NCBI GenBank assembly: GCA_903865435.1
Contig: CAIPJS010000092.1
Coordinates: 1 to 64,000 of the forward strand
Length of the DNA: 64,000 bases
From: an uncultured Bacteroidota bacterium
GTDB lineage: Bacteria > Bacteroidota > Bacteroidia > Chitinophagales > Chitinophagaceae
Reading direction: 5' to 3'
Shown here: positions 1-64,000 of the stretch, piece by piece
Numbering within the stretch: position 1 is the stretch's first letter
How the letters are laid out: each line of letters begins with the position of its first letter
Program-made: the position numbers and the translations under genes
The notes under the pieces: model-generated
Databases searched by the model: none
What the model saw: only the letters and a program-made list of their open reading frames with translations
What the model was told of the DNA's origin: nothing

Positions 1-195
1 AAGCCCTTTGGTTAAATATAGTTACATACCTACACCCATAGCTTACCCCTTGTAGAGTAAATGACAATGATGTGTATGGCTATTTAAAATCATACCACAA
101 ATTTACAACCCTTTTAGAAATTACCCAACAAAAAAGAAATATTTTGATTAATTTGCTGCAAGATTGACTAAAAATTCACAATCAACCGTTGTTTT
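1..195. other. Upstream non-coding segment at the window edge
   Basis: No supportable reading frame, RNA gene or clear terminator is visible in these bases. The stretch is AT-rich and leads into the GH16 gene. It may hold that gene's promoter, but I see no good TAnnTTTG box at a sensible distance, so none is called. Confidence 0.4.
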
Positions 196-1056
196 ATGCG
201 TATTCTACCCCTTTCCTCATTATTAATTGTTATGTCCTTAACCTTTTGTTCTCAAAAAGAGGCTCCGAAAACAGTTGATATCATTCCTACTACTCCAAAT
301 ACACCTATCACCCCAGTAGTAACGGATACCACAAAAAAATTGGTATGGTCGGACGAATTCAATCAAAATGGATTGCCAGACACAACTAAATGGGCCTATA
401 ATATTGGTACTGGTTCCAATGGATGGGGCAATAATGAATCAGAATACTATACCAAAGATTCTGCTAATGCAAGAGTAGTGAATGGTTCCCTAATAATAGA
501 AGCAAGAAAGCAAAGCATAGGAGGAAAAAATTATTCTTCGGCCAGATTGTTAACGCAAGGTAAAGCATCATGGACTTATGGAAGATTAGAAATAAGAGCA
601 AGACTACCTAAAGGTATAGGCACATGGCCAGCCATTTGGATGTTGGGTAACAATTTTGAAGGTGCAGGTGCCGTTGGTTGGCCTGCATGTGGCGAGATTG
701 ATATTATGGAACATACTGGAAAGGAATTAGGCGCTATAAGTTTCTCTGCACATTCCAAATTATTGAACTGGACCTTAGGTACACAAAAAACATTTAAAAC
801 AAATATTGACAATGTTACAGATTCATTTCATGTATATAGTATTGATTGGACCAAAGACATGATTAAGTTTTATGTAGATGGTGTTTTGTATTACAATGTA
901 CCCAATGATGGAAGAGGTACCGATTATTATCCATTTGTTGCTCCGCAATTTTTGATCTTGAATTTAGCCATTGGCGGAAATTTTGCAGGAAATATCATTG
1001 ACGACACCATTTTCCCAGTAAGAATGGAAATAGATTATGTAAGGGTGTACCAGTAA
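196..1056 (+). CDS. Secreted GH16 family endo-beta-glucanase (laminarinase-like) lipoprotein
   Basis: A 286-residue glycoside hydrolase family 16 enzyme, expected to cleave beta-1,3 or mixed-linkage beta-glucans by the retaining mechanism. The catalytic signature EIDIME is seen at residues 167-172; in GH16 E167 is the nucleophile, D169 assists and E172 is the acid/base. The first 18 residues form a hydrophobic signal ending in LTFC, so C18 is a likely lipid-anchoring cysteine, followed by a Pro/Thr-rich linker to about residue 45. The protein would therefore sit on an envelope face. It ends at the catalytic jelly roll, with no C-terminal sorting domain or carbohydrate-binding module. The lactonase-like gene follows after 9 bases and is probably co-transcribed. 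Substrate among beta-glucans, agars and carrageenans cannot be fixed by eye. Confidence 0.93.
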   Translation: MRILPLSSLLIVMSLTFCSQKEAPKTVDIIPTTPNTPITPVVTDTTKKLVWSDEFNQNGLPDTTKWAYNIGTGSNGWGNNESEYYTKDSANARVVNGSLIIEARKQSIGGKNYSSARLLTQGKASWTYGRLEIRARLPKGIGTWPAIWMLGNNFEGAGAVGWPACGEIDIMEHTGKELGAISFSAHSKLLNWTLGTQKTFKTNIDNVTDSFHVYSIDWTKDMIKFYVDGVLYYNVPNDGRGTDYYPFVAPQFLILNLAIGGNFAGNIIDDTIFPVRMEIDYVRVYQ

Positions 1057-1065
1057 AAAAGTACC

Positions 1066-2181
1066 ATGAAATTGTATCATAGAAATTTATGGATGGTTTG
1101 TCTTTGCGGTTTGTTGCAATTGAATGCTATTGGACAAAATGCAAATTTATTGGTAGGTACTTATACACAAAAAGGAAGCAAGGGTATTTATTTGATTCAC
1201 TTTGATACTGCAACAGGTAAAGCTTTGGAAATTAGTCATACCGATAGCACGAACAATCCATCCTATCTAACCCTATCAAAAGATAAACTAAATGTATATG
1301 CAGTGAATGAGACTGCAACAGGTAGTGTGAATGTTTACACTTTAAATAATGATCAACTTAGTTTACAACAAAACAAAACGAGCAAAGGTGCGGATCCTTG
1401 TTACATTACTTTAAGCCCCGATCAACACAATTTATTTGTTGCCAATTATACTGGAGGAAGTATAACAAGTTTTCATCGCTTTGCAGATGGACAATTGTCC
1501 AACCCGCAACAATTTATTCAACACATAGGAAGTAGTGTTGACAAAGAGCGTCAAGAAAAAGCACATGTGCATGGTTTGTTTTTTTCACCAGATGGAAAGT
1601 ATTTATTGACGCCCGATTTAGGTATGGATCAAATTGCTATTTACCCTTATCAAACAAAGAATGGTCCGCCGCTTGATATTCAAAAAGTTAAATACATCAA
1701 TAACAAACCTGGATCAGGCCCACGTCATTTGGTTTTTTCAAGCAATGGAAAATTTATTTACATTATTGAAGAACTAACCGGAAGCGTTAGTGTTTACAAA
1801 TTCTTAAAAGGGATAGCTTCTTATGTTCAAACCATTGCCATTCATAAAGCAAATACGAATACGCTACATGGTAGTGCAGACATTCATTTATCTCCCGATG
1901 GTCTTTTCTTATACGCCAGCAATAGAGGAACTGAAAATAATATTGTCAAAATTCCAGTATTGCCCAATGGCCAATTGGATGAAAAACACATGAACTATTA
2001 TCCTACACAGGGCAATGCACCCAGAAATTTTACCATTAGCCCAGACGGCAATTGGCTATTAGTAGCCAATCAAAATACAGATAATATTGTGGTGTTTAAA
2101 CGCGATAAAACTACTGGAGATTTAATCAGTACTGGAAATACTATTAAAATTTCCATGCCTGTATGCTTATTATTTTACTAA
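1066..2181 (+). CDS. Secreted lactonase-family seven-bladed beta-propeller (Pgl/YbhE type)
   Basis: A 371-residue protein of the lactonase family (PF10282), whose characterised member is 6-phosphogluconolactonase of the YbhE type. The N-terminus (about residues 1-24, ending AIGQ) looks like a signal peptide, so it probably acts in the periplasm rather than in the cytosolic pentose phosphate pathway. Repeated blade elements such as LSPDG/FSPDGKYL and the closing TISPDGNWLLVANQ pattern are visible through the sequence. It starts 9 bases after the GH16 gene, suggesting joint expression and a possible link to sugar or sugar-acid handling, but the true substrate is unknown. Many such exported propellers have been named phosphogluconolactonase without proof. 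Confidence 0.85.
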   Translation: MKLYHRNLWMVCLCGLLQLNAIGQNANLLVGTYTQKGSKGIYLIHFDTATGKALEISHTDSTNNPSYLTLSKDKLNVYAVNETATGSVNVYTLNNDQLSLQQNKTSKGADPCYITLSPDQHNLFVANYTGGSITSFHRFADGQLSNPQQFIQHIGSSVDKERQEKAHVHGLFFSPDGKYLLTPDLGMDQIAIYPYQTKNGPPLDIQKVKYINNKPGSGPRHLVFSSNGKFIYIIEELTGSVSVYKFLKGIASYVQTIAIHKANTNTLHGSADIHLSPDGLFLYASNRGTENNIVKIPVLPNGQLDEKHMNYYPTQGNAPRNFTISPDGNWLLVANQNTDNIVVFKRDKTTGDLISTGNTIKISMPVCLLFY

Positions 2182-2196
2182 GCACAATAAAATTGC

Positions 2197-2598
2197 TTAA
2201 TGCAATTCAAACCATACCGGTTTTTCTTCTGCCCCTTCTTCGTTGTAATTGATAAATAATTCCTCACCAATTGCAATGTCTTTGATGGTAGTAATACTGA
2301 TGGTTTCCGCATCATAATCCATATCATATCTGCAATTGGGCATAATGCCATGATTGTATATGGATACATATCCAAGCCCAATGGCTGCATTTTGATGATC
2401 TTCCCCCCATTCAAAAATATAATCATATAACAAAGTCTCTTCTAATTTTTTCCTTTGCACTTTATCAACGACAATGACAGGCGCAATTTCAATCAAAGTG
2501 CCCGCTTTTATTAACTCCGTAGCAAATACCCCACGTCCTCTATTTTGAGAAGGGGCGATGGTCAATATGGGAAGAATCATACTATAAATATAAGGCAT
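2197..2598 (-). CDS. SET domain protein (putative lysine methyltransferase)
   Basis: A 133-residue stand-alone SET domain. The three diagnostic motifs are present in order: GRGVFA at about residue 21, NHGIMPNC at 82-89 (the NHxxxPNC motif that binds S-adenosylmethionine) and GEELFINY at 111-118 with the catalytic tyrosine. There is no pre-SET or post-SET cysteine cluster. Small SET proteins of this kind are widespread in bacteria; their targets are mostly unknown, so protein-lysine methylation is inferred from the fold. A second in-frame ATG six codons later (2580) is an equally possible start and leaves more room for the divergent mgtE promoter. The 3' end faces the lactonase-like gene. Confidence 0.88.
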   Translation of the reverse strand: MPYIYSMILPILTIAPSQNRGRGVFATELIKAGTLIEIAPVIVVDKVQRKKLEETLLYDYIFEWGEDHQNAAIGLGYVSIYNHGIMPNCRYDMDYDAETISITTIKDIAIGEELFINYNEEGAEEKPVWFELH

Positions 2599-2614
2599 AC
2601 TTTATTATTTTTCT

Positions 2615-2622
2615 TAACTTGC
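2615..2622 (+). promoter_or_regulatory. mgtE promoter -7 box TAACTTGC
   Basis: TAACTTGC resembles the Bacteroidota -7 element TAnnTTTG. It ends four bases before the mgtE ATG. The same four-base gap separates the box from the structure-inferred 5' end of the SRP RNA in this window, so the mRNA may start at the A of the ATG. No convincing -33 TTG is seen. Confidence 0.4.
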
Positions 2623-2626
2623 ACCC

Positions 2627-4024
2627 ATGTCAGTTGAATTAGAAACAGAAGAAGTGAATTTATCAGAACTATTCTTAGATATATTATCTAAGAATGACAT
2701 GCATCTATTAAAAGAATTTTTAGATGAGCAAAACATCAGCGATGTAGTGGAGTTGGTGAATGAATTCCCCGAAAATGAAGCTACCATTATTGACAATATG
2801 ACGGTGCACCGTGCCGTAAGTGTATTTAAGATTCTAGACATCAATCAACAAAAGGACATCATTAAAGAATTGCCTGCACGCAAAACAGCCAAAATCTTAA
2901 ATGAACTACCTCCAGATGACCGTACCGACTTTTTAGAAGAATTACCTAAGGCTGCCATACGCGACTTGATTAAATTATTAGACCCAGAAGAACGTAAAAT
3001 TACTTTATCACTTTTAGGTTACCCCGAGGACAGTGTGGGTCGTTTGATGACGCCAGATTATGTTTATGTGTATCCTCATTTTACAGTCACTCAAGTTTTA
3101 GATACCATTCGTAAATATGGAAAAAATTCCGAAACCATTGATGTCATTTATATTATTGACGAAAAGGGAGGATTGATTGATGATATCAGAATTAGAGATT
3201 TATTATTGGCCAAGCCAGATGACATTATTTCAGAAATTATTGATGGCCGTTTTGTTGCCTTAAATGTTTATGACGACCAAGAACATGCCAGTCAGGTTTT
3301 TAAAATGAATAACCGCACAGCCATTCCTGTAGTGGATGACAACGATGTTTTGTTAGGTATTGTGACCATCGATGATATCTTATGGGTGACCAATGAGGAA
3401 TTTAGCGAGGATATGCAAAAAATGGGAGGTACCGAAGCTTTGAATGAACCTTATTTGGATATTTCTATATTTAAATTATTTAAAAAAAGAATTACTTGGT
3501 TGGTGGTTTTGTTTTTTGGAGAAATGTTCACCGCTACAGCGATGGGCTATTTTGAAGGAGAGATTAAAAAAGTAACCTTATTGGCCCTATTCGTTCCATT
3601 GATTTTATCCAGTGGAGGTAATTCAGGTTCACAAGCATCCACACTTATTATTCAAGCCATGTCCATTGGAGAAATCACCATTGCCAATTGGTGGAAAATA
3701 TTAAGAAGAGAAATTACGAGTGGCTTATTGTTAGGAGCAGTACTTGGACTCATTGGATTTTTTAGAGTAATGGTATGGCACAGCATTGCACCAGGTTTGT
3801 ATGGTGAACATTGGATTTTGATTGCTTTCACTATTGGCTTGACCTTGGTGGGGGTGGTTTTATGGGGAACCATTATGGGTTCTATGTTACCCATTTTATT
3901 GAAAAGATTAGGGGCTGACCCTGCAGCATCTTCTGCACCATTTGTTGCTACCTTGGTGGATGTAACCGCCCTAGTGATTTATTTTAGTGTAGCGCTTTTA
4001 ATATTAAGAGGCACACTACTTTAG
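2627..4024 (+). CDS. mgtE: Magnesium transporter MgtE
   Basis: A 465-residue inner-membrane Mg2+ channel of the MgtE family, with the usual order: an alpha-superhelical N domain (about residues 20-125, with repeated DRTDFLEELP-like helices), a CBS pair (about 130-255) and five transmembrane helices from about residue 275. The family signature GGNSGSQAS, part of the ion pore, lies near residue 330. In characterised MgtE the N and CBS domains bind Mg2+ and close the pore when cytosolic Mg2+ is high, so gating is likely post-translational. It is transcribed alone, divergent from the SET gene and upstream of glmS. Length and domain order are normal. Confidence 0.96.
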   Translation: MSVELETEEVNLSELFLDILSKNDMHLLKEFLDEQNISDVVELVNEFPENEATIIDNMTVHRAVSVFKILDINQQKDIIKELPARKTAKILNELPPDDRTDFLEELPKAAIRDLIKLLDPEERKITLSLLGYPEDSVGRLMTPDYVYVYPHFTVTQVLDTIRKYGKNSETIDVIYIIDEKGGLIDDIRIRDLLLAKPDDIISEIIDGRFVALNVYDDQEHASQVFKMNNRTAIPVVDDNDVLLGIVTIDDILWVTNEEFSEDMQKMGGTEALNEPYLDISIFKLFKKRITWLVVLFFGEMFTATAMGYFEGEIKKVTLLALFVPLILSSGGNSGSQASTLIIQAMSIGEITIANWWKILRREITSGLLLGAVLGLIGFFRVMVWHSIAPGLYGEHWILIAFTIGLTLVGVVLWGTIMGSMLPILLKRLGADPAASSAPFVATLVDVTALVIYFSVALLILRGTLL

Positions 4025-4089
4025 TTGCGTTGCTAACATTCATTAGATTATTAATGCCTAATTTCGAGTAATCATTCAAATAAAGAAAT

Positions 4090-5928
4090 ATGTGCGGCAT
4101 TGTAGGATACATTGGAAATAGAGAAGCATACCCTATCGTTATTAAAGGTTTAAGACGTTTAGAATACCGTGGTTACGACAGCACGGGTGTTGCCATCATA
4201 CAAGATGGAAAATTACAAGTACATAAGAAAAAAGGCAAGGTTGCTGAATTGGAAGAAGCAGTCATTGGTAAAAATTTACATTCCCATATTGCAATTGGAC
4301 ATACCCGTTGGGCAACCCATGGAGAACCTTCTGATAGAAATGCGCATCCTCATTTATCTAATAATGGCAGACTGGCTATGTTACACAATGGTATTATTGA
4401 AAATTATGCATCCATAAAAAAAGAATTACTTTCCAAAGGCTACACTTTTAAAAGCGATACGGATACTGAAGTATTGTTGAATTTTATTCAAGACATTCAA
4501 GACAACAATAAAAGTAGTTTAGAAGAAGCCTTGAGAATTGCCTTAAAAAGAATTGTGGGGGCTTATTGTATTTTATTGATTGACCAGGACGATCCCGAAA
4601 CCATTATTGCAGCACGCAAGGGAAGTCCCTTGGTGATAGGCATTGGAAAAGACGAACATTTTTTAGCCAGTGACGCCTCTCCTATTATTGAATACACCAA
4701 AGAAGTAGTGTATGTGAATGATTATGAAATTGCCATTGTAAAAAAAGACGAACTTATTTTAAAGAATTTAGGTAACGAAAAACAAACTCCATTTATTCAA
4801 AAATTAGACATGGAACTAGCAGCCATTGAAAAAGGCGGTTATGATCATTTCATGCTCAAAGAAATTTTTGAACAACCTGAAACCATTTACGATTGTTTAA
4901 GAGGAAGATTGTTAGTAGAACAACAACAAATAGTGATGGCGGGCGTGGACAATCATATTGATGCACTAACAAAAGCATCCAGAATAATAATAGTAGCCTG
5001 CGGCACCAGTTGGCATGCAGGTTTGTATGCCGAATATTTGATTGAAGAACTTTGTCGCATACCCGTGGAAGTGGAATACGCTTCCGAATTTAGGTACCGC
5101 AATCCAGTGATTCATCCTGGTGATGTAATTATTGCCATTTCTCAAAGTGGAGAAACAGCAGATTCCCTGGTGGCTTTAGAAAGTGCCAAAGAAAAAGGGG
5201 CCTTTATATTTGGCATTGTGAATGCAGTAGGCAGCAGTATTGCTAGGTTAAGTCATGCAGGTGCCTATACCCATGCAGGCCCTGAAATTGGCGTAGCCAG
5301 TACCAAGGCTTTCACTGGACAATTAACTGTACTTGCCATGATTGCACTTAAAATGGCTAAAGCAAAAGGTAGTATAAGTGAAGAAAGATATTTGCATTTA
5401 GCCAATGAACTGGCTTCCGTACCTGAAAAAGTGAAAGAAATTTTAGCAGATACATCGGTAATACAAAAAATTGCTTTGAAATTTAAAGACGCCAAAGACT
5501 TTTTATATTTAGGCCGAGGCTACAATTTTCCAATTGCCTTAGAAGGCGCCTTAAAATTAAAAGAGATTACTTATATCCATGCCGAAGGTTATCCTGCGGC
5601 CGAAATGAAACATGGCCCTATCGCCTTAGTAGATGAAACCTTGCCTGTTGTATTTATAGCGACCAAGGATGTTTATTATGATAAAGTAGTTTCCAATATT
5701 CAAGAAATCAAAGCAAGAAAAGGACAAATCATTGCCGTGGCAAGTATAGGAGATCAAGTATTACCGACCATGTCCGATAATATCATGTTTGTTCCAGATA
5801 TAGATGAAGTCATTGCTCCTTTGTTAAGTGTTGTACCTATGCAATTATTAAGTTATTATGTAGGTGTTGCCAAAGGAATTGATGTTGATAAACCGCGTAA
5901 TTTGGCTAAAAGTGTAACGGTGGAATAG
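4090..5928 (+). CDS. glmS: Glutamine--fructose-6-phosphate aminotransferase (isomerizing)
   Basis: A 612-residue enzyme converting fructose 6-phosphate and glutamine to glucosamine 6-phosphate, the first step toward UDP-GlcNAc for peptidoglycan and lipid A. The protein starts MCGIVGYIG, giving the N-terminal nucleophile Cys2 after Met removal. The class II glutaminase domain spans roughly residues 1-230 and two SIS isomerase domains follow (about 290-420 and 460-600), ending in the conserved NLAKSVTVE tail. A TAATTTCG element at 4059-4066 lies 23 bases upstream of the ATG and may be its -7 box. No glmS ribozyme-like structure is evident in the short leader. The YjbR-like gene follows after one base. 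Confidence 0.97.
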   Translation: MCGIVGYIGNREAYPIVIKGLRRLEYRGYDSTGVAIIQDGKLQVHKKKGKVAELEEAVIGKNLHSHIAIGHTRWATHGEPSDRNAHPHLSNNGRLAMLHNGIIENYASIKKELLSKGYTFKSDTDTEVLLNFIQDIQDNNKSSLEEALRIALKRIVGAYCILLIDQDDPETIIAARKGSPLVIGIGKDEHFLASDASPIIEYTKEVVYVNDYEIAIVKKDELILKNLGNEKQTPFIQKLDMELAAIEKGGYDHFMLKEIFEQPETIYDCLRGRLLVEQQQIVMAGVDNHIDALTKASRIIIVACGTSWHAGLYAEYLIEELCRIPVEVEYASEFRYRNPVIHPGDVIIAISQSGETADSLVALESAKEKGAFIFGIVNAVGSSIARLSHAGAYTHAGPEIGVASTKAFTGQLTVLAMIALKMAKAKGSISEERYLHLANELASVPEKVKEILADTSVIQKIALKFKDAKDFLYLGRGYNFPIALEGALKLKEITYIHAEGYPAAEMKHGPIALVDETLPVVFIATKDVYYDKVVSNIQEIKARKGQIIAVASIGDQVLPTMSDNIMFVPDIDEVIAPLLSVVPMQLLSYYVGVAKGIDVDKPRNLAKSVTVE

Positions 5929-5929
5929 T

Positions 5930-6250
5930 ATGGAAATAGATGAAATTAGAATTTACGCCCTTTCGCTTCCGGATACAGAAGAATGTTTCCCCTTTGGTGA
6001 AAACAATCTGGTATTAAAAACAAAGGGAAAGATTTTTATAATTTTAGATTTGATTTCACTGCCTGCTACGATGAATTACAAAGCAGATCCCGAAGACATC
6101 ATCCAACAAAGAGAGGATTATCCTGATGCCATTTTTCCAGGATTTCATATGAACAAAAAACATTGGAACACTTTACATCTGAACAGACATGTTCCCTCTC
6201 CCATTATTAAAGAGATGGTACACAGTTCTTATCTATTAGTAAGGAAATAA
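5930..6250 (+). CDS. MmcQ/YjbR family protein
   Basis: A 106-residue protein of the MmcQ/YjbR family (PF04237). The family hallmark HMNKKHWNTL is visible near residues 72-81, and the N-terminal half carries the typical PFGENNLVLKTKGKIF pattern. The fold resembles CyaY/frataxin-like or DNA-binding double-wing proteins; the biochemical role is not established. It begins one base after the glmS stop, so it is almost certainly translated from the glmS message. Length is normal for the family. Confidence 0.87.
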   Translation: MEIDEIRIYALSLPDTEECFPFGENNLVLKTKGKIFIILDLISLPATMNYKADPEDIIQQREDYPDAIFPGFHMNKKHWNTLHLNRHVPSPIIKEMVHSSYLLVRK

Positions 6251-6345
6251 CTTTCAATACGGCTACCCATTTAAATTTTGATTTACTAGCAACATCTAGC
6301 TCCAAATTAGTGCCCAAATTTAAATGCACTACCTTGCACTCTATT

Positions 6346-7608
6346 ATGAACACGAATTTTCAGACCCTAGGTCTATTAGAGCCCCTATTAAAAGCCATTC
6401 AAGAAGAAGGCTACACCACTCCCACTCCTATACAAGCGGAATCGATACCCATTGTTTTGCAAGGAAAAGATTTATTGGGTTGCGCCCAAACAGGTACAGG
6501 CAAAACTGCTGCTTTTACCCTTCCCATTTTACAGTTATTGGTTAAAAATAAAACCGGTGAAAGAAGAAAAAAAATTAGAAGTCTAATTGTAACGCCTACG
6601 AGAGAATTGGCCATTCAAATTGGAGAAAGCTTTAACGCCTATGGAAGACATACTGGATTAAATTGCACTGTTATATTTGGTGGCGTTGGACAAGGGCCTC
6701 AAGTAACTGCATTAAGAAATGGTGTAGATGTTGTCATTGCGACCCCAGGAAGATTATTAGACTTAATGAATCAAGGGCATTTAAATATTAGAGAAGTAGA
6801 AATTTTTGTATTGGATGAAGCGGATAGAATGTTGGATATGGGTTTTGTACATGATGTAAAAAAATTATTAGCCGTACTACCTAAGAAAAGACAATCCTTG
6901 TTTTTCTCTGCAACCATGCCTCCTGAAATTGTAAGCCTAGCCAATACTATTTTATTTCATCCTTTAAAAGTAAGTGTTACGCCTGTTTCATCAACAGTGG
7001 ACATCATTGAACAATCGGTTTACTTTGTTGACAAAGTAAATAAAAATGCGTTGCTTATTGAAATACTAAAAAATACTGCCATTAAAACGGCCTTGGTTTT
7101 TACAAGAACAAAACACGGAGCAGACAAAGTAGTCAATCTACTCTTGAAAAATAATATTAAAGCAGAAGCCATCCATGGCAATAAAGCGCAGAATGCAAGA
7201 CAAAGAGCGTTGACCAATTTTAAAGCACAAACAACAAGAGTATTAGTAGCCACCGATATTGCTGCAAGAGGCATTGACGTAGATGAACTAGCCTATGTGG
7301 TGAATTATGAAATTCCGAATATTCCAGAAACCTATGTGCACCGTATTGGAAGAACAGGTCGTGCTGGTGCGAATGGAACAGCCATTTCTTTCTGTGATGC
7401 AGAAGAAAGAGCATTCTTAAAAGACATAGAAAAGCTGATCGCTAAAAAAATACCTATTATCGAAAATCATCCCTTCCCCATGACCAATTTCAACCCCATT
7501 AAGGAAGCCAAACAACAAGGAAGAGGCAATTCGGGACATGCTCGGTCAAAAGCAAGCGGAAATGGTGGCCAAAAAAGACGTTTTAGTAGCCCAAAACCAA
7601 ATAGGTAA
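6346..7608 (+). CDS. DEAD-box RNA helicase (RhlE-like)
   Basis: A superfamily 2 RNA helicase of about 420 residues. Seen in order: a Q-motif region near residues 5-30, Walker A AQTGTGKT (47-54), DEAD (157-160), SAT (188-190) and HRIGRTGR (332-339), then a basic Gly/Arg/Ser tail typical of RhlE-type proteins that bind structured RNA. Likely role: ribosome assembly or RNA decay and remodelling, with cold-related expression in many bacteria. I start at the ATG at 6346, because the upstream in-frame GTG at 6310 precedes a TACCTTGC promoter-like box (6330-6337) and adds residues before the conserved FxxLGL start. The tail codons end 31 bases before the amidase ATG. Confidence 0.94.
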   Translation: MNTNFQTLGLLEPLLKAIQEEGYTTPTPIQAESIPIVLQGKDLLGCAQTGTGKTAAFTLPILQLLVKNKTGERRKKIRSLIVTPTRELAIQIGESFNAYGRHTGLNCTVIFGGVGQGPQVTALRNGVDVVIATPGRLLDLMNQGHLNIREVEIFVLDEADRMLDMGFVHDVKKLLAVLPKKRQSLFFSATMPPEIVSLANTILFHPLKVSVTPVSSTVDIIEQSVYFVDKVNKNALLIEILKNTAIKTALVFTRTKHGADKVVNLLLKNNIKAEAIHGNKAQNARQRALTNFKAQTTRVLVATDIAARGIDVDELAYVVNYEIPNIPETYVHRIGRTGRAGANGTAISFCDAEERAFLKDIEKLIAKKIPIIENHPFPMTNFNPIKEAKQQGRGNSGHARSKASGNGGQKRRFSSPKPNR

Positions 7609-7639
7609 TATTATCTTTGATAAACTTAAAAAATTTATC

Positions 7640-9298
7640 ATGCGCACCCTTCTTACCAGCTTATTATTATGTTTTTGTTTTGGTATTCAAGCACAGGATA
7701 CCACCATTCAGAAAAATGATGTCATCAGCACAGCTAAATTATTGGACCTTAATTTTACAACTAAGGAAATTGACACATTGTATTCGGATGTTATTGACAA
7801 TTTAGCCCATTTTAAAGCCATGCATGCTTTAAAATTAGACAACAGTGTTCCTTTAAGTTTATGGCAAACACCGGTAGTACCTGGTATGCATTTTAATAAA
7901 GTGCAGGTTCCTATTCAATGGAAATTAAACAATACGGTAAGTTTACCAACAAATAGAAATGATTTGGCTTTTTATTCTATAGAACAACTAGCCTCCTTAA
8001 TTAAAAATAAAAAAATTAGTTCTGTAGAACTTACTAAATTTTTTATTGAAAGAATAAAAAAATGGAGTGATACTTTACAATGTGTAATTAGTTTACAAGA
8101 AGACATTGCCATTGCACAAGCTAAAAAAGCAGATCAAGAAATGGCGCAAGGCAAATACAGAGGCCTATTGCATGGCATTCCTTATGGGTTAAAAGATTTG
8201 TTTGCAGTCAAAGGAACCAAAACTACTTGGGGTGCTGCACCTTATAAAGATCAAAGCATTGATGTTGACGCTTTTGTATATACTAAGTTGCAAGATGCAG
8301 GCGCAGTATTTGTTGCAAAATTTACCTTAGGTGCTTTAGCCATGGGTGATTATTGGTTTGGTGGAAGAACAAAAAATCCTTGGAATTTAAAATATGGATC
8401 TTCTGGATCCTCCGCTGGTTCTACTTCTGCAACGGTTGCAGGCTTAGTACCTTTTGCTATTGGTACTGAAACTTGGGGCAGTATCGTTTCTCCTTCCACT
8501 ACTTGTGGTGCTACTGGACTAAGACCTACATTTGGAAGCGTGAGCAGAACAGGCGCTATGGCATTAAGTTATAGCTTGGATAAAATTGGACCCATCTGTC
8601 GTTCGGCTGCAGATGCCGCCATTGTATTCAATTACATTCATGGGACAGATGGTAAAGATGGAAGTGCTGTGAACATGCCATTCAATTACAATCCCAATAA
8701 AGACATAAAAAAACTTAGAATTGCTTACGCAAAAAATTATTTTGATAAAATAAAAGATACTTCTAGAAATGAATTTAAAGTATTGGAAGTGTTTAAAAAA
8801 TTAGGCGTTCAATTAATTCCTGTTAATTTTCCAGACAGCGGCGTTTATCAATTCAATATCATGCATGTAGTGATTGGCGCAGAATGTGCAGCTCAATTTG
8901 ATGAAATGACCAGATTGAATATTGACGACCAACTCACCAGACAAACAAAAAATGATTGGCCCAATCAATTTAGAACTTCTCGATTTATCCCTGCTGTTGA
9001 ATACATCAATGCCCAAAGACATCGTTACACTCTTATGCAAAAAGTTAATGAAGTGATGCAACAGTATGATGTAATCATTTGCCCCTCCAGAGGCGATGGC
9101 AATCAATCTGCCATTACTAATTTAACGGGCAACCCAGTAGTTTGTGTGCCAACAGGTTTTGATAAAAAATTCAATTTACCTACCGGCATAAGTTTTGTTG
9201 GAAACTTGTACGACGAAGCAAGCATTTTAGCCATTGCCAATGCTTACCAACAAGCAAGTCCTTGGGACAAAACACATCCGGTTTTATTTAAAAATTAA
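7640..9298 (+). CDS. Secreted amidase signature family enzyme
   Basis: A 552-residue amidase signature (AS) hydrolase. By alignment with GatA/FAAH-type enzymes the Ser-cisSer-Lys triad is K185 (in GLKDLFAV), S257 (in SSGSSAG) and S281 (in TWGSIVSP). The Gly-Gly usually found before the nucleophile is Trp-Gly here. The first 19 residues (ending IQAQ) form a signal peptide, so it acts outside the cytosol and is not the GatA subunit. About 90 residues of unassigned sequence precede the AS core. The ATG at 7640 is chosen over an upstream in-frame ATG inside the helicase gene because it begins the signal peptide and lies 20 bases after a TATCTTTG box (7612-7619). The substrate is unknown. The DUF4954 gene follows after 2 bases. 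Confidence 0.9.
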   Translation: MRTLLTSLLLCFCFGIQAQDTTIQKNDVISTAKLLDLNFTTKEIDTLYSDVIDNLAHFKAMHALKLDNSVPLSLWQTPVVPGMHFNKVQVPIQWKLNNTVSLPTNRNDLAFYSIEQLASLIKNKKISSVELTKFFIERIKKWSDTLQCVISLQEDIAIAQAKKADQEMAQGKYRGLLHGIPYGLKDLFAVKGTKTTWGAAPYKDQSIDVDAFVYTKLQDAGAVFVAKFTLGALAMGDYWFGGRTKNPWNLKYGSSGSSAGSTSATVAGLVPFAIGTETWGSIVSPSTTCGATGLRPTFGSVSRTGAMALSYSLDKIGPICRSAADAAIVFNYIHGTDGKDGSAVNMPFNYNPNKDIKKLRIAYAKNYFDKIKDTSRNEFKVLEVFKKLGVQLIPVNFPDSGVYQFNIMHVVIGAECAAQFDEMTRLNIDDQLTRQTKNDWPNQFRTSRFIPAVEYINAQRHRYTLMQKVNEVMQQYDVIICPSRGDGNQSAITNLTGNPVVCVPTGFDKKFNLPTGISFVGNLYDEASILAIANAYQQASPWDKTHPVLFKN

Positions 9299-9300
9299 GT

Positions 9301-11511
9301 ATGAACAGTATTAAAAAAATGCCTGTACAATCCCTTGGTTATGGTTTTATAAAAGACTTGCCCAAAGGAAAAGATGAATACTATTTACGCAATCAACAAA
9401 ATAGAAGTGGTATTCATTACAGAAGTTTGACTTCATTAGAAATAGAAATACTCGTTCGCAATAGAAATACCAGTGACGATTGGAATAAAATTTTAGTGTC
9501 CAAGGCATTCCATCCAGAATTAGTCAAAAACTGTTCCTTTTTTGGACTAGTGCGCATTGGAGACTTAGAAGCCAACTGTCTAAGCTTTAGCGATTTGGTT
9601 GTCCCCGTTGGAATTTACAATTCTACTATCATTAGTTCCGACTTTGGAAACAATGTAGCTATTCACAATGTAAATTATTTGTCGCATTACATCATTGGCA
9701 ACGAAGTAATCATTACCAATGTTAATGAAATTGTCACTACCAATCATTCGAAATTTGGAAACGGCATTATAAAAAAAGGCGAAGACGAGTCGGTGCGTAT
9801 TTGGATGGAGCTTTGCAATGAAAATACAGGACGAAGAGTAATGCCCTTTAATGGAATGACTGCAGGGGACGCCTATTTATGGACGAGGAATAGACAGGAC
9901 GATCTGCTACAAAAAAAATTCATCATTTTAACCGAAAAAAGGTTTGATAACAAATTAGGCTACTATGGAAAAGTGGGCGATCGTACCGTTATCAAAAATT
10001 GTAAAATCATCAAAGATGTTTGGATAGGCTCTGATGCTTATTTAAAAGGTGCCAATAAAATAAAAAATGTAACCATCAACTCTTCTCCCGAAGCCAGAAC
10101 ACAAATTGGAGAAGGTTGCGAATTGGTCAATGGTTTAATTGGATTTGGTTGCAGAATATTTTATGGCATTAAAGCAGTAAGATTTATTTTATCAGATCAT
10201 TCTCAATTAAAATACGGTGCTAGATTGATCAACTCTTTCTTAGGACCCAATGCCACCATTTCCTGTTGCGAAGTATTAAACTCCTTGATTTTCCCAGCAC
10301 ATGAGCAACACCATAACAATTCATTCTTATGCGCTGCCTTAGTGATGGGGCAAAGTAATATTGCTGCTGGCGCTACCCTTGGTTCCAATCACAATAGTCG
10401 CGGTGCAGATGGAGAAGTCATCATGGGTCGAGGCTTTTGGCCAGGTTTATGTGTAAGTGTAAAACACAATTCGGTTTTTGCAAGCTTCTCTTTATTAAAC
10501 AAAGGTGATTACAATTACGAATTAAATATTCCCATTCCATTCTCCTTAATTAGCAACGATACTTTGAAAGATGAGCTAATTGTTATGCCTGGCTATTGGT
10601 TTTTGTATAATTTTTATGCCTTAGCCAGAAATGCATGGAAATACGTAGATAGAGACAAAAGAAATCCTAAAAACCCTTTATTCGAATACGATTATTTAGC
10701 ACCTGATACGGTGAATGAACTCATACAAGCTAGAAAAATAATTGCCTTGGCAGTTGCCAAAGCACATCCAGCTGCTAAAAAAACCAAGGTCCTATCAGAA
10801 GACCAAATGATTGCTTTAGGCGAAAACTTATTGGCTACCAAAACAAAAAAAGAAATAGACGCATTATCCGTTTATGCTGATGACTTTGAAAATAGCAAAC
10901 GTAAAACAAGACTTATTAAATGCTATGATGCTTACCATATATTTGAAAAAATGATTTTTATGTATGGGATGGAATCAGTTGTTGCCCACCTTCAAAAAAA
11001 TAAAGGAAAAAATATGGTCAACAGCTTAAAAAATACGATTATCAATCATAGTGAAGCAATATGGGTAAATATAGGTGGTCAATTGATGCCACAAAAAGTA
11101 GTCAACACATTGTTAAGTAAAATTAAAAATGACAGTATTGAAAGCTGGGATCAAATTCATGAATTTTACGAATCCGCTTCGAGTAAATATATAGACAAGA
11201 AAAAAAATCATGCTTTGTTGGCACTTGAAATCATCACGAAGAAAAAAATAGCCAGCATCACCAATAAACAACTTAACCTATGGCTAGATGACTACTTAGC
11301 CATTAGGACTGATGTCACCGATCGCATACAAAAAACCAGGGCTAAGGATTACAGCAATCCATTTAGAAAAATGGTATATGCAAATGAAGCAGAAATGAAT
11401 GCAGTTGTAGGTGATTTAAAAGACAATGGTTTTATCAAGGAACAAAATGTTGCACTTAAAGCAACTGAATTAACTGTTGCATCCCTAAAAGCGCAACTAA
11501 AAGTTAAATAA
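9301..11511 (+). CDS. DUF4954 family protein with left-handed beta-helix core
   Basis: A 736-residue cytosolic protein that I match to DUF4954, a family largely found in Bacteroidota and Spirochaetes. There is no signal peptide or membrane span. Residues about 75-420 show irregular hexapeptide-like repeats rich in I/V-G/N at spaced positions (for example YNSTIISSDFGNNVAIHN), as in left-handed beta-helix acyl- or nucleotidyl-transferases; the C-terminal 250 residues are helical and lysine-rich. Some DUF4954 members are annotated as sugar-nucleotide-related, but no function is demonstrated. It directly follows the amidase gene by 2 bases, implying co-expression, and its last 15 bases overlap the convergent barrel gene. 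Confidence 0.82.
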   Translation: MNSIKKMPVQSLGYGFIKDLPKGKDEYYLRNQQNRSGIHYRSLTSLEIEILVRNRNTSDDWNKILVSKAFHPELVKNCSFFGLVRIGDLEANCLSFSDLVVPVGIYNSTIISSDFGNNVAIHNVNYLSHYIIGNEVIITNVNEIVTTNHSKFGNGIIKKGEDESVRIWMELCNENTGRRVMPFNGMTAGDAYLWTRNRQDDLLQKKFIILTEKRFDNKLGYYGKVGDRTVIKNCKIIKDVWIGSDAYLKGANKIKNVTINSSPEARTQIGEGCELVNGLIGFGCRIFYGIKAVRFILSDHSQLKYGARLINSFLGPNATISCCEVLNSLIFPAHEQHHNNSFLCAALVMGQSNIAAGATLGSNHNSRGADGEVIMGRGFWPGLCVSVKHNSVFASFSLLNKGDYNYELNIPIPFSLISNDTLKDELIVMPGYWFLYNFYALARNAWKYVDRDKRNPKNPLFEYDYLAPDTVNELIQARKIIALAVAKAHPAAKKTKVLSEDQMIALGENLLATKTKKEIDALSVYADDFENSKRKTRLIKCYDAYHIFEKMIFMYGMESVVAHLQKNKGKNMVNSLKNTIINHSEAIWVNIGGQLMPQKVVNTLLSKIKNDSIESWDQIHEFYESASSKYIDKKKNHALLALEIITKKKIASITNKQLNLWLDDYLAIRTDVTDRIQKTRAKDYSNPFRKMVYANEAEMNAVVGDLKDNGFIKEQNVALKATELTVASLKAQLKVK

Positions 11512-12105
11512 ACTTAGGCCAATACCCAATTGCCATTGGCGCGTTTTCCATGTACTTTGGTCTTGCAAGTTGGATGAAAGTTGACTTGCCGAGCCAATAT
11601 TGTTCATGCCTACCACATAGCGGCCATATAAAAAGAATCCACCTAAGTCAAGTTTTGCACCACCTACAATGGCAAACTCCCCACTACTAAAAGCAGTTCT
11701 AGCCGCATCAGTTCCGTCTTTTTTCTGATCTAATAAAATACTGTATTGAGGACCTGCTTGAAACAACAAACTTTTAAATGGTTTGTATTGCGCCAATACA
11801 GGTATTGACAAATAATTCAAATGATAGGTTTCTGGTTTTAAGCTATTGTTACCAACTAAGTCTAATGGACTTGGATTAGACTCTAATTTTGTTTGTGTTA
11901 AAATAACTTCAGGCACAATACTAAACAAAGGGCCTATACCAATTTGTGCAGTTGCCCCTAAATGATAAGAAGCCGAATTGTGGTCCACATTTACATTGCT
12001 AACACTTGTAAAATTTTGACCCACTTTAATACCAATCGCAAATTTATCTTGGGCTTGTGCTTTTAAAACAATCAAACTAATCAAAACTGTTATAATTTTT
12101 TTCAT
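11497..12105 (-). CDS. Outer-membrane beta-barrel (PorT-like) protein
   Basis: A 202-residue protein with a signal peptide (about residues 1-18, ending KAQAQ) and a short barrel of the outer-membrane beta-barrel domain type (PF13568). The opening KFAIGIKVGQNFTSV and the closing QWQLGIGLSLFNF with terminal Phe are typical barrel strands. The function is unknown; related proteins include PorT of the type IX secretion system, but resemblance at this level only supports the fold. A TAATTTTG box on the minus strand at 12127-12134, 21 bases before the ATG, is its probable promoter. The 3' end overlaps DUF4954 by 15 bases in tail-to-tail orientation. Confidence 0.82.
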   Translation of the reverse strand: MKKIITVLISLIVLKAQAQDKFAIGIKVGQNFTSVSNVNVDHNSASYHLGATAQIGIGPLFSIVPEVILTQTKLESNPSPLDLVGNNSLKPETYHLNYLSIPVLAQYKPFKSLLFQAGPQYSILLDQKKDGTDAARTAFSSGEFAIVGGAKLDLGGFFLYGRYVVGMNNIGSASQLSSNLQDQSTWKTRQWQLGIGLSLFNF

Positions 12106-12145
12106 GGCTTTTATTTTGTGTCTCTACAAAATTATATTTAAAAAG

Positions 12146-13381
12146 CTATACCAATTCAATTAAAGTTATTTCGGGGAGAATGCCCACCCTGCCTGGATAG
12201 CCCAAAAAGCCAAAGCCTCTGTTTACATACAATTGTTGGTCTTTATTTTGATACAAGCCAGCCCATTGCTTGTATACCCATTGCACGGGACTCCATTTAA
12301 AATAAGGATTTTCCAAACCAAACTGCATACCATGGGTATGACCAGATAGCATTAAATTGATATTTGGATATTTTGGCAACACTTCTGCTTCCCAATGGCT
12401 AGGATCATGACTCATTAAAATAGTTACGTCATTTTCGCTTACCCCTTGCATGGCTAAATCCATTTTGCCATATTTTGGGAAGCGCGCTTTTGCACCCCAA
12501 TTTTCAATACCCACCAATCGAATAGAGGCTTCTTGTTTTTGAATCAATACATTTTCATTCATGAGTAATCTCCATCCCAAATCCTGATGTACTTTTTTTA
12601 AATCTTCTAAATTTTGTTTTTTTGCAGCCTCTGTATCCCAACGCACATAATCTCCATAATCATGATTTCCTAGAGTACTGAAAACCCCATGCGGTGCTTT
12701 AATTTGATTAAAGACGGACATCCAATCTTTCATTTCTGTTGCCTTATCATTCACCAAATCCCCAGTAAATAAAACCAAATCTGCGTTTTGCTTTTGAATC
12801 AACGCAATTCCTTTTAGCACAGCGGCTTGGTCTTTTAAACTTCCACTGTGAATATCACTTATATGCAAAATTTTAAACCCTTTAAATGTAGGAGGCAATC
12901 CGTTTAATACAATTTTTTTCTTAATTAAATGGTACTTGTATTTGTTTCCAAATCCGTACAAAAGCGATAAAAATAAAGTGGAGGAAAGCCCCACACCCAA
13001 CCAACTTAAAAAAGTAGATCTTGGAATGCCTTTTTCTGTGTTTAAAAATTTAGCACCAGCAGCAGAAGCTACCTGCCCCATGGTCCAAAAAGCACCTCTT
13101 CTTAAGTCGTCTACCAAGAAAAAAAGTACCATAAAAATCTGTGTCAATACCCAGCCAATCCCAATTGAAAAAATATACTGTTTAAAATATGGATTGACAA
13201 TATAAGGAAACAATAGAAAGGAGCTTACACTTACTATGCACAAGGTCCAATAGAGCATGCCAATAAAGCTTCTGGTACCTACGGAGGCAGACTGAAGTAA
13301 GGTCTTTAAAACTGCATAAATATAAAAGTCGATGAGAATCAATACCGTTATCAGGATGAAAATAAATAGTGGGCTGCGCAT
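12146..13381 (-). CDS. Membrane-anchored calcineurin-like metallophosphoesterase (YaeI/YkuE-like)
   Basis: A 411-residue protein with four hydrophobic segments in the first 145 residues and a metallophosphoesterase domain after residue 165. Metal-binding motifs are all present: DIH (D176, H178), GDLVND (D208), GNHD (N239, H240), SHD (H325) and SGHTHG (346-351). Relatives such as YaeI/LpxG-like and YkuE act on phospholipids or lipid A precursors at the membrane; substrate here is inferred only as a membrane phosphoester. A TAATTTTG -7 box on the minus strand at 13398-13405 with TTG at 13429-13431 (spacing 23) fits a promoter, back to back with that of parA. The small barrel gene follows downstream with a 40-base gap. 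Confidence 0.92.
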   Translation of the reverse strand: MRSPLFIFILITVLILIDFYIYAVLKTLLQSASVGTRSFIGMLYWTLCIVSVSSFLLFPYIVNPYFKQYIFSIGIGWVLTQIFMVLFFLVDDLRRGAFWTMGQVASAAGAKFLNTEKGIPRSTFLSWLGVGLSSTLFLSLLYGFGNKYKYHLIKKKIVLNGLPPTFKGFKILHISDIHSGSLKDQAAVLKGIALIQKQNADLVLFTGDLVNDKATEMKDWMSVFNQIKAPHGVFSTLGNHDYGDYVRWDTEAAKKQNLEDLKKVHQDLGWRLLMNENVLIQKQEASIRLVGIENWGAKARFPKYGKMDLAMQGVSENDVTILMSHDPSHWEAEVLPKYPNINLMLSGHTHGMQFGLENPYFKWSPVQWVYKQWAGLYQNKDQQLYVNRGFGFLGYPGRVGILPEITLIELV

Positions 13382-13397
13382 AGAATTATTTAAAACG

Positions 13398-13469
13398 CAA
13401 AATTAGGGCCAAAAGCCTCAGTAATAGCCAATTTAGTCCCAAATTGTTGCCATTTATCCCTTATTTTTG
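13398..13469. promoter_or_regulatory. Divergent promoter pair between metallophosphoesterase and parA
   Basis: On the minus strand, TAATTTTG (13405-13398) with TTG at 13431-13429 spaced by 23 bases drives the phosphoesterase. On the plus strand, TATTTTTG (13462-13469) precedes parA by 24 bases, with TTG at 13444-13446 (spacing 15, short). The plus box contains an in-frame TTG that could be mistaken for the parA start. Confidence 0.5.
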
Positions 13470-13493
13470 GCAGAAATTAAGGATACCCATTTT

Positions 13494-14294
13494 ATGGCCA
13501 GAATTATAGGAATAGCGAATCAAAAAGGGGGTGTTGGTAAAACAACTTCCGCCATCAATATTGCCGCAAGTTTGGCTGTTTTAGAATTTAAAACCTTGCT
13601 CATTGATGCCGATCCTCAGGCAAACAGTACTACTGGAGTTGGATTTGATTTACACAATATTACCACCAGTTTGTACGACGGTATGATCAATCAAACACCT
13701 TTGGCAGACATCATTCTAAAATCAGAGATTCCACATTTAGACGTCATCCCTTCTCATATAGATTTAGTGGGTGCAGAAATTGAGTTGGTAAATTTGCCCA
13801 ACAGAGAAAATGTTTTAAAAGAATTATTGATTCCCATCAAAGACCAATACGATTTTATCATCATTGATTGCTTACCCTCCTTAGGCTTAATTACGGTGAA
13901 TGCATTGGTTGCTGCGGACAGTGTGATTGTTCCTGTTCAATGTGAATTTTTTGCATTAGAAGGTTTAGGAAAATTATTGAATACGATAAAAATTGTGCAA
14001 AGCAGATTGAACCCACAATTACAAATTGAAGGTATCTTAATGACGATGTACGATGGTCGACTAAGATTAAGCAATCAAGTAGTGAGTGAAGTAAGAAAAC
14101 ATTTTGACGAAATGGTTTTCTCTACCATCATCCACAGAAATACAAGATTAAGTGAAGCCCCAAGTGTTGGGAAGCCTGTAATATTATACGATGCCGACAG
14201 TAAAGGCACTGTAAACTATTTAAACTTGGCAAAAGAGATTTTACAAAAAAATGGCATGACCAATATGAGTAATGCCGAGCGTATAATTGATTAA
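13494..14294 (+). CDS. parA: Chromosome-partitioning ATPase ParA (Soj)
   Basis: A 266-residue Walker-type ATPase that drives chromosome origin segregation with ParB. The deviant Walker A KGGVGKTT is at residues 11-18 and DADPQANST (Walker A' region) near 43-51, with DCLPSLG as the switch II/Walker B element. It lacks the N-terminal helix-turn-helix of plasmid type Ia ParA, so it is the chromosomal Soj type. The ATG at 13494 is chosen: an upstream in-frame TTG lies inside a TATTTTTG promoter box. parB starts 2 bases after the stop. I did not find a parS-like site by reading the local sequence. Confidence 0.95.
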
Positions 14295-14296
14295 CT

Positions 14297-15244
14297 ATGA
14301 GCAAGAGCACACCCAATAAAGACCTCATTGGCAAAGGACTTCGCTCCCTATTGCAAAGTATTGATACAGATTACAAAAATCCTGCATCCACTTCATCGCA
14401 GGCACAAAATACAAGCAATGCCATAAAAGAGAGAGCCATTGCAAGCAATCGTATTGCATTGGAAAATATTGTAGTTAACCCCAAAAATCCAAGAAAGGAT
14501 TTTGACGAAAAAACATTGAAAGAATTAGCCAATTCTATTCAAATACATGATTTAATTCAACCCATTACAGTAGCGCAATTGACCAATGGAAAATATCAAT
14601 TGATTGCTGGAGAGCGACGTTTTAGAGCAGCAAAAATAGCTGGCTTAGCAGACCTACCTGCCTATGTTCGTATGGGCAATGACCAAGAATTATTGGAATT
14701 GGCTTTGTTGGAAAATTTACAAAGGGAAGATTTAAACGAAATTGAAATAGCGTTAAGTTATCAACGGATGATGGAAGATTTAAATTATACCCAAGAGAAA
14801 GTGGCGGAAAGAATGGGTAAAGACAGATCTACTATTTCGAATTATATAAGATTGTTAGAACTTCCTCCTAATATACAAGCTGCATTGCGCAATGGAAGTT
14901 TAAGTGTGAGTTTGGCCAAAATGCTGATAGGCAAAGAGGTGGACAAACAACTGTTTTTATTTAAAGAAATCACAGAGAAAGGATTAACCGTTCGCCAAAC
15001 CGAAGACCTGATTAGAAAGATGAATCAGGCGGGCAAATCTATCTCAGGTGGTGTAAACGCAGGGGGGAATAAAAATCAGCTTTCTCCTGTGTATAAAAAA
15101 TTAGAAGACAAACTAACAAGTCACCTTTCAACAAAAGTAAATTTACAACACCAAAAAAACGGTAGTGGTAAAATTACCATTGAATACTCCGATTTGAATG
15201 GTTTGAATAAAATTTTAGAAGCAATGCAATTAACCATCAGCTAG
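14297..15244 (+). CDS. parB: Chromosome-partitioning protein ParB (CTPase, parS binding)
   Basis: A 315-residue ParB/Spo0J protein. It binds parS sites and loads onto DNA as a CTP-dependent clamp. The N-terminal ParB/Srx domain carries GERRFRAAK (near residue 109), the arginine-rich nucleotide-binding box; the helix-turn-helix (YTQEKVAERMGKDRSTISNYIRLLELP) lies near residues 165-190 and a short C-terminal dimerisation domain ends the protein. A Ser/Thr/Asn-rich linker spans about residues 25-50. It begins 2 bases after parA and is followed by the DUF5683 gene after 32 bases, an order common in Bacteroidota. Confidence 0.95.
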   Translation: MSKSTPNKDLIGKGLRSLLQSIDTDYKNPASTSSQAQNTSNAIKERAIASNRIALENIVVNPKNPRKDFDEKTLKELANSIQIHDLIQPITVAQLTNGKYQLIAGERRFRAAKIAGLADLPAYVRMGNDQELLELALLENLQREDLNEIEIALSYQRMMEDLNYTQEKVAERMGKDRSTISNYIRLLELPPNIQAALRNGSLSVSLAKMLIGKEVDKQLFLFKEITEKGLTVRQTEDLIRKMNQAGKSISGGVNAGGNKNQLSPVYKKLEDKLTSHLSTKVNLQHQKNGSGKITIEYSDLNGLNKILEAMQLTIS

Positions 15245-15276
15245 TACGCATTTTTTATCATAAAGGAATTTACAGG

Positions 15277-15849
15277 ATGAGGCAACTACTATTATTTATG
15301 CTGATTTTACTTTTTCAGCAAACTGCCTGGAGCCAAGATTCGTCCTATATCAAACGTACAGATACACTATTGCACCATATACCAAGAAGAGCAACGAGAA
15401 GATCTGCAATGATTCCTGGATGGGGTCAGGCTTACAATAAACAATATTGGAAAATTCCTTTAGTATATGGTGTTTTGGCCATACCCGCTTCAACCTACAT
15501 CTACAATAACGATTGGTACCAAAAAACAAAATTTGCTTACGAAGCTAGATTTAAAGAAAGCAACGGAGATGCTTCTGATGTTACAAAAATAGATCCCAAA
15601 TTGGTTAATTTAAGTATTGGTTCCATTCAGAGTTACAGAAACATATTTAGAAGAGATAGGGACTATTCGATCTTGTATTTTTTATTGGCTTGGGGAGTGA
15701 ATGTAGTGGATGCAACGGTCTCAGGACATTTAAAAGAATTTGATATCAACAACAACTTATCGATGAGATTTGCCCCCTATGTACAGCCCAGTCAACAACA
15801 ATCTGGTGTATCTTTACAATTAAATTTTAAAAGCAGCCACGCTAAATAA
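15277..15849 (+). CDS. DUF5683 domain membrane protein
   Basis: A 190-residue protein with a signal peptide (about residues 1-19) and the DUF5683 core, recognised by RRATRRSAMIPGWGQAYNKQ followed by the pattern YWKIPLVYG. Two hydrophobic helices follow (about 63-75 and 125-140). The function is unknown; the family is almost restricted to Bacteroidota and is usually found right between parB and dapB, as here, which suggests a stable operon rather than a shared pathway. The dapB ATG is 14 bases after the stop. Confidence 0.86.
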   Translation: MRQLLLFMLILLFQQTAWSQDSSYIKRTDTLLHHIPRRATRRSAMIPGWGQAYNKQYWKIPLVYGVLAIPASTYIYNNDWYQKTKFAYEARFKESNGDASDVTKIDPKLVNLSIGSIQSYRNIFRRDRDYSILYFLLAWGVNVVDATVSGHLKEFDINNNLSMRFAPYVQPSQQQSGVSLQLNFKSSHAK

Positions 15850-15863
15850 TTAAATTCAACTGT

Positions 15864-16580
15864 ATGAAAATTGCACTTATTGGATACGGAAAAATGGGAA
15901 AAGCAATTGAAGAAAATGCCATTGCCAAAGGGCATGAAATTGTTTTAAAGATAGATATTACCAATGCACATGAATTTACCCAAAGCAATCTTCAAAAAGC
16001 AGATGTGGCGATAGAATTTACAGGGCCACATAGTGCATTTGATAATATTACAAAATGCATTGAATTGGGTGTGCCTGTGGTGAGTGGGTCAACTGGCTGG
16101 TTAGAAAAATGGGATGATGTAAAAAAGCTTTGTGATCAAAAAGAGGGATGTTTGGTATATTCTAGCAATTATAGCATTGGTGTTAATTTATTTTTTGAAA
16201 TAAACAAACAGCTTGCTTTAATAATGGAGCCATACAATGAATACAATGTATCTATGACCGAATTGCACCATACGGAAAAGAAAGATGCACCAAGTGGTAC
16301 AGCCATCAGTTTAGCAGAACAAATTTTAGAAAGAATCGGCAGAAAAAATAAATGGGTAAATGCCGCATCGGCCAACCCTACCGATTTAATCATTCATTCA
16401 GAAAGAATCGATCCAGCCCCAGGAACGCATACGGTATCCTACGAATCAGATATAGACCGAATTGACATCATACATACTGCTCATACCCGCAAAGGCTTTG
16501 CCGCAGGTGCCGTGTTAGCAGCAGAATTTGCAAATAAAAAAAAGGGTACCTTTACTATGAAGCAAGTATTAGGACTATAA
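15864..16580 (+). CDS. dapB: 4-hydroxy-tetrahydrodipicolinate reductase
   Basis: A 238-residue enzyme of the diaminopimelate/lysine pathway that reduces hydroxy-tetrahydrodipicolinate with NAD(P)H. The dinucleotide-binding motif GYGKMGKAIE is at residues 7-16. The active-site signature ELHHTEKKDAPSGTA begins at residue 133, giving H135/H136 and catalytic K139. It is shorter than the E. coli enzyme, as is usual in Bacteroidota. dapD, a later pathway step, is in the same window at 43.2 kb. The gene ends the parA-parB-DUF5683-dapB run. Confidence 0.96.
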   Translation: MKIALIGYGKMGKAIEENAIAKGHEIVLKIDITNAHEFTQSNLQKADVAIEFTGPHSAFDNITKCIELGVPVVSGSTGWLEKWDDVKKLCDQKEGCLVYSSNYSIGVNLFFEINKQLALIMEPYNEYNVSMTELHHTEKKDAPSGTAISLAEQILERIGRKNKWVNAASANPTDLIIHSERIDPAPGTHTVSYESDIDRIDIIHTAHTRKGFAAGAVLAAEFANKKKGTFTMKQVLGL

Positions 16581-16616
16581 GTAATAGCGGCTAATTTAAA
16601 AATAAGGTGGGATTTT

Positions 16617-17036
16617 ATGTTATCAAAAAAAACACAATACGCGCTGCAAGCATTGGCCTACATGGTAGCGCATCAAGAAAACACTCCTATTCTCATTTCG
16701 GAAATTGCAACGCAAAAAAATATTCCCATCAAATTTCTTGAAAATATTTTATTGGAACTCAAAAAAGCTGGTTTTTTAGACAGCAAGAAAGGAAAGCATG
16801 GAGGTTATCTTTTTGCTATTCCTCCTAGCAAAATAAAGCTCTCTGGAATTTTTAGAATTATTGAAGGTCCTATTGCCATGTTGCCTTGTGTAAGTTTGAA
16901 TTTTTATCAAAAATGTGCCGATTGCAATGAAAAAAAATGCAGCATCAATAAAGTGCTTATTGAAGTAAGAGACAATACATTGGCTGTTCTAGACAAAAGA
17001 ACAGTGGCAGATTTGTACTTCAAAAAAAATAAATAA
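16617..17036 (+). CDS. Rrf2 family transcriptional regulator with four cysteines
   Basis: A 139-residue Rrf2-family winged-helix protein. The N-terminal winged helix (about residues 2-70) contains the family pattern LSKKTQYALQAL and GKHGGYLFA. The C-terminal part holds C91, C100, C103 and C108, in the region where IscR, NsrR and RsrR bind an Fe-S cluster; the spacing differs from the three-cysteine IscR pattern, but cluster or metal binding is plausible. It could sense iron-sulfur status, nitric oxide or redox state. The following barrel protein gene starts 10 bases later and is the obvious candidate member of the same operon; no cysteine-metabolism gene is adjacent. Confidence 0.9.
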   Translation: MLSKKTQYALQALAYMVAHQENTPILISEIATQKNIPIKFLENILLELKKAGFLDSKKGKHGGYLFAIPPSKIKLSGIFRIIEGPIAMLPCVSLNFYQKCADCNEKKCSINKVLIEVRDNTLAVLDKRTVADLYFKKNK

Positions 17037-17046
17037 ATAATAAAAT

Positions 17047-17802
17047 ATGAAAAGAATCCTCATGGCTTTACTTGTATTAGTTTCTTTACAAGTAAAAGCA
17101 CAAAGTTTAATTGGGGGAGACAATATTATAAAAACAAATCTCTCTTCTTATGTATTAAACAACTATAATCTTACTTACGAAAGAAGTTTGAATCATTTTA
17201 TGTCTGTATCATTGAGTTATCGTTCTATGGCAAAATCATCACTGCCCTTTAAATCTGCCATCAAAAGCTATATCAACAATGCAGACATTGATTTGGATAA
17301 TTTTAAAATAGGCAATACAGCCACTACACTAGAAGCAAGGTTTTATTTGGGCTTACAAAAAATGTCTGGATTTTACATTGCCCCCTATTACAGAATGGCC
17401 AACTTTGATTTGTCAGTACCCATTTCTTATACTTATACACCAGCGCCAATTCTTGGAGTGAATCCACCTCCTCAAACAGCAAAAGCGCAATTGGATGGCA
17501 GCATTAGCTCCAATGCTTTTGGCGCCTATTTTGGTGTTCAATACCAAGTGCTTACCAAGCTTGTATTAGATTTTTGGATTGCAGGTGGTAGTTATGGTAC
17601 CTCATCAGGTGCTTTGAAATTCAATGCCCCTATTCCTTTAATTCCACAAGCACAAACCGCTTTGCAAAATGTATTGGATCAAACTAAAGTGGATCCTTTT
17701 AAATTAAAAACAACTGTAAACGCCAATGGTGCCACAGCAGATATGACTGGCCCCTGGGCTGGTTTTAGAGGTTTAGGACTTACCGTAGGTTTGCGTTTTT
17801 AA
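17047..17802 (+). CDS. Outer-membrane beta-barrel protein of unknown function
   Basis: A 251-residue protein with a signal peptide ending near residue 19 (VKAQS) and alternating barrel-strand sequence to a terminal GLTVGLRF. The segment NNYNLTYERSLNHFMSVSLSYR resembles the first hairpin of DUF3575-like barrels. A Pro/Ala-rich external loop (about residues 130-150) is notable. No catalytic motif is seen. It lies 10 bases after the Rrf2 regulator and is probably co-transcribed with it, so its amount may depend on the redox or metal signal sensed by that protein (inference). Confidence 0.72.
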   Translation: MKRILMALLVLVSLQVKAQSLIGGDNIIKTNLSSYVLNNYNLTYERSLNHFMSVSLSYRSMAKSSLPFKSAIKSYINNADIDLDNFKIGNTATTLEARFYLGLQKMSGFYIAPYYRMANFDLSVPISYTYTPAPILGVNPPPQTAKAQLDGSISSNAFGAYFGVQYQVLTKLVLDFWIAGGSYGTSSGALKFNAPIPLIPQAQTALQNVLDQTKVDPFKLKTTVNANGATADMTGPWAGFRGLGLTVGLRF

Positions 17803-17825
17803 TGCATTAGATTTCGTTACCTTTG
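17790..17825 (+). promoter_or_regulatory. kdsA promoter (TTTG ... TACCTTTG)
   Basis: TACCTTTG at 17818-17825 matches TAnnTTTG exactly and lies 19 bases before the kdsA ATG. TTTG at 17790-17793 is a possible -33 element with a 24-base spacer, slightly long, and overlaps the end of the preceding gene. Confidence 0.6.
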
Positions 17826-17844
17826 TAAGCGAAAACCAACGCCA

Positions 17845-18669
17845 ATGATTCCTTCTTATTTACAAGACTTATGTAAGACTCAAACTTACGACGCCAATAA
17901 TTTTTTTTTAATTGCAGGCCCTTGTGTGGTGGAGAATGAAGATCTGGTGATGGAAATTGGAGAGAAAGTGTCTACCCTTTGTAAGCACTTAGGGATTGCT
18001 TATATTTTTAAAGCAAGCTATAGAAAAGCAAACAGAACCAGTGCCAATTCTTTCACAGGCATTGGGGACGATACAGGAATGGAATTGATAAAAAAAGTTG
18101 GCGCACATTTTCATGTACCAACCACTTCCGATATTCATGCACATGAAGAAGCCGCTATTGCAGCAAAGTATATTGATATCTTGCAAATACCTGCATTTTT
18201 ATGCAGACAAACTGATTTACTTTTAGCAGCAGCAGCTACAGGAAAAATTGTGAATGTAAAAAAAGGACAATTTTTAAGTGGTGCTTCCATGAAATTTGCA
18301 GTAGATAAAATAAGGTTGGCGGGCAATGAAAAAGTAATGCTTACCGAAAGAGGCAACACATTTGGCTATCAAGATTTAGTAGTAGACTATCGAAATATCC
18401 CTGCCATGGCAGAAAACGGCGTGCCTGTTATTATGGATTGTACGCATTCTTTACAACAACCTAATCAAACCAGCGGTGTAACAGGCGGAAACCCTCAATT
18501 AATTGAAACCATTGCTAAAGCAGCTATTGCCACAGGTGCAGATGGTTTATTTATAGAAACACATCCCAATCCAGCTCAAGCAAAAAGTGATGGTGCCAAT
18601 ATGTTGCCATTGGATAAATTAGCTCCTTTGTTGGAGAAATTAGTAAGACTTAGAAGAGCAGTTTTGTAA
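17845..18669 (+). CDS. kdsA: 3-deoxy-8-phosphooctulonate synthase (KDO-8-phosphate synthase)
   Basis: A 274-residue enzyme that condenses phosphoenolpyruvate with arabinose 5-phosphate to form KDO-8-phosphate, precursor of the lipopolysaccharide inner core. Seen motifs include LIAGPCVVEN (about 22-31), FKASYRKANRTS (the substrate-binding KAxxxKANRSS region) and MDCTHSLQQPN; their arrangement is that of KdsA, not of DAHP synthase. The cysteine in AGPCVVEN sits where metal-dependent KdsA enzymes carry a ligand. Promoter box TACCTTTG precedes it. The gene is followed by a short tandem repeat rather than a hairpin terminator. Confidence 0.96.
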   Translation: MIPSYLQDLCKTQTYDANNFFLIAGPCVVENEDLVMEIGEKVSTLCKHLGIAYIFKASYRKANRTSANSFTGIGDDTGMELIKKVGAHFHVPTTSDIHAHEEAAIAAKYIDILQIPAFLCRQTDLLLAAAATGKIVNVKKGQFLSGASMKFAVDKIRLAGNEKVMLTERGNTFGYQDLVVDYRNIPAMAENGVPVIMDCTHSLQQPNQTSGVTGGNPQLIETIAKAAIATGADGLFIETHPNPAQAKSDGANMLPLDKLAPLLEKLVRLRRAVL

Positions 18670-18672
18670 AAA

Positions 18673-18751
18673 ACTGCGATGCATAGTTAAGTATTACTGC
18701 GATGCATAGATAAGTATATACTGCGATGTTTAGATAAATACCTAATGCGAT
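18673..18751. repeat. Degenerate 23-24 bp tandem repeat, three units plus a partial
   Basis: Three consecutive units start at 18673, 18696 and 18720, each beginning ACTGCGATG and continuing (C/T)(A/T)TAG(T/A)TAA(G/A)TA; an 8-base partial unit (AATGCGAT) follows at 18744. The units differ at a few positions. The array fills most of the space between the convergent kdsA and PspC genes. It is not a hairpin terminator and the number of units is too low, with no spacers, for a CRISPR array. Confidence 0.85.
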
Positions 18752-18766
18752 AAAATTGGAAAACTT

Positions 18767-18985
18767 TTAATAATTCAAGGGATTGCGCTTGGCTAGTAAG
18801 ATATAATTTTTGATGCTTCTAATAAAAGCCAAAATCATATAAACAATTACGGGTGAGCCAAAAGTTAAAAAGGAAATATAGATAAACCAAAGCCTTATTT
18901 TGTTACTGGCAATGCCCAGTCTTTCACCAATAGCCGTGCAAACGCCAAAAGCGTGTAATTCTATTAAATCTTTCAATTTTTGCAT
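18767..18985 (-). CDS. PspC domain membrane protein
   Basis: A 72-residue single-domain PspC protein (PF04024). The core pattern GVCTAIGERLGIASNKIRLWFI is near residues 14-35 and one long hydrophobic helix follows (about 32-58). Stand-alone PspC proteins sit in the inner membrane and are linked to envelope stress, but without PspA/B or other partners nearby the role here is open. A TAAATTTG box on the minus strand (19008-19015) lies 22 bases before the ATG. The gene is convergent to kdsA and divergent from aconitase. Confidence 0.83.
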   Translation of the reverse strand: MQKLKDLIELHAFGVCTAIGERLGIASNKIRLWFIYISFLTFGSPVIVYMILAFIRSIKNYILLAKRNPLNY

Positions 18986-19043
18986 GACGGGTGTTTTAAT
19001 TTCTCATCAAATTTATTGAAAAAAGTGGACATAAAGTGTATTT

Positions 19044-19079
19044 TTTGAGCACGGTGGGTAGCATTTTGGCTTACCTTTG
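19044..19079 (+). promoter_or_regulatory. Aconitase promoter (TTTG ... TACCTTTG)
   Basis: TACCTTTG at 19072-19079 is an exact TAnnTTTG box 30 bases before the ATG; TTTG at 19044-19047 is a possible -33 element (spacer 24, the same as for kdsA). The box contains an in-frame TTG at 19077 that is therefore not a believable start codon. Confidence 0.6.
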
Positions 19080-19109
19080 CAGCAGTTTTTAACAACAAAA
19101 TCTATACCT

Positions 19110-21377
19110 ATGGCTTTTGATATCGAAATGATCAAAAAAGTGTATGCTGTAATGCCAGCAAAAGTGGAAGCGGCTCGTAAATTATTAGGACGTCCCCTAA
19201 GCTTATCTGAAAAAATCTTATTCTCTCATTTACATAGTGATCAAAAATTAGAAAGCTTTGAAAGAGGTGGTTCTTATGTAGATTTTGGACCAGACCGTGT
19301 GGCGATGCAAGACGCTACGGCACAAATGGCCTTATTGCAATTTATGCAAGCAGGCCGTCCTAAAGTGGCTGTGCCAAGTACAGTGCATTGCGACCATTTA
19401 ATTTCTGCAAAAGTAGAAGCCAAGCAAGATTTACAAGTAGCCACTACAGATAGTAAAGAAGTGTATGATTTCTTAGCCTCTGTATCTAATAAATATGGAT
19501 TGGGATTTTGGAAACCAGGTGCAGGAATTATTCACCAAGTTGTTTTAGAAAACTATGCCTTCCCAGGTGGTTTGATGATAGGAACCGATTCTCATACAGT
19601 AAATGCTGGTGGATTAGGTATGATTGCCATTGGTGTAGGTGGAGCAGATGCTTGTGATGTAATGGCAGGATTACCATGGGAATTAAAATGGCCTAAATTA
19701 ATAGGTATCAAATTAACAGGTAAATTAAACGGATGGACAGCACCTAAAGATGTGATCTTAAAAGTAGCAGGTATCTTAACTGTAAAAGGTGGAACCGGTG
19801 CGATTGTAGAATATTTTGGAGAAGGTGCGACAAGTATGAGTTGTACAGGTAAAGGAACCATTTGTAATATGGGTGCTGAAATTGGTGCTACTACTTCTAC
19901 TTTTGGATATGATGCAAGCATGAGCCGTTATTTACAATCTACAGGCCGAGCCGATGTGGCTAGCTTAGCCGATACAGTGGCTGCGCATTTAACTGCAGAC
20001 CCAGAAGTATATGCCAATCCTGAAAAATACTTTGACGAAGTGATCGAAATTGATTTAAATACATTGGAGCCACATTTAAACGGACCTTTCACGCCTGATT
20101 TAGCAACGCCTATTTCTAAAATGAAAGAAGCAGCCGCTGCCAACGGATGGCCTACCAAAATTGAAGTGGGTTTAATTGGTAGTTGTACGAACTCTTCTTA
20201 TGAAGATATTAGCCGTGCAGTAAGTTTAGCGAAACAAGTTGCTGCCAAGGGTTTAACCATGAAATCTGAATACTTAATTACACCAGGATCTGAGCAAGTA
20301 AGATATACGATTGAAAGAGATGGTTTCTTAGATGTGTTTAGTCAAATTGGTGCCAAAGTATTTGCGAATGCTTGTGGACCTTGTATTGGAATGTGGGAGC
20401 GTGTGGGTGCAGAGAAAAAAGAAAAAAATACCATTGTACATTCTTTCAATAGAAACTTTGCAAAGCGTGCCGATGGTAACCCGAATACTTTTGCCTTCGT
20501 AGGTTCTCCAGAATTAATTACGGCCCTTGCCATTGCAGGTGATTTAAATTTTAATCCATTAACAGATACGCTTACCAATAATAAAGGCGAACAAGTAAAA
20601 TTAGACGCTCCTACTGGTGATGAATTACCCCTAAAAGGTTTTGCGGTGGAAGATGCAGGCTACCAAGCCCCAGCAGAAGATGGTTCTAAAGTAATAATTG
20701 CGGTAGATCCTAGTTCAAAGCGTTTACAATTGTTAGACCCTTTTGCAGCATGGGAAGGCACCGATTTAAAATCGTTGAAATTATTAATTAAGGCAAAAGG
20801 AAAATGTACCACCGACCATATTTCTATGGCAGGACCTTGGTTAAAATTCCGTGGTCACTTAGATAATATTTCTAATAACTTATTAATAGGTGCTGTGAAT
20901 TTCTTCAATGAAAAAACAGACAATGTTAAAAGTCAAATCAATGGCAATTACGATACTGTTCCAAATACACAAAGAGCTTACAAAGCAGCAGGTGTAGGAA
21001 CGATTGTAGTGGGTGATGAGAACTATGGAGAAGGAAGTTCTCGTGAGCATGCAGCGATGGAGCCAAGACATTTAGGTGTTAGAGTGGTATTGACTAAGTC
21101 CTTTGCCCGTATACACGAAACCAACTTGAAAAAGCAAGGTATGTTGGCATTAACATTTGCCAATAAAGCCGACTACGATAAAATTTTAGAAGACGATACC
21201 ATTGATGTAAATGGATTAACGCAGTTTACAGCAGGTAAACCACTTAGCTTGGTATTAACTCATAAAGACGGCACTGTGGATACTATTGAGGCCAACCATA
21301 CGTATAACCAACAACAAATTGAGTGGTTTAAAGCAGGTGGTGCATTGAATATCATCAGAAAACAAGTTGCCGGGTAG
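19110..21377 (+). CDS. acn: Aconitate hydratase (mitochondrial-type aconitase)
   Basis: A 755-residue [4Fe-4S] enzyme of the TCA cycle interconverting citrate and isocitrate. The length, the opening [15 protein letters not shown] and the overall order match the mitochondrial-type aconitase found in Bacteroidota, rather than the larger AcnA or AcnB of enterobacteria. Cluster cysteines are in [12 protein letters not shown] (near residue 365) and [10 protein letters not shown] (near 430). The swivelling C-terminal domain follows a linker, with [17 protein letters not shown] near residue 640. ATG 19110 is chosen because the upstream in-frame TTG is part of the TACCTTTG promoter box. A strong hairpin terminator follows 60 bases after the stop. 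Confidence 0.95.
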
Positions 21378-21437
21378 TATTTAGTAGGCTTTATTAATAA
21401 ATTAAAAGCCTTCTAAATTACACTCTACTGATTTTAA

Positions 21438-21468
21438 AATCCCTCCCGAATTTTCGGGAGGGATTTTG
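21438..21468 (+). terminator. Rho-independent terminator after aconitase
   Basis: A near-perfect hairpin, CCCTCCCGAA paired with TTCGGGAGGG plus flanking AAT/ATT pairs, is followed on the plus strand by a T-rich run (TTTTGTTTTT). It separates aconitase from the oxidoreductase gene. The upstream A-rich arm is short, so it mainly acts on the plus strand. Confidence 0.9.
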
Positions 21469-21491
21469 TTTTTAATACCTCACAAAAATAT

Positions 21492-21499
21492 TATCTTTA
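21492..21499 (+). promoter_or_regulatory. Oxidoreductase promoter -7 box TATCTTTA
   Basis: TATCTTTA (7 of 8 to TAnnTTTG) ends exactly four bases before the ATG at 21504, the same spacing as between the SRP RNA box and its inferred 5' end. This predicts a leaderless mRNA. It lies just downstream of the aconitase terminator. Confidence 0.5.
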
Positions 21500-21503
21500 A
21501 TAC

Positions 21504-22541
21504 ATGATAAACACCGCATTGGTTTCTTTTGGCATGAGTGGAAAATTATTCCATGCTCCTTTTATTGATACCAATCCTCATTTTAACTTAGTGGGTTGTT
21601 GGGAGAGGTCTCAAAAAAATATTCAAGCTATTTACCCAAATGCAAAATCCTTCAGTAGCTATGAAGAAATTTTAAATGACTCCAGTATTCATTTAGTAGT
21701 GGTGAATACCCCCAACGATACACATTATGAATATACCAAGCAAGCTTTACTTGCAGGCAAGCATGTAGTGACTGAAAAAGCGTTTACGGTTACTGTTAAA
21801 GAAGCAGAAGAACTAGATGCCTTAGCGCAAAAATTAAATTTAAAATTAGCAGTATACCATAACAGAAGATACGACGCCGATTTTTTAACACTTCAAAAAT
21901 TAATTGCTGAAGATAAAATTGGAGATTTTTTAGACCTACAAATATCTTTTGAAAGATATAGAACCACCTTAAGCCCTAAAGTGCATAAGGAAACCAATAC
22001 CCCAGGTTCGGGTGTATTATTTGATTTAGGCCCACACCTGGTAGACCAAGCTATACTATTAAGCGGTATGCCAACATCTGTTTTTGCAGATATAAGAACC
22101 ACTAGAAAAGTAGGCAAAGTAGATGATTATTTTACTTTACTACTTTACTACCCTAGCCACAGAATTTTATTAACCAGTGGCATGGTGTATATGCAACAAT
22201 TACCTGCTTATAAAATTTATGGTACCAAGGGTTGCTTTATTAAATACAGAGCCGATATACAAGAAGACGATTTACTCTCAGGTAAAAAACCCAATACCCC
22301 AAACTGGGGCGTGGAAGCCAAAGAAAAATGGGGCATATTAAGCACCGATACAGAAGGTAAAATAAGTACTGAACTAATTCCTAGCCTTGCAGGTAATTAC
22401 GGAACCTTTTATGAAAAAATGGCTAATGCCATTAACCATAACGAACCCGTACCTACTTCAGCTAAACATGGTACAGATATTATTCGCATCTTAGAAGCTG
22501 CAAGAGCAAGCTTTGCTGAAGGTAAAATTATAGCATTATAA
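21504..22541 (+). CDS. Gfo/Idh/MocA family NAD(P)-dependent oxidoreductase
   Basis: A 345-residue dehydrogenase with an N-terminal Rossmann domain (about residues 1-120; SFGMSGKLFHAPF replaces the usual GxGxxG loop) and a C-terminal alpha/beta domain. The conserved EKAF motif (the EKP lysine region near residue 92) and the DLGPHLVDQA motif (near residue 174) are present. The SFGMSG..FHAPF opening is typical of the YdgJ/YvaA-like subgroup. Probable substrates are sugars, inositols or their derivatives; the exact one cannot be read from sequence. It is a single-gene unit between a terminator and the convergent hicB gene, which it overlaps by 6 bases at the 3' end. Confidence 0.9.
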   Translation: MINTALVSFGMSGKLFHAPFIDTNPHFNLVGCWERSQKNIQAIYPNAKSFSSYEEILNDSSIHLVVVNTPNDTHYEYTKQALLAGKHVVTEKAFTVTVKEAEELDALAQKLNLKLAVYHNRRYDADFLTLQKLIAEDKIGDFLDLQISFERYRTTLSPKVHKETNTPGSGVLFDLGPHLVDQAILLSGMPTSVFADIRTTRKVGKVDDYFTLLLYYPSHRILLTSGMVYMQQLPAYKIYGTKGCFIKYRADIQEDDLLSGKKPNTPNWGVEAKEKWGILSTDTEGKISTELIPSLAGNYGTFYEKMANAINHNEPVPTSAKHGTDIIRILEAARASFAEGKIIAL

Positions 22542-22940
22542 TTCAACTGACATTAGCTCTTTGCCAAGATTATGAAAAGCTAATTTAATTTTATTTATTT
22601 GCTCTATCCTAGGTTTACGATGCAAATTGGCATAATGATTTAATTGCTTTTGATTTATTCCAGAATACTTTTCTAAAGCCGAACCGGTAATTACATTCTT
22701 GTAGTATTTTAGTAAACTTTGAGTGTCAAATTTATAAACCAACTCGTACTTTCCTCTAAAAGAAACAGGAGGCAATTCGCCATCTTCCTTAATACCTTCC
22801 AAGTGAAATTCAATAGCTTCTTGAATTTTATTTTTTATTTCGTCAGGGGTTTTCCCAGTAGACACACAACCAGGTAGTAATGGTACATGTGCTGAGAAGT
22901 TTTTACCAGCAAAGAAAATTTCAACAATATTTTGTTTCAT
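22536..22940 (-). CDS. hicB: HicB-like antitoxin (orphan) with HTH domain
   Basis: A 134-residue protein with an N-terminal HicB fold (about residues 1-60, with FSAHVPLLPGCVSTGKTPDE) and a C-terminal XRE-like helix-turn-helix (about 75-128, GINQKQLNHYANLHRKPRI). HicB normally neutralises the HicA mRNA interferase and represses its own operon. No intact hicA lies on either side: the downstream neighbour is the convergent oxidoreductase, and upstream there is only an 11-codon frame MIKKVKEMIKL whose stop overlaps the hicB ATG as ATGA. A TATCTTTG box lies upstream at 22987-22994, within a symmetric region. The protein looks intact and may now act as an autonomous repressor (inference). Confidence 0.86.
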   Translation of the reverse strand: MKQNIVEIFFAGKNFSAHVPLLPGCVSTGKTPDEIKNKIQEAIEFHLEGIKEDGELPPVSFRGKYELVYKFDTQSLLKYYKNVITGSALEKYSGINQKQLNHYANLHRKPRIEQINKIKLAFHNLGKELMSVEL

Positions 22941-22972
22941 AATTTAATCATCTCTTTAACCTTTTTTATCAT
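22937..22972 (-). pseudogene. Probable 11-codon remnant of hicA, acting as leader ORF of hicB
   Basis: ATG at 22972 (minus strand) opens MIKKVKEMIKL and stops with TGA at 22939-22937, sharing bases with the hicB ATG (ATGA). The residues resemble the start of many HicA toxins, which commonly open with a K-V-K/R-E-x-I-K-L pattern before the first strand. The dsRNA-binding-like fold and the catalytic histidine are absent. The best explanation is a clean internal deletion of hicA, leaving a translationally coupled leader; a chance leader peptide cannot be excluded. Confidence 0.55.
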
Positions 22973-23036
22973 TTAGCTTGATTTTACAAAGATATATAAT
23001 TATATATCATTAAAAAATAAAATATTCAAGCTAAAT
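22971..23036. promoter_or_regulatory. Putative hicB operator: palindrome within longer inverted repeat
   Basis: GATATATAATTATATATC (22991-23008) is a perfect 18-bp palindrome. Its left end overlaps the minus-strand -7 box TATCTTTG (22987-22994) of hicB. It is enclosed by an 11-bp perfect inverted repeat, ATTTAGCTTGA (22971-22981) and TCAAGCTAAAT (23026-23036); the first arm overlaps the start codon of the remnant leader. The layout suits autorepression by the HicB HTH domain, which is inference. Confidence 0.55.
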
Positions 23037-23127
23037 TCAAGAAATTAAAATGGAATAAGCCGCAAAACTTATAAAACTTATACGTTCGGAGATTTTCTAA
23101 AGAGTGCATAAATAAATTTGTACCAAT

Positions 23128-23157
23128 AAAAAAGCCCCGCAAAATGCGAGGCTTTTT
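23128..23157 (-). terminator. Rho-independent terminator of fsa
   Basis: On the minus strand AAAAAGCCTCGC and GCGGGGCTTTTT pair around a loop ATTTT, followed by a T run. One position is a U-G wobble pair on the minus strand but a C-A mismatch on the plus strand, which shows that the hairpin serves the minus-strand fsa gene ending at 23183. Confidence 0.88.
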
Positions 23158-23182
23158 AAAATCATTAGAGGAATATTTTAAA

Positions 23183-23833
23183 TTACATTTTCTTAGCGTC
23201 TTCTAAAAACTTCGCTAAACCTATATCGGTTAAAGGATGTTTTAACAATCCTAAAATGGAGTCTAAAGGACAAGTACAAACATTGGCTCCTGCTTCTGCT
23301 GCTTTTACAATATGTAAAGCATTGCGAATAGAAGCAGCTAATATTTGTGTATCAAATCCTTGCACATCATAGATATGGCGAATTTGCGCAATCAATTCCA
23401 TTCCATCCCAAGAGCTATCGTCAATTCTACCAATAAATGGAGAAACATAAGTAGCCCCTGCTTTGGCAGCTAAAATAGCTTGACCTGCGGAGAATACTAA
23501 AGTACAGTTGGTGCGAATACCATTATCGGTAAACCACTTAATGGCTTTAATACCATCTTTAATCATAGGTACTTTAACTACAATATTTTTATGGATAGCC
23601 GCTAATTTTTTACCTTCTTCCACCATGGTAGCGAAATCGGTAGACAATACTTCTGCACTAATGTCTCCATTCACTAATTCACAAATAGCTTTATAATGAG
23701 CTGCAATGGCTGCCTCCCCTTTAACACCTACTTGTGCCATTAAACTTGGATTCGTAGTTACACCATCCAAGATACCCAAATCGTTGGCTTCTTTAATTTG
23801 CGCTAAATTACCTGTGTCAATGAAAAATTTCAT
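23183..23833 (-). CDS. fsa: Fructose-6-phosphate aldolase / small transaldolase
   Basis: A 216-residue aldolase of the FSA/transaldolase (TalC/MipB) family. It opens MKFFIDTGNLAQIKEAN and has the TTNPS motif at residues 26-30; K87 in VVKVPM is the Schiff-base lysine. The compact length is that of the decameric FSA-like group, which may work as transaldolase in the pentose phosphate pathway or as fructose-6-phosphate aldolase; sequence alone cannot separate these. The SRP RNA gene ends about 20 bases upstream in the same orientation, so fsa may partly depend on read-through from it. A strong terminator follows. Confidence 0.93.
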   Translation of the reverse strand: MKFFIDTGNLAQIKEANDLGILDGVTTNPSLMAQVGVKGEAAIAAHYKAICELVNGDISAEVLSTDFATMVEEGKKLAAIHKNIVVKVPMIKDGIKAIKWFTDNGIRTNCTLVFSAGQAILAAKAGATYVSPFIGRIDDSSWDGMELIAQIRHIYDVQGFDTQILAASIRNALHIVKAAEAGANVCTCPLDSILGLLKHPLTDIGLAKFLEDAKKM

Positions 23834-23853
23834 AAGTTATAGTTTTAAAAAGT

Positions 23854-23947
23854 GGCAGGCTACTTACATCGCACCGCTCAACCGTCTATCCTTGCTGCAT
23901 TCCTGCCCTGGGGAGTTTCAACAGGAGCTGGTCGTGCAAGACCTGCC
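23854..23947 (-). ncRNA. ffs: Bacterial small signal recognition particle RNA (4.5S-like)
   Basis: On the minus strand the sequence contains the Bacteroidota-type SRP core (CCAGGGCAGGAATGCAGC, then AAGGATAGACGGTTGAGCGG) matching helix 8 with its tetraloop and asymmetric loop where Ffh binds. The ends pair as GGCAGG (23947-23942) with CCTGCC (23859-23854), giving a 94-nt hairpin followed by ACTTTTT. TACATTTG (23959-23952) lies four bases upstream of the inferred 5' end. Product: the RNA scaffold of SRP, which targets nascent membrane proteins through Ffh and FtsY. Exact ends are inferred from pairing and the promoter. Confidence 0.93.
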
Positions 23948-23951
23948 GGTG

Positions 23952-23959
23952 CAAATGTA
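23952..23959 (-). promoter_or_regulatory. SRP RNA promoter -7 box TACATTTG
   Basis: An exact TAnnTTTG match on the minus strand, ending four bases before the 5' base of the closing helix of the SRP RNA. No TTG is visible at the usual -33 distance. It gives a local ruler for where transcription starts relative to the box. Confidence 0.65.
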
Positions 23960-24003
23960 ACACAAAAAAAGCTACTAAAAAAAGTGTGCTAAAACCCTTA
24001 TTG

Positions 24004-25281
24004 CTACCAGCTTTGCTTGGAATTGATGGTAGTAAATCCCAATAAAGAATCATGCTGGCCACCAGGCAGTCGATAATACACAAAAATGGTATAATCATTT
24101 TCGGTTTCCCAATGATTGCCTTCTGTTTCGGTAAAATCATCTAAAGTATTGGGATCATGCGTATCTCTTGTTATATAATTGTAACTATAATAGCCTTGTT
24201 TTAAAACTAATGTTTTTTGGTATACCCCTGTTTTAGGATCAAATACCATTTCGGCATGCTCATTCAATTCATTATTGGTTAAAGCGCCTTGTAAATATAA
24301 TTTTTGTCCGACAAGTGGAATATGATCCTTGGGGATATAAGTAAACGACACATGGGCATAATCATTTTGAGTTTCACTTTGCAATGCATCGGTATTGCTA
24401 ATGAGGTAATTCCCATTTAAATCATTAAAAGTAGAATAAGCCATTTCTGCTCGAGAACCATCAGGTTTTAAAAATACATAATTATCATTCCCTATCTTTT
24501 GAAATTTACTAATTCGATCCGAAACCAATTGCATGCTTTGTAAATTAAGCCAACGACATTCTTTGCCAGAAGGGAAAACCAATTGATCTTCTTGGCTGTA
24601 CTCTAAAATATTGCCTCTTATAAAATTGGGTGTTGTAAATTTTATTCCATCATTGTATCTATAGTTTTGAACTACTAACAATTGCAATTGATCGGATTGC
24701 AAAGATGGAATTTGCTTTACATCTAGTTGAACAACTATCTTCTGATGTGTTTTAGAAATATTGCCATCAAATGGTTCTTTTACCGAAGCAGCAATGCCAA
24801 TTAGATGCTCCATGACATAAAAACGTTTGGTAAAAACAAGCTCATTGCTGTTTCCGTTCTTATATACTTTTAAGATATAATTACCCGACCTGGTAGGCTT
24901 TAAATGGGTATTAGGGAAATTGAATTGATAATGAAAATAATGTTGAAAGGCAATGGACGATACTGAAAAATCATTAATTTTTATTTGATTAAAACCTTGG
25001 ACATAATCAAACGCATTCATATTCGTTGTAGTCCAATCGGCATTCATTAATTCAATGGAATAATAATAGTCCTGATAGCTTGCCTTAAAATCATCAAAAC
25101 TTATTTGAAGCGGATGGGTAGCATTTAATTCAATAGCGGGAACCGCCAATGGCTGATTCAATGGATGGATTAGAATTGTATGAATGGCCGTATCATAGGT
25201 TTTGTCTGGATTGTTTTGAGCCCAAACCCCAATATAAGTTCCCAAAAACAACCCCAATACCAATAAGCGCTTGTAAAACAT
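24004..25281 (-). CDS. DUF5103 / type IX secretion system plug protein
   Basis: A 425-residue exported protein (signal peptide about residues 1-21, ending GVWAQ) matching DUF5103. The family corresponds to the Plug protein that closes the periplasm-distal side of the type IX secretion pore SprA/Sov in Flavobacterium (established knowledge of the family). Typical features are the opening IHTILIHPLNQPLAVPAIEL, the DDFKASYQDYYYSIELMNADW segment and an all-beta composition. It supports the presence of T9SS in this organism, although no other core component is in the window. A TAGATTCG element on the minus strand about 21 bases before the ATG may be its -7 box. It is divergent from the LolC/E-like permease. 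Confidence 0.85.
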   Translation of the reverse strand: MFYKRLLVLGLFLGTYIGVWAQNNPDKTYDTAIHTILIHPLNQPLAVPAIELNATHPLQISFDDFKASYQDYYYSIELMNADWTTTNMNAFDYVQGFNQIKINDFSVSSIAFQHYFHYQFNFPNTHLKPTRSGNYILKVYKNGNSNELVFTKRFYVMEHLIGIAASVKEPFDGNISKTHQKIVVQLDVKQIPSLQSDQLQLLVVQNYRYNDGIKFTTPNFIRGNILEYSQEDQLVFPSGKECRWLNLQSMQLVSDRISKFQKIGNDNYVFLKPDGSRAEMAYSTFNDLNGNYLISNTDALQSETQNDYAHVSFTYIPKDHIPLVGQKLYLQGALTNNELNEHAEMVFDPKTGVYQKTLVLKQGYYSYNYITRDTHDPNTLDDFTETEGNHWETENDYTIFVYYRLPGGQHDSLLGFTTINSKQSW

Positions 25282-25368
25282 AGTTCAACAATTGATGCCC
25301 TACGAATCTACCGCTTTAATCCTAATTTTTAAATAGAAAAAACTAGATTTGATAAAAATTAGCTCGTT

Positions 25369-26553
25369 TTGAACCCCTTTGAAATTGCCAAAAGAATAAG
25401 TTTTCAAAAACAAAAAAACTATACTCGATTTATAGTTCGCTTGTCTATTGCCGCTACTTCTATCAGTGTAGCAGCTATTTTGATTACCCTTTCTATAGTC
25501 AATGGTTTTCAACATGTTGTTAGCGATAAAGTATATAGTTTTTGGGGGCAAATACGCATTGCTTCGGTAAATGGCGCTCCATTAACCATTGATAAAAATG
25601 TAGAATTAGAATTAAAAAAATTACCAGCTGTTCAAAGCGTCACTCCATTTTTAAATCAATCTATTGTTTTGGCTTATGAACAAGATATTGAAGGAGTAGT
25701 TGCCAAAGGGCAACCCAGCAGCAATGCTACTCCATTTATTATAGAAGGAAGAGGCATTCAGCCTATAAGTGATCGCATCGTTTCCGAAGTTGTTTTGTCT
25801 CAAAAATTAGCTGCTATTTTAAAAATTAAACTTGGCGCGGTGGTTAGGATGTATTTTTTTAATGCGGGCAATGTGCAACAAAGAAAATTAACCGTTGTGG
25901 GTTTGTATCATTCTGGGATTGAAGATTATGATAGCAAATTCATTGTTGTAGATTTAAAACTACTTCAACAACTCAATAACCAACCCAATGAAATTGAAGG
26001 TTATTCCATTGCATTAAAAAAAGATACTAAAATTGATGCCGCAAATGACGCAGTGCAAGCAAAGATGCCAGTCAATTGGGTTTCCACTACAATCAAAGAT
26101 TATTATCCTCAAATATTTGATTGGATTGGCGTACAAAGCATCAACCGCAATGTAACCATTACGATCATGCTAATCATCGCCATTGTAAATTTACTTACTT
26201 GTTTATTTATATTGATGCTAGAGCGTGTTACGATGATTGGGACACTTGGTGCATTGGGTGCCACCTCCGGATTCATTAGACAAATTTTTCTTTATCAAGC
26301 AAGCTTTATATGTTGGATGGGGATTGGATTGGGTACATTGATAGGACTTGGCCTTTGTTTTTTACAAGAAAAATTCGAATGGATTCAATTAGACGAAACT
26401 GCCTATTTTATTAAAACTTTACCGATAGATTTTAATGTAACTGAAATAGCTTCCGTTATCATTGGAACTGCTGTAGTATGTTATGTTTCTTTTTTAATTC
26501 CAACTTTATGGATTAAAAAAATATCCCCTACCAAGGCCATCAAATTTGATTAA
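25369..26553 (+). CDS. LolC/LolE (FtsX-family) ABC transporter permease
   Basis: A 394-residue MacB/FtsX-type permease with four membrane segments: one near the N-terminus (about residues 24-46), then a large periplasmic domain to about 260 and three further helices (about 262-284, 310-330, 365-388). In the LolCDE family this protein extracts lipoproteins from the inner membrane for delivery to LolA; as in many Bacteroidota there is one permease gene without an adjacent lolD ATPase. The start is a TTG at 25369; no in-frame ATG precedes the first membrane segment, and the family-like start NPFEIAKRISF follows directly, so TTG is probably real. TAGATTTG at 25344-25351 is an exact -7 box 17 bases upstream. 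Confidence 0.86.
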   Translation: MNPFEIAKRISFQKQKNYTRFIVRLSIAATSISVAAILITLSIVNGFQHVVSDKVYSFWGQIRIASVNGAPLTIDKNVELELKKLPAVQSVTPFLNQSIVLAYEQDIEGVVAKGQPSSNATPFIIEGRGIQPISDRIVSEVVLSQKLAAILKIKLGAVVRMYFFNAGNVQQRKLTVVGLYHSGIEDYDSKFIVVDLKLLQQLNNQPNEIEGYSIALKKDTKIDAANDAVQAKMPVNWVSTTIKDYYPQIFDWIGVQSINRNVTITIMLIIAIVNLLTCLFILMLERVTMIGTLGALGATSGFIRQIFLYQASFICWMGIGLGTLIGLGLCFLQEKFEWIQLDETAYFIKTLPIDFNVTEIASVIIGTAVVCYVSFLIPTLWIKKISPTKAIKFD

Positions 26554-27275
26554 GCCTTCCAATGTGCTAACAATACACCAGTTGCAACAGCAGCATTTAA
26601 AGATTCCGCCTGACCATATTTTGGAATACGTATAGGATGTGTAATGTATTTTGTCAAATCTTTACTTACACCTTTGGACTCATTGCCTATCATTAAAAAA
26701 CCAGTACGTGCAATTTTTGACTCAAACATCGAAGCGCCATTCAATACTGCCCCATATACTTCTAATTTATTTTTAGAAAGTACATGCTCCAAATTAACCG
26801 ATTCAATTCTAACTCTAAAACAACTTCCCATGGTACTTTGCAAAACTTTGGGATTGTAAAAATCAGCAGTATCTTCGGATACTAAAATTTGTTTGATCCC
26901 AAACCAATCTGCAGTTCTTATGATGGTTCCCAAATTGCCAGGATCTTGAATACCATCCAATAATAGTGTAAAAGTATCCTCAAAAGGAATTTGCTTTAAA
27001 AAAGACGCTTTTTCAGCAAGTGCAATTACTTGATGGGGCGAAGGCATCAAACTCAGCCTTTCAAGCATGAGTTGATCAATTTCAACTACAGGGATAGGCA
27101 GTACCCCTTGAACTTGAATCCAATCTGCCGTTGCATAGATCTTTTTAATTGTCCATTGACTGTTTAAAAGCTCTTGCACCATTTTAGGACCCTCTACTAT
27201 AAATGCAGATTCTTCTGCCCAATGTTTTTTATGGGCAAAAGATTGAATATATTTGAGCTCACTATTATTTATCAT
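26550..27275 (-). CDS. TrmH/SpoU family RNA 2'-O-methyltransferase
   Basis: A 241-residue SPOUT methyltransferase with a small N-terminal substrate-binding domain (about residues 1-90) and the knotted SpoU domain. The three family motifs are visible: DPGNLGTIIRTADW (near 112-125), MIGNESKGVSKDL (near 192-204) and PKYGQAESLNAAVATGVLL (near 214-232). Likely target: a ribose in 23S rRNA or tRNA, as for RlmB or TrmH relatives. Its ATG overlaps the tamL ATG on the other strand in a shared CATG, so each gene's promoter must lie in the other gene. The 3' end overlaps the permease by 4 bases. Confidence 0.92.
   Translation of the reverse strand: MINNSELKYIQSFAHKKHWAEESAFIVEGPKMVQELLNSQWTIKKIYATADWIQVQGVLPIPVVEIDQLMLERLSLMPSPHQVIALAEKASFLKQIPFEDTFTLLLDGIQDPGNLGTIIRTADWFGIKQILVSEDTADFYNPKVLQSTMGSCFRVRIESVNLEHVLSKNKLEVYGAVLNGASMFESKIARTGFLMIGNESKGVSKDLTKYITHPIRIPKYGQAESLNAAVATGVLLAHWKA
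27248..27255 (+). promoter_or_regulatory. tamL promoter -7 box TATATTTG
   Basis: An exact TAnnTTTG box 18 bases before the ATG at 27274, located inside the coding region of the divergent methyltransferase gene. It contains an in-frame TTG (27253) that is unlikely to be the tamL start. Confidence 0.5.
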
Positions 27276-29661
27276 GGATATGCATTTACGGAGACTTAAA
27301 AATATTAGTTTCTTCTCAAGATTTTACTTACTTGGGCTTTTATTTTTATTAAATGCTTGTGCCGACCTTAAAAAAGCAACAATTCATGATTATCCTAAAA
27401 ATATAGCCTTTGTTTTTGATAATAAAATTGAAATAAAGGATGCAGCCTCTAAAAATGAATTACAGGAATTACAAGCAGATTTGGACAATTACTGGGATGA
27501 CAGCCTTAAAGTAAAGCGAATTAGGCAATTTGGTGTATTCAATACTTTGTTGCAACCCAGTTTATTTCAACAAGATAAATTGGAACGCACGCAACAATTT
27601 ATGCAGGCGTATCTATCCACTCAAGGCTACAATCACCCTATTTTAAAATCCATTGTAAAAGTGGATACGGTCAAAGAAGAATGGAGAACTTATTTAACAA
27701 TGGAAATTCAATTGAACAAAAAAACAGTAATTGATACGGTAGTTTATTATTTGGCCGATAAAAAACTACAAGAGATTGCTATAAAGAATGTTTCCGCTGC
27801 TTACATCAAAAAAGGCATGCCTTTTTCTAATGAATCTATCAATAATGAATTAGATAGATTAGTTGAATTGTTTAGATCTAATGGTTATTATTTTTTCACA
27901 AAAGAAAAAGTTTTTGCCGAAGTGGACACTTTGAATCAACAATTAATGCAATTGAACTTAGATCCATTAGGTCAAACCACTCAAATTAACAATGCAAAGC
28001 AAAAAGAAAAAGAAAATCCAAGTTGGAAAATTTGTTTTCAATTGCGCAACATTTCTAAGGAGCCCACGCTACAATATCCTATTGGGCAACAAATATTTTA
28101 CAGCGATTTAAAATTGGCCGACAATCCGGATACCGTATTAACCAACCCCTTGATCCATCAAGATACCCTTGGCGACTTGCTGCATCAATACAATCGTTTA
28201 AAATTCAAATCAATCGTTTTTGAACAACAGTCCATCATAAAAAAAGGCGACCTGTATGATGAAAAGAAATACTTCCAAACCCTCAATAATTTTAGCGGAC
28301 TGGGTGCATGGCAACAAGTTGATGGTAGAACCACTATAAAAAATGACAGCATTGACTTACATTATTTTTTAGTGCCCGCACTTAGACATAGTTTTAGCTT
28401 TGATGTAGAAGGCAGTAAAAATAATTCCCAATTGGTTGCTGGAGATTTGCTTGGCTTGTCAACGAGCATTACTTATCGAGATAAAAATGTGCAAAAACGA
28501 TCCATCACCTCTATCTCCAATTTAAGAAGTGGCGTTGAATTAAATGTTAATAATGGAAATGGGAATCTAACCCAAACTTTATTGTTTAATGTTGGACATA
28601 CCTATAGCTTTCCCAATTTATTAATTCCCTTTGTACCTTTAAAAGCCAATGCCAGCAATAGTACAAGAACTAATTTTATGTTAAGCGGTGCTTATATTGA
28701 TCGGCTCGACTATTATCGACTTAGATCTTTTACCACCAATTGGGGATATGAAACTAAAAAAAATAAAAATGGTTCAGACAATACTTTAATATACAAGCCA
28801 CTCAATATTGAATTGTATCATATTGCTAAATTTGCTAAGTTGGATAGTCTATTGTTGTTAAACCCTTTTTTAAGATCCTCCTTTAACGAAGGCAATGTAA
28901 TTAGTCAAACCTTTAGCTTTATACATTCAGGGCCTTCAAAAAACATAGCTCATTTAAATAATTATTTCAGATTTGGAATTGAAGAAGCTGGCGGATTGCT
29001 TGGCATTTCTACCGATGTTCAAAAACATATTTATAGATTCATCAAGGCCGAAGTTGAATTTAGAGAATTGTACAAATTCAATTACTCAGAATTGGCCTGG
29101 CGATTTATGGGAGGATGGGGCAATAACTATAGCAATGATTCAACTTTAAAAGGAGAACTTCCTTTCTTTAAACAATTCACTGCCGGTGGCCCTTATAGCA
29201 TGCGTGCATGGGGTTTAAGACAATTGGGTTTAGGTAGTTCGCAGTTTTATGATACCAGTGCCAAAAGTCAAAACTTTGACCGCTTTGGGGATGTGCAATT
29301 AGAAACCAATTTAGAATATCGCTTTCCTTTATTGCAATTGGGCACCTATAAAATTAGCTCTGCCTTATTTACTGATATTGGAAATATTTGGAATACGCAT
29401 GCATCAAGTAGCGATCCTGCATCAGGATTTAAATTAGACAAACTCTATACAGATTTAGCCATTGGGGTGGGCTCTGGAATTAGATTTGATTTTAATTATT
29501 TTATCATCCGTATCGATTACGCATTAAAGATGAAAGACCCTACACGATTGGATAACAATGGATGGATGGATCTTGGCCATATCAAATGGACAGATGTAAA
29601 ACCCAATGGATTACGAATTAATAATTATGCTTGGCAATTTGGTATAGGTTTACCCTTCTAA
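27274..29661 (+). CDS. tamL: Lipidated BamA/TamA-like outer-membrane protein (TamL)
   Basis: A 795-residue Omp85-superfamily protein. A signal segment ends LLNAC (cysteine about residue 29), giving a lipoprotein anchor; POTRA-like repeats occupy roughly residues 60-340 and a 16-strand barrel the rest, with GGPYSMRAWGLRQLG as the conserved loop 6 (VRGY/F-like) region and a final aromatic in GIGLPF. A lipidated BamA-like protein is the Bacteroidota TamL, which in studied species pairs with TamB for outer-membrane assembly. I start at ATG 27274 rather than the upstream TTG in the promoter box; ATG 27280 is an alternative. truB follows convergent with a 4-base overlap. No tamB is in the window. 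Confidence 0.88.
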   Translation: MDMHLRRLKNISFFSRFYLLGLLFLLNACADLKKATIHDYPKNIAFVFDNKIEIKDAASKNELQELQADLDNYWDDSLKVKRIRQFGVFNTLLQPSLFQQDKLERTQQFMQAYLSTQGYNHPILKSIVKVDTVKEEWRTYLTMEIQLNKKTVIDTVVYYLADKKLQEIAIKNVSAAYIKKGMPFSNESINNELDRLVELFRSNGYYFFTKEKVFAEVDTLNQQLMQLNLDPLGQTTQINNAKQKEKENPSWKICFQLRNISKEPTLQYPIGQQIFYSDLKLADNPDTVLTNPLIHQDTLGDLLHQYNRLKFKSIVFEQQSIIKKGDLYDEKKYFQTLNNFSGLGAWQQVDGRTTIKNDSIDLHYFLVPALRHSFSFDVEGSKNNSQLVAGDLLGLSTSITYRDKNVQKRSITSISNLRSGVELNVNNGNGNLTQTLLFNVGHTYSFPNLLIPFVPLKANASNSTRTNFMLSGAYIDRLDYYRLRSFTTNWGYETKKNKNGSDNTLIYKPLNIELYHIAKFAKLDSLLLLNPFLRSSFNEGNVISQTFSFIHSGPSKNIAHLNNYFRFGIEEAGGLLGISTDVQKHIYRFIKAEVEFRELYKFNYSELAWRFMGGWGNNYSNDSTLKGELPFFKQFTAGGPYSMRAWGLRQLGLGSSQFYDTSAKSQNFDRFGDVQLETNLEYRFPLLQLGTYKISSALFTDIGNIWNTHASSSDPASGFKLDKLYTDLAIGVGSGIRFDFNYFIIRIDYALKMKDPTRLDNNGWMDLGHIKWTDVKPNGLRINNYAWQFGIGLPF

Positions 29662-30398
29662 ACAATCCCTTCTTCCTGATTCATCATTCCGTCAGAACCT
29701 GCAACCAAGGCTTCAATTTCCACTTGCAAATCCTGCCACTGAATCGCATTGGCCACCTCAAAGTTGCCAATTTTTGTACGTCTTAAACTGCTCATGTAAG
29801 CCCCTACTTTTAATGTATCTCCAAAATCTTTGACCAAACTTCTAATATAGGTACCCGTAGAACAAATAACTTTAAACTCAATATTGGGCAAATCAATTTT
29901 TGTAATTTCAAAACTGGCAATATTTACTTTTCTAGGATCTACTTTTACTTCAATACCCTTTCTTGCAGATTCATACAATCTTTTTCCATCTTTTTTTATA
30001 GCGGAATGCTGAGGTGGCATTTGTAATATATCGCCAATGAAAGGAAGCGTTGCTTTCATTATTTCTTCCTTTGTAAGTTGTGCAATGGATGTAAAATTTT
30101 CAGGCGCAGATTCTAAATCATAAGTTGGTGTGGTTGCACCCAATACCATCGAACCAGTATATTCTTTAGGAAGGCCCATGTACTGATCAATTTGTTTGGT
30201 AAAACTACCGGTGCAAACAATCAAAAGCCCCGTTGCCAAGGGATCTAGCGTACCAGCATGCCCTACTTTTAAAATTCTAGTCAGTCCTCTTACTTTTTTT
30301 ACAATATCAAAAGAGGTCCAAAGCAAGGGTTTATCAATAAGCAATACTTTGCCTTCTAAATAAGGAACTAAGACTTTTAGAATGGGTTTTTGTTTCAT
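29658..30398 (-). CDS. truB: tRNA pseudouridine(55) synthase TruB
   Basis: A 246-residue pseudouridine synthase that modifies U55 in the T-loop of tRNAs. The catalytic motif GHAGTLDPLATGLL lies at residues 46-59, with D52 the nucleophile. The second motif CSTGTYIRSL is near residue 179. The PUA tail of longer TruB proteins is absent, as in many Bacteroidota. It is encoded 12 bases downstream of proS in the same orientation and converges on tamL. Length and motifs are complete. Confidence 0.95.
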   Translation of the reverse strand: MKQKPILKVLVPYLEGKVLLIDKPLLWTSFDIVKKVRGLTRILKVGHAGTLDPLATGLLIVCTGSFTKQIDQYMGLPKEYTGSMVLGATTPTYDLESAPENFTSIAQLTKEEIMKATLPFIGDILQMPPQHSAIKKDGKRLYESARKGIEVKVDPRKVNIASFEITKIDLPNIEFKVICSTGTYIRSLVKDFGDTLKVGAYMSSLRRTKIGNFEVANAIQWQDLQVEIEALVAGSDGMMNQEEGIV

Positions 30399-30410
30399 GC
30401 AAAAGAAAAC

Positions 30411-31889
30411 TTAGTAAGCTCTTGCGAATAATACGCGTTGTGTAGATGCATTGCCCGTTAAAATACATTTTCCATTTTCTAATGGGTTGTCTAAAGGAAT
30501 ACAACGAATGGTTGCTTTGGCCAATTCTTTAATTTTATCTTCTGTTTCAGCAGTACCATCCCAATGTGCTAAAACAAATCCAGTTTTATTGTCTAAAATA
30601 TTTAAAAAATCTTCCCAAGTATCGGCTTTAGTAATATGTTCCTCACGGTATTGTTTAGCGCGTTCAAATAAATTATTTTGAATCTCTACTAATAAATTTT
30701 CTACAGTTTGTGTCAAGCCTTCCATGGCAACCGATGATTTTTCTTTGGTATCACGGCGCGCCAATTCCACTTGTTTGTTTTCCAAATCACGCGCCCCAAT
30801 CGCAATACGAATGGGCACCCCTTTTAATTCGTATTCAGCAAATTTCCATCCTGGTCTTGCATGATCCGTATTGTCATACTTCACTCTAATACCTGCTGCC
30901 TTAAAGGATTGCACCATCTCCCCAACTTTTGCATCCAATATTGCTTTTTGTTCTTCCCCTTTATAAATAGGAACAATCACTACTTGAATTGGTGCAATGC
31001 GCGGAGGCAACACCAACCCTTCATCATCACTATGTGTCATTACTAGGCCGCCAATTAATCTTGTACTCACTCCCCAACTGGTCGCCCAAACATATTCTTG
31101 TTTGTTTTTTTGATCGCTAAACTTTACATCAAATGCTTTGGCAAAATTTTGCCCAAGAAAATGTGAAGTGCCTGCTTGCAATGCTTTTCCATCTTGCATC
31201 AATGCTTCAATGCAATAAGTATCTTCGGCACCTGCAAAACGTTCGTTGGGTGTTTTCACTCCTTTAATCACAGGTACGGCCATCCAATTTTCTACAAAAT
31301 CGGCATATACATCCAACATTTGTTTTGTTTCTGCAATGGCTTCCGCTGCAGTTGCATGTGCCGTATGCCCTTCCTGCCATAAAAATTCTGCGGTACGTAA
31401 AAATAAACGCGTACGCATTTCCCATCTCACTACATTCGCCCATTGATTTACTAAAATGGGTAAATCACGATATGATTGAATCCATGTTTTATAAGTATTC
31501 CAAATGATGGCTTCGCTGGTTGGACGCACAATTAATTCTTCTTCTAATTTGGCTTCGGGATCTACCATTAATTTTCCCTTATTATTTGGATCGGCGATTA
31601 AACGATAATGGGTAACCACTGCGCATTCTTTCGCAAATCCTTCAGCATTTTTCTCTTCTGCTTCAAAAAGAGATTTAGGTACGAATAAAGGGAAGTAAGC
31701 ATTTTGATGCCCTGTATCCTTGAATTTTTTGTCCAAAACATCGCGCATATTTTCCCATAAAGCATAACCATATGGTTTTATTACCATACATCCTCTTACT
31801 GCACTGTAATCAGCTAATTCGCCTTTGATAACAAGGTCGTTGTACCACTGAGAATAGTCCTGTGCCCTAGTTGTTAATTCCTTTGCCAT
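30411..31889 (-). CDS. proS: Proline--tRNA ligase (archaeal/eukaryal-type ProRS)
   Basis: A 492-residue class II aminoacyl-tRNA synthetase. It starts with the ProS type 3 pattern ([13 protein letters not shown]) and lacks the inserted editing domain between motifs 2 and 3, so it is the shorter archaeal/eukaryal form. Motif 2 ([21 protein letters not shown]) is near residues 150-170; the anticodon-binding domain and a C-terminal Zn-like/alpha-beta extension (VLFARAY end) follow. The reaction attaches proline to tRNA-Pro. Located head-on with the lipoprotein gene upstream and followed by truB after 12 bases. Confidence 0.96.
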
Positions 31890-31959
31890 GAATAATTCTT
31901 AACAATTTTTTATACTAATAAATAGAAGTACGAAAAACGCTCTATGTTCAATTTTTCTA

Positions 31960-31967
31960 TACCTTTA
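31960..31967 (+). promoter_or_regulatory. Lipoprotein gene promoter -7 box TACCTTTA
   Basis: TACCTTTA (7 of 8 to TAnnTTTG) lies 54 bases upstream of the ATG at 32022 and within a spurious in-frame extension of that gene, supporting the later start and a leader of about 50 bases. Confidence 0.45.
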
Positions 31968-32021
31968 TACCAGCAAATGTATGCTAAATCAGGGGCATAT
32001 AAAAACCTAAACTTGATCAAC

Positions 32022-33164
32022 ATGAACAAGAATTTAACGACCACTAATTTAATGCTAATCGCCATTTGCATAGTGACGTTTAGTTTAGTAGGGATCAGCT
32101 GTACTAGCTTGCAACAAGCCACCACTATGGCATCTGACGATTTGTATACCACACCCAGCAATAATAAAAACACCAACGTCTCTAATAAAAGAGTTATTAC
32201 TACAGAGAATTGGGGTGTTCCAAATAAGGTTCAAAATGCTGGAAAAGCACAACAAATAAGCAATAGCGACGATCAAGCAGTTGTTTCAGATACAGAGGAA
32301 TATCAAGACTATCAAAACTATCAAGACGATCGATACCTTAGATTAAAAGTAGCCAACAGAAACAGATGGAGTGTTATTGACGACTGGTCCTATTGGAACG
32401 ATCCTCGTTTTAACAATGCTTTTTACCCTTCTTATTTGGGATGGAACAGTTGGTATACAGGGTACTATGGTGCTTCTTGGTATGCTCCATTTGGAGCTGG
32501 TTACGGAATGGGTTGGGGCGGCTATTCTCCCTACAATATGATGTATGGTGGAATGGGCTGGGGATTCAACGACCCATTTGGATATGATCCATTTGGCTAT
32601 GGTGGCTATGGCGGATTTGCATACGGTGGGTTGGGTTTCTTATTTGGCTATGGTGGATGGAACCCCTATTATGCTGGAATCTGGAATCCTTATCGCCCAA
32701 TTCAATACGGAAATGTTTACACGAACCATGGCTATGGAGGAAACATGCAGCAGCCAGGAACTACGCGTGCAATGCAAAACAGTCCTGTAGCTTTAAATGC
32801 TTATAGAAATAATAGAGGCTTTAATAGTACCAATAACGTTTCCAATACTACTGCCGCTGGTAATATAAGATATACCGGCAATCCAACTTTGAACAACAAT
32901 TTTGGAAGCTTAATCAAACGTGTTGTAACCAATAATACGAATGTCAATAACGCCAATAGTTTTGATAGGCCCGTAAGATATTTTTCAAACAATAACAGCG
33001 CAAATAACAATTATAGAGCAGCCAATTCAAATTATTCTACTCAAAGTACTCAAAGCAATCAAAGTACCAAAAACTCAAACAATGCTGGCGGTAAGAGTGG
33101 TGGTTACATTAGCACAGGAACTTCTACTGGAAGCACACGTGCTCCAAGAAGTCAAAATCCTTAA
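32022..33164 (+). CDS. Low-complexity Gly/Tyr/Asn-rich lipoprotein
   Basis: A 380-residue protein of unknown function. The N-terminus MNKNLTTTN plus a hydrophobic stretch ends VGISC (about residue 28), a lipobox-like signal. Residues about 30-125 are polar and acidic, with DDWSYWNDPRFNN; about 135-235 are a Gly/Tyr/Trp/Phe-rich block (repeats of YGG, WGG, GYDPFGY), and the remainder is Asn/Ser/Thr-rich. No enzyme motif is seen. Composition suggests an envelope-anchored, partly disordered protein facing outward, possibly structural. The ATG at 32022 is preferred to an upstream ATG at 31944, which lies before the -7 box TACCTTTA. The OmpP1-type barrel follows 63 bases later. Confidence 0.75.
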   Translation: MNKNLTTTNLMLIAICIVTFSLVGISCTSLQQATTMASDDLYTTPSNNKNTNVSNKRVITTENWGVPNKVQNAGKAQQISNSDDQAVVSDTEEYQDYQNYQDDRYLRLKVANRNRWSVIDDWSYWNDPRFNNAFYPSYLGWNSWYTGYYGASWYAPFGAGYGMGWGGYSPYNMMYGGMGWGFNDPFGYDPFGYGGYGGFAYGGLGFLFGYGGWNPYYAGIWNPYRPIQYGNVYTNHGYGGNMQQPGTTRAMQNSPVALNAYRNNRGFNSTNNVSNTTAAGNIRYTGNPTLNNNFGSLIKRVVTNNTNVNNANSFDRPVRYFSNNNSANNNYRAANSNYSTQSTQSNQSTKNSNNAGGKSGGYISTGTSTGSTRAPRSQNP

Positions 33165-33227
33165 TGATTGATTGTAGATTTTGGTTGTAGTTTTTCTAAA
33201 AGCCTGTATTTAAAATAAATAAGAATT

Positions 33228-34754
33228 ATGAAGAAACTAGTTTTATTGATCATTCTAGGATCAAGCTTAAGCGCTTATGCACAAGATCCAGAAGATGTTT
33301 TGAGATTGTCTTGGTTTCATCCAAGTGGGACAGCTAGAAGCAATGCATTGGGCGGTGCCATGGGTTCTTTAGGAGGGGATTTGTCTGCCAATCATATTAA
33401 TCCAGCAGGATTGGGCTTGTATAAATCAAGTGAGATTTTATTAACTCCAAAATTCTTAATTCAATCCAATAATTTTAATTATCGAGGTACCAGCACCACA
33501 AGCAATGACAATAAATCAAATTTTGGATCTATTGGTATTGTGCTTTCCGAAGGTAGAAAAGTAAGAAATTGGACCAGCACTGCTTTCTCAATTACTTTTA
33601 ATCAAATTGCAGATTATTCCAACCACGTAAGTTTTGCTGGACAAAATAATTTTAGCAGTTTGTCTGAAAAATATTTAGAAGAATTAATACATGATGGCGC
33701 TGACACCAACAGCGCAGCTAACAATTATATTTTTGGTAGTTCACTTGCTTATAGAACTTATTTGGTAGACACTACCGCCAATGCAAAAGGAGCCGTTACC
33801 GGTTACCAAAGCCTAGTGCCTATAACAACAGGAGTGAATCAAGCCTATGATGCCTATACATCAGGAAGCTACAATGAATTGGCTTTGGGATGGGGCGGAA
33901 ATATGGATGATAAATTATATTTAGGTGCAAGTTTTGTGATGCCCATGATTAATTATAGCAGATCGCTTTATTATTCAGAAACCGATGCAACTAGCAATAC
34001 CAATAATGATTTTGCTGGATTTTCCCTACATGAAAATTTTAGTTCCAAGGGCTGGGGTATTGGCGCAAAATTTGGAATCATCTACAAACCTGAACCTTAT
34101 TTTAGACTTGGTTTTTCTGTGCATACGCCACAGTTGATTTCATTTAAAGACAATTTAAGTGTAGATATGGTAACGAATACCGAGAAATATGCAGGCACAC
34201 AATCTGCAAGTTCTAACGATTTAAACAATGGGTATGCTGGCGAAAGAGAATACACAGTAGCAACGCCTTTAAAAACTATTTTTAGTACGAGCTACTTTTT
34301 CGCATCACCAAACAGGCCAACGCAACCACTTGGATTTATTAGTGCAGATCTAGAATGGGTAAATTATGCAGGCACCCGTTTTTATTCCAATACCTACGAT
34401 CAAGAATCCACTAATTATTACAATGCCCTAAACAATACAATTAAAAATTTGTATAAAAATAATTTAAATGTAAAACTTGGTTCTGAAATAAAATTAGATG
34501 GCAACTGGATGTTAAGAGCAGGTACTGCTTATTATGGCTCACCCTACAACGATGAATCCATTAAAGCATCTAGATTTGTTGTAAGTGGTGGTGTTGGTTA
34601 TAGAACAGATCATCATTTTATTGATTTTACCATTATCAACAGCAGTACCAAAGATGTGGTTTTCCCTTATCGCTTAAACGATAAACCAAATACTTATGCG
34701 AGTATGACAGGCAATCAATTGATCTTTAATATTGGATATGGTTTACGTTTTTAA
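33228..34754 (+). CDS. OmpP1/FadL/TodX-type outer-membrane protein
   Basis: A 508-residue barrel with a signal peptide (residues 1-18, ending AYAQ), then a plug-like start (GTARSNALGGAMGSLGGDLSANHINPAGLGLY) characteristic of the FadL/OmpP1/TodX family, and a terminal NIGYGLRF. FadL proteins take up fatty acids or aromatic hydrocarbons; in Bacteroidota similar proteins are often named hemin receptor, and PorV of T9SS is a distant relation. No ligand can be assigned. It is transcribed in the same direction as the preceding lipoprotein and is followed by a strong terminator of the opposing M16 unit. Confidence 0.85.
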   Translation: MKKLVLLIILGSSLSAYAQDPEDVLRLSWFHPSGTARSNALGGAMGSLGGDLSANHINPAGLGLYKSSEILLTPKFLIQSNNFNYRGTSTTSNDNKSNFGSIGIVLSEGRKVRNWTSTAFSITFNQIADYSNHVSFAGQNNFSSLSEKYLEELIHDGADTNSAANNYIFGSSLAYRTYLVDTTANAKGAVTGYQSLVPITTGVNQAYDAYTSGSYNELALGWGGNMDDKLYLGASFVMPMINYSRSLYYSETDATSNTNNDFAGFSLHENFSSKGWGIGAKFGIIYKPEPYFRLGFSVHTPQLISFKDNLSVDMVTNTEKYAGTQSASSNDLNNGYAGEREYTVATPLKTIFSTSYFFASPNRPTQPLGFISADLEWVNYAGTRFYSNTYDQESTNYYNALNNTIKNLYKNNLNVKLGSEIKLDGNWMLRAGTAYYGSPYNDESIKASRFVVSGGVGYRTDHHFIDFTIINSSTKDVVFPYRLNDKPNTYASMTGNQLIFNIGYGLRF

Positions 34755-34820
34755 GGAATTAAATATCAAGCTGGTAGTTTAAAAAAATAAGTGTCAAAGT
34801 ATATTAATGACGCTGCAAAT

Positions 34821-34857
34821 AAAAAAACCTTCCCCGAGACTCGAGGAAGGTTTTTTT
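34821..34857 (-). terminator. Strong terminator of the M16/MiaA/Sua5 unit (minus strand)
   Basis: AAAAAAACCTTCC...GGAAGGTTTTTTT forms a long hairpin with seven-base A and T runs on either side. The inner stem has a U-G pair on the minus strand that is a C-A mismatch on the plus strand, so the main direction is minus, ending the gene with stop at 34923. With A and T runs on both sides it may also stop plus-strand transcripts from the OmpP1-type gene. Confidence 0.9.
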
Positions 34858-34922
34858 ATGCGAACGCAAAAATTAATAGAATCGCTGAACGAAATCTTTA
34901 AGGAAGTTGATGTAGGCCTACC

Positions 34923-36989
34923 CTATTTTAAATCACTTGTCTTTAACCCTTGGTTCATTTTAATATCAGTGTATTTCACATTTATTTTCATCTGGCCCAT
35001 GTCTATAAGCATCTCTGTAGGTATTTGAATGCCATTGACTGTTTGATATGCATTATAGAATTGTTGTTGCGTCATGGTACCTCTTCCAGGTACTTCTTCA
35101 GACTTAAAAGTTTTCAATAATAAGAAAGTTTTAGCGTCATAAAAACGGTGTGAAACTTTTTTAGAAGGAGTAGTTACTTCAACATCAATCGCTTCTTTGC
35201 CATTTACTTTTTCTGCGCCTACAATTTTTAAACCATAGCCTTTAGCAAGGTATAATTGCTCTGGGGTAAGATATGCAGATTCATCTAGTCCTTCTTTTAG
35301 CTCATCAGTAATGGGCGCTTCCTGTCCTTGTTGTGAAACAGAATATTTGCCATCTACCACTGCCTGTCTTGTTATAGCCATTCCACCCATTGACATTTTA
35401 GTTACTGAATTACCCGGAAGTACAAGGGTTTGTATCATTTCTAAAGATTGCCCCATAACACTTGCCGTTCCTTTTAATTGCAAATCTTTTACTGCAGCCA
35501 AAGCCTCTTTGGTACCAATGGCAGCCACTGCTTTTTCTATTAAAGCAGCAGGCGTAAGATTTGCATCTAATTTTGCTTCTACTGGCGCTGCCATTTCATT
35601 TCCCTCTATGTCAAAATATTTTACTGGGCCATATTTTTCTAAGCCTTTGGCAATTTGTTTTGCATTACCCACCACCACAATATGCATCTTCGTAGGATTC
35701 AATAAAGAACTTGCTGCATCTTGCACATTTTGTGCATTCACTGCCGATAAATTGGTTAAATACTTTTGATAATAATCAGATGGCAAATGATTGCTAGCAA
35801 CAGATAAAGCAAAATTTGCAATTGTACCAGGATTCTCTAAAGAACGAGCAAAGCCTCCCGCCAAATAATTTTTCATTCTACTCAATTCTGTATCCCCAAC
35901 TTTAGTATTACGAATAATATTTAATTCATTTAATATTTCTTGAATGGCACTATCTGTTTTTTCATTTCTAACCGAGGATTCTGCTTTAAAGAACCCAATT
36001 TGCTTATCAGATTTAATAGAAGAACCCGCACCATACGTAAATCCATGCTTCTCTCTTAAATTAGAGAACAATCTTCCAGAAAAGCCTCCACCTAAAATAT
36101 TGTTCATTACTGTAGCTGGAATATCTATTGGAGCGCCCTTGGTTAAGTTAACAGTAGAAGCAATGGTTACAACACTTTGAACTGAACCAGGTCTGTCTAC
36201 AATAGCAATATAAGTTGTATTGGGTAATGCAGGTTTTGCATAATTAGGCATGGTATAATTTCCTTTTGCCCAAGTACCAAAGTTTTTTTCTGCCAATGCC
36301 TTGGCTGCTGCTGGATCAATGTCTCCAACAAAAACTAAATAAGCATTATTGGGAATCCAATAAGTCTTAAAGAAATTCTTAACATCTGTTTGTTGAACTG
36401 CATTGACAGTTTTAATGGTGGTAATTTCCCCATAAGGATGATTGGCGCCATAAACTAATTTATTCACAACATTATTTGCAATGGCATTGGGTTCATCTTT
36501 ATTAGATTCAATACCAGAAATCATTTGCTTTCTTACCTTCTCTAATTCTTCATTAGACAATGCCGGAGTCAAAATAACTTCGGACAACAATTCGATTAAT
36601 TTTGGAAAATTAGTCTTCAATGAACTTACTGTAGCATATTGATTAGAGGTTGACAAACTTCCACCCAAAAATTCTACAGCCTCATCCAATTCGGCTTTTG
36701 ATTTTTTTGTGGTGCCTCTTTTAAGTAATTGACCCGCCATATCGCTAAGCCCTGCTTTCTCTCCTTCTACAGTTCCTTCTATGTCTATGGCTAATGTGGC
36801 AGTAACTCTTGGCAGCTTTGTGTTTTTAACCACAAATACTTTCAATCCATTGTCCAAAGTAAATTTTATAGGATCTGCCACTTGTATTAATGGCGCTTTG
36901 CCCGGAGAAGGCGCTTTGGTGCGGTCTACATTTTGCGCCATGGCGAACAAGGGTAAAATAAATAAAGTGATGTATAAATATTTTTTCAT
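34923..36989 (-). CDS. Inactive-type M16 peptidase subunit with C-terminal LolA-like domain
   Basis: A 688-residue exported protein (signal about residues 1-18, ending AMAQ). It has two M16 domains (about 25-450), but where the zinc motif HxxEH should be it has AGLSDMAGQLL, so it cannot bind zinc there; it keeps the LREKHGFTYG motif with Arg and Tyr that completes the active site in the partner. Such HxxEH-lacking subunits pair with an active M16 subunit, here encoded just upstream. After about residue 470 there is an extra beta-rich region (PSKKVSHRFYDAKTFLL) resembling LolA/outer-membrane sorting folds. The ATG at 36989 is preferred over a TTG at 37013. Function inferred: periplasmic peptide degradation. 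Confidence 0.88.
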   Translation of the reverse strand: MKKYLYITLFILPLFAMAQNVDRTKAPSPGKAPLIQVADPIKFTLDNGLKVFVVKNTKLPRVTATLAIDIEGTVEGEKAGLSDMAGQLLKRGTTKKSKAELDEAVEFLGGSLSTSNQYATVSSLKTNFPKLIELLSEVILTPALSNEELEKVRKQMISGIESNKDEPNAIANNVVNKLVYGANHPYGEITTIKTVNAVQQTDVKNFFKTYWIPNNAYLVFVGDIDPAAAKALAEKNFGTWAKGNYTMPNYAKPALPNTTYIAIVDRPGSVQSVVTIASTVNLTKGAPIDIPATVMNNILGGGFSGRLFSNLREKHGFTYGAGSSIKSDKQIGFFKAESSVRNEKTDSAIQEILNELNIIRNTKVGDTELSRMKNYLAGGFARSLENPGTIANFALSVASNHLPSDYYQKYLTNLSAVNAQNVQDAASSLLNPTKMHIVVVGNAKQIAKGLEKYGPVKYFDIEGNEMAAPVEAKLDANLTPAALIEKAVAAIGTKEALAAVKDLQLKGTASVMGQSLEMIQTLVLPGNSVTKMSMGGMAITRQAVVDGKYSVSQQGQEAPITDELKEGLDESAYLTPEQLYLAKGYGLKIVGAEKVNGKEAIDVEVTTPSKKVSHRFYDAKTFLLLKTFKSEEVPGRGTMTQQQFYNAYQTVNGIQIPTEMLIDMGQMKINVKYTDIKMNQGLKTSDLK

Positions 36990-37024
36990 AAAATTATATT
37001 TTTTGTTGAGCAAATTTGGCTCAT

Positions 37025-38356
37025 TTATTTAGCAGTAGTTTTTTCTTTTGGTAAATAATAAAGTACCACTCGATTTTCTTTATTCAAATATTTTTTTGCC
37101 ACGTTTAATACATCTTGTCTGGTTACTTTATTGTATTTATCTAATTCTGTATTGATCAAATTGGCATCCCCAAAATAAACCTCATTATTGGCTAAACTTT
37201 CTGCAATGCCTGCCATGGATGCTTTTGAATTGACCAATTCGGTAGTGATTTGATTTTTTACTTTTTGAAATTCACGCTCGCCAACCAAACTGGTTTTTAA
37301 ATCGCTAATGATGCTGTCCATATTTTTTTCAAGTGTATCTATTTTTACCCCCATATTGGCAATGGCCAAGGATATAAACAAACCTTCATCTTCATTGAAA
37401 AAAGGAACCGACTGTGCTGCTGCAGCCAATTGTTTGTTATCCACCAGGGTTTTGTTCATTCTTGAAGATGCTCCACCCGACAAGATATTAGACAATACAT
37501 TGAATGCATAATATTCATTGCCTCCTTGCTTTGGCGCGCGGTAAGCTTGTAATACGGCTGGCAATTGAATATTGTCATAAATTACATCTCGTACTTCTCC
37601 ACCCAATGGCGGTTCTTTGATGGAAGGTCTGTTCATAGCGAAACTACCTTTTGCAATAGGTCCAAAATAAGCTTCAATTTTTTTCTTTAACTCAGTGACA
37701 TTGATATCGCCTGCAATGGATAAAACACAATTATTGGGAACATAATAAGTTTTATAAAATTTTATAAACTCTTCTAATTTGGCTGCATTCAAATGCTCCA
37801 TACTTCCAATGGGCGCCCAACGATATGGATGCACTTTATAAGCTCTTTTTAACAATTCAGTTAAGAAAGATCCATAAGGACGATTGTCCATTCTTTCACG
37901 TTTTTCTTCTTTCACCACTTCGCGTTGCGTATTCACGCCTACTTGTTCAATTTTGGCATGCATCATGCGCTCACTTTCCAACCACAAGCCCAAGTCTACT
38001 TGATTGGAAGGCAACAATTCAAAATAAAATGTACGGTCTTGAGAAGTGTTGGCATTTAAAGCCCCACCCGCGTTGGTTACATATTTATCAAACTCACCTC
38101 TTTTAATATTGTCTGATCCTTCAAACAATAGATGTTCAAAAAAATGCGCGAACCCAGTTCTTGAGGTATCTTCATTTTTAGAACCTACATGATACAAAGC
38201 AGTTACTGCTACGACTGGTGCAGTATGATCTTCATGTAAAATAATTTTTAATCCATTGGGTAGGGTGTATTTTTCAAATTGAATGGTTTGACTTTTTGCC
38301 TGAACCAAGCACAATGAAAAAAGGCCCATCATTAAGATTTTGCCTGTTTTTTGCAT
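37025..38356 (-). CDS. M16 family zinc peptidase, active subunit
   Basis: A 443-residue pitrilysin-family metallopeptidase with a signal peptide (about residues 1-23). The inverted zinc motif HFFEH is at residues 71-75, with a further acidic ligand expected near the REVVKEEKRERM region (about 145-160). It encodes the active half of a two-subunit enzyme whose inactive half starts 35 bases after its stop. In related bacteria such pairs form periplasmic heterodimers that cleave peptides in a closed chamber. The gene lies 115 bases downstream of miaA in the same orientation and is likely in the same unit or has its own weak promoter. Confidence 0.93.
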   Translation of the reverse strand: MQKTGKILMMGLFSLCLVQAKSQTIQFEKYTLPNGLKIILHEDHTAPVVAVTALYHVGSKNEDTSRTGFAHFFEHLLFEGSDNIKRGEFDKYVTNAGGALNANTSQDRTFYFELLPSNQVDLGLWLESERMMHAKIEQVGVNTQREVVKEEKRERMDNRPYGSFLTELLKRAYKVHPYRWAPIGSMEHLNAAKLEEFIKFYKTYYVPNNCVLSIAGDINVTELKKKIEAYFGPIAKGSFAMNRPSIKEPPLGGEVRDVIYDNIQLPAVLQAYRAPKQGGNEYYAFNVLSNILSGGASSRMNKTLVDNKQLAAAAQSVPFFNEDEGLFISLAIANMGVKIDTLEKNMDSIISDLKTSLVGEREFQKVKNQITTELVNSKASMAGIAESLANNEVYFGDANLINTELDKYNKVTRQDVLNVAKKYLNKENRVVLYYLPKEKTTAK

Positions 38357-38471
38357 AATTATAATTTTAAATAAAATGTTACAATTCTATAAGTCAAATG
38401 CTTACAAGTTGAAATTACAGCATTTTTGGATCAACCTTGTTCCCAATGTATTAAATTTCAAAAATCTTAAA

Positions 38472-39368
38472 CTATTGTAAGCGAATGTCTTCCGCTTTAG
38501 CTATGGCTGCATCCAGCCATTGAATAGTTGGGTCTTTTTTAAACCAAGTCATTTGACGCTTCGCATAATGCCGAGTGTTTTGTTGAATTTTTTCAATGAC
38601 TTTTTCCTTGCTAATTTTTCCTTCGAAATATTCCTTCCATTCACTATAACCCACTGTTTGCAATGCATTTAGATGATCATATTTTGATAAGCTTTTTACT
38701 TCTGCCTCCAAGCCATCCTGTAGCATGGTCAATACCCTTTGATTGATTCTTTCATACAAAATTTCCCTTGGCCTTTCTAAACCAATCTTTACAATCTTAA
38801 ATGGCCTTTCTATACTTTTTTTATTTTGAAAACTTACAATGGAAGCGCCAGTTCCAAGCATTACTTCCAAAGCACGCATTAATCTTTGTGGATTTTTCTG
38901 TTCTCCCTTTGCCCAATAGATGGGATCTTTTACAGCTACTTCTTTTTGCAACCACCTCATGCCTAATTTCTCATACTGTGCAATAATATTTTCTCGAATT
39001 TCAGCATCAATCGCAGGTATTAAATCCAAGCCTTCACAAAAAGCTTTGATGTATAAACCAGTCCCCCCCACCATCACAACGGCATCCTTTCTCTTCAATA
39101 AAAAATCAATTTTTTCTAAAGCCCATTCTTCATAAAACGAGGCATTAATTTCTTCATTTACAGAATGACTTGCAATAAAATGATGGGGCAATGCATTCAA
39201 TTCTTCTACACTTGGCCTGGCCACACCAATATTCATTTCTTGGTAACATTGCCTTGCATCAGCAGAAATAATTTCTGTATTTAATTTTTTAGCAAGTGCA
39301 ATGGCAAAACTTGTTTTTCCCACCGCTGTTGGACCCATTACAATGTATACTGTTTTAGTAAGGCTCAT
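38472..39368 (-). CDS. miaA: tRNA dimethylallyltransferase MiaA
   Basis: A 298-residue enzyme transferring a dimethylallyl group to A37 of tRNAs that read codons starting with U. The P-loop GPTAVGKT is at residues 12-19, followed by EIISADARQCYQEMNIG (the DSxQxY substrate region; Ala replaces Ser). RHYAKRQMTWFKK near residue 265 is the conserved tRNA-binding motif. Part of a tRNA-maturation-rich minus-strand unit including the CCA-adding-type enzyme and Sua5. Length is normal. Confidence 0.95.
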   Translation of the reverse strand: MSLTKTVYIVMGPTAVGKTSFAIALAKKLNTEIISADARQCYQEMNIGVARPSVEELNALPHHFIASHSVNEEINASFYEEWALEKIDFLLKRKDAVVMVGGTGLYIKAFCEGLDLIPAIDAEIRENIIAQYEKLGMRWLQKEVAVKDPIYWAKGEQKNPQRLMRALEVMLGTGASIVSFQNKKSIERPFKIVKIGLERPREILYERINQRVLTMLQDGLEAEVKSLSKYDHLNALQTVGYSEWKEYFEGKISKEKVIEKIQQNTRHYAKRQMTWFKKDPTIQWLDAAIAKAEDIRLQ

Positions 39369-39416
39369 TAAAACTTAATTTGGATTAAATAAATACTAGA
39401 GGCTTTAAGTGCGCTC

Positions 39417-40034
39417 TTAGAAAGCTTCTCCTTCAAAAAATTCACTACCAGAAGATTCTTGATTGTTGTCTTCAGCTTCTTCTTCTTCTTCATTTTCGTC
39501 ATCCGTATCAGAGGCATCCGACTCCTCTCCTTCCTGACCAAATCCTTCTTTGGCTTCAGATAAATCATATTTCTCTTCAATATCAGCAAATTTTTCGCCC
39601 AACATACCCTTGGTTCCATATTGCATTGGGCCAACACCTTCTGTTCTTGTAACCAACGGATATTCGAGACTCATGTCAGCATCTGAATTTTTAATCACTT
39701 GAATCAGTTCAATTAAAAAAGACCAAGCCTTTACGAAATCATACAAGTAAATAAAATGCTGATTGGTATCAATAATTTCAGAACCAATAAGGGTTTCTTC
39801 CATTAACAATGGAGGCGCTTTGTATTCTTTAGCATATACTTCCTTACTAATTTCTCTTCCTCTTTGCCAAGTATCGTTGCTTCTAAAAAAAGTAGCATCA
39901 TGTTTTTGATCAAATTCAAAAGCCCTCAATATAATTTGATGTAAATCGGCAAAATTTTGGGTATGCTTCACCAAAACATCTCTGTAAATCACATCATCCT
40001 CCTCCCAATAAACCCTAAATTTTAAAACTGCCAT
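39417..40034 (-). CDS. Plasmid pRiA4b ORF-3-like (IS1096 passenger TnpR-like) protein
   Basis: A 205-residue protein matching the pRiA4b ORF-3 family (PF07929): the opening VLKFRVYWEEDDVIYRDVLV and FADLHQIILRAFEFD with DHDATFF-like continuation are characteristic. Despite the family name, nothing mobile surrounds it: no transposase, no terminal repeats. Residues about 165-205 form a highly acidic low-complexity tail (Asp/Glu runs, then EFFEGEAF). The function is unknown; in Bacteroidota the gene is commonly chromosomal and sits near miaA as here. Translation is 25 bases downstream of the nucleotidyltransferase gene. Confidence 0.83.
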   Translation of the reverse strand: MAVLKFRVYWEEDDVIYRDVLVKHTQNFADLHQIILRAFEFDQKHDATFFRSNDTWQRGREISKEVYAKEYKAPPLLMEETLIGSEIIDTNQHFIYLYDFVKAWSFLIELIQVIKNSDADMSLEYPLVTRTEGVGPMQYGTKGMLGEKFADIEEKYDLSEAKEGFGQEGEESDASDTDDENEEEEEAEDNNQESSGSEFFEGEAF

Positions 40035-40059
40035 TTTGGTATTTTGAAACGCTAAATTA

Positions 40060-41481
40060 CTATTTTATTACAGGATACAAGCCTAGTTTTTCGGCTTCTT
40101 TTAACATAAAAACATGCGCAGCTGCATATTCATTAGGTATTACACCATCCAATATGGCTTCTCTAATTGCATCTTTGATAATACCCACCTGTTTGGAAGG
40201 GGTAATGGCAAATATACTCATGATCATTTCTCCAGTAATAGGTGGTTGCCAATTTCTAATATTGTCCTTTTCTTCAACTTCTTGCAACCTTAGTTTGACA
40301 TAATCAAAGCCTAGTAAATAGCGTTTAACTTTCACTTTATTTTTACTGGTAATGTCTGCCGCACAAAGCAACATTAAAAAATCAATGTCTTCCCCTGCAT
40401 CAAACAGCAATCTTCGAATGGCGCTGTCGGTCACAGATTCCTTGGTCAATGAAATGGGTCTCAAATGCAAGGCCACTAATTTTTGTACCATCTTCATTTT
40501 TTCATTCAGTGGCAATTTCAATTGCGTAAAAATTTTAGGTACCATTCTTGCACCCACCACTTCATGTCCATGAAATGTCCATCCAAATCCAGTTTCAAAT
40601 TTTTTAGTTTTTGGCTTGGCAATATCATGCAGTAATGCAGCCCATCTTAACCAAAGATCATTAGAAGTGACTGCCACATTGTCCAATACTTGTAGCGTGT
40701 GCGAAAAATTATCCTTATGCCCAATGCCATCCAAGGTTTCAGCGCCTTCCAATTGAAGCAAGACTGGGAAAATATATTGCAGTAACCCTGCTTCTTTTAA
40801 TAAATACCAACCTTTGGAAGGTTGATCTGTCATCATTATTTTTTGTAGCTCATCGGTAATTCTTTCTTGAGACACAATCTTAATTCGATCGGCCATTTTT
40901 TGAATGGCAACAAAAGTTTCGGGTGTAATAGTGAAATCTAATTGAGTTGCAAACCGAATTGCACGCATCATGCGCAATGGATCATCATCAAAAGTTTGAG
41001 CTGGCGCCAATGGCGTTCTAAGTATTTTATCTTTGATATCTTTTAATCCTCCAAATGGATCAATCAATGCCCCAAAATTATTTTCACTCAATTCCACCGC
41101 CAAAGCATTGATGGTAAAATCTCTTCTATTTTGATCATCTTCAATGCTACCTGGACTTACTTGAGGTTTTCTACTGTCTTTAGAATAGCTTTCTTTTCTA
41201 GCACCCACAAATTCAATTTCTATGCTATCCATTTTCACTTGTGCTGTTCCAAAAGTTTTAAACAAAGAAACAGGTGGTCGAGGTTGAAATTGACCAGCAA
41301 AGGCCGTAGCCAATTCAAGCCCATCTCCCAAACAAACAATGTCAATATCCTTGGTAGGTCTATTTAATATTTTATCACGTACAAAGCCTCCTACTGCAAA
41401 AGCAGGCACCCCCATTTTAGCTGCTTGGGCGGCCACTTCTTTAAATAAGGCTTGCTCGTTTGCTGTGAATTGAATTTGCAT
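40060..41481 (-). CDS. CCA-adding-type tRNA nucleotidyltransferase with HD domain
   Basis: A 473-residue class II nucleotidyltransferase of the polyA polymerase/CCA-adding family. GGFVRDKIL is at residues 31-39 and the metal-binding pair DID at 45-47; RRDFTINALA (near 135-144) and the RMMRAIRFATQ motif follow. A C-terminal HD phosphohydrolase domain (HDIAKPKT, about residue 290) is present, as in E. coli-like CCA enzymes that also remove 2',3'-cyclic phosphates. It most likely repairs or adds the CCA end of tRNAs. ATG 41481 is used; the in-frame GTG two codons earlier is less likely. The 3' neighbour is the ORF-3-like gene. Confidence 0.92.
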   Translation of the reverse strand: MQIQFTANEQALFKEVAAQAAKMGVPAFAVGGFVRDKILNRPTKDIDIVCLGDGLELATAFAGQFQPRPPVSLFKTFGTAQVKMDSIEIEFVGARKESYSKDSRKPQVSPGSIEDDQNRRDFTINALAVELSENNFGALIDPFGGLKDIKDKILRTPLAPAQTFDDDPLRMMRAIRFATQLDFTITPETFVAIQKMADRIKIVSQERITDELQKIMMTDQPSKGWYLLKEAGLLQYIFPVLLQLEGAETLDGIGHKDNFSHTLQVLDNVAVTSNDLWLRWAALLHDIAKPKTKKFETGFGWTFHGHEVVGARMVPKIFTQLKLPLNEKMKMVQKLVALHLRPISLTKESVTDSAIRRLLFDAGEDIDFLMLLCAADITSKNKVKVKRYLLGFDYVKLRLQEVEEKDNIRNWQPPITGEMIMSIFAITPSKQVGIIKDAIREAILDGVIPNEYAAAHVFMLKEAEKLGLYPVIK

Positions 41482-41494
41482 GTGCACAAAAGTA

Positions 41495-42496
41495 CTAATG
41501 TTGTAGCACTTGTAATAAAGGAGCCGTTAATTGTTGAATTTGAATGGAATGCGCACAATTAAAATGCTTTAATGGACATTCCTTTTTCCCATGAATACCA
41601 CAGGGTCGGCAAACTAAATTTTCTTGGGTTTGAACCACAAAAGCCCTCTTTGATAAAGGTCCATATCCAAATTCTGGAATGGTCGAACAATAAATGGCTA
41701 CCACGGGGGCATTCACAGCCGATGCAAAATGCATGGGCGCAGAATCATTTACATAATTAAGAAGCGCTTTTTGTTGCAATGCCGCAGCTGCTAAAAAACT
41801 AAGCTCCCCAGCCAAATTAACCAAGTTTTGATGATAGCTTTTGAATAATTTTTCAGCAATCTTTTTATCTCCGACACCTCCCAAAATATAAATTGGCCCA
41901 TCAAAAGAGAGGGCATTTAAAAATGGTACCCAATCTTCTACAGGATATTGTTTGGTATACCATACCGAAGCTGGTGCAATACATAAATAAGGTTGTGTTT
42001 GATATTTTTTAATTTTTTCGAGATCCAATTCTGTTGGATATAATTTGGGCATCGCTAAATCAATAGCACCCAGCACTTGAATCAATTGATGATTTCTATT
42101 CACTTCGTGCATCCCTTCTTGAATTTCCAAATGCTGGATGGCATGTGTAAATAAAAACGAAAATGGATTTTTATTAAAGCCAATTTTAAATTTTGCTTTG
42201 GAAAGCGCCGTCCACAATCCAGTTGCTGCAAAACGTTGCACATTCACAACTGCATCATAGCTGGCTTTTCTAATTTTAAATAAAATTTGCAACCAATGAA
42301 TGTATTTCAACTTTTTTTTATTCCAAATAAGTACTTCATGAATATATGGATGGCCAGTAAATAAAGGCTCATTCCCTTGACGAACAACAATATCAATGGC
42401 TACTAATGGATATTGCTGATGCAAAGATTCAAGCAAAGCAGTTGCCAGCACTACATCACCAATAAAAGCTGTTTGTATGACCAAGATTTTTTGCAT
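41495..42496 (-). CDS. Glycosyltransferase family 9 (heptosyltransferase-like)
   Basis: A 333-residue GT-B enzyme of family GT9, the family of WaaC/WaaF/WaaQ that build the lipopolysaccharide core. The N-terminal ILVIQTAFIGDVVLATALLESL and the C-terminal NDSAPMHFASAVNAPVVAIY are family landmarks; the CRPCGIHGKKECPLKHF segment near the C-terminus is also usual. It is placed between Sua5 and the nucleotidyltransferase gene with gaps of 7 and 13 bases, so it is in the same transcription unit. The acceptor and donor sugars are not deducible. With kdsA it indicates KDO/heptose-type LPS. Confidence 0.9.
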   Translation of the reverse strand: MQKILVIQTAFIGDVVLATALLESLHQQYPLVAIDIVVRQGNEPLFTGHPYIHEVLIWNKKKLKYIHWLQILFKIRKASYDAVVNVQRFAATGLWTALSKAKFKIGFNKNPFSFLFTHAIQHLEIQEGMHEVNRNHQLIQVLGAIDLAMPKLYPTELDLEKIKKYQTQPYLCIAPASVWYTKQYPVEDWVPFLNALSFDGPIYILGGVGDKKIAEKLFKSYHQNLVNLAGELSFLAAAALQQKALLNYVNDSAPMHFASAVNAPVVAIYCSTIPEFGYGPLSKRAFVVQTQENLVCRPCGIHGKKECPLKHFNCAHSIQIQQLTAPLLQVLQH

Positions 42497-42503
42497 CTAG
42501 CTA

Positions 42504-43076
42504 TTAGGGTCTAATGATTATAAGATTTCCCACTTCATCCCATTTTACAATGGAAGAAGGTTGGGCTAACTCAATTTCCTCTTGTCGATGTTTTACAACA
42601 TAATCTACCCCATCAACAATATCCAAAGAAATGTCTCTATAACACATGGGCGTTGGATAACCCGAAATATTGGCGGAAGTACTTACAATTGGTTTTTCAA
42701 ATTGCTTAATGATGGATGTACAAAAATTATCTTTGGTAATTCTAATGGCAACGGATGCATCTTGTGCGATTAAATTTTTAGCTAAATTTTTTGCTTTTTG
42801 ATAGATCACTGTGGTAGGCTTATGGATACCTTTGATATAATCAAAAACTTGCAACTGTGCCTCTTCTACATAATTTAAAATAGTTTGCTCCTCCTCTACC
42901 AAAACAATCATGGCCTTGGTATCTTCTCTTTTTTTTAAAGCAAATATTTTTGCAACTGCTATTTCATTGGTGGCATCACAACCTATACCCCAAACTGTAT
43001 CAGTAGGATACAGTATGAGCCCCCCATTTTTTAAAGTAGTTAAGCAAGCTTGTATATCTTCTTCGTATGCAAACAT
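42504..43076 (-). CDS. Sua5/YciO/YrdC family L-threonylcarbamoyladenylate synthase
   Basis: A 190-residue protein of the YrdC/Sua5 superfamily, which makes threonylcarbamoyl-AMP for the t6A37 tRNA modification. YPTDTVWGIGCDA (near residues 23-35), KKREDTKAM (KRxxxKPM-like, near 48-56) and STSANISGYP (near 143-152) mark the fold and nucleotide-binding cleft. The C-terminal Sua5 domain is absent, so it is the short TsaC/YrdC form. The ATG at 43076 starts four bases after a TTAATTTG promoter-like element; the upstream in-frame ATG at 43139 adds residues with no family similarity. It heads the long minus-strand unit ending at 34821. Confidence 0.9.
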   Translation of the reverse strand: MFAYEEDIQACLTTLKNGGLILYPTDTVWGIGCDATNEIAVAKIFALKKREDTKAMIVLVEEEQTILNYVEEAQLQVFDYIKGIHKPTTVIYQKAKNLAKNLIAQDASVAIRITKDNFCTSIIKQFEKPIVSTSANISGYPTPMCYRDISLDIVDGVDYVVKHRQEEIELAQPSSIVKWDEVGNLIIIRP

Positions 43077-43180
43077 GTTGCAAATTAAACAATACTTATA
43101 AATAAACGAAGGTTCATTATTGTGCAAAAGAATCTGCAAGTATTTATGACCTTGTTTGTAATTTCGTAGAAATAGTTAAC

Positions 43181-43993
43181 ATGGAATTGAAAAATAAGAT
43201 TGAAGCGGCCTGGGCCGATCGTAGTTTATTAAAAGAGGAAACCTATAGTAAGGCGGTTCGCGAAGTGATTGAAGAAGTAGACAAAGGCCGTTTAAGAGTG
43301 GCGGAACCAATAGACCAAGTATGGATAGTGAATGAGTGGGTAAAACAAGCCATTTTAATGTATTTCGCCATTCAACCTATGCAAACCTGGGAATTGGCTC
43401 CTTTTGAATTTCATGATAAAATGTTGCTTAAATCGAACTATGCTGCCTTAGGTGTTAGAGCCGTTCCTCATGCAGTAGCACGTTATGGTGCTTATTTGGC
43501 AAAGAATGTAGTATTGATGCCTAGCTATGTAAATATTGGTGCTTTTGTTGACGAAGGCAGCATGGTGGATACCTGGGCGACTGTTGGTAGCTGTGCTCAA
43601 ATTGGTAAAGGCGTACATTTAAGTGGAGGTGTTGGCATTGGAGGCGTATTGGAGCCATTACAAGCCAGTCCTGTAGTGATTGAGGATGGCTGTTTTATTG
43701 GAAGCAGGTGTATTGTTGTAGAAGGCGTTCATGTGGAAAAAGAAGCTGTTTTAGGTGCTAATGTGGTATTGACCCAAAGCACTAAAATTATAGATGTTAG
43801 TGGGCCAACACCAATTGAATACAAAGGCCGTGTACCCGCCAGAAGTGTGGTGATTCCAGGCTCTTACAAAAAATCATTTCCTGCGGGCGATTATCAAGTA
43901 AGCTGTGCATTTATCATTGGTCAAAGAAAACCAAGTACCGATCTAAAAACCAGTCTGAATGATGCTTTACGCGATTTTAATGTAGCGGTTTAG
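43181..43993 (+). CDS. dapD: 2,3,4,5-tetrahydropyridine-2,6-dicarboxylate N-succinyltransferase
   Basis: A 270-residue hexapeptide-repeat acyltransferase that succinylates tetrahydrodipicolinate in the diaminopimelate/lysine pathway. The helical N-domain (about 1-95) is followed by a left-handed beta-helix (about 100-230) with NIGAFVDEGSMVDTWATVGSCAQIGKGVHLSGG and the C-terminal substrate-binding region KTSLNDALRDF. A TAATTTCG element at 43159-43166 ends 14 bases before the ATG and may be the -7 box. Pairs functionally with dapB in the same window. Three hairpin-forming segments follow downstream. Confidence 0.96.
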   Translation: MELKNKIEAAWADRSLLKEETYSKAVREVIEEVDKGRLRVAEPIDQVWIVNEWVKQAILMYFAIQPMQTWELAPFEFHDKMLLKSNYAALGVRAVPHAVARYGAYLAKNVVLMPSYVNIGAFVDEGSMVDTWATVGSCAQIGKGVHLSGGVGIGGVLEPLQASPVVIEDGCFIGSRCIVVEGVHVEKEAVLGANVVLTQSTKIIDVSGPTPIEYKGRVPARSVVIPGSYKKSFPAGDYQVSCAFIIGQRKPSTDLKTSLNDALRDFNVAV

Positions 43994-44046
43994 ATTCCTT
44001 TAGTTCATCATTTTTTAGAAAAATTTCTATTGCTTCTTACAAAAAT

Positions 44047-44128
44047 CAGCTTCGGCTGCTCCTAAAAAAATTTGGGGTGACCAGAACGAATTCCAATCAC
44101 CCCGATTATCCTTCCCCCAAAGGATAAT
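44047..44128 (+). terminator. Hairpin cluster after dapD, probable terminator region
   Basis: Three stems in a row on the plus strand: CAGC-TTCG-GCTG (44047-44058, a UUCG tetraloop) followed by CTCCTAAAAAAATT; GGGGTGA (44074-44080) with TCACCCC (44097-44103); and ATTATCCTT (44105-44113) with AAGGATAAT (44120-44128). None is followed by a clean T run, so the mode of action is not certain, but together they likely end or protect the dapD transcript. Confidence 0.5.
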
Positions 44129-44377
44129 TATGTTTAAACATCTTAATATCTTTATTAAACGCTTTGTAATATTTAATAAATTAATAATATGTAAGATGTA
44201 ATTTTATTTACATGACAAATATTTATACTTGTTTATCCTTTGTCCAAATAAATTATAAAGTTTATTGAGAAAATTGTTAATATACAATAAATTAAATTAA
44301 ACCAATTTATTACATATTTGTAAATTATTAAATATTAAAAAAACATATAAGAAATAAACCTATTGTTTATATTTTCT

Positions 44378-44385
44378 TACCTTTA
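44378..44385 (+). promoter_or_regulatory. Promoter -7 box TACCTTTA of the orphan membrane-protein gene
   Basis: TACCTTTA ends four bases before the ATG at 44390, predicting transcription from the start codon itself (leaderless). The upstream in-frame TTG at 44363 would place the start codon before the promoter box and is thus less likely. Confidence 0.5.
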
Positions 44386-44389
44386 TGGT

Positions 44390-45841
44390 ATGAATTTTAA
44401 ACAATTATCAATCATATTAATAATTATTCTAAGCAGTATTCTGCTAAATGCTCAGCATATTGAGGTTAAAGATAAATTTCAAAAACATGAAATTGAATTT
44501 TTGGACATCATTTATAAAGACAGTACCCACTCCTTAAATTTAATATTACATAGCAACCTTTTTAATTTTGGACTCAATACCAAAGAATTTAAAAATATAG
44601 CCCTTTTAAAAAAAGGCAAAGCCATATGGATTCAGCCATTAGGAACGGGTAAATTATTTAAATTGGTTCAAACTAAGAACGAATACCATCTAATTAGAAT
44701 CGATTCCACTATTCATTCTGGGGTAAATTACGAAGCCTTTACTTTTCTTTTACATGATACCATCTTCCAATTTGGTGGTTCTGGCTTTTGGCATTTAAGA
44801 GGCATCATGACTTATTTTAGTAAAACTACCCAAGAATGGGAATTATACCCCAGCAACATTCTAGTAAATGGGTATGCTGATTATAAAGACATCATTAAAT
44901 ACAAAATAGATACTCAAGCCAATAAACTTTATGCGAATAAATCATTGGTCTATCGCAATTTGCCGAATGATTTTTCCTTAAATACTATTGACAGTTGTTT
45001 TGAATTTGATTTTAACAACCATAGATGGACCACACTTGGCGCAACCAATAATGAATTAAGAAAAAGCTTATTATCAGCCAATTTCTACCATTTTGATATG
45101 GGCGATATAATTATATTTCAAAATGCACTCGACTTTTTTTGGCTCAATTACAAAACGAATACTTATGGTAGAATAAAAAGATTTAAGAATGAACAGATGA
45201 AACAAACTTGGTTAAGTTTATACACCACCAAAGAAACATATGACGATGTTCAATTTAATCTAGGTAATACTGCCTATTTAATAAAATTAGATCCATCTAA
45301 ACAATTAAGCTTTAAAACTTTTAACATTAGTGTTGATGATATTGACACTAATAACTTCGATTATGTTTATAAAATAGAGAACTCCTTTGTGCACTTTATT
45401 TATAATGACTTATTGCCTTTTTTTACACCCAATGTTTCCATCACCATACTTATTTTATTTTTTATATTCTTCTTAATCTATCGTCAAAGAAAAAAAAGAG
45501 TGCCCCAGGAAGTGAATGCCATTTTGAATTTTCATTTTTTCAACTCGCTTAATGTTGTTGAAAAAGAATTGGTACAAGTATTGTATGAGCAACAATTAAA
45601 AGGGGAGGAAATTTCACCTAAACAAATCAATAAGATTATTGGCGTGCAGCAAAAAGACACTTTAACACAAAACAAAAGTAGAAGTGACCACTTTTTAAAA
45701 ATAAATCAGAAATTTAAACTAGCCACACAACAGGATTTGCCTCTTATTATTAAAAGCCGGGACAGCATTGATAAAAGACAATACAATTATGGCTTAGAAA
45801 CCAGGTACCTTCAAGAATTGGGCAAACATTTTAAAGCCTAG
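44390..45841 (+). CDS. Unrecognised single-span membrane protein, periplasmic beta-rich domain and cytosolic tail
   Basis: A 483-residue protein I do not recognise. A signal-like segment (about residues 3-20, ending LNAQ) is followed by a large exported region to about 345, beta-rich, with at least one Kelch-like stretch (DTIFQFGGSGFWHLRGIMTYF followed by TQEWELYP), and then one transmembrane helix (about 348-365; ITILILFFIFFLIY) and a basic 118-residue cytosolic tail. The tail has a lysine-rich helical character (SPKQINKIIGVQ, RSDHFLKINQKF). The layout resembles one-component signalling proteins, with outside sensor and inside effector, but no DNA-binding motif is certain. It stands alone between the AT-rich gap and a convergent LuxE-like gene (4-base overlap). 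Confidence 0.7.
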   Translation: MNFKQLSIILIIILSSILLNAQHIEVKDKFQKHEIEFLDIIYKDSTHSLNLILHSNLFNFGLNTKEFKNIALLKKGKAIWIQPLGTGKLFKLVQTKNEYHLIRIDSTIHSGVNYEAFTFLLHDTIFQFGGSGFWHLRGIMTYFSKTTQEWELYPSNILVNGYADYKDIIKYKIDTQANKLYANKSLVYRNLPNDFSLNTIDSCFEFDFNNHRWTTLGATNNELRKSLLSANFYHFDMGDIIIFQNALDFFWLNYKTNTYGRIKRFKNEQMKQTWLSLYTTKETYDDVQFNLGNTAYLIKLDPSKQLSFKTFNISVDDIDTNNFDYVYKIENSFVHFIYNDLLPFFTPNVSITILILFFIFFLIYRQRKKRVPQEVNAILNFHFFNSLNVVEKELVQVLYEQQLKGEEISPKQINKIIGVQQKDTLTQNKSRSDHFLKINQKFKLATQQDLPLIIKSRDSIDKRQYNYGLETRYLQELGKHFKA

Positions 45842-46812
45842 ACCACCAATAAGCTACAGCCTCTTCTTTCACTGGCATCAACTCGGCCTATTACTTTAAA
45901 ACTGCCATCAGCAAACACTTCACCTAAATCTTCTGTAGCAATAAAACTACAGCTATAGATATTCGCCAAGTCGATGACGTGCAATACGCCCCTACCTGTT
46001 TCTTTTAATGCCAATGGGTCTTCTTCATCTGCCACCAAAACTTTCATCCAAGCTGGGCATTTAAATAGCCCTTCTTTAATTGCATATGCTTGGCTGAGCA
46101 ATTCAGTCATGCCATATTCTGATTGAATATTTTCAGTTCCTAAATTTCTAGATAAAACATCTTGCAATTCCTCCCTGGTCAATTCTGTTTTCCTTCCTTT
46201 CATTCCACCCGTTTCTAAAACTATCGTATGTCGTAATTTTTGCGGGTAGGCTTGTGCAAAATCGGTCAGGGCAAAACTTACTCCAATTAACCAAACGGGT
46301 TGTTGCTTAACTTCAAGTTTTTTTAGAGTGGCGTCAAGTTTATTAAAATCATCTAAATAAAACCCACTATCTGGATGCTTGGATGTTTTAATTAAATGAT
46401 CCACCATATACACCAAGGAAGAATGTTTGCGCTCCAAATAAGATGGCAACAAACCAAGTATACAATAATTACTAGGATTGCCGTAAAATAAATTAAAACA
46501 ATTCAAAAAACTTTGCTCATATAAAAGGGTGTCTTGTACCCAATGTTTGCTTACCCTATCTTGTGTTGTCCCACTACTTTCAAATAAAGTACTGGGCTTA
46601 GGGCCAATAATAATTTCTTGGGTCTTGTAAAATGAGATGGGCAAAAATGGGATAGAAGTTAAATGTTGCGCATCCGCTTTATTTAAATTGACCCACTGTT
46701 GATACACTTCATTGTGTGCGGCTTGCCATTCAAATATCTTTTTACTTACCCTAAAGAAATCTTCCTTGGGTAAAGTCCATAAATCTTGGATAGCAATGGG
46801 TGGCTGGATCAC
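45838..46812 (-). CDS. LuxE-like acyl-protein synthetase family enzyme
   Basis: A 324-residue protein of the LuxE/acyl-protein synthetase family (PF04443), distantly related to adenylate-forming ligases. The motif FESSGTTQ at residues 77-84 is the phosphate-binding loop of this fold and SEYGMTELLSQAY (near residues 234-246) corresponds to the adenylate-binding YGxTE motif. In luminous bacteria LuxE activates fatty acids as acyl-AMP and holds them as a thioester; here no luxCD partners occur, so the substrate, likely a carboxylic acid, is unknown. Bacteroidota carry many such stand-alone genes. It is divergent from the M42-peptidase gene. Confidence 0.83.
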   Translation of the reverse strand: MIQPPIAIQDLWTLPKEDFFRVSKKIFEWQAAHNEVYQQWVNLNKADAQHLTSIPFLPISFYKTQEIIIGPKPSTLFESSGTTQDRVSKHWVQDTLLYEQSFLNCFNLFYGNPSNYCILGLLPSYLERKHSSLVYMVDHLIKTSKHPDSGFYLDDFNKLDATLKKLEVKQQPVWLIGVSFALTDFAQAYPQKLRHTIVLETGGMKGRKTELTREELQDVLSRNLGTENIQSEYGMTELLSQAYAIKEGLFKCPAWMKVLVADEEDPLALKETGRGVLHVIDLANIYSCSFIATEDLGEVFADGSFKVIGRVDASERRGCSLLVV

Positions 46813-46933
46813 ATTTAATTATTTATACATTGCAAAAGTATTCAATATCTAGTCACAAAAAGCAGTTCCTTTTGACCTGGGTAAATAATGCCATAAAGTA
46901 GTATCTTGCATAAGACAATTATAAACAACACTT

Positions 46934-48061
46934 ATGGCAAAATCTATCGTTAAAAAACCTGCTACCAAAGCAAAAAAAGAATTGATTGGTGCAAACGCTT
47001 ATCAATTTTTAACCAAATATATTAACAACCCTTCACCCGTTGGTTTCGAAATCAGTGGCCAAAAAATTTGGTTAGATTACCTTACAAAATATGTAGACAC
47101 TACTTTTACAGACCCTTATGGAACAGCTGTGGGGGTCATCAACCCATCTGCACCATTTAAAGTGGTGATTGAAGCACATGCCGATGAAATTAGTTGGTTT
47201 GTGAATTACATCAACGATCAAGGTTTAATTCATTTAAAAAGAAATGGTGGTGTAGACCATCAAATTGCGCCTTCGATGCGTGTTTGGATTCATGGAAAAA
47301 AAGGTCCTGTAAAAGCGGTGTTTGGATGGCCTGCCATTCATACCCGTTTAAGCAATCCAGAACAAAAGGAACCGCAACCTAAAGTTGATAACCTTACTTT
47401 GGATTGTGGTGCAAGATCAAAAAAAGAAGTAGAAGCATTAGGCATCCATGTAGGCGCTGTGGTAACTTATCAAGAAGGCATGGATGAATTGGCACATGAT
47501 TTCATCATTGGCCGTGCATTTGACAACAGAGTAGGTGGATTTATGATTGCAGAAGTTGCCCGTATGTTAAAAGAAAATAAAAAGAAATTGCCTTATGGCT
47601 TATACATTGTCAATGCAGTTCAAGAAGAGATTGGATTGCGTGGTGCTGAGATGATTGCTAGAAGAATCAAACCCAATATTGCCATCATTACCGATGTGAC
47701 GCATGATACACATACGCCCATGATTAATAAAGCCATTGAAGGAGATATTCAATGTGGTAAAGGCCCTTCGTTAGCTTATGCCCCTGCCATACACAATAAA
47801 TTATTGGCCATTGTAGAGGATACTGCAAAAGCAAAAAAAATTCCTGTACAATTTAGAACCTTAAGCAGAAGCACTGGCACCGATACAGATAGTTTTGCTT
47901 ATGCCAATGATGGTTGCCCTTCGGTTTTAATTTCCATTCCCTTAAGATATATGCATACCACGGTAGAAATGATTCACAAAAAAGACATTGTAGACACCAT
48001 TCAATTGATGTATGAAACTTTATTGGCACTTTCTCCAAAGACCAATTTAAGTTACCTATAA
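46934..48061 (+). CDS. M42 family metallo-aminopeptidase (glutamyl/deblocking aminopeptidase-like)
   Basis: A 375-residue cytosolic peptidase of the M42 family, tetrahedral (TET) dinuclear-metal aminopeptidases. Metal and catalytic regions seen: EAHADEISWF (His ligand near residue 83), GRAFDNRVGG (bridging Asp near 197), NAVQEEIGLRGAE (catalytic and metal Glu near 237-238), DVTHDTH and the terminal HTTVEMIHKKDI. The N-terminus has a lysine/alanine-rich extension of about 20 residues not typical of the family. The class I amidotransferase gene overlaps its stop by one base (TAATG), strongly suggesting translational coupling. A TATCTTGC element at 46902-46909 is a possible -7 box. Confidence 0.92.
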   Translation: MAKSIVKKPATKAKKELIGANAYQFLTKYINNPSPVGFEISGQKIWLDYLTKYVDTTFTDPYGTAVGVINPSAPFKVVIEAHADEISWFVNYINDQGLIHLKRNGGVDHQIAPSMRVWIHGKKGPVKAVFGWPAIHTRLSNPEQKEPQPKVDNLTLDCGARSKKEVEALGIHVGAVVTYQEGMDELAHDFIIGRAFDNRVGGFMIAEVARMLKENKKKLPYGLYIVNAVQEEIGLRGAEMIARRIKPNIAIITDVTHDTHTPMINKAIEGDIQCGKGPSLAYAPAIHNKLLAIVEDTAKAKKIPVQFRTLSRSTGTDTDSFAYANDGCPSVLISIPLRYMHTTVEMIHKKDIVDTIQLMYETLLALSPKTNLSYL

Positions 48062-48855
48062 TGCTAAAGCCCAAATTGACCATTGCCATCATAGATATGT
48101 ATGATGGAACTACCAATGTGGGCATGGAATGTATTGTGAACATCCTAAAAAAATGGAGCGCCAAAAGAGATTTAAATATTGATTATCGCATTTTTAAATT
48201 AAGGGAGTCCAACGAAATACCTGACAAAAGTTTTGATATTTATATTTCTTCGGGCGGTCCAGGCTCTCCTATTGATTCTGAAAATGCAACTTGGGATAAG
48301 TTATTTACACAATGGTTGGAACAAATGATGCACTTGAACAAACCTGTATTTTTAATTTGTCATAGTTTTCAATTGGCTTGTAGACATTTTAATTTAGGCA
48401 CCATTACTTTAAGAAAATCTAGACAAATTGGCGTATTACCCATACACCCTTTGTGTGCCGACTCAATTTTTAATGGATTGGATGAACCTTTTTATGCATT
48501 AGAGAGCAGATCCTATCAAATTACTGCCCCCAACGAAGAAGCCCTTTCTCATATAGGTGCTACGATAATTGCCCTTGAAAAAATAAGACCTCAGGTTCCA
48601 TTAGAAAGAGCCATTATGGGTATTCGATTTAATGAAAATATGATTGGCGTTCAATTTCACCCCGAGGGTGAGCCAGAAGCTTTACAAGTTTTTTTAAATG
48701 AGCCCGTTTTAAAAAGTAAAATCATTGAAGAATTTGGTATCGAAAAATGGGAGAAGACCATGACGCATTTGGATGATCCTTCAAAAATTCAAAAAACTTC
48801 AGAACATTTTATTCCAAATTTTTTAGACGCAGCCATTTCATTTCAACAGCATTAA
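48061..48855 (+). CDS. Class I glutamine amidotransferase-like protein
   Basis: A 264-residue protein with the class I glutaminase fold. The probable catalytic triad is C100 (in FLICHSFQLA; the usual GxCxGxQ is changed to ICHSFQ) and H200 with E202 (VQFHPEGEPE). The nearby SSGGPGSPID (63-72) is the conserved oxyanion-side glycine motif. The C-terminal 55 residues go beyond the domain. It is not GuaA, CarA, TrpG or PurQ by context. It starts on the last base of the M42-peptidase stop and is followed after 9 bases by the ATP-grasp-like gene. Together the latter two resemble a glutaminase-synthetase pair that makes an amide, but the product is unknown. Confidence 0.86.
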   Translation: MLKPKLTIAIIDMYDGTTNVGMECIVNILKKWSAKRDLNIDYRIFKLRESNEIPDKSFDIYISSGGPGSPIDSENATWDKLFTQWLEQMMHLNKPVFLICHSFQLACRHFNLGTITLRKSRQIGVLPIHPLCADSIFNGLDEPFYALESRSYQITAPNEEALSHIGATIIALEKIRPQVPLERAIMGIRFNENMIGVQFHPEGEPEALQVFLNEPVLKSKIIEEFGIEKWEKTMTHLDDPSKIQKTSEHFIPNFLDAAISFQQH

Positions 48856-48864
48856 GCATTTAAT

Positions 48865-50061
48865 ATGATTCCAAGTTTAAGACAAAAATTCAATGCTTCA
48901 TTTACCCAGGAAAAATACCAAGACTATCTTTCTATTATAGAAAAAAGCTTCCCCAATTCCTTAGACTTTAGAATTGCCGAAACGCCTATTTTTATAGATA
49001 CTGCATTTACAGTTACTATGCTTGAATTGGGCAATTATGTCAATCAACAAATTCTAGGTGCTGACTATAAAAAAAATACAGCGCCCTCCTTAGCAAATCA
49101 ACCCTTCAGTCCAAACGAAACAGCGTATCCTAACTGCATCGTTATGGATTTTGCAATTGCTTTAGATGAAAAAAATAATTTTGTTCCTAAATTAATTGAA
49201 CTCCAAGGATTCCCTTCTCTATTTGCTTTCGAAGTACTGCAAGAACAAGCTTTAGCCAATACGTATCATTTGCCAGATGATTTCAGTCCTTTTTTAAATG
49301 GCTATTCCCAAGCAAGCTATTTGGCACATTTGAAAAAAGTGATTTTGGGTACTAAAGGCGAACACACGGTATTGCTTGAATTGTTTCCGCATCAACAAAA
49401 AACCAGGATTGATTTTTATTGTACTGAAAAATATTTGGGCATCCCCATCGTGTGCATCACTGAATTAATACAAAAAGGAAGAGAACTATTTTACATTAGC
49501 AATGGATCCCCCATAAAAATAGAGCGTATATACAATAGAGTGGTGATGGATGAATTAAAAAAACAATCTAATGACATTCAAGAAAAAGGGAAAATATTAT
49601 TAAGCGATTTAGAGGTGAGTTGGGTTACCCACCCCAATCATTTTTATAGAATAAGTAAATTTTTACTCCCTTTTTTGAATCACCCGCATATTCCAAAAAC
49701 ACAATTTGTTCAAGAATTAAAATCAATACCTGAAAATTTAAAAGATTATATTTTAAAACCTCTTTTTTCTTTTGCAGGGCAAGGTGTTATTATTGACATC
49801 CAACCTGGCGATATAGAAACATTAAAAAAATCGAAGCAATGGATTTTACAAGAAAAAGTACAATATGCCGAATGCATTGAAACCCCTTCTGGCCCAGCCA
49901 AAGCCGAAATTAGACTGTTTTATTTTTGGGATGAAACCAAACAAGCCTATATCGCTACTTTAAACTTAGCAAGATTAAGCAAAGGGAAAATGATAGGTGT
50001 AGATTTTAATAAAAATAAGCAATGGGTGGGCGGCAGTTTGGCTTATTTTGAAAAACTTTAA
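48865..50061 (+). CDS. ATP-grasp-like protein of unknown specificity
   Basis: A 398-residue protein without clear annotation. The C-terminal segment YILKPLFSFAGQGVIID (about residues 294-310) followed by WILQEKVQY and AEIRLFYFW matches the order of ATP-grasp lysine, glycine loop and acidic metal-binding positions seen in glutathionylspermidine-synthetase-like, circularly permuted ATP-grasp ligases. The N-terminal half (MDFAIALDEKNNFVPKLIELQGFPSL) has the acidic and glutamate residues expected of the same group. Likely reaction: ATP-dependent formation of a C-N bond. It follows the amidotransferase by 9 bases. This function is inferred from motif order, not from a close homologue. Confidence 0.68.
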   Translation: MIPSLRQKFNASFTQEKYQDYLSIIEKSFPNSLDFRIAETPIFIDTAFTVTMLELGNYVNQQILGADYKKNTAPSLANQPFSPNETAYPNCIVMDFAIALDEKNNFVPKLIELQGFPSLFAFEVLQEQALANTYHLPDDFSPFLNGYSQASYLAHLKKVILGTKGEHTVLLELFPHQQKTRIDFYCTEKYLGIPIVCITELIQKGRELFYISNGSPIKIERIYNRVVMDELKKQSNDIQEKGKILLSDLEVSWVTHPNHFYRISKFLLPFLNHPHIPKTQFVQELKSIPENLKDYILKPLFSFAGQGVIIDIQPGDIETLKKSKQWILQEKVQYAECIETPSGPAKAEIRLFYFWDETKQAYIATLNLARLSKGKMIGVDFNKNKQWVGGSLAYFEKL

Positions 50062-50080
50062 TACAAATAACTTAGTGCCT

Positions 50081-50106
50081 AAAAAGAAACTAAAACATTA
50101 GTTTTG
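50081..50106 (+). promoter_or_regulatory. Promoter and dyad before the 50.1 kb barrel gene
   Basis: TAGTTTTG (50099-50106) is an exact TAnnTTTG box 17 bases before the ATG at 50124. AAACTAA and TTAGTTT arms (around 50087-50104) make a small dyad that overlaps the box and could be an operator. It shows that the barrel gene need not be part of the preceding cassette. Confidence 0.45.
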
Positions 50107-50123
50107 TAGTCAAAATAGCAAAT

Positions 50124-50900
50124 ATGGAATTTCATAAAAAAACAGTGCACCTTATTAATCTATTGCTTCTATGCGGTTGTATTTTAATTAGCCAAAGTTT
50201 ATTGGCGCAGGACGCAGGTGAAATTCAGGTATACGGTGCTGCTACAACGCCTAAGTACACTACGATGATTGAATTGCATACTAATTATACTTTTGCAGGT
50301 CCGAAATTTAACACCAATTACCACCCATTTTTACAAACATTAGAGGTGACAACTGGCCTTTCAAAAGACGCCGAATTGGGCTTTTATATTTTTACCTATA
50401 ACCTGAATGGAAAATTACAATACACAGGTTCGCATATTCGACCAAGAATTAAAGCCCCTGAAGAGTGGAGCTGGCCAGTAGGTGTAAGTTTATCCACGGA
50501 ACTTGGATTTGATAAAGACCCCTTAAGCAATGAATTGGATTGGGGCGCAGAAATCAGACCCATTTTTGACAAAACCATTGGAGATCATTATTGGTCTTTC
50601 AATCCAAGCATGGGTGTTTCTTTTACCAATAAAGAAACCTTGTTTGAGCCAAATTTTAAATACGCTTATGCAAGTTCCCCAAAAGCCAATATTGGATTTG
50701 AATATTATGGCAATACCGGAAAATTATTCAGCCCTTATAAATTACCCAATCAAGAACATCAATTGTATTTGGTACTAGATCTATTCTTACACCCAATGTA
50801 TGAATTTAATTTTGGCATAGGCAAAGGGCTAACAGAAAGTTCGAATGACCTAAATGTAAAATGTTATGTGGGGAGAAGGATTAATTGGACCCACAAATAA
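50124..50900 (+). CDS. Outer-membrane barrel protein of unknown function
   Basis: A 258-residue protein with a signal peptide (about residues 1-29, hydrophobic, ending LLAQD) and an all-beta, alternating sequence: IEVQVYGAATTPKYTTMIELHTNYT-like strands, GFYIFTYNLNG, YWSFNPSMGVSFT. No enzyme motif is visible. Relatives are usually called hypothetical proteins or transporters of the MetA-pathway-like barrel type. It has its own TAGTTTTG promoter box and ends 2 bases before the convergent barrel gene at 50903. Membership in the metal group to the right is not supported by orientation. Confidence 0.65.
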   Translation: MEFHKKTVHLINLLLLCGCILISQSLLAQDAGEIQVYGAATTPKYTTMIELHTNYTFAGPKFNTNYHPFLQTLEVTTGLSKDAELGFYIFTYNLNGKLQYTGSHIRPRIKAPEEWSWPVGVSLSTELGFDKDPLSNELDWGAEIRPIFDKTIGDHYWSFNPSMGVSFTNKETLFEPNFKYAYASSPKANIGFEYYGNTGKLFSPYKLPNQEHQLYLVLDLFLHPMYEFNFGIGKGLTESSNDLNVKCYVGRRINWTHK

Positions 50901-50902
50901 AC

Positions 50903-51703
50903 CTAAGATTTTTTCTTGTGTTTGGGTAAGGCGTTAAAAAAAAGACAATCCCAACTCAGTGCAGCTGTATGCGTTGTTAATCTATTGCTTTCATTAATCA
51001 AAGGCAATTGATAACTTATATTTACTTTGGATTGACTATTGAAAATAAACTGAATGGCCGGTGCTACATCTAAATAATGCGCTTTATCTGAAAATAAGGT
51101 TTGCCCAATCAATTCTATATAAAAGTTTACATTGGTTTGACCATAAGAGGTATACTTTTTTGGATACAACAAGAGTCCATTGGAAAAACTGTATTGAAAG
51201 CCTGCTTGCCCGTTTGCAGCCAAAGCATCTTGTTTTACCAAAGCCCCAATGGTTAAAGAACTAGCCCATTTGTGTTTTAATTGCGTAATAATTAACCCAG
51301 AATGAAGAACAGATTCTTGTCCCTCTAATAAAATTGAGTTGGTATGTATTGCATTGGAAGCGGCATATATGGCTCTGAAAAATAAAGCCATTCTTAGGTG
51401 TTCATAGACAGCATCTTTACTATAAAAACGATATTGGGTATACCATTCCCAAGATTTATAATTGGTACCCAAATGGGTCATCCAATTCTTGGACAAACTA
51501 AATTCCAATTGGGTTTTAAAATTATTATCATTTTCTTTGCCAGTCATGGTAGCATAGGATTGCTTAATCATAATCGACCTGGCTGGCATGATACTGGCAG
51601 GTTCTGCATTGACAAACAACTCCTGCGCTTTTATATCTTTGAATTGAAATAAAGATGTGCATAAAAGCAAAATATAAAAAGCTACTTTTTTTATACGTCT
51701 CAT
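50903..51703 (-). CDS. Outer-membrane barrel protein in the metal-handling group
   Basis: A 266-residue exported protein (signal about residues 1-26, ending IKAQE) of unknown function. The opening ELFVNAEPASIMPARSIMIKQ is a recognisable pattern of Bacteroidota barrel proteins often encoded near heavy-metal-associated (HMA) proteins, as here. Alternating beta sequence continues to near the end, which is Lys-rich (PKHKKKS) rather than a typical terminal Phe. The HMA gene stops 43 bases upstream on the same strand, and a 9-bp inverted repeat lies 11 bases before its ATG. A role in metal or metal-chelate passage is inferred from neighbourhood only. Confidence 0.68.
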   Translation of the reverse strand: MRRIKKVAFYILLLCTSLFQFKDIKAQELFVNAEPASIMPARSIMIKQSYATMTGKENDNNFKTQLEFSLSKNWMTHLGTNYKSWEWYTQYRFYSKDAVYEHLRMALFFRAIYAASNAIHTNSILLEGQESVLHSGLIITQLKHKWASSLTIGALVKQDALAANGQAGFQYSFSNGLLLYPKKYTSYGQTNVNFYIELIGQTLFSDKAHYLDVAPAIQFIFNSQSKVNISYQLPLINESNRLTTHTAALSWDCLFFNALPKHKKKS

Positions 51704-51713
51704 GAAATGATGA

Positions 51714-51740
51714 TATACAAAACAATAAAATTTTTGTATA
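51714..51740. promoter_or_regulatory. 9-bp inverted repeat before barrel gene
   Basis: TATACAAAA (51714-51722) and TTTTGTATA (51732-51740) are perfect inverted arms with a 9-base spacer, 11 bases upstream of the start codon on the minus strand. Either an operator for a metal-responsive repressor or a hairpin between the HMA and barrel genes. Confidence 0.45.
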
Positions 51741-51746
51741 CTTTAA

Positions 51747-52193
51747 TTAAAATTTTAAATAATAAAACCCAGCTGTTGGCAGTATCTCTTTATTGACTAT
51801 TGTAACTTTTTGAGGTTGCGCTATATCTTTTACGTTCGATAATTTCCATTTAAATTGATAACCCGATAAAACAACTACTTCTTCATCGATTGCTTTACGC
51901 TTAGGAAAATTTGCTGTCATTTGCATGGTTTCAATAGCAAATCCAGCATCATATACAGCTTCTCTAATTTGCTCTATTTTAACTTGCTCAGGTGATTTAA
52001 AGGTTAAAATATAACTTGACTTTTCAATATCTACTTTCACATCTGCTACGAAATCTAATTGAGACAATGACTTGAAAATGGCTTTGGAACACATTGAACA
52101 AGTAAGCCCACTGGCCACCAGTTCAACCGACTGCACCTGCGCAGTGGCACTTAAACTTAAAAAGAAAAAAATAAGTATTGCAAAATATTTCAT
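51747..52193 (-). CDS. Exported heavy-metal-associated (HMA) domain protein
   Basis: A 148-residue protein with a signal peptide (about residues 1-19, ending SATAQ) and one HMA domain carrying the metal-binding CxxC (SGLTCSMCSKAI; C32, C35). The domain continues to about residue 92 and a further 55 residues are of unknown fold. Exported HMA proteins bind Cu+ or other soft metals in the periplasm. ATG 52193 is preferred to an upstream ATG at 52235 because it starts the signal peptide directly. The HMA-metallothionein gene lies upstream on the same strand with a gap of about 150 bases. Confidence 0.85.
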   Translation of the reverse strand: MKYFAILIFFFLSLSATAQVQSVELVASGLTCSMCSKAIFKSLSQLDFVADVKVDIEKSSYILTFKSPEQVKIEQIREAVYDAGFAIETMQMTANFPKRKAIDEEVVVLSGYQFKWKLSNVKDIAQPQKVTIVNKEILPTAGFYYLKF

Positions 52194-52343
52194 TGAATAT
52201 GGTTTAAATTTATTTTTTGAAAGCTCCATCCCCATTTAGTGAGCGGAAATAGGACAATCAAATAAAGGAAAAATTAAATCATCACCAGCTATTTCATTCA
52301 AACGTAAATAAAATAACCAATGATGATTTTATAATCTTAGCAA

Positions 52344-52826
52344 TTATTTACAACAAGCCCCATCTTTACAACATTTGGCATCTTTTTTACAACAAGCCAT
52401 TTCTTTGTTGTCGCTAGACATTCCTTTTTTGCAGGCTACTCCATCTGCGCAGCAAATTGCGCCTGGCTTACAACAGCTGGCATTCTCAGCAACAGCAGTT
52501 TTACTCGTTCTATCGTATTGACAACACTGATCCAATTTATTATAAGCAATAGTACTGGCCACTTTATGCTCTGTATCATAACCAGCTGCTGCTACCGCAT
52601 CTTCAATTTTATCAGTTGAAGTTTTATTGGCATCGAATGTTACTTTTAAAACTTTAGCCACTTTATCCCAATCCGCACTTGCCGCACCCGCATTTTTAGC
52701 CGCTTTCTCAATATGTCCTTTACACATCGCACAATTGCCTGCCACTTTTATTTGACTTGTATTTTGTGCTTGTAATAAAAAAGTAGAGATGAACATGCAT
52801 CCCACTAATAATATAAAATTTTTCAT
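52344..52826 (-). CDS. HMA domain protein with metallothionein-like Cys-rich tail
   Basis: A 160-residue exported protein. After a signal peptide (about residues 1-20, ending LLQAQ) there is an HMA domain with CxxC (AGNCAMCKGH; C32 and C35, the same positions as in the neighbouring HMA protein), to about residue 92. Residues 101-160 hold 13 cysteines, including six adjacent pairs (101/102, 118/119, 125/126, 145/146, 152/153, 158/159), with lysine between them, like a metallothionein. The tail probably stores several metal ions delivered by the HMA domain. The start ATG at 52826 is chosen since the upstream in-frame ATG at 52865 adds a non-signal extension. Confidence 0.86.
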   Translation of the reverse strand: MKNFILLVGCMFISTFLLQAQNTSQIKVAGNCAMCKGHIEKAAKNAGAASADWDKVAKVLKVTFDANKTSTDKIEDAVAAAGYDTEHKVASTIAYNKLDQCCQYDRTSKTAVAENASCCKPGAICCADGVACKKGMSSDNKEMACCKKDAKCCKDGACCK

Positions 52827-52871
52827 TATGTAATTTTTAATAATTTTTGAATCATATCCCTCCATAGCAAT

Positions 52872-52888
52872 GTCTAATCATTTTAGAC
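52872..52888. promoter_or_regulatory. Dyad upstream of the HMA-metallothionein gene
   Basis: GTCTAA (52872-52877) and TTAGAC (52883-52888) form a 6-bp dyad with spacer TCATT; flanking AATG and CATT extend the symmetry imperfectly. It is 46 bases upstream of the start codon and may be a repressor or activator site. No -7 box is clear nearby. Confidence 0.3.
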
Positions 52889-52943
52889 GCATTACTATTT
52901 AGCACAATAAGCCATATAGCTTTTGCACTTAGATGCTAATAAA

Positions 52944-53300
52944 TCAAATTAAATAAACGCAGATGAATTCGTAGATGGGATGCCCTGTGTCAATTATAGA
53001 CTTTTTTAAAACAAGCGTCTTTCTGTTCAATACCAATTCAGTAATTGAATTATTTATATAAGTAGTCTTTTCAATACTAAGATTTATTTTCTTAGTAATT
53101 GTGTTATTACTTACTTGAAACTGATGATTGTCTTGAGACTTTAAATAAGTGGTCTTTGTGGTACAACAAAGATCTTTTTTGGCAGGCTTACCGCATTTGC
53201 ATGTTTTTACCTTACCTGCACAAGCATGTGAAGTTACTGTTGCTCCAATGCTAGAAACGGTATATAATAAAAATAAAAATATAGTAAGCACCTTTTTCAT
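52944..53300 (-). CDS. HYC_CC_PP-like short exported cysteine-rich protein
   Basis: A 118-residue exported protein (signal about residues 1-20, ending SIGA) with H25-A-C27, then C34, C36 and the pair C45-C46. This arrangement resembles the short Bacteroidota family named for its HYC and CC motifs and typically found near copper-responsive receptors; here the first motif reads HAC instead of HYC and the PP motif is not obvious. Metal binding at the cysteines is likely but unproved. It lies 117 bases upstream of the HMA-metallothionein gene, same strand. Confidence 0.7.
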   Translation of the reverse strand: MKKVLTIFLFLLYTVSSIGATVTSHACAGKVKTCKCGKPAKKDLCCTTKTTYLKSQDNHQFQVSNNTITKKINLSIEKTTYINNSITELVLNRKTLVLKKSIIDTGHPIYEFICVYLI

Positions 53301-53393
53301 TACTTAAAAGGTACTCACTAATTTGAATAAATCGAAAATTTTCTGTTAAAATGGAGCCTACTTTCATTAGCCAAAGCAATGACCCAAGTTCGC

Positions 53394-55388
53394 TTAATTG
53401 ATAAAATTCCACCAAATACCTACCCTAAACCAACCCCCAGTTCCAGGGTAATTCCTAGCAGTGAAATTATAACTATTGCCTAAAGATGGGCTAGTTAGGA
53501 AAACCGTATTGATGTTCTCTAAGCGCACATAGCCTCTAAAACGCTTGATCATGAAATTCAAAAAAGCATTGGCCGTGGGTCGGTTGTTTAAAGTATAATC
53601 GTTTTGAACATAAAACTGCCCGGTCAAAGGCATGTAATCGTCTGCTTTATAATCGGTATGATAAATAAATTCAAAGCCAGTAGATAAGAATAAGTTTTTG
53701 TAGAAATTACCTTCAAATGCCACTCTTTGCCTGGTTAACAATAAAGGCAAATGCACTGGGGCTGATTGATCCACCAATTGAACATTCATCTCATTGTACC
53801 AATTAAAATAAGTACTTAATTTAAATTTATTGCTTGCTTGCGCTCGGATGTAGCTAAATACCGAACCATATACAGCAGGTTGATAGCCCGATGAAAAATA
53901 ATGATAATTATTAATGAGTTCATAATTGGCAGCCAACTTCCAACCACTTTTATTATTACCCGTTTCCCCACTGGCATTGATGATGTTTTCTTTTTGTATA
54001 TTATTTAAGGAGCTTATTGGATATTGTGTAATCCCTAAATAATTTGCAGAAGGTGTTCGATTGCTGTTTTGAAAGGAAAGTTTTAAATAATTTCCATGTG
54101 TTGAAAGCACCCTAGATAAATAAAATTGCGCATCGTAATCTCCAGCATGGTAACCATTCAAATACAATTTTCCTGCCAGGGACAAATCCCATAGTTGATT
54201 TCTTGTTTTATTTTTATATACCCCAAATCCATAAATATCATAATTGTTCCAAGCTTTCTGATTGGTCAAAGTGGTATTTAAATTGGTATAGCCCTGACCA
54301 AATTGCAAAAACTGATTGGCATTGTTTTTTTCAGGATAACTTATTATACTCAATTCGTTGGTTAAAACGCTCCATGCATCCACAAATTTCACAAGTGTAT
54401 TGGTACCTATATTGTAATTAAAATATTGAGCATAATTAGATGCTGTAGGCGCATTGTCAATAAATGAAAACTCACTGCTTTCATATTTTATTTCATTTTG
54501 AAATCTTAATCGAGGATAAAATAAATGAATGACAATTGTATCTTTTACAATAGAATCTTTTTGTCCTAAATCATAAGACTGGCGCCATAATAAAGTATTG
54601 GATTTATAGGTGTTGCCTGTAGCAATTGAGGTATTGAAGGGATTGGAAAAAGCAATTCCACTTACACCCAATCTAGTTTCTAATTCATAAGGATTGTTTA
54701 ATGACAAACTATCCAATAAAGAAGCTTTTACCAAGCCTCCATTTTCGGAAGAAGCCGCTTTATTATTCAGCATCACCCAATACGATTCATATTGTTTGCG
54801 CTTTGATTGAAAATGCGCTGTGATTCGCATGTTGTTCAAATTCGCATTTTGATTTTTTAAATTCCCTGGAGAATTGCTAAATCGATATTCAAATGAAAAA
54901 TTTAATTGTTGCGTTTTATTTTGCGTATGCTTTACTTCGACCAACTGCTCCCCTTTTCCTCCTAATAAATAACCAAAGTCGGTATAAGGCCGAGTGGTTT
55001 GATAAAACGGGGTGCCTTCTAATGAATAGAAATAACGATCATAGGCATGAAACCCGGCATCAAAGCCGCCCTTTTGAATGGGATCAAACAAATAAGATTT
55101 TGAAGCAGTACCTAAATTACCAAGATTATAAGTCGTATAGGGCAATGGATAATGCACAAAGAAGTCGTTGATGCTTGAATCTAATTTTTGTGCAATATTG
55201 CTACTGTAAAGCTTATAAAAAATTGTAATGGAATCTGCATTTTGATCTCTCTTTTGTAGTGAATCAGAAGCACCGCCAGAATTGGATTTGCCAGGTCTAA
55301 CCATGGCTCCAGGTTGTTGTGCATGCAATGACGAATGCATCAAGATCATTAAAAAAGAAGCCCATAAAATTGTTTTCACAAAAGACAT
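53394..55388 (-). CDS. Putative porin (large Bacteroidota outer-membrane barrel)
   Basis: A 664-residue exported protein (signal to about residue 23, ending LHAQQ) of the putative-porin type (PF14121-like). After a short Gly/Ser/Asp linker, the body consists of long alternating beta segments from about residue 50 to the terminal WWNFIN. No plug or TonB box is apparent, so it is not a SusC-type receptor. Substrate unknown. The ATG at 55388 is used rather than a TTG at 55406 that would overlap punA by 8 bases. It is likely transcribed with punA, which stops 10 bases upstream. Nucleoside uptake is a tempting but unsupported guess. Confidence 0.78.
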   Translation of the reverse strand: MSFVKTILWASFLMILMHSSLHAQQPGAMVRPGKSNSGGASDSLQKRDQNADSITIFYKLYSSNIAQKLDSSINDFFVHYPLPYTTYNLGNLGTASKSYLFDPIQKGGFDAGFHAYDRYFYSLEGTPFYQTTRPYTDFGYLLGGKGEQLVEVKHTQNKTQQLNFSFEYRFSNSPGNLKNQNANLNNMRITAHFQSKRKQYESYWVMLNNKAASSENGGLVKASLLDSLSLNNPYELETRLGVSGIAFSNPFNTSIATGNTYKSNTLLWRQSYDLGQKDSIVKDTIVIHLFYPRLRFQNEIKYESSEFSFIDNAPTASNYAQYFNYNIGTNTLVKFVDAWSVLTNELSIISYPEKNNANQFLQFGQGYTNLNTTLTNQKAWNNYDIYGFGVYKNKTRNQLWDLSLAGKLYLNGYHAGDYDAQFYLSRVLSTHGNYLKLSFQNSNRTPSANYLGITQYPISSLNNIQKENIINASGETGNNKSGWKLAANYELINNYHYFSSGYQPAVYGSVFSYIRAQASNKFKLSTYFNWYNEMNVQLVDQSAPVHLPLLLTRQRVAFEGNFYKNLFLSTGFEFIYHTDYKADDYMPLTGQFYVQNDYTLNNRPTANAFLNFMIKRFRGYVRLENINTVFLTSPSLGNSYNFTARNYPGTGGWFRVGIWWNFIN

Positions 55389-55398
55389 GCTTTGTTGT

Positions 55399-56229
55399 TT
55401 AAGCAATTTCTTTTAGCAACTCACTAAAAATAATTGTCAATTTTGGTTCGGCAGCATGCGCAGCAGCCAATACTTCTTCATGGGTAATTACATTGTTGTC
55501 CTCTCTAATGCCTAAATCGGTCACTACACTGATAGCAAATACCTTCATGCCACAATGCACAGCAGCAATGGTTTCTTGAACTGTACTCATCCCTACGACA
55601 TCTCCGCCTACATTCTTAATCAATTTGTATTCTGCCTTTGTTTCAAATGTAGGTCCTGTAACCCCTACATACACCCCTTCGTGCAATTTGATATTATTTG
55701 CAGTAGCAATTTTTTTTGCTTTTACTATAAACTCATTGGTATAAGGTTCACTCATGTCTGGGAAACGTGTACCCAAGGCCTCTTCATTTTTTCCTAACAA
55801 GGGATTGATGGTAAACAAACTAATATGGTCATTGATAATCATCAAATCTCCTACTTGAAAATTTGGATTCACCCCACCCGCTGCATTTGACAATAATAAA
55901 TTTTGAACGCCCAATAATTTTAAGACGCGGATAGGGAATACCACCTGCTCAGCCAAATAGCCTTCGTAAAAATGAAAGCGCCCTTCCATCACCCAAACAC
56001 TCACCCCGTTCAATTTTCCTAAAATTAATCGGCCTTTATGCCCTTGCACAGTACTTACAGGAAAATTTGGTATTTCACTGTAAGCAATAGAAAATTCAAT
56101 TTGTATTTCTTTAGAAAGATTGCCCAAGCCGCTGCCTAAAATTATAGCCGTGCTTGCAGTGGCATTTATTTTAGCTTTAATAAAATTTGCTGTTTCATTT
56201 AATGCAGTCATTGTGGGCGTACTCATCAT
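55399..56229 (-). CDS. punA: Purine-nucleoside phosphorylase (class II trimeric type)
   Basis: A 276-residue PNP that splits inosine and guanosine with phosphate, giving the base and ribose 1-phosphate for salvage. Family motifs are seen: ILGSGLG (phosphate-binding, near residue 30), VQGHKGRLILG (near 62-72), SNAAGGVNP (near 113) and TGPTFETKAEY (substrate region, near 189-199). The start is placed at ATG 56229 (56226 and 56211 are alternatives); the GTG at 56247 overlaps the TATATTTG promoter box at 56247-56254. The porin gene follows, so the two may be co-transcribed. Confidence 0.92.
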   Translation of the reverse strand: MMSTPTMTALNETANFIKAKINATASTAIILGSGLGNLSKEIQIEFSIAYSEIPNFPVSTVQGHKGRLILGKLNGVSVWVMEGRFHFYEGYLAEQVVFPIRVLKLLGVQNLLLSNAAGGVNPNFQVGDLMIINDHISLFTINPLLGKNEEALGTRFPDMSEPYTNEFIVKAKKIATANNIKLHEGVYVGVTGPTFETKAEYKLIKNVGGDVVGMSTVQETIAAVHCGMKVFAISVVTDLGIREDNNVITHEEVLAAAHAAEPKLTIIFSELLKEIA

Positions 56230-56283
56230 TCCTATTAATTTAGCCACAAATATAACGACAGTAAGGGATTATAAGGAAAGATT

Positions 56284-57528
56284 CTAGGCCTTTACTGGGC
56301 TTGTATCATGTTTTAACACCCAATAAGCTACAATGGCACTTAAAAGCATAAAAAAGGCCCCTAATAAAAATGCAGCCCCAGGAAAATAGATATGATTTGG
56401 ATCGTTCTTTATGGAGAAAAAAGAAGTAAGTCCAATCATCATGGATGGACCCACTATGGAGGTTAAACTTTGCAAGCCTGTTAATGAACCCTGTAATTCT
56501 CCTTGTTGATTTTTAGGAACATGACTAGAGATTAATGCTTGCAAAGCAGGCCCTGAAATGCCCCCTAAACAATAAGGCACTAAAAATAAAAACATCATCC
56601 ATGTTTGAGAAGCAAATGCAAATAAAACTAAGCCAATTGCATATAAACTTATACCGTAATAAACACTTTTTTCATTACCTAACTTAGGATTAATAAAACG
56701 AATTAATACGCCTTGCACTAAACCCACTAATAAACCAATGATGCCTAAAGAAATACCAATCATTTTAGGTGTCCAACCAAACTTGCTAATATTGGCAAAG
56801 CTCCAATTGCTTTGAACAGAATGAGAAGCTAGATATATAAACAACAAAGAAATAATTAATCCAAATACGGCAGGATACTTATTTAAATTTTTTAAAGAAG
56901 CAATAGGATTGGCTCTTTTAATATCAAAGGCTCTTCTATGTTCTTTGTCTAATGACTCTGGTAAAATAAAATAACCATACAAGGCATTTATTAAAGCTAA
57001 GCCTGCTGCTACTAGAAAGGGTATCCTAGGTCCTATCTCTCCCAATAAACCTCCTAACAAAGGACCAATAATAAATCCAATACCAAAAGCAGCTCCAATC
57101 ATTCCAAAGTTTTTAGCGCGCGTTTTTTCATCACTAATATCTGCCATATAAGCAGCCGCTGTAGTAATGCTTGCACCTGTAATGCCTGAAATCATTCTTC
57201 CTACAAATAACCAACCAATAGTAGGTGCGAATGCTAAAAAAATATAATCCAAACCAAAACCTAATAAAGAAAAAAGTAAAATAGGACGGCGTCCATAATG
57301 ATCACTCAAACTTCCTAAGATGGGGGCAAATACGAATTGCATAGAAGCATATATAAAAGTCAAATACATGGCTGGTCTTGAAATAGCACTGATGTTTGAC
57401 CTGTCTGCAATATGCAATAAATGCTGTAACAACTGAGGCACCACAGGTATGATGATACCAAGCCCAATTACATCCAATAAAATAGTTGCAAAGATAAAGC
57501 CTACTGCTGCTTGTTTGTTACTAGCCAT
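56284..57528 (-). CDS. TCR/Tet-type MFS transporter
   Basis: A 414-residue major facilitator with 12 predicted membrane helices. Motif A GSLSDHYGRRP is at residues 72-82 between helices 2 and 3, and the GMIGAAFGIGFIIGPLLGG antiporter-like motif C is near residues 145-163, so it is an H+-coupled exporter of the DHA1 group, similar in layout to tetracycline exporters. The family fit does not make it a tetracycline resistance gene: many chromosomal members export other compounds. It lies downstream of clpB on the same strand with an 18-bp hairpin between them and upstream of punA by 54 bases. Confidence 0.9.
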   Translation of the reverse strand: MASNKQAAVGFIFATILLDVIGLGIIIPVVPQLLQHLLHIADRSNISAISRPAMYLTFIYASMQFVFAPILGSLSDHYGRRPILLFSLLGFGLDYIFLAFAPTIGWLFVGRMISGITGASITTAAAYMADISDEKTRAKNFGMIGAAFGIGFIIGPLLGGLLGEIGPRIPFLVAAGLALINALYGYFILPESLDKEHRRAFDIKRANPIASLKNLNKYPAVFGLIISLLFIYLASHSVQSNWSFANISKFGWTPKMIGISLGIIGLLVGLVQGVLIRFINPKLGNEKSVYYGISLYAIGLVLFAFASQTWMMFLFLVPYCLGGISGPALQALISSHVPKNQQGELQGSLTGLQSLTSIVGPSMMIGLTSFFSIKNDPNHIYFPGAAFLLGAFFMLLSAIVAYWVLKHDTSPVKA

Positions 57529-57607
57529 TGTTTGATAAAGATTTTAATGAATCTGTCTTTCAAATATACAAGTCCTAGCCTATATTTCAAAAAAGGGACA
57601 AACGGGA

Positions 57608-57656
57608 CTTAATAAAGAAGGAGCTTACAAAAATTATTAGCTCCTTCTTTATTAAG
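57608..57656 (-). terminator. Perfect 18-bp inverted repeat after clpB
   Basis: CTTAATAAAGAAGGAGCT (57608-57625) and its exact complement AGCTCCTTCTTTATTAAG (57639-57656) flank a 13-base spacer. On the minus strand it begins 28 bases after the clpB stop. It lacks a following T run, so it may be a terminator, an mRNA 3' protector or an attenuator in the leader of the MFS gene. Confidence 0.6.
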
Positions 57657-57684
57657 CAATCCAATTATTCAGTATTACCTATTT

Positions 57685-60288
57685 TTAAGCCTCATTTCTA
57701 AAAACTACTAGCCCATCAAAAATATCTATCAATATTTTTTTTGTCTTATCAATCTCACCACTTAATATTTTCTTGCTAAATTCATTTACGACCATTTTTT
57801 GAATGAGTCTTTTTAATGGCCTTGCCCCAAACTGCATATCAAAACCTTGTTCGGATAAATAATCTACTAAATAAGGAGTAAATTCCACATTAAGGCCCGT
57901 TTCTGCAACCAATGTTTTTAAATTATTCAATTGAATTTTTACAATGGCAGCCATTTGTTTTTGTAACAATGGAGAGAACATGATAATCTCATCTACTCTA
58001 TTCAAAAATTCTGGTCGAATGGTTTGTTTCAACAAAGCCATGACTTCTAATTTTGATTGTTCAGTTTTTTCTTCAACATTTTTTTCTGTTACCCCTTCAA
58101 AAGCTTCTTGAATTAAATGACTACCAATATTGCTGGTCATAATAATAATGGTGTTTTTAAAATTCACTGTCCGGCCTTTGTTGTCGGTCAAATGTCCATC
58201 GTCTAATACTTGCAATAAAATATTCCAAACATCGGGATGTGCTTTTTCAATTTCATCCAACAAAACAACACTATAAGGTTTTCTTCTTACCGATTCGGTT
58301 AATTGTCCGCCTTCGTCATAACCCACATAACCCGGAGGGGCTCCTACCAAACGAGATACGGAATGCTTTTCTTGATATTCACTCATATCAATCCGCGTCA
58401 TCATGGAATCGTCATCAAATAAATAATTCGCTAAGGCCTTGGCCAATTCTGTTTTACCTACTCCAGTAGTTCCTAAGAAAATAAAAGAGCCAATGGGTTT
58501 TTTAGGATCCTGCAAACCCGCTCTGCTTCTACGTATGGCATCAGAAACTGCACTAATGGCTTCCTCTTGCCCCACCACTCTATGGTGTAATTCGGTTTCT
58601 AAATTCAACAGCTTGTCCTTATCCGACTGCAACATTTTACTTACAGGAATGCCCGTAGCTTTGGCCACATTTTCTGCAATATCTTCTGCATCTACTTCTT
58701 CCTTCATTAATCTTTTCCCATGCTCACCCATTAGTTGCAATTGCTTGCTCCATTCCGACAATTTAGTTTCTTGGTCTTTTACTTTGCCATATCTAATTTC
58801 TGCTACTTTACCATAGTCTCCATTTCTTTCGGCAATTTCTGCTTCTTGTTTTAATTTTTCAATTTCAGCTTTTGTATTTTGTACTTTATCTACCACTTCT
58901 TTTTCTTCGGACCATTTTGCTTTTAAAGTATCTTGTTGAACAGTCAAATTACTTATATCAATATTCAAAGCTTTTAATTGTTCTGGATTGTTTTCTCTTT
59001 TAATGGCTTCTCTTTCAATTTCTAATTGTCGGATTTGCCTAATCAACGTATCTAATTCTTCTGGCATGGAATTCATTTCCAATCTTAACTTAGCCGCACT
59101 TTCATCAATCAAGTCAATCGCCTTGTCTGGCAAGAAACGATCGGTTATGTACCTACTCGATAATTCTACTGCAGCTATAATGGCTTCGTCTTTAATGCGC
59201 ACATGATGATGTGTTTCATATCTCTCCTTTAAACCTCTTAAAATAGAAATAGCATCTTCTTTGGATGGCTCATCAATCATCACTTTTTGGAAACGACGCT
59301 CTAAGGCTTTGTCTTTTTCAAAAAACTTTTGATACTCATTTAAAGTTGTAGCACCAATGGCCCTTAATTCTCCTCTTGCCAATGCGGGTTTTAAGATATT
59401 GGCAGCGTCCATGGCACCTTCACCACCACCTGCTCCAACCAATGTATGTATCTCATCAATAAACAAAATAATTTCCCCGTCGCTATCGGCTACTTCTTTC
59501 ACTACGCCTTTTAATCTTTCTTCAAACTCTCCCTTGTATTTAGCACCGGCAATCAATTGCCCCATGTCCAGAGCAAAAATGATTTTACTTTTTAAATTAT
59601 CCGGAACATCTCCGTTCACAATTCTCATGGCCAAACCTTCAGCTATAGCTGTTTTTCCAACACCTGGCTCCCCAACTAAAATGGGATTGTTTTTGCTTCT
59701 TCTGGAAAGGATGTGTAAGGTTCTTCTTATTTCTTCGTCACGACCAATTACTGGATCCAACTTCCCTTTATTGGCTAAATCGTTTAAATTTTTTGCATAT
59801 TTAGACAATGCTTGAAATTGTGTTTCTTGCGTTGCCGATTGAACAGTTTCTCCTTTTCTTAATTCTTTGATGGCAGTCACTAATCCTTTTTCGGTAAGCC
59901 CTGCATCTTTTAAAATTTTTGACGCTGCATCATTTACTTGCAAAATGGCTATCAATAAATGTTCAACTGTCACAAACTCATCTCCAAAAGTTTTGAGTAT
60001 TCCATTTGCTTTCAATAAAACGCTGTTCAAATCCCGACTTAAATTTGAAGCGGGCTCACCATTCAATTGCTTGGGCATCGTAGGCAAAACAGCGTCTACT
60101 TTTTGTTGAATCAATAAAGGATTCAAATTGTTCTTCTTTAATAAAAATTCGGTGGAACTGTCTTTATCCGCTAAAATTGCTTTTAACAAATGGATGGTTT
60201 CAATGGCTGCATCTTTATTATTGTAGGCCATTTGTTGTGCTGCTTGAATGACCTCTTGTGCTTTAATAGTATATTGACTTAAATTCAT
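57685..60288 (-). CDS. clpB: ATP-dependent disaggregase ClpB
   Basis: An 867-residue Hsp100 chaperone that, with DnaK, extracts proteins from aggregates. Domain order is normal: ClpN repeat region (about 1-150), AAA+ 1 with Walker [14 protein letters not shown] (near 205), coiled-coil M domain (about 400-530), AAA+ 2 with [13 protein letters not shown] (near 605) and the C-terminal D2 small domain. The M domain and absence of a ClpP-binding IGF/L loop separate it from ClpA/ClpC. Promoter: TACCTTGT (60304-60311) and TTG (60329-60331) with 17-base spacing on the minus strand, nine or ten bases before the expected mRNA leader; no CIRCE or other heat-shock operator is obvious. Confidence 0.96.
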
Positions 60289-60303
60289 GGTTAAGGTATT
60301 TAT

Positions 60304-60331
60304 AACAAGGTAGGTTCAAAAGCAGCGCCAA
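60304..60331 (-). promoter_or_regulatory. clpB promoter (TTG, 17 bp, TACCTTGT)
   Basis: On the minus strand TTG at 60331-60329 and TACCTTGT at 60311-60304 are separated by 17 bases, the best-spaced Bacteroidota promoter in this window. The predicted start lies about ten bases before the clpB ATG. The divergent queG promoter lies some 80-100 bases away. Confidence 0.6.
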
Positions 60332-60455
60332 TCTATGATATCCGTTAGATTGTCATAAAAAAGTAACCAAAACGGCATTAAAGTCAGTTACAACAAGGTT
60401 TTTCTGCTATTTTTACAGAATAAATTTATAAACAAACCTCTTAGCAATTAACTCA

Positions 60456-61400
60456 TTGAACGAATTTTCAAATACTGAATTCATTAAAACCGAAGCCCTA
60501 AAAATGGGATTCGATTTTTGTGGCATTGCACCAGCTAAAGAGCTTACCGAAGATGCGAAGCGTCTTGAAAAATGGTTGGCAAAAGGATTTCATGGTGACA
60601 TGGATTACATGAAGAAAAATTTTGACTTAAGAATTGATCCACGCAAATTGGTTCCAGGTGCCAAATCGGTGATCACCTTTTTAAAAAATTATTACCCAAA
60701 TGAAGCTGCTTTTCAAATGGCCGAAAAACAGGATACAAAAATTGCAAAATATGCTTGGGGAGAAGATTACCACGAAGTAATCAGAAATCAATTGCATGCA
60801 TTGCTTGAAATTTATAGAAAAAAAATAGGGCCAATAGAAGGCAGAGGCTTTGTAGATTCAGCACCTGTTTTAGAAAGATCTTGGGCCCAATTGGTAGGTG
60901 CAGGCTGGATTGGTAAAAATGGAAATTTGATTCGACCGCAAGCAGGTTCCTTTTTTTTCATTGCAACATTAATTATTGATGTTCCATTGCATTACGACCA
61001 GCCCAATATAAAAGATTTATGTGGCACTTGTACAAAATGTATTGAGGCCTGCCCAACACAAGCCATCCTACCCAACAAAACCATCGAAGCCAATCATTGC
61101 ATTAGTTATTTTACCATTGAATTAAAAAAAATGGAAATTGATACCGATAGAAATTATAAAGATTGGACATTTGGTTGTGACGTGTGTCAAGATGTATGTC
61201 CTTGGAATAGATTCAGTAAACCCCATCATGAAGCCCAATTCAAACCCTTGCAATATTTATTGCAAATGAATAAAACACAGTGGCTAGAAATAGAAGAAAC
61301 CACTTTTAAAGCACGCTTCAAAAATTCTCCTTTGTTAAGATCAAAATTAAAAGGAATAAAAAGAAATGTGGAATATTTGATACGTCAAGAAAAGCAATAA
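60456..61400 (+). CDS. queG: Epoxyqueuosine reductase QueG
   Basis: A 314-residue cobalamin- and [4Fe-4S]-dependent reductase that converts epoxyqueuosine to queuosine in tRNA. The N-terminal part binds cobalamin; a ferredoxin-like pair of clusters is visible: CGTCTKCIEAC (C189, C192, C195, C199) and CDVCQDVC (C241, C244, C248). The gene starts with TTG at 60456; it is supported because relatives have only about 15 residues before the conserved MGFDFCGI motif and no ATG is suitable. A TATTTTTA box at 60408-60415 lies upstream. It is divergent from clpB, and no other queuosine gene is in view. Confidence 0.94.
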   Translation: MNEFSNTEFIKTEALKMGFDFCGIAPAKELTEDAKRLEKWLAKGFHGDMDYMKKNFDLRIDPRKLVPGAKSVITFLKNYYPNEAAFQMAEKQDTKIAKYAWGEDYHEVIRNQLHALLEIYRKKIGPIEGRGFVDSAPVLERSWAQLVGAGWIGKNGNLIRPQAGSFFFIATLIIDVPLHYDQPNIKDLCGTCTKCIEACPTQAILPNKTIEANHCISYFTIELKKMEIDTDRNYKDWTFGCDVCQDVCPWNRFSKPHHEAQFKPLQYLLQMNKTQWLEIEETTFKARFKNSPLLRSKLKGIKRNVEYLIRQEKQ

Positions 61401-61425
61401 ATAGAAACGATTTTGAAGCGATCAA

Positions 61426-61920
61426 CTAAAGAGCAGATTTTTGATTGATGGCTGCTTGTAAATTTTGCAATTCCAATTCCATTTTAGAGCCCAATAATTT
61501 ATCGTTCAGTAAAGTTTGGAATTTTTCCCAAGGATACCATTTTACTTTTTGTTCGAAAGACCAATGTACAACATAACTACTGTCTTTTAATTGCGTCCAT
61601 TCAAATTGAACTAAATAAGGGCTTTGTCCAGTAGCCACCCACCGATACAACACAGAATGATTGGTTTTACTTAAAAACTGAATGGTTTGGGTGCCTATAT
61701 AAGCAGTATTTTTTTCGAGTCTTACTTTATTTTCTTTCCAATCACTCATCCAATCCTGCCAATGATTTAAATCGGAAACAAAATAATCAATCTTATCAGG
61801 TGTTGTATTTATTTCAATTGCCCTAGAAGCAATCACTGTAGAGGGAAATAAAAGCGAGATGCCTGTAACCAATAAGCTTAATACAACAACACTAATTAAA
61901 ATCAATTTAATGAATCGCAT
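61426..61920 (-). CDS. Membrane-anchored SRPBCC (START-like) family protein
   Basis: A 164-residue protein with one N-terminal hydrophobic helix (about residues 3-22) followed by an SRPBCC/polyketide-cyclase-like domain, seen in the opening ASRAIEINTTPDKIDYFVSDLNHWQDWMSDW. Such domains bind hydrophobic ligands; the ligand is unknown. I start at 61920, where the ABC-permease stop TAA overlaps the ATG as TAATG, instead of 61929 with a longer overlap; both are in frame. The two genes are likely translated together. Confidence 0.85.
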   Translation of the reverse strand: MRFIKLILISVVVLSLLVTGISLLFPSTVIASRAIEINTTPDKIDYFVSDLNHWQDWMSDWKENKVRLEKNTAYIGTQTIQFLSKTNHSVLYRWVATGQSPYLVQFEWTQLKDSSYVVHWSFEQKVKWYPWEKFQTLLNDKLLGSKMELELQNLQAAINQKSAL

Positions 61921-63023
61921 TATTCCCATTTAAAAATTTTGAACGCAACGGCATACACCACTACAATCCATATTAATAAAATGGAAATATCTGGCCAAGA
62001 AGCCAAAAAGCCCATGCCTTCAAAAGATATATTACGCATGGCATTGTTAAAATGCGTCAAAGGTAGTATTCTACAAAAAGGTTGCATCCAGGCTGGGAAA
62101 TTATCAATAGAGAAAAAAGTACCTGCTAATAAAAACTGAGGAAGGGTAATGATATTAGCCAAAGGAGGAATGGTACTTTCGTTTTTGGCAACTCCACTTA
62201 CAATAAATCCAAAACCCATAAACAATATCAATGCAATAAAACTTAAAGCCATGATGCTTGCAAAAGTAACCCAGCCATTGACCAAGGTAAATTTAAATGC
62301 AAAATGACCAATTCCAATAATCACAACAGCTGTAATTAATTGAAACAATACCCTACTCAATGCCTCACCTAAAATAATGTACAATCTTCGAATGGGTGTT
62401 GCATAAAATCTTTTTAGGACCAATTGTTGTCTTAAATTAAAAAATAAAAAGGCTACCCCAAATACACCAGCACTTAATAAGGAAAATCCCATTTGTCCAG
62501 GCAATATAAAATCAATGGTTCGATAAATGCGTCCAGGCACTTGTTGCACTGTATTGTTGACCACGGCCATAGTGGGTGAATTTGGAAATGCAGTTTGGTT
62601 GATTTTGCCAATCACCGAATTTAAAATTGATTTTACCAACTGAATGTTCTGAGGATTTGCAGCAGCAGAACTGGTTAAATTAATGATGTAAGGTGCAGTG
62701 GCATTCCTTGTCTTTTGAATAGACAATATTGCCGTAATGCGTCCTTTAGACAATTCACTTTTAATTTTCTCCTCATTGGCTTCTACAAAGTTTAAACCAG
62801 GTATATTTTTAATAGCTGCATACAATGCATTGGTGGTGTCCGATTTTTTATCCATCACCACATTCACATTAATATTGCTGCCCGTACTTAAAAACCCAAA
62901 TACCAAGATAAAAATTAAGGGAAATACAAAACTAAATACAACGGCTGACGGACTTCTAAAAGTAGCGCGAAGGCTAGCTTTTGTAATCGACAACATGGCT
63001 GTAATTTGACTATATGGAAGCAT
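61920..63023 (-). CDS. ABC-2 type transporter permease
   Basis: A 367-residue permease with one N-terminal helix (about residues 25-47 after ATFRSPSAVVFSF), a large extracytoplasmic region (about 50-170, including a conserved INQTAFPNSPTM stretch) and five or six helices in the C-terminal half, with the usual RIFRR-like and LPLTHFNNAMR motifs of ABC-2 exporters. An ATP-binding partner is not encoded on either side within the window. The ATG at 63023 is 4 bases after the sppA stop; ATG 62996 is an alternative that starts nearer the family consensus. The downstream SRPBCC gene is coupled by TAATG. Substrate unknown. Confidence 0.87.
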   Translation of the reverse strand: MLPYSQITAMLSITKASLRATFRSPSAVVFSFVFPLIFILVFGFLSTGSNINVNVVMDKKSDTTNALYAAIKNIPGLNFVEANEEKIKSELSKGRITAILSIQKTRNATAPYIINLTSSAAANPQNIQLVKSILNSVIGKINQTAFPNSPTMAVVNNTVQQVPGRIYRTIDFILPGQMGFSLLSAGVFGVAFLFFNLRQQLVLKRFYATPIRRLYIILGEALSRVLFQLITAVVIIGIGHFAFKFTLVNGWVTFASIMALSFIALILFMGFGFIVSGVAKNESTIPPLANIITLPQFLLAGTFFSIDNFPAWMQPFCRILPLTHFNNAMRNISFEGMGFLASWPDISILLIWIVVVYAVAFKIFKWE

Positions 63024-63027
63024 AGTT

Positions 63028-64000
63028 TTATGGATGATTCACCACAAAGATAGGCATTCGTGCTTGAGGTTGACCCATCATTTGCTGAATGCTTTTTACT
63101 TGTTGTAAGGTTTGCCATTGGGTAACCCCAATTTCTTCTTGAATGGCTTTTACTTTTATAGTGTTCTCATACCCATTAATGAATTCTTCAATAAAAGATT
63201 TACTTTCTGGAAAGGATTTAATACTGAACCCCTTTAAATGCGCCATGCTAGATGCTGCTGCAATGGCATCATTCAATGAGCCAATTTTGTCTACCAAACC
63301 TACTGTTACTGCATCAGCACCAATCCAAACACGACCTTGAGCAATAGAGTCAATATAAGTTACCGATTTTTTTCGCCCAATGGCAACTCTAGATTTAAAA
63401 GCATTGTATACACTGTCCACATTAGCCTGCATGAATCTTTGTTCAGTTGCATTTAAAGTCCGGGTTGCAGAAGGCATATCGGCATATTGTGCAGTCTTGA
63501 CTCTGTCAAATGTAATACCCAATTTATTTTTCATAAAGAGCTCTACATTCGGGATTACTGAGAAAACACCAATAGATCCTGTAATGGTATTGGCATCAGC
63601 ATAAATAACATCTGCTCCACATGATATATAATAACCTCCGGATGCAGCATAATTACCCATACTGACAATCACCGGCTTCTCTTTTTTTAACAAATCAATT
63701 TCTCTCCAAATAATATCACTTGCCAAAGAACTTCCTCCAGGAGAATTGACTCTTAAAACAACTGCACTTATGGTAGCATCGTTTCTTAATTTCTGTAATA
63801 AAGCACGATAGTCATCACTTGCAATGGCATTTTTTTGATCCCTACCCATTTCAATGTCTCCATCAGCATACACAACTGCAATCTTGCCAGCTCCTGAACC
63901 TCTTATGGCCACTGAAGCTGCATAATCTGTCATATTTACAAAAGATATATTTTGATCTTTTTGAACATGCAATTTTTTTGCGATCAATTTCTTAACCTGA
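63028..64000 (-). CDS. sppA: Signal peptide peptidase SppA (5'-partial, cut by window end)
   Basis: The C-terminal part (at least 323 residues) of a 67K-type SppA serine protease. The reading frame continues without a stop through the right edge of the window, so the N-terminal domain with the catalytic lysine and the membrane anchor is outside; the TTG at 63987 is not a true start. The nucleophile serine lies in NYAASGGYYIS; VNSPGGS and TITGSIGVF are conserved fold motifs. Function: degradation of cleaved signal peptides in the inner membrane. The ABC permease begins 4 bases after its stop. Confidence 0.92.
   Translation of the reverse strand, partial: QVKKLIAKKLHVQKDQNISFVNMTDYAASVAIRGSGAGKIAVVYADGDIEMGRDQKNAIASDDYRALLQKLRNDATISAVVLRVNSPGGSSLASDIIWREIDLLKKEKPVIVSMGNYAASGGYYISCGADVIYADANTITGSIGVFSVIPNVELFMKNKLGITFDRVKTAQYADMPSATRTLNATEQRFMQANVDSVYNAFKSRVAIGRKKSVTYIDSIAQGRVWIGADAVTVGLVDKIGSLNDAIAAASSMAHLKGFSIKSFPESKSFIEEFINGYENTIKVKAIQEEIGVTQWQTLQQVKSIQQMMGQPQARMPIFVVNHP

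Follow-up and report, generated by a model that had tools for sequence, protein, structure and literature searches.

A Putative Hydrolase-Ligase Gene Pair of Bacteroidota and Its Possible Place in a Gamma-Glutamyl-Type Peptide Pathway

Genes and predicted products at the locus

In the window, by which we mean the whole analysed stretch of 64,000 nucleotides, three genes that we call M42, GAT and GRASP follow one another on the same strand, with the features listed here.

46934..48061, + strand: gene of an M42 metallo-aminopeptidase (375 aa); PF05343 at 251.9 bits, cut-off 23.2
48061..48855, + strand: GAT, gene of a putative class I GATase-fold cysteine hydrolase (264 aa), the proposed gamma-glutamyl peptidase or amidase partner of GRASP; PF00117, 47.7 bits against a cut-off of 22.8
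48358..48360, + strand: codon of the GAT nucleophile Cys100, within ICHSFQ; in 79 of 79 aligned GATs
48658..48666, + strand: codons of GAT His200-Pro-Glu202, the remainder of the triad; H200 and E202 each in 79 of 79
48865..50061, + strand: GRASP, gene of a predicted circularly permuted ATP-grasp ligase with the fold of glutathione synthetase and glutathionylspermidine (Gsp) synthetase (398 aa); from the structure model
49147..49206, + strand: GRASP metal/ATP motif D95 ... E112-L-Q114 (canonical R-x-D ... E-x-N); from an alignment with YgiC, Gss and the ligase X described below
49756..49788, + strand: GRASP ATP-binding loop K298-P-L-F-S-F-A-G-Q-G-V308; aligned with YgiC KPIFSREGANV

The ORF calls bore out the arrangement seen in an earlier, sequence-only reading of this DNA, three same-strand genes joined by a one-base overlap and a 9-base gap: the final A (48061) of the M42 stop codon TAA is the A of the GAT ATG, and 9 bases separate GAT from GRASP. 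The M42 gene is probably co-transcribed with GAT and GRASP at this locus. Promoter-like sites numbered 18 against 14.9 expected and terminator-like sites 3 against 3.0, and the TTTG/TAnnTTTG pattern occurred at chance frequency (9 against 8.2 expected).

The GAT model (pLDDT 92.3, pTM 0.91) resembled the TM1158 GATase (Z 24.1), gamma-glutamyl peptidase 1 (Z 23.0) and MetA (Z 22.6), and MetA was also the best match when solved structures were searched with the GAT profile (E 3.5e-4); judged from the model, the fold cannot separate GAT from glutaminases or acyltransferases. Membership in class I is indicated by the PF00117 score above cut-off and by the Cys-His-Glu triad C100, H200 and E202, present in 79 of 79 sequences. 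The nucleophile elbow of class I GATases follows the rule G-x-C-x-G, from which GAT departs: its elbow is I99-C100-H101-S102, with Ser in place of Gly, S102 occurring in 79 of 79 and H101 in 77 of 79 sequences. The altered nucleophile loop ICHSFQ, remarked upon earlier in this class I GATase-fold protein, is real, and C100, S102 and Q104 are invariant in all 79 aligned GATs.

The GRASP model (pLDDT 90.7, pTM 0.90) matched permuted ATP-grasp ligases across residues 1-397, giving whole-chain Z values of 25.9 with YjfC, 25.4 with YgiC, 24.5 with Gsp synthetase and 24.3 with homoglutathione synthetase; the matches include trypanothione synthetase-amidase (Z 22.2), and these families span Z 22-26. 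Every one of the 23 chains that Foldseek returned at E 0.001 or better (1e-13 to 5e-7) belongs to the YjfC/YgiC, Gsp, homoglutathione and trypanothione synthetase families. The earlier assignment of the third protein to the circularly permuted ATP-grasps therefore agrees with the structure prediction, and the comparison it had recommended, with glutathionylspermidine synthetase, was the right lead. At the level of sequence the relationship is distant: no Pfam or NCBIfam model passed its cut-off with GRASP, PF03738 (GSP_synth, the sequence family of YgiC and Gss) scoring 12.0 bits against 29.3. In line with the fold, the GRASP profile reached YgiC at E 0.039.

As in the permuted fold, D95 and E112 precede K298, that is, the metal motif lies N-terminal to the KP loop. 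In an alignment of 140 rows, which excludes three GRASP-cluster ORFs of unusual length and contains two rows, probably transporters, that deviate at almost all motifs, D95, E112 and Q114 each occur in 138 rows, K298 in 138, and G305 and G307 in all 140; taken together with R350 and R370, the residues D95, E112, K298, G305 and G307 are present in 138-140 of the 140. Position 93 is Ala, Val, Gln, Ile or Thr in 135 of 140 rows. Of the catalytic quartet R-x-D ... E-x-N, GRASP accordingly keeps the Asp and Glu, the Arg being replaced and the Asn changed to Gln. In the related ligase Cp1B, Ala mutants of the four quartet residues lost all or much activity, according to PMC12568646; lacking two of the four, the Arg and the Asn, GRASP could be altered in its chemistry or could be inactive. 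On the strength of the model, we regard GRASP as a divergent relative and atypical member of the circularly permuted ATP-grasp ligases.

Gene neighbourhoods across the phylum

We compared 80 near loci with 60 distant ones, the latter representing 60 of 92 genomes, among them G311 from the window's family and G122 from its order; locus ORFs were called by a simple script and labels were transferred by clustering. M42 was close to GRASP in 29 of the 80 near loci and in none of the 60 distant ones. Its relatives occurred in 16 of 21 related genomes lacking GRASP, 13 of these at 55% identity or more, and were not found at E 1e-20 in three GRASP genomes that are 99-100% complete (G038, G047, G058). 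A conserved unit of all three genes is not supported: the distribution of M42 does not track that of GRASP, and on that distribution we rejected M42 as part of the conserved core. In G010, M42 adjoins GAT with GRASP about 1.6 Mb away, and in G184 it lies two ORFs from GAT with GRASP elsewhere; at the other 12 GAT loci away from GRASP no M42 was seen within the few ORFs around GAT. M42 thus accompanies GAT in part of one lineage; we place it outside the core without regarding it as a mere bystander.

Adjacency of GAT and GRASP exceeds chance, and the pair is widely kept. Among loci with an ORF upstream of GRASP, the ORF directly preceding it was GAT in 13 of 59 distant and 63 of 78 near cases, GAT being on the opposite strand in one of these 63, and by hand count the two genes lay no more than about 1.2 kb apart in 41 of the 55 phylum genomes that have both. 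They are separated in the remaining 14, where GAT mostly has no core neighbour, which counts against the pathway reading given below. GAT is absent from 37 of the 92 genomes that carry GRASP. Members of the window's genus mostly keep GAT and GRASP together, with AG2 and GCS2 located elsewhere.

These last two genes are the partners that follow GRASP most closely. GRASP occurs in 92 of 296 phylum genomes, one of them (G105) on the basis of a 26-residue fragment; GCS2, a YbdK-type carboxylate-amine ligase, was found in 86 of these 92 as against 16 of the 204 without GRASP, and AG2, a RimK-like ATP-grasp, in 87 of 92 as against 19 of 204. The lists were drawn up with differing E-value limits (1e-3, 1e-20, 1e-40, 1e-20), and as the 296 genomes are related, Fisher values for the co-occurrence overstate independence. 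The association includes genomes in which the three ligase genes lie apart (G086, G101). A frequent gene order is esterase-AG2-GCS2-GAT-GRASP. Counting same-strand runs over six ORFs upstream of GRASP and skipping unlabelled ORFs, we found EST12-AG2-GCS2-GRASP in 8, EST12-AG2-GCS2-GAT-GRASP in 7, and AG2-GCS2-(GAT, M29 or nothing)-GRASP in 9 of the 60 distant loci; 29 of the 60 distant GRASP genes had no core gene on the same strand within that distance, which speaks against the pathway reading. The composition proposed from the window was right for GAT and GRASP and missed the most constant partners, GCS2, AG2 and the esterases. In the window's own genome (G000), GCS2 sits on another contig; it passes TIGR02050 (292.1 against 176.4) and PRK13515 (509.8 against 371), and its N-terminal ...TIGVEEEY... 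carries the GhExE signature of YbdK-type ligases described in PMC2588565. AG2 was not found in this genome, and GCS2 is absent from four f18 genomes; both observations count against the pathway reading.

The occupant of a slot in the set varies between genomes, an M29 aminopeptidase standing in for GAT and X for GRASP. An M29-type peptidase (PF02073, Pfam-tested in one member) lies between GCS2 and GRASP at five loci, in genomes without GAT at E 1e-20. X, a permuted ATP-grasp more canonical than GRASP, was present in all 11 genomes examined of the 15 that have GAT and lack GRASP; it was not seen in three genomes with AG2 alone (L234-L236). Compared directly as profiles, GRASP and X matched only weakly (hhalign probability 1.4%, E 0.037), so that it is the common fold family and the gene slot, rather than sequence, that link the two. 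An amidohydrolase cluster (PF07969, Pfam-tested in one member) was immediately upstream of GRASP in 11 of 59 distant loci. A mobile or viral origin of the set was considered and rejected: GRASP relatives were confirmed in 0 of 30 viral-contig pattern matches, and neither a GRASP nor an AG2 relative was found on plasmids. In PADLOC, six proteins of the set had no match up to E 0.01.

Comparison with known systems

E. coli YgiC and YjfC, peptide-spermidine ligases of PF03738, share the whole-chain fold of GRASP (Z 25.4-25.9), with the KP loop and D...E motif colinear, but identity is 14-15%, the quartet Arg and Asn are replaced, GRASP stays below the PF03738 cut-off, and it is set among GCS2 and AG2. 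Glutathionylspermidine synthetase/amidase (Gss) and trypanothione synthetase-amidase resemble the GAT-GRASP pair in that a ligase of this fold (Z 24.5 and 22.2) is tied to a cysteine hydrolase; in Gss, according to the E. coli K-12 record, the amidase is fused to the ligase, whereas GAT is a separate gene of GATase fold whose place is taken elsewhere by the M29-type peptidase. Polyamine supply gave no hint as to the amine: nspC exceeded its cut-off in no more than 5 of 60 relatives, and fell short of it in G000 (47 bits against 409). Eukaryotic-type glutathione and homoglutathione synthetases share the fold (Z 23.7-24.3) and have a gamma-glutamyl ligase partner, here GCS2; GRASP differs from them in being shorter, in its identity of about 12%, and in the extra ligase AG2. 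Cp1B, the E-64 biosynthesis ligase, also has the fold (Z 22.9) and, according to PMC12568646, is a free-standing ligase that forms amides independently of an NRPS, next to another amide-forming enzyme; unlike GRASP it is fungal, keeps R139, D141, E163 and N165, and is partnered by an enzyme of the ANL family.

GAT is similar in fold to Arabidopsis gamma-glutamyl peptidase 1 and TM1158-type GATases over 227-233 of its 264 residues (Z 22-24), and differs in its ICHS elbow and an identity of 11-15%. The NAGGN trio (TIGR03103/03104/03106) has the same composition of amidotransferase, ATP-grasp and M42, but the ligase differs, the M42 gene falls short of the TIGR03106 cut-off, and M42 is not conserved. 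The amidotransferase of that trio belongs to a different class than GAT.

Proposed pathway and competing explanations

We propose, at slightly less than an even chance, that GAT and GRASP are the remnant in the window of a multi-gene Bacteroidota pathway for making and recycling a small, glutathione-like peptide or peptide-amine of gamma-glutamyl type. The folds, the intact GAT triad, the co-occurrence and the gene order are observed; we infer the substrates, the direction of the reactions and the action of GAT as a hydrolase. For the proposal speak the whole-chain fold match of GRASP, the co-occurrence and same-strand runs with GCS2 and AG2, the exchange of genes within slots, the near tie of GAT between a GATase, gamma-glutamyl peptidase 1 and MetA, the family models passed by GCS2, and the K-12 entry on YgiC; against it speak the two changed quartet residues of GRASP and the failure of fold to tell GAT from glutaminases or acyltransferases. 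GCS2, encoded elsewhere in the window's genome, would activate a glutamate-like carboxylate as acyl phosphate and join it to an amino compound, and AG2, if present, would attach one further residue. GRASP would then phosphorylate a carboxylate of the prior product and couple an amino acid or amine to it, in the manner of glutathione synthetase, Gsp synthetase and YgiC/YjfC; the E. coli K-12 record lists YgiC as a peptide-spermidine ligase. GAT may be the matching cysteine hydrolase that reopens a gamma-glutamyl or amide bond, so that GAT-GRASP would correspond to the Gsp amidase/synthetase fusion divided into two genes, with M42 a neighbour that joined in one lineage. A peptide or amino-acid conjugate as the product, first suggested from the window, remains plausible.

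The same pair could be read as a true glutaminase feeding ammonia to GRASP for the formation of a carboxamide, with a division of labour like that of CarA and CarB. The close adjacency of the genes, the PF00117 membership and intact triad of GAT, its top single fold match to a GATase (Z 24.1), and the habit of the window's genus of keeping the two genes together away from AG2 and GCS2 all agree with this. It was also the supposition from the window, which is now weakened: GAT is missing from 37 of 92 GRASP genomes and lies apart from GRASP in 14 of the 55 with both and in G010, an M29-type aminopeptidase replaces it in five loci of GAT-less genomes, GRASP shares its fold with amino-acid and amine ligases, and the I-C-H-S elbow departs from G-x-C-x-G. 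We consider an ammonia-channelling pair fairly unlikely. Loss of ligase chemistry, with GRASP left to bind the GCS2/AG2 product or to serve a regulatory function for it, would fit the change of the quartet Arg and Asn in nearly all aligned rows, but is very unlikely in view of the retention of D95, E112, K298, G305, G307, R350 and R370 in 138-140 of 140 rows and of the more canonical ligase X that fills the GRASP slot in genomes lacking GRASP.

Two further explanations concern the product. GCS2 and GRASP might constitute a glutathione-type thiol pathway, a gamma-glutamyl-cysteine ligase followed by a eukaryote-like glutathione synthetase, with GAT degrading the thiol, as the plant gamma-glutamyl peptidase degrades glutathione-type thiol. 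GCS2 scores above the cut-off of the YbdK family model, and the title of a reference in PMC2588565 ascribes gamma-glutamyl:cysteine ligase activity to YbdK; the fold of GRASP is that of glutathione synthetase, gamma-glutamyl peptidase 1 is among the fold matches of GAT, and thioredoxin-like ORFs (TlpA-type, labelled by eye) lie near GRASP in 19 of 140 loci. Against it stand the co-occurring third ligase AG2 and the bacillithiol gene BshC, found in 290 of the 296 genomes whether or not the system is present, and we hold a thiol product to be distinctly unlikely. With BshC so general there is no missing thiol to fill, which counts against the proposed pathway too, and no complementary pattern, on which ground we rejected loss of a glutathione-like thiol as the driver. 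A NAGGN-like system making a compatible solute or storage dipeptide, with M42 as the degrading peptidase, would account for the three activities, alike in outline, for the weak TIGR03106 match of M42 (41.9 bits), for the two unrelated metallo-peptidase families (M42 and M29) beside the ligase in different lineages, and for the persistence of M42 next to GAT in G010 and close by in G184, where GRASP is elsewhere. That match is far below the cut-off of 397.75, however; no NAGGN ligase or amidotransferase model was among the matches of GAT or GRASP up to E 1; and M42, near GRASP in 0 of 60 distant loci, does not track it, so that such a system seems most improbable.

Returning to the gamma-glutamyl-type pathway, we suggest, more tentatively, that its product may be an undescribed peptide or peptide-amine metabolite, assembled by up to three stacked ligases (GCS2, AG2 and GRASP) and recycled by interchangeable hydrolases in roughly one third of the sampled phylum genomes, with GRASP using its changed quartet to form the bond. 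A literature search over titles and abstracts found no paper describing the gene set; a 2009 amidoligase survey by Iyer and co-workers reportedly may list part of the neighbourhood, and we therefore do not claim the set as unpublished. Many Bacteroidota carry it, and no assigned product was found. Three co-occurring amide ligases, one of the GCS2 family and two ATP-grasps of different build, together with the slot exchange of the hydrolase and the last ligase, restrict the candidates to a peptide or amine conjugate of gamma-glutamyl type and yield a short list of proteins for assay. If the proposal is true, a large phylum would gain a small-molecule pathway, together with a ligase family working, or not, without two residues that are needed in a fold relative.

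Fold and active site of GRASP

Inspection of the sequence confirmed that three genes lie head to tail, with the one-base overlap and the 9-base gap described in the sequence-only reading.

46934-48061: M42, metallo-aminopeptidase (gene 1; PF05343, 251.9 bits)
48061-48855: GAT, class I GATase-fold protein (gene 2; passes PF00117, 47.7 bits)
48865-50061: GRASP, predicted permuted ATP-grasp ligase (gene 3; over the cut-off in no Pfam or NCBIfam model)

The only two Pfam matches of GRASP, ATPgrasp_ST and GSP_synth, reached 12 bits each; its sequence family is absent from the libraries searched. A profile of 21 sequences, run against PDB sequences, reached YgiC at E 0.039. An AlphaFold2 model built from 45 sequences (pLDDT 90.7, pTM 0.90) bore out the ATP-grasp fold that had been proposed: it is of the glutathione/glutathionylspermidine (Gsp) synthetase type over nearly the whole chain, and the suggested comparison with Gsp synthetase, run on this model, gave one of the best matches.

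Best VIA-align matches, spanning almost all of the GRASP model (Z; rmsd; residues)
YjfC: 25.9; 3.5; 343
YgiC: 25.4; 3.5; 343
Gsp synthetase 2io7: 24.5; 3.7; 343
Homoglutathione synthetase 3kal: 24.3; 3.5; 365
Human glutathione synthetase 2hgs: 23.7; 3.7; 367
Cp1B 9cjn: 22.9; 3.5; 358

The putative gamma-glutamylcysteine synthetase 3k1t ranked after these (Z 12.8, 262 residues), and ordinary ATP-grasp ligases, LysX and RimK among them, matched at Z of about 8, only from residue 165 onward. All 23 chains found by Foldseek at E ≤0.001 were of the glutathione/Gsp synthetase type. The motif order is permuted, with D95...E112-x-Q114 before K298-P. We concluded from the model that gene 3 is, by predicted fold, a permuted ATP-grasp ligase.

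The R-x-D motif is RMD in Gss and RLD in both YgiC and X, a permuted ATP-grasp protein found in GRASP's slot in other genomes; in GRASP it is x-x-D. The E-x-N of those three proteins is E-x-Q in GRASP. D95, E112, Q114 and K298 are kept in 138 of 140 aligned rows, and 135 rows have Ala, Val, Gln, Ile or Thr at position 93. The passages cited here from PMC12568646 report that alanine substitution of Cp1B R139, D141, E163 and N165 abolishes or strongly lowers activity; by our reading of the motifs, these residues would be equivalent to the GRASP motif positions. On the model, GRASP is a diverged representative of this fold and a putative ligase.

Genes accompanying GRASP

GRASP was present in 39 of 60 relatives' genomes and in 92 of 296 phylum genomes, whose membership in Bacteroidota was inferred from named relatives. 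We read 140 loci with clustered ORFs, 80 of them near (Sediminibacterium, Segetibacter, Longitalea and other Chitinophagaceae-type records), with the other 60 being more distant.

Loci with each gene ≤6 ORFs from GRASP (near, of 80; distant, of 60)
GAT: 64; 14
GCS2, YbdK-type carboxylate-amine ligase: 8; 27
AG2, ATP-grasp weakly like the RimK family (TIGR00768 E 4.9e-6, 26.1 bits against a cut-off of 143.4): 7; 26
EST12, esterase: 0; 17
EST16, esterase: 7; 5
M42: 29; 0

Same-strand runs within six ORFs upstream of GRASP, unlabelled ORFs skipped (of 60 distant loci)
EST12-AG2-GCS2-GRASP: 8
EST12-AG2-GCS2-GAT-GRASP: 7
AG2-GCS2-M29-GRASP: 3
AG2-GCS2-GAT-GRASP: 3
AG2-GCS2-GRASP: 3
GAT-GRASP: 2
Five other arrangements: 1 each
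GRASP alone: 29

Thus the three-gene cassette originally proposed stands in part: the GAT-GRASP pair is real and widely kept, but the trio is confined to one lineage.

Across the 296 genomes GAT occurred in 70, GCS2 in 102 and AG2 in 106; 86 of the 92 GRASP genomes had GCS2 and 87 had AG2. All four genes occurred together in 49 genomes; another 33 had GRASP, GCS2 and AG2 but no GAT. G086 and G101 hold all three ligase genes, yet at a distance from GRASP. Because GCS2 occurs in 16 and AG2 in 19 genomes without GRASP, the link is strong but not absolute. Four genomes (G066, G145, G218, G345; L234-L236 for three) carry AG2 relatives at 34-41% identity, with no GRASP, GAT or GCS2 at the thresholds applied; AG2 possibly has a separate role there. 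By hand count, GAT and GRASP are at most about 1.2 kb apart in 41 of the 55 genomes with both and separate in 14. At the 14 loci read where GAT lies away from GRASP (13 such genomes and G010), it stands mostly among unlabelled genes.

Parts of the set are exchanged. An M29-type aminopeptidase (PF02073, 63.5 bits in L134) takes the place that GAT has elsewhere, between GCS2 and GRASP, at five loci (L130, L134, L139, L152, L155), whose genomes gave no GAT at E 1e-20, and an amidohydrolase (PF07969, tested in one) lies immediately upstream of GRASP at 11 distant loci. All 11 genomes examined of the 15 with GAT but without GRASP have AG2 and X in a run; X adjoins GAT in ten, and GAT is on another contig in G348. 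X passed PF14403 in two of three tested cases, and its match in the PDB was the putative Gsp synthase 3n6x (E 1.8e-8); at the 140 GRASP loci no X was found at E 1e-10. Such a pairing of a ligase with an interchangeable amide hydrolase is reminiscent of the E. coli enzyme in which amidase and synthetase are fused (K-12 record).

L137:7637-10237 (G183) is a single 867-aa frame in which a sodium:solute symporter (PF00474) precedes GRASP, and in L154 (G191) a symporter-like gene, labelled by eye, is immediately upstream; such a symporter may transport a substrate or product. A small cupin (PF07883) lies ≤6 ORFs from GRASP in 16 of 140 loci, in L104 (7184-7498) 15 bases behind it.

M42 and the lineage of the window

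Counted from lists at E 1e-20, relatives of the window's M42 occurred in 34 of the 39 related genomes with GRASP and in 16 of the 21 without it, 13 of these 16 at 55-65% identity and the others at about 32-35%. Within the genus, full-length M42 copies are 81-97% identical, against 48-78% for GRASP. The one-base overlap of M42 stop and GAT start recurs in 10 of 27 adjacent cases, the other 17 having gaps of 2 to 149 bases. M42 adjoins GAT at G010:C1:2050457-2052417 (L246), with GRASP 1.6 Mb off, which hints at an association of the peptidase, in this lineage, with the GATase-fold hydrolase and not the ligase; in G184 two ORFs separate M42 from GAT. We therefore concluded that M42 is an operon mate in one lineage, chiefly of GAT. 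Membership of M42 in the wider set was rejected on its absence from all 60 distant loci and its occurrence without GRASP; a role within its lineage is possible.

The window's genome (G000) has GCS2 at C23:5467-6552 among unlabelled neighbours, passing TIGR02050 and PRK13515; AG2 was not found in this assembly, whose stated completeness is 100%. Five genomes of the genus (L204-L208) keep AG2 and GCS2 together beside EST16; in the four of them listed with M42, GAT and GRASP on a single contig or stretch, the two groups lie apart. We read the window's cassette as part of a set that, in this lineage, was broken up and lost some of its members.

The window also holds the following features.

45838-46812, minus strand: LuxE-like protein, divergent from M42 (Pfam LuxE, 24.0 against 24.9 bits); ≤6 ORFs from GRASP in 28 of 80 near loci
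51747-53300, minus strand: consecutive small cysteine-rich proteins, heavy-metal-domain-like by eye, adjoining the cassette; in 13 of 80 near loci a relative of one of them lies near GRASP
23849-23955, minus strand: Bacteroidales-type small SRP RNA (RF04183, 86.5 bits), the sole Rfam family above gathering score; no tRNA was found in the window

GAT and the proposed working of the set

The triad C100, H200, E202 is kept in all 79 aligned GATs; the ICHS loop, which the sequence-only reading had called altered, is common to the whole family (H101 in 77 of 79). The GAT model (pLDDT 92.3, pTM 0.91) matched the following structures, and many glutaminases also.

Matches to the GAT model (Z; rmsd; residues)
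TM1158 GATase: 24.1; 2.6; 227
Arabidopsis gamma-glutamyl peptidase 1: 23.0; 2.9; 229
MetA: 22.6; 3.1; 240

The top solved-structure match of the GAT profile was homoserine O-succinyltransferase (E 3.5e-4). Fold and profile fit a glutaminase, a gamma-glutamyl peptidase and an acyltransferase, and favour none of them.

The passages and reference titles cited from PMC2588565 and PMC12568646, together with the K-12 record, establish the family chemistry of YbdK, Gss, YgiC/YjfC and the glutathione synthetases, and from it we infer the most likely scheme for these genes: GCS2 would form a gamma-glutamyl-type bond, AG2, if present, would lengthen the product, GRASP would join an amino acid or amine via an acyl phosphate, and the product would be cleaved by GAT or by the enzymes that replace it. 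We conclude that the genes make up an uncharacterised ligase-hydrolase set of known folds.
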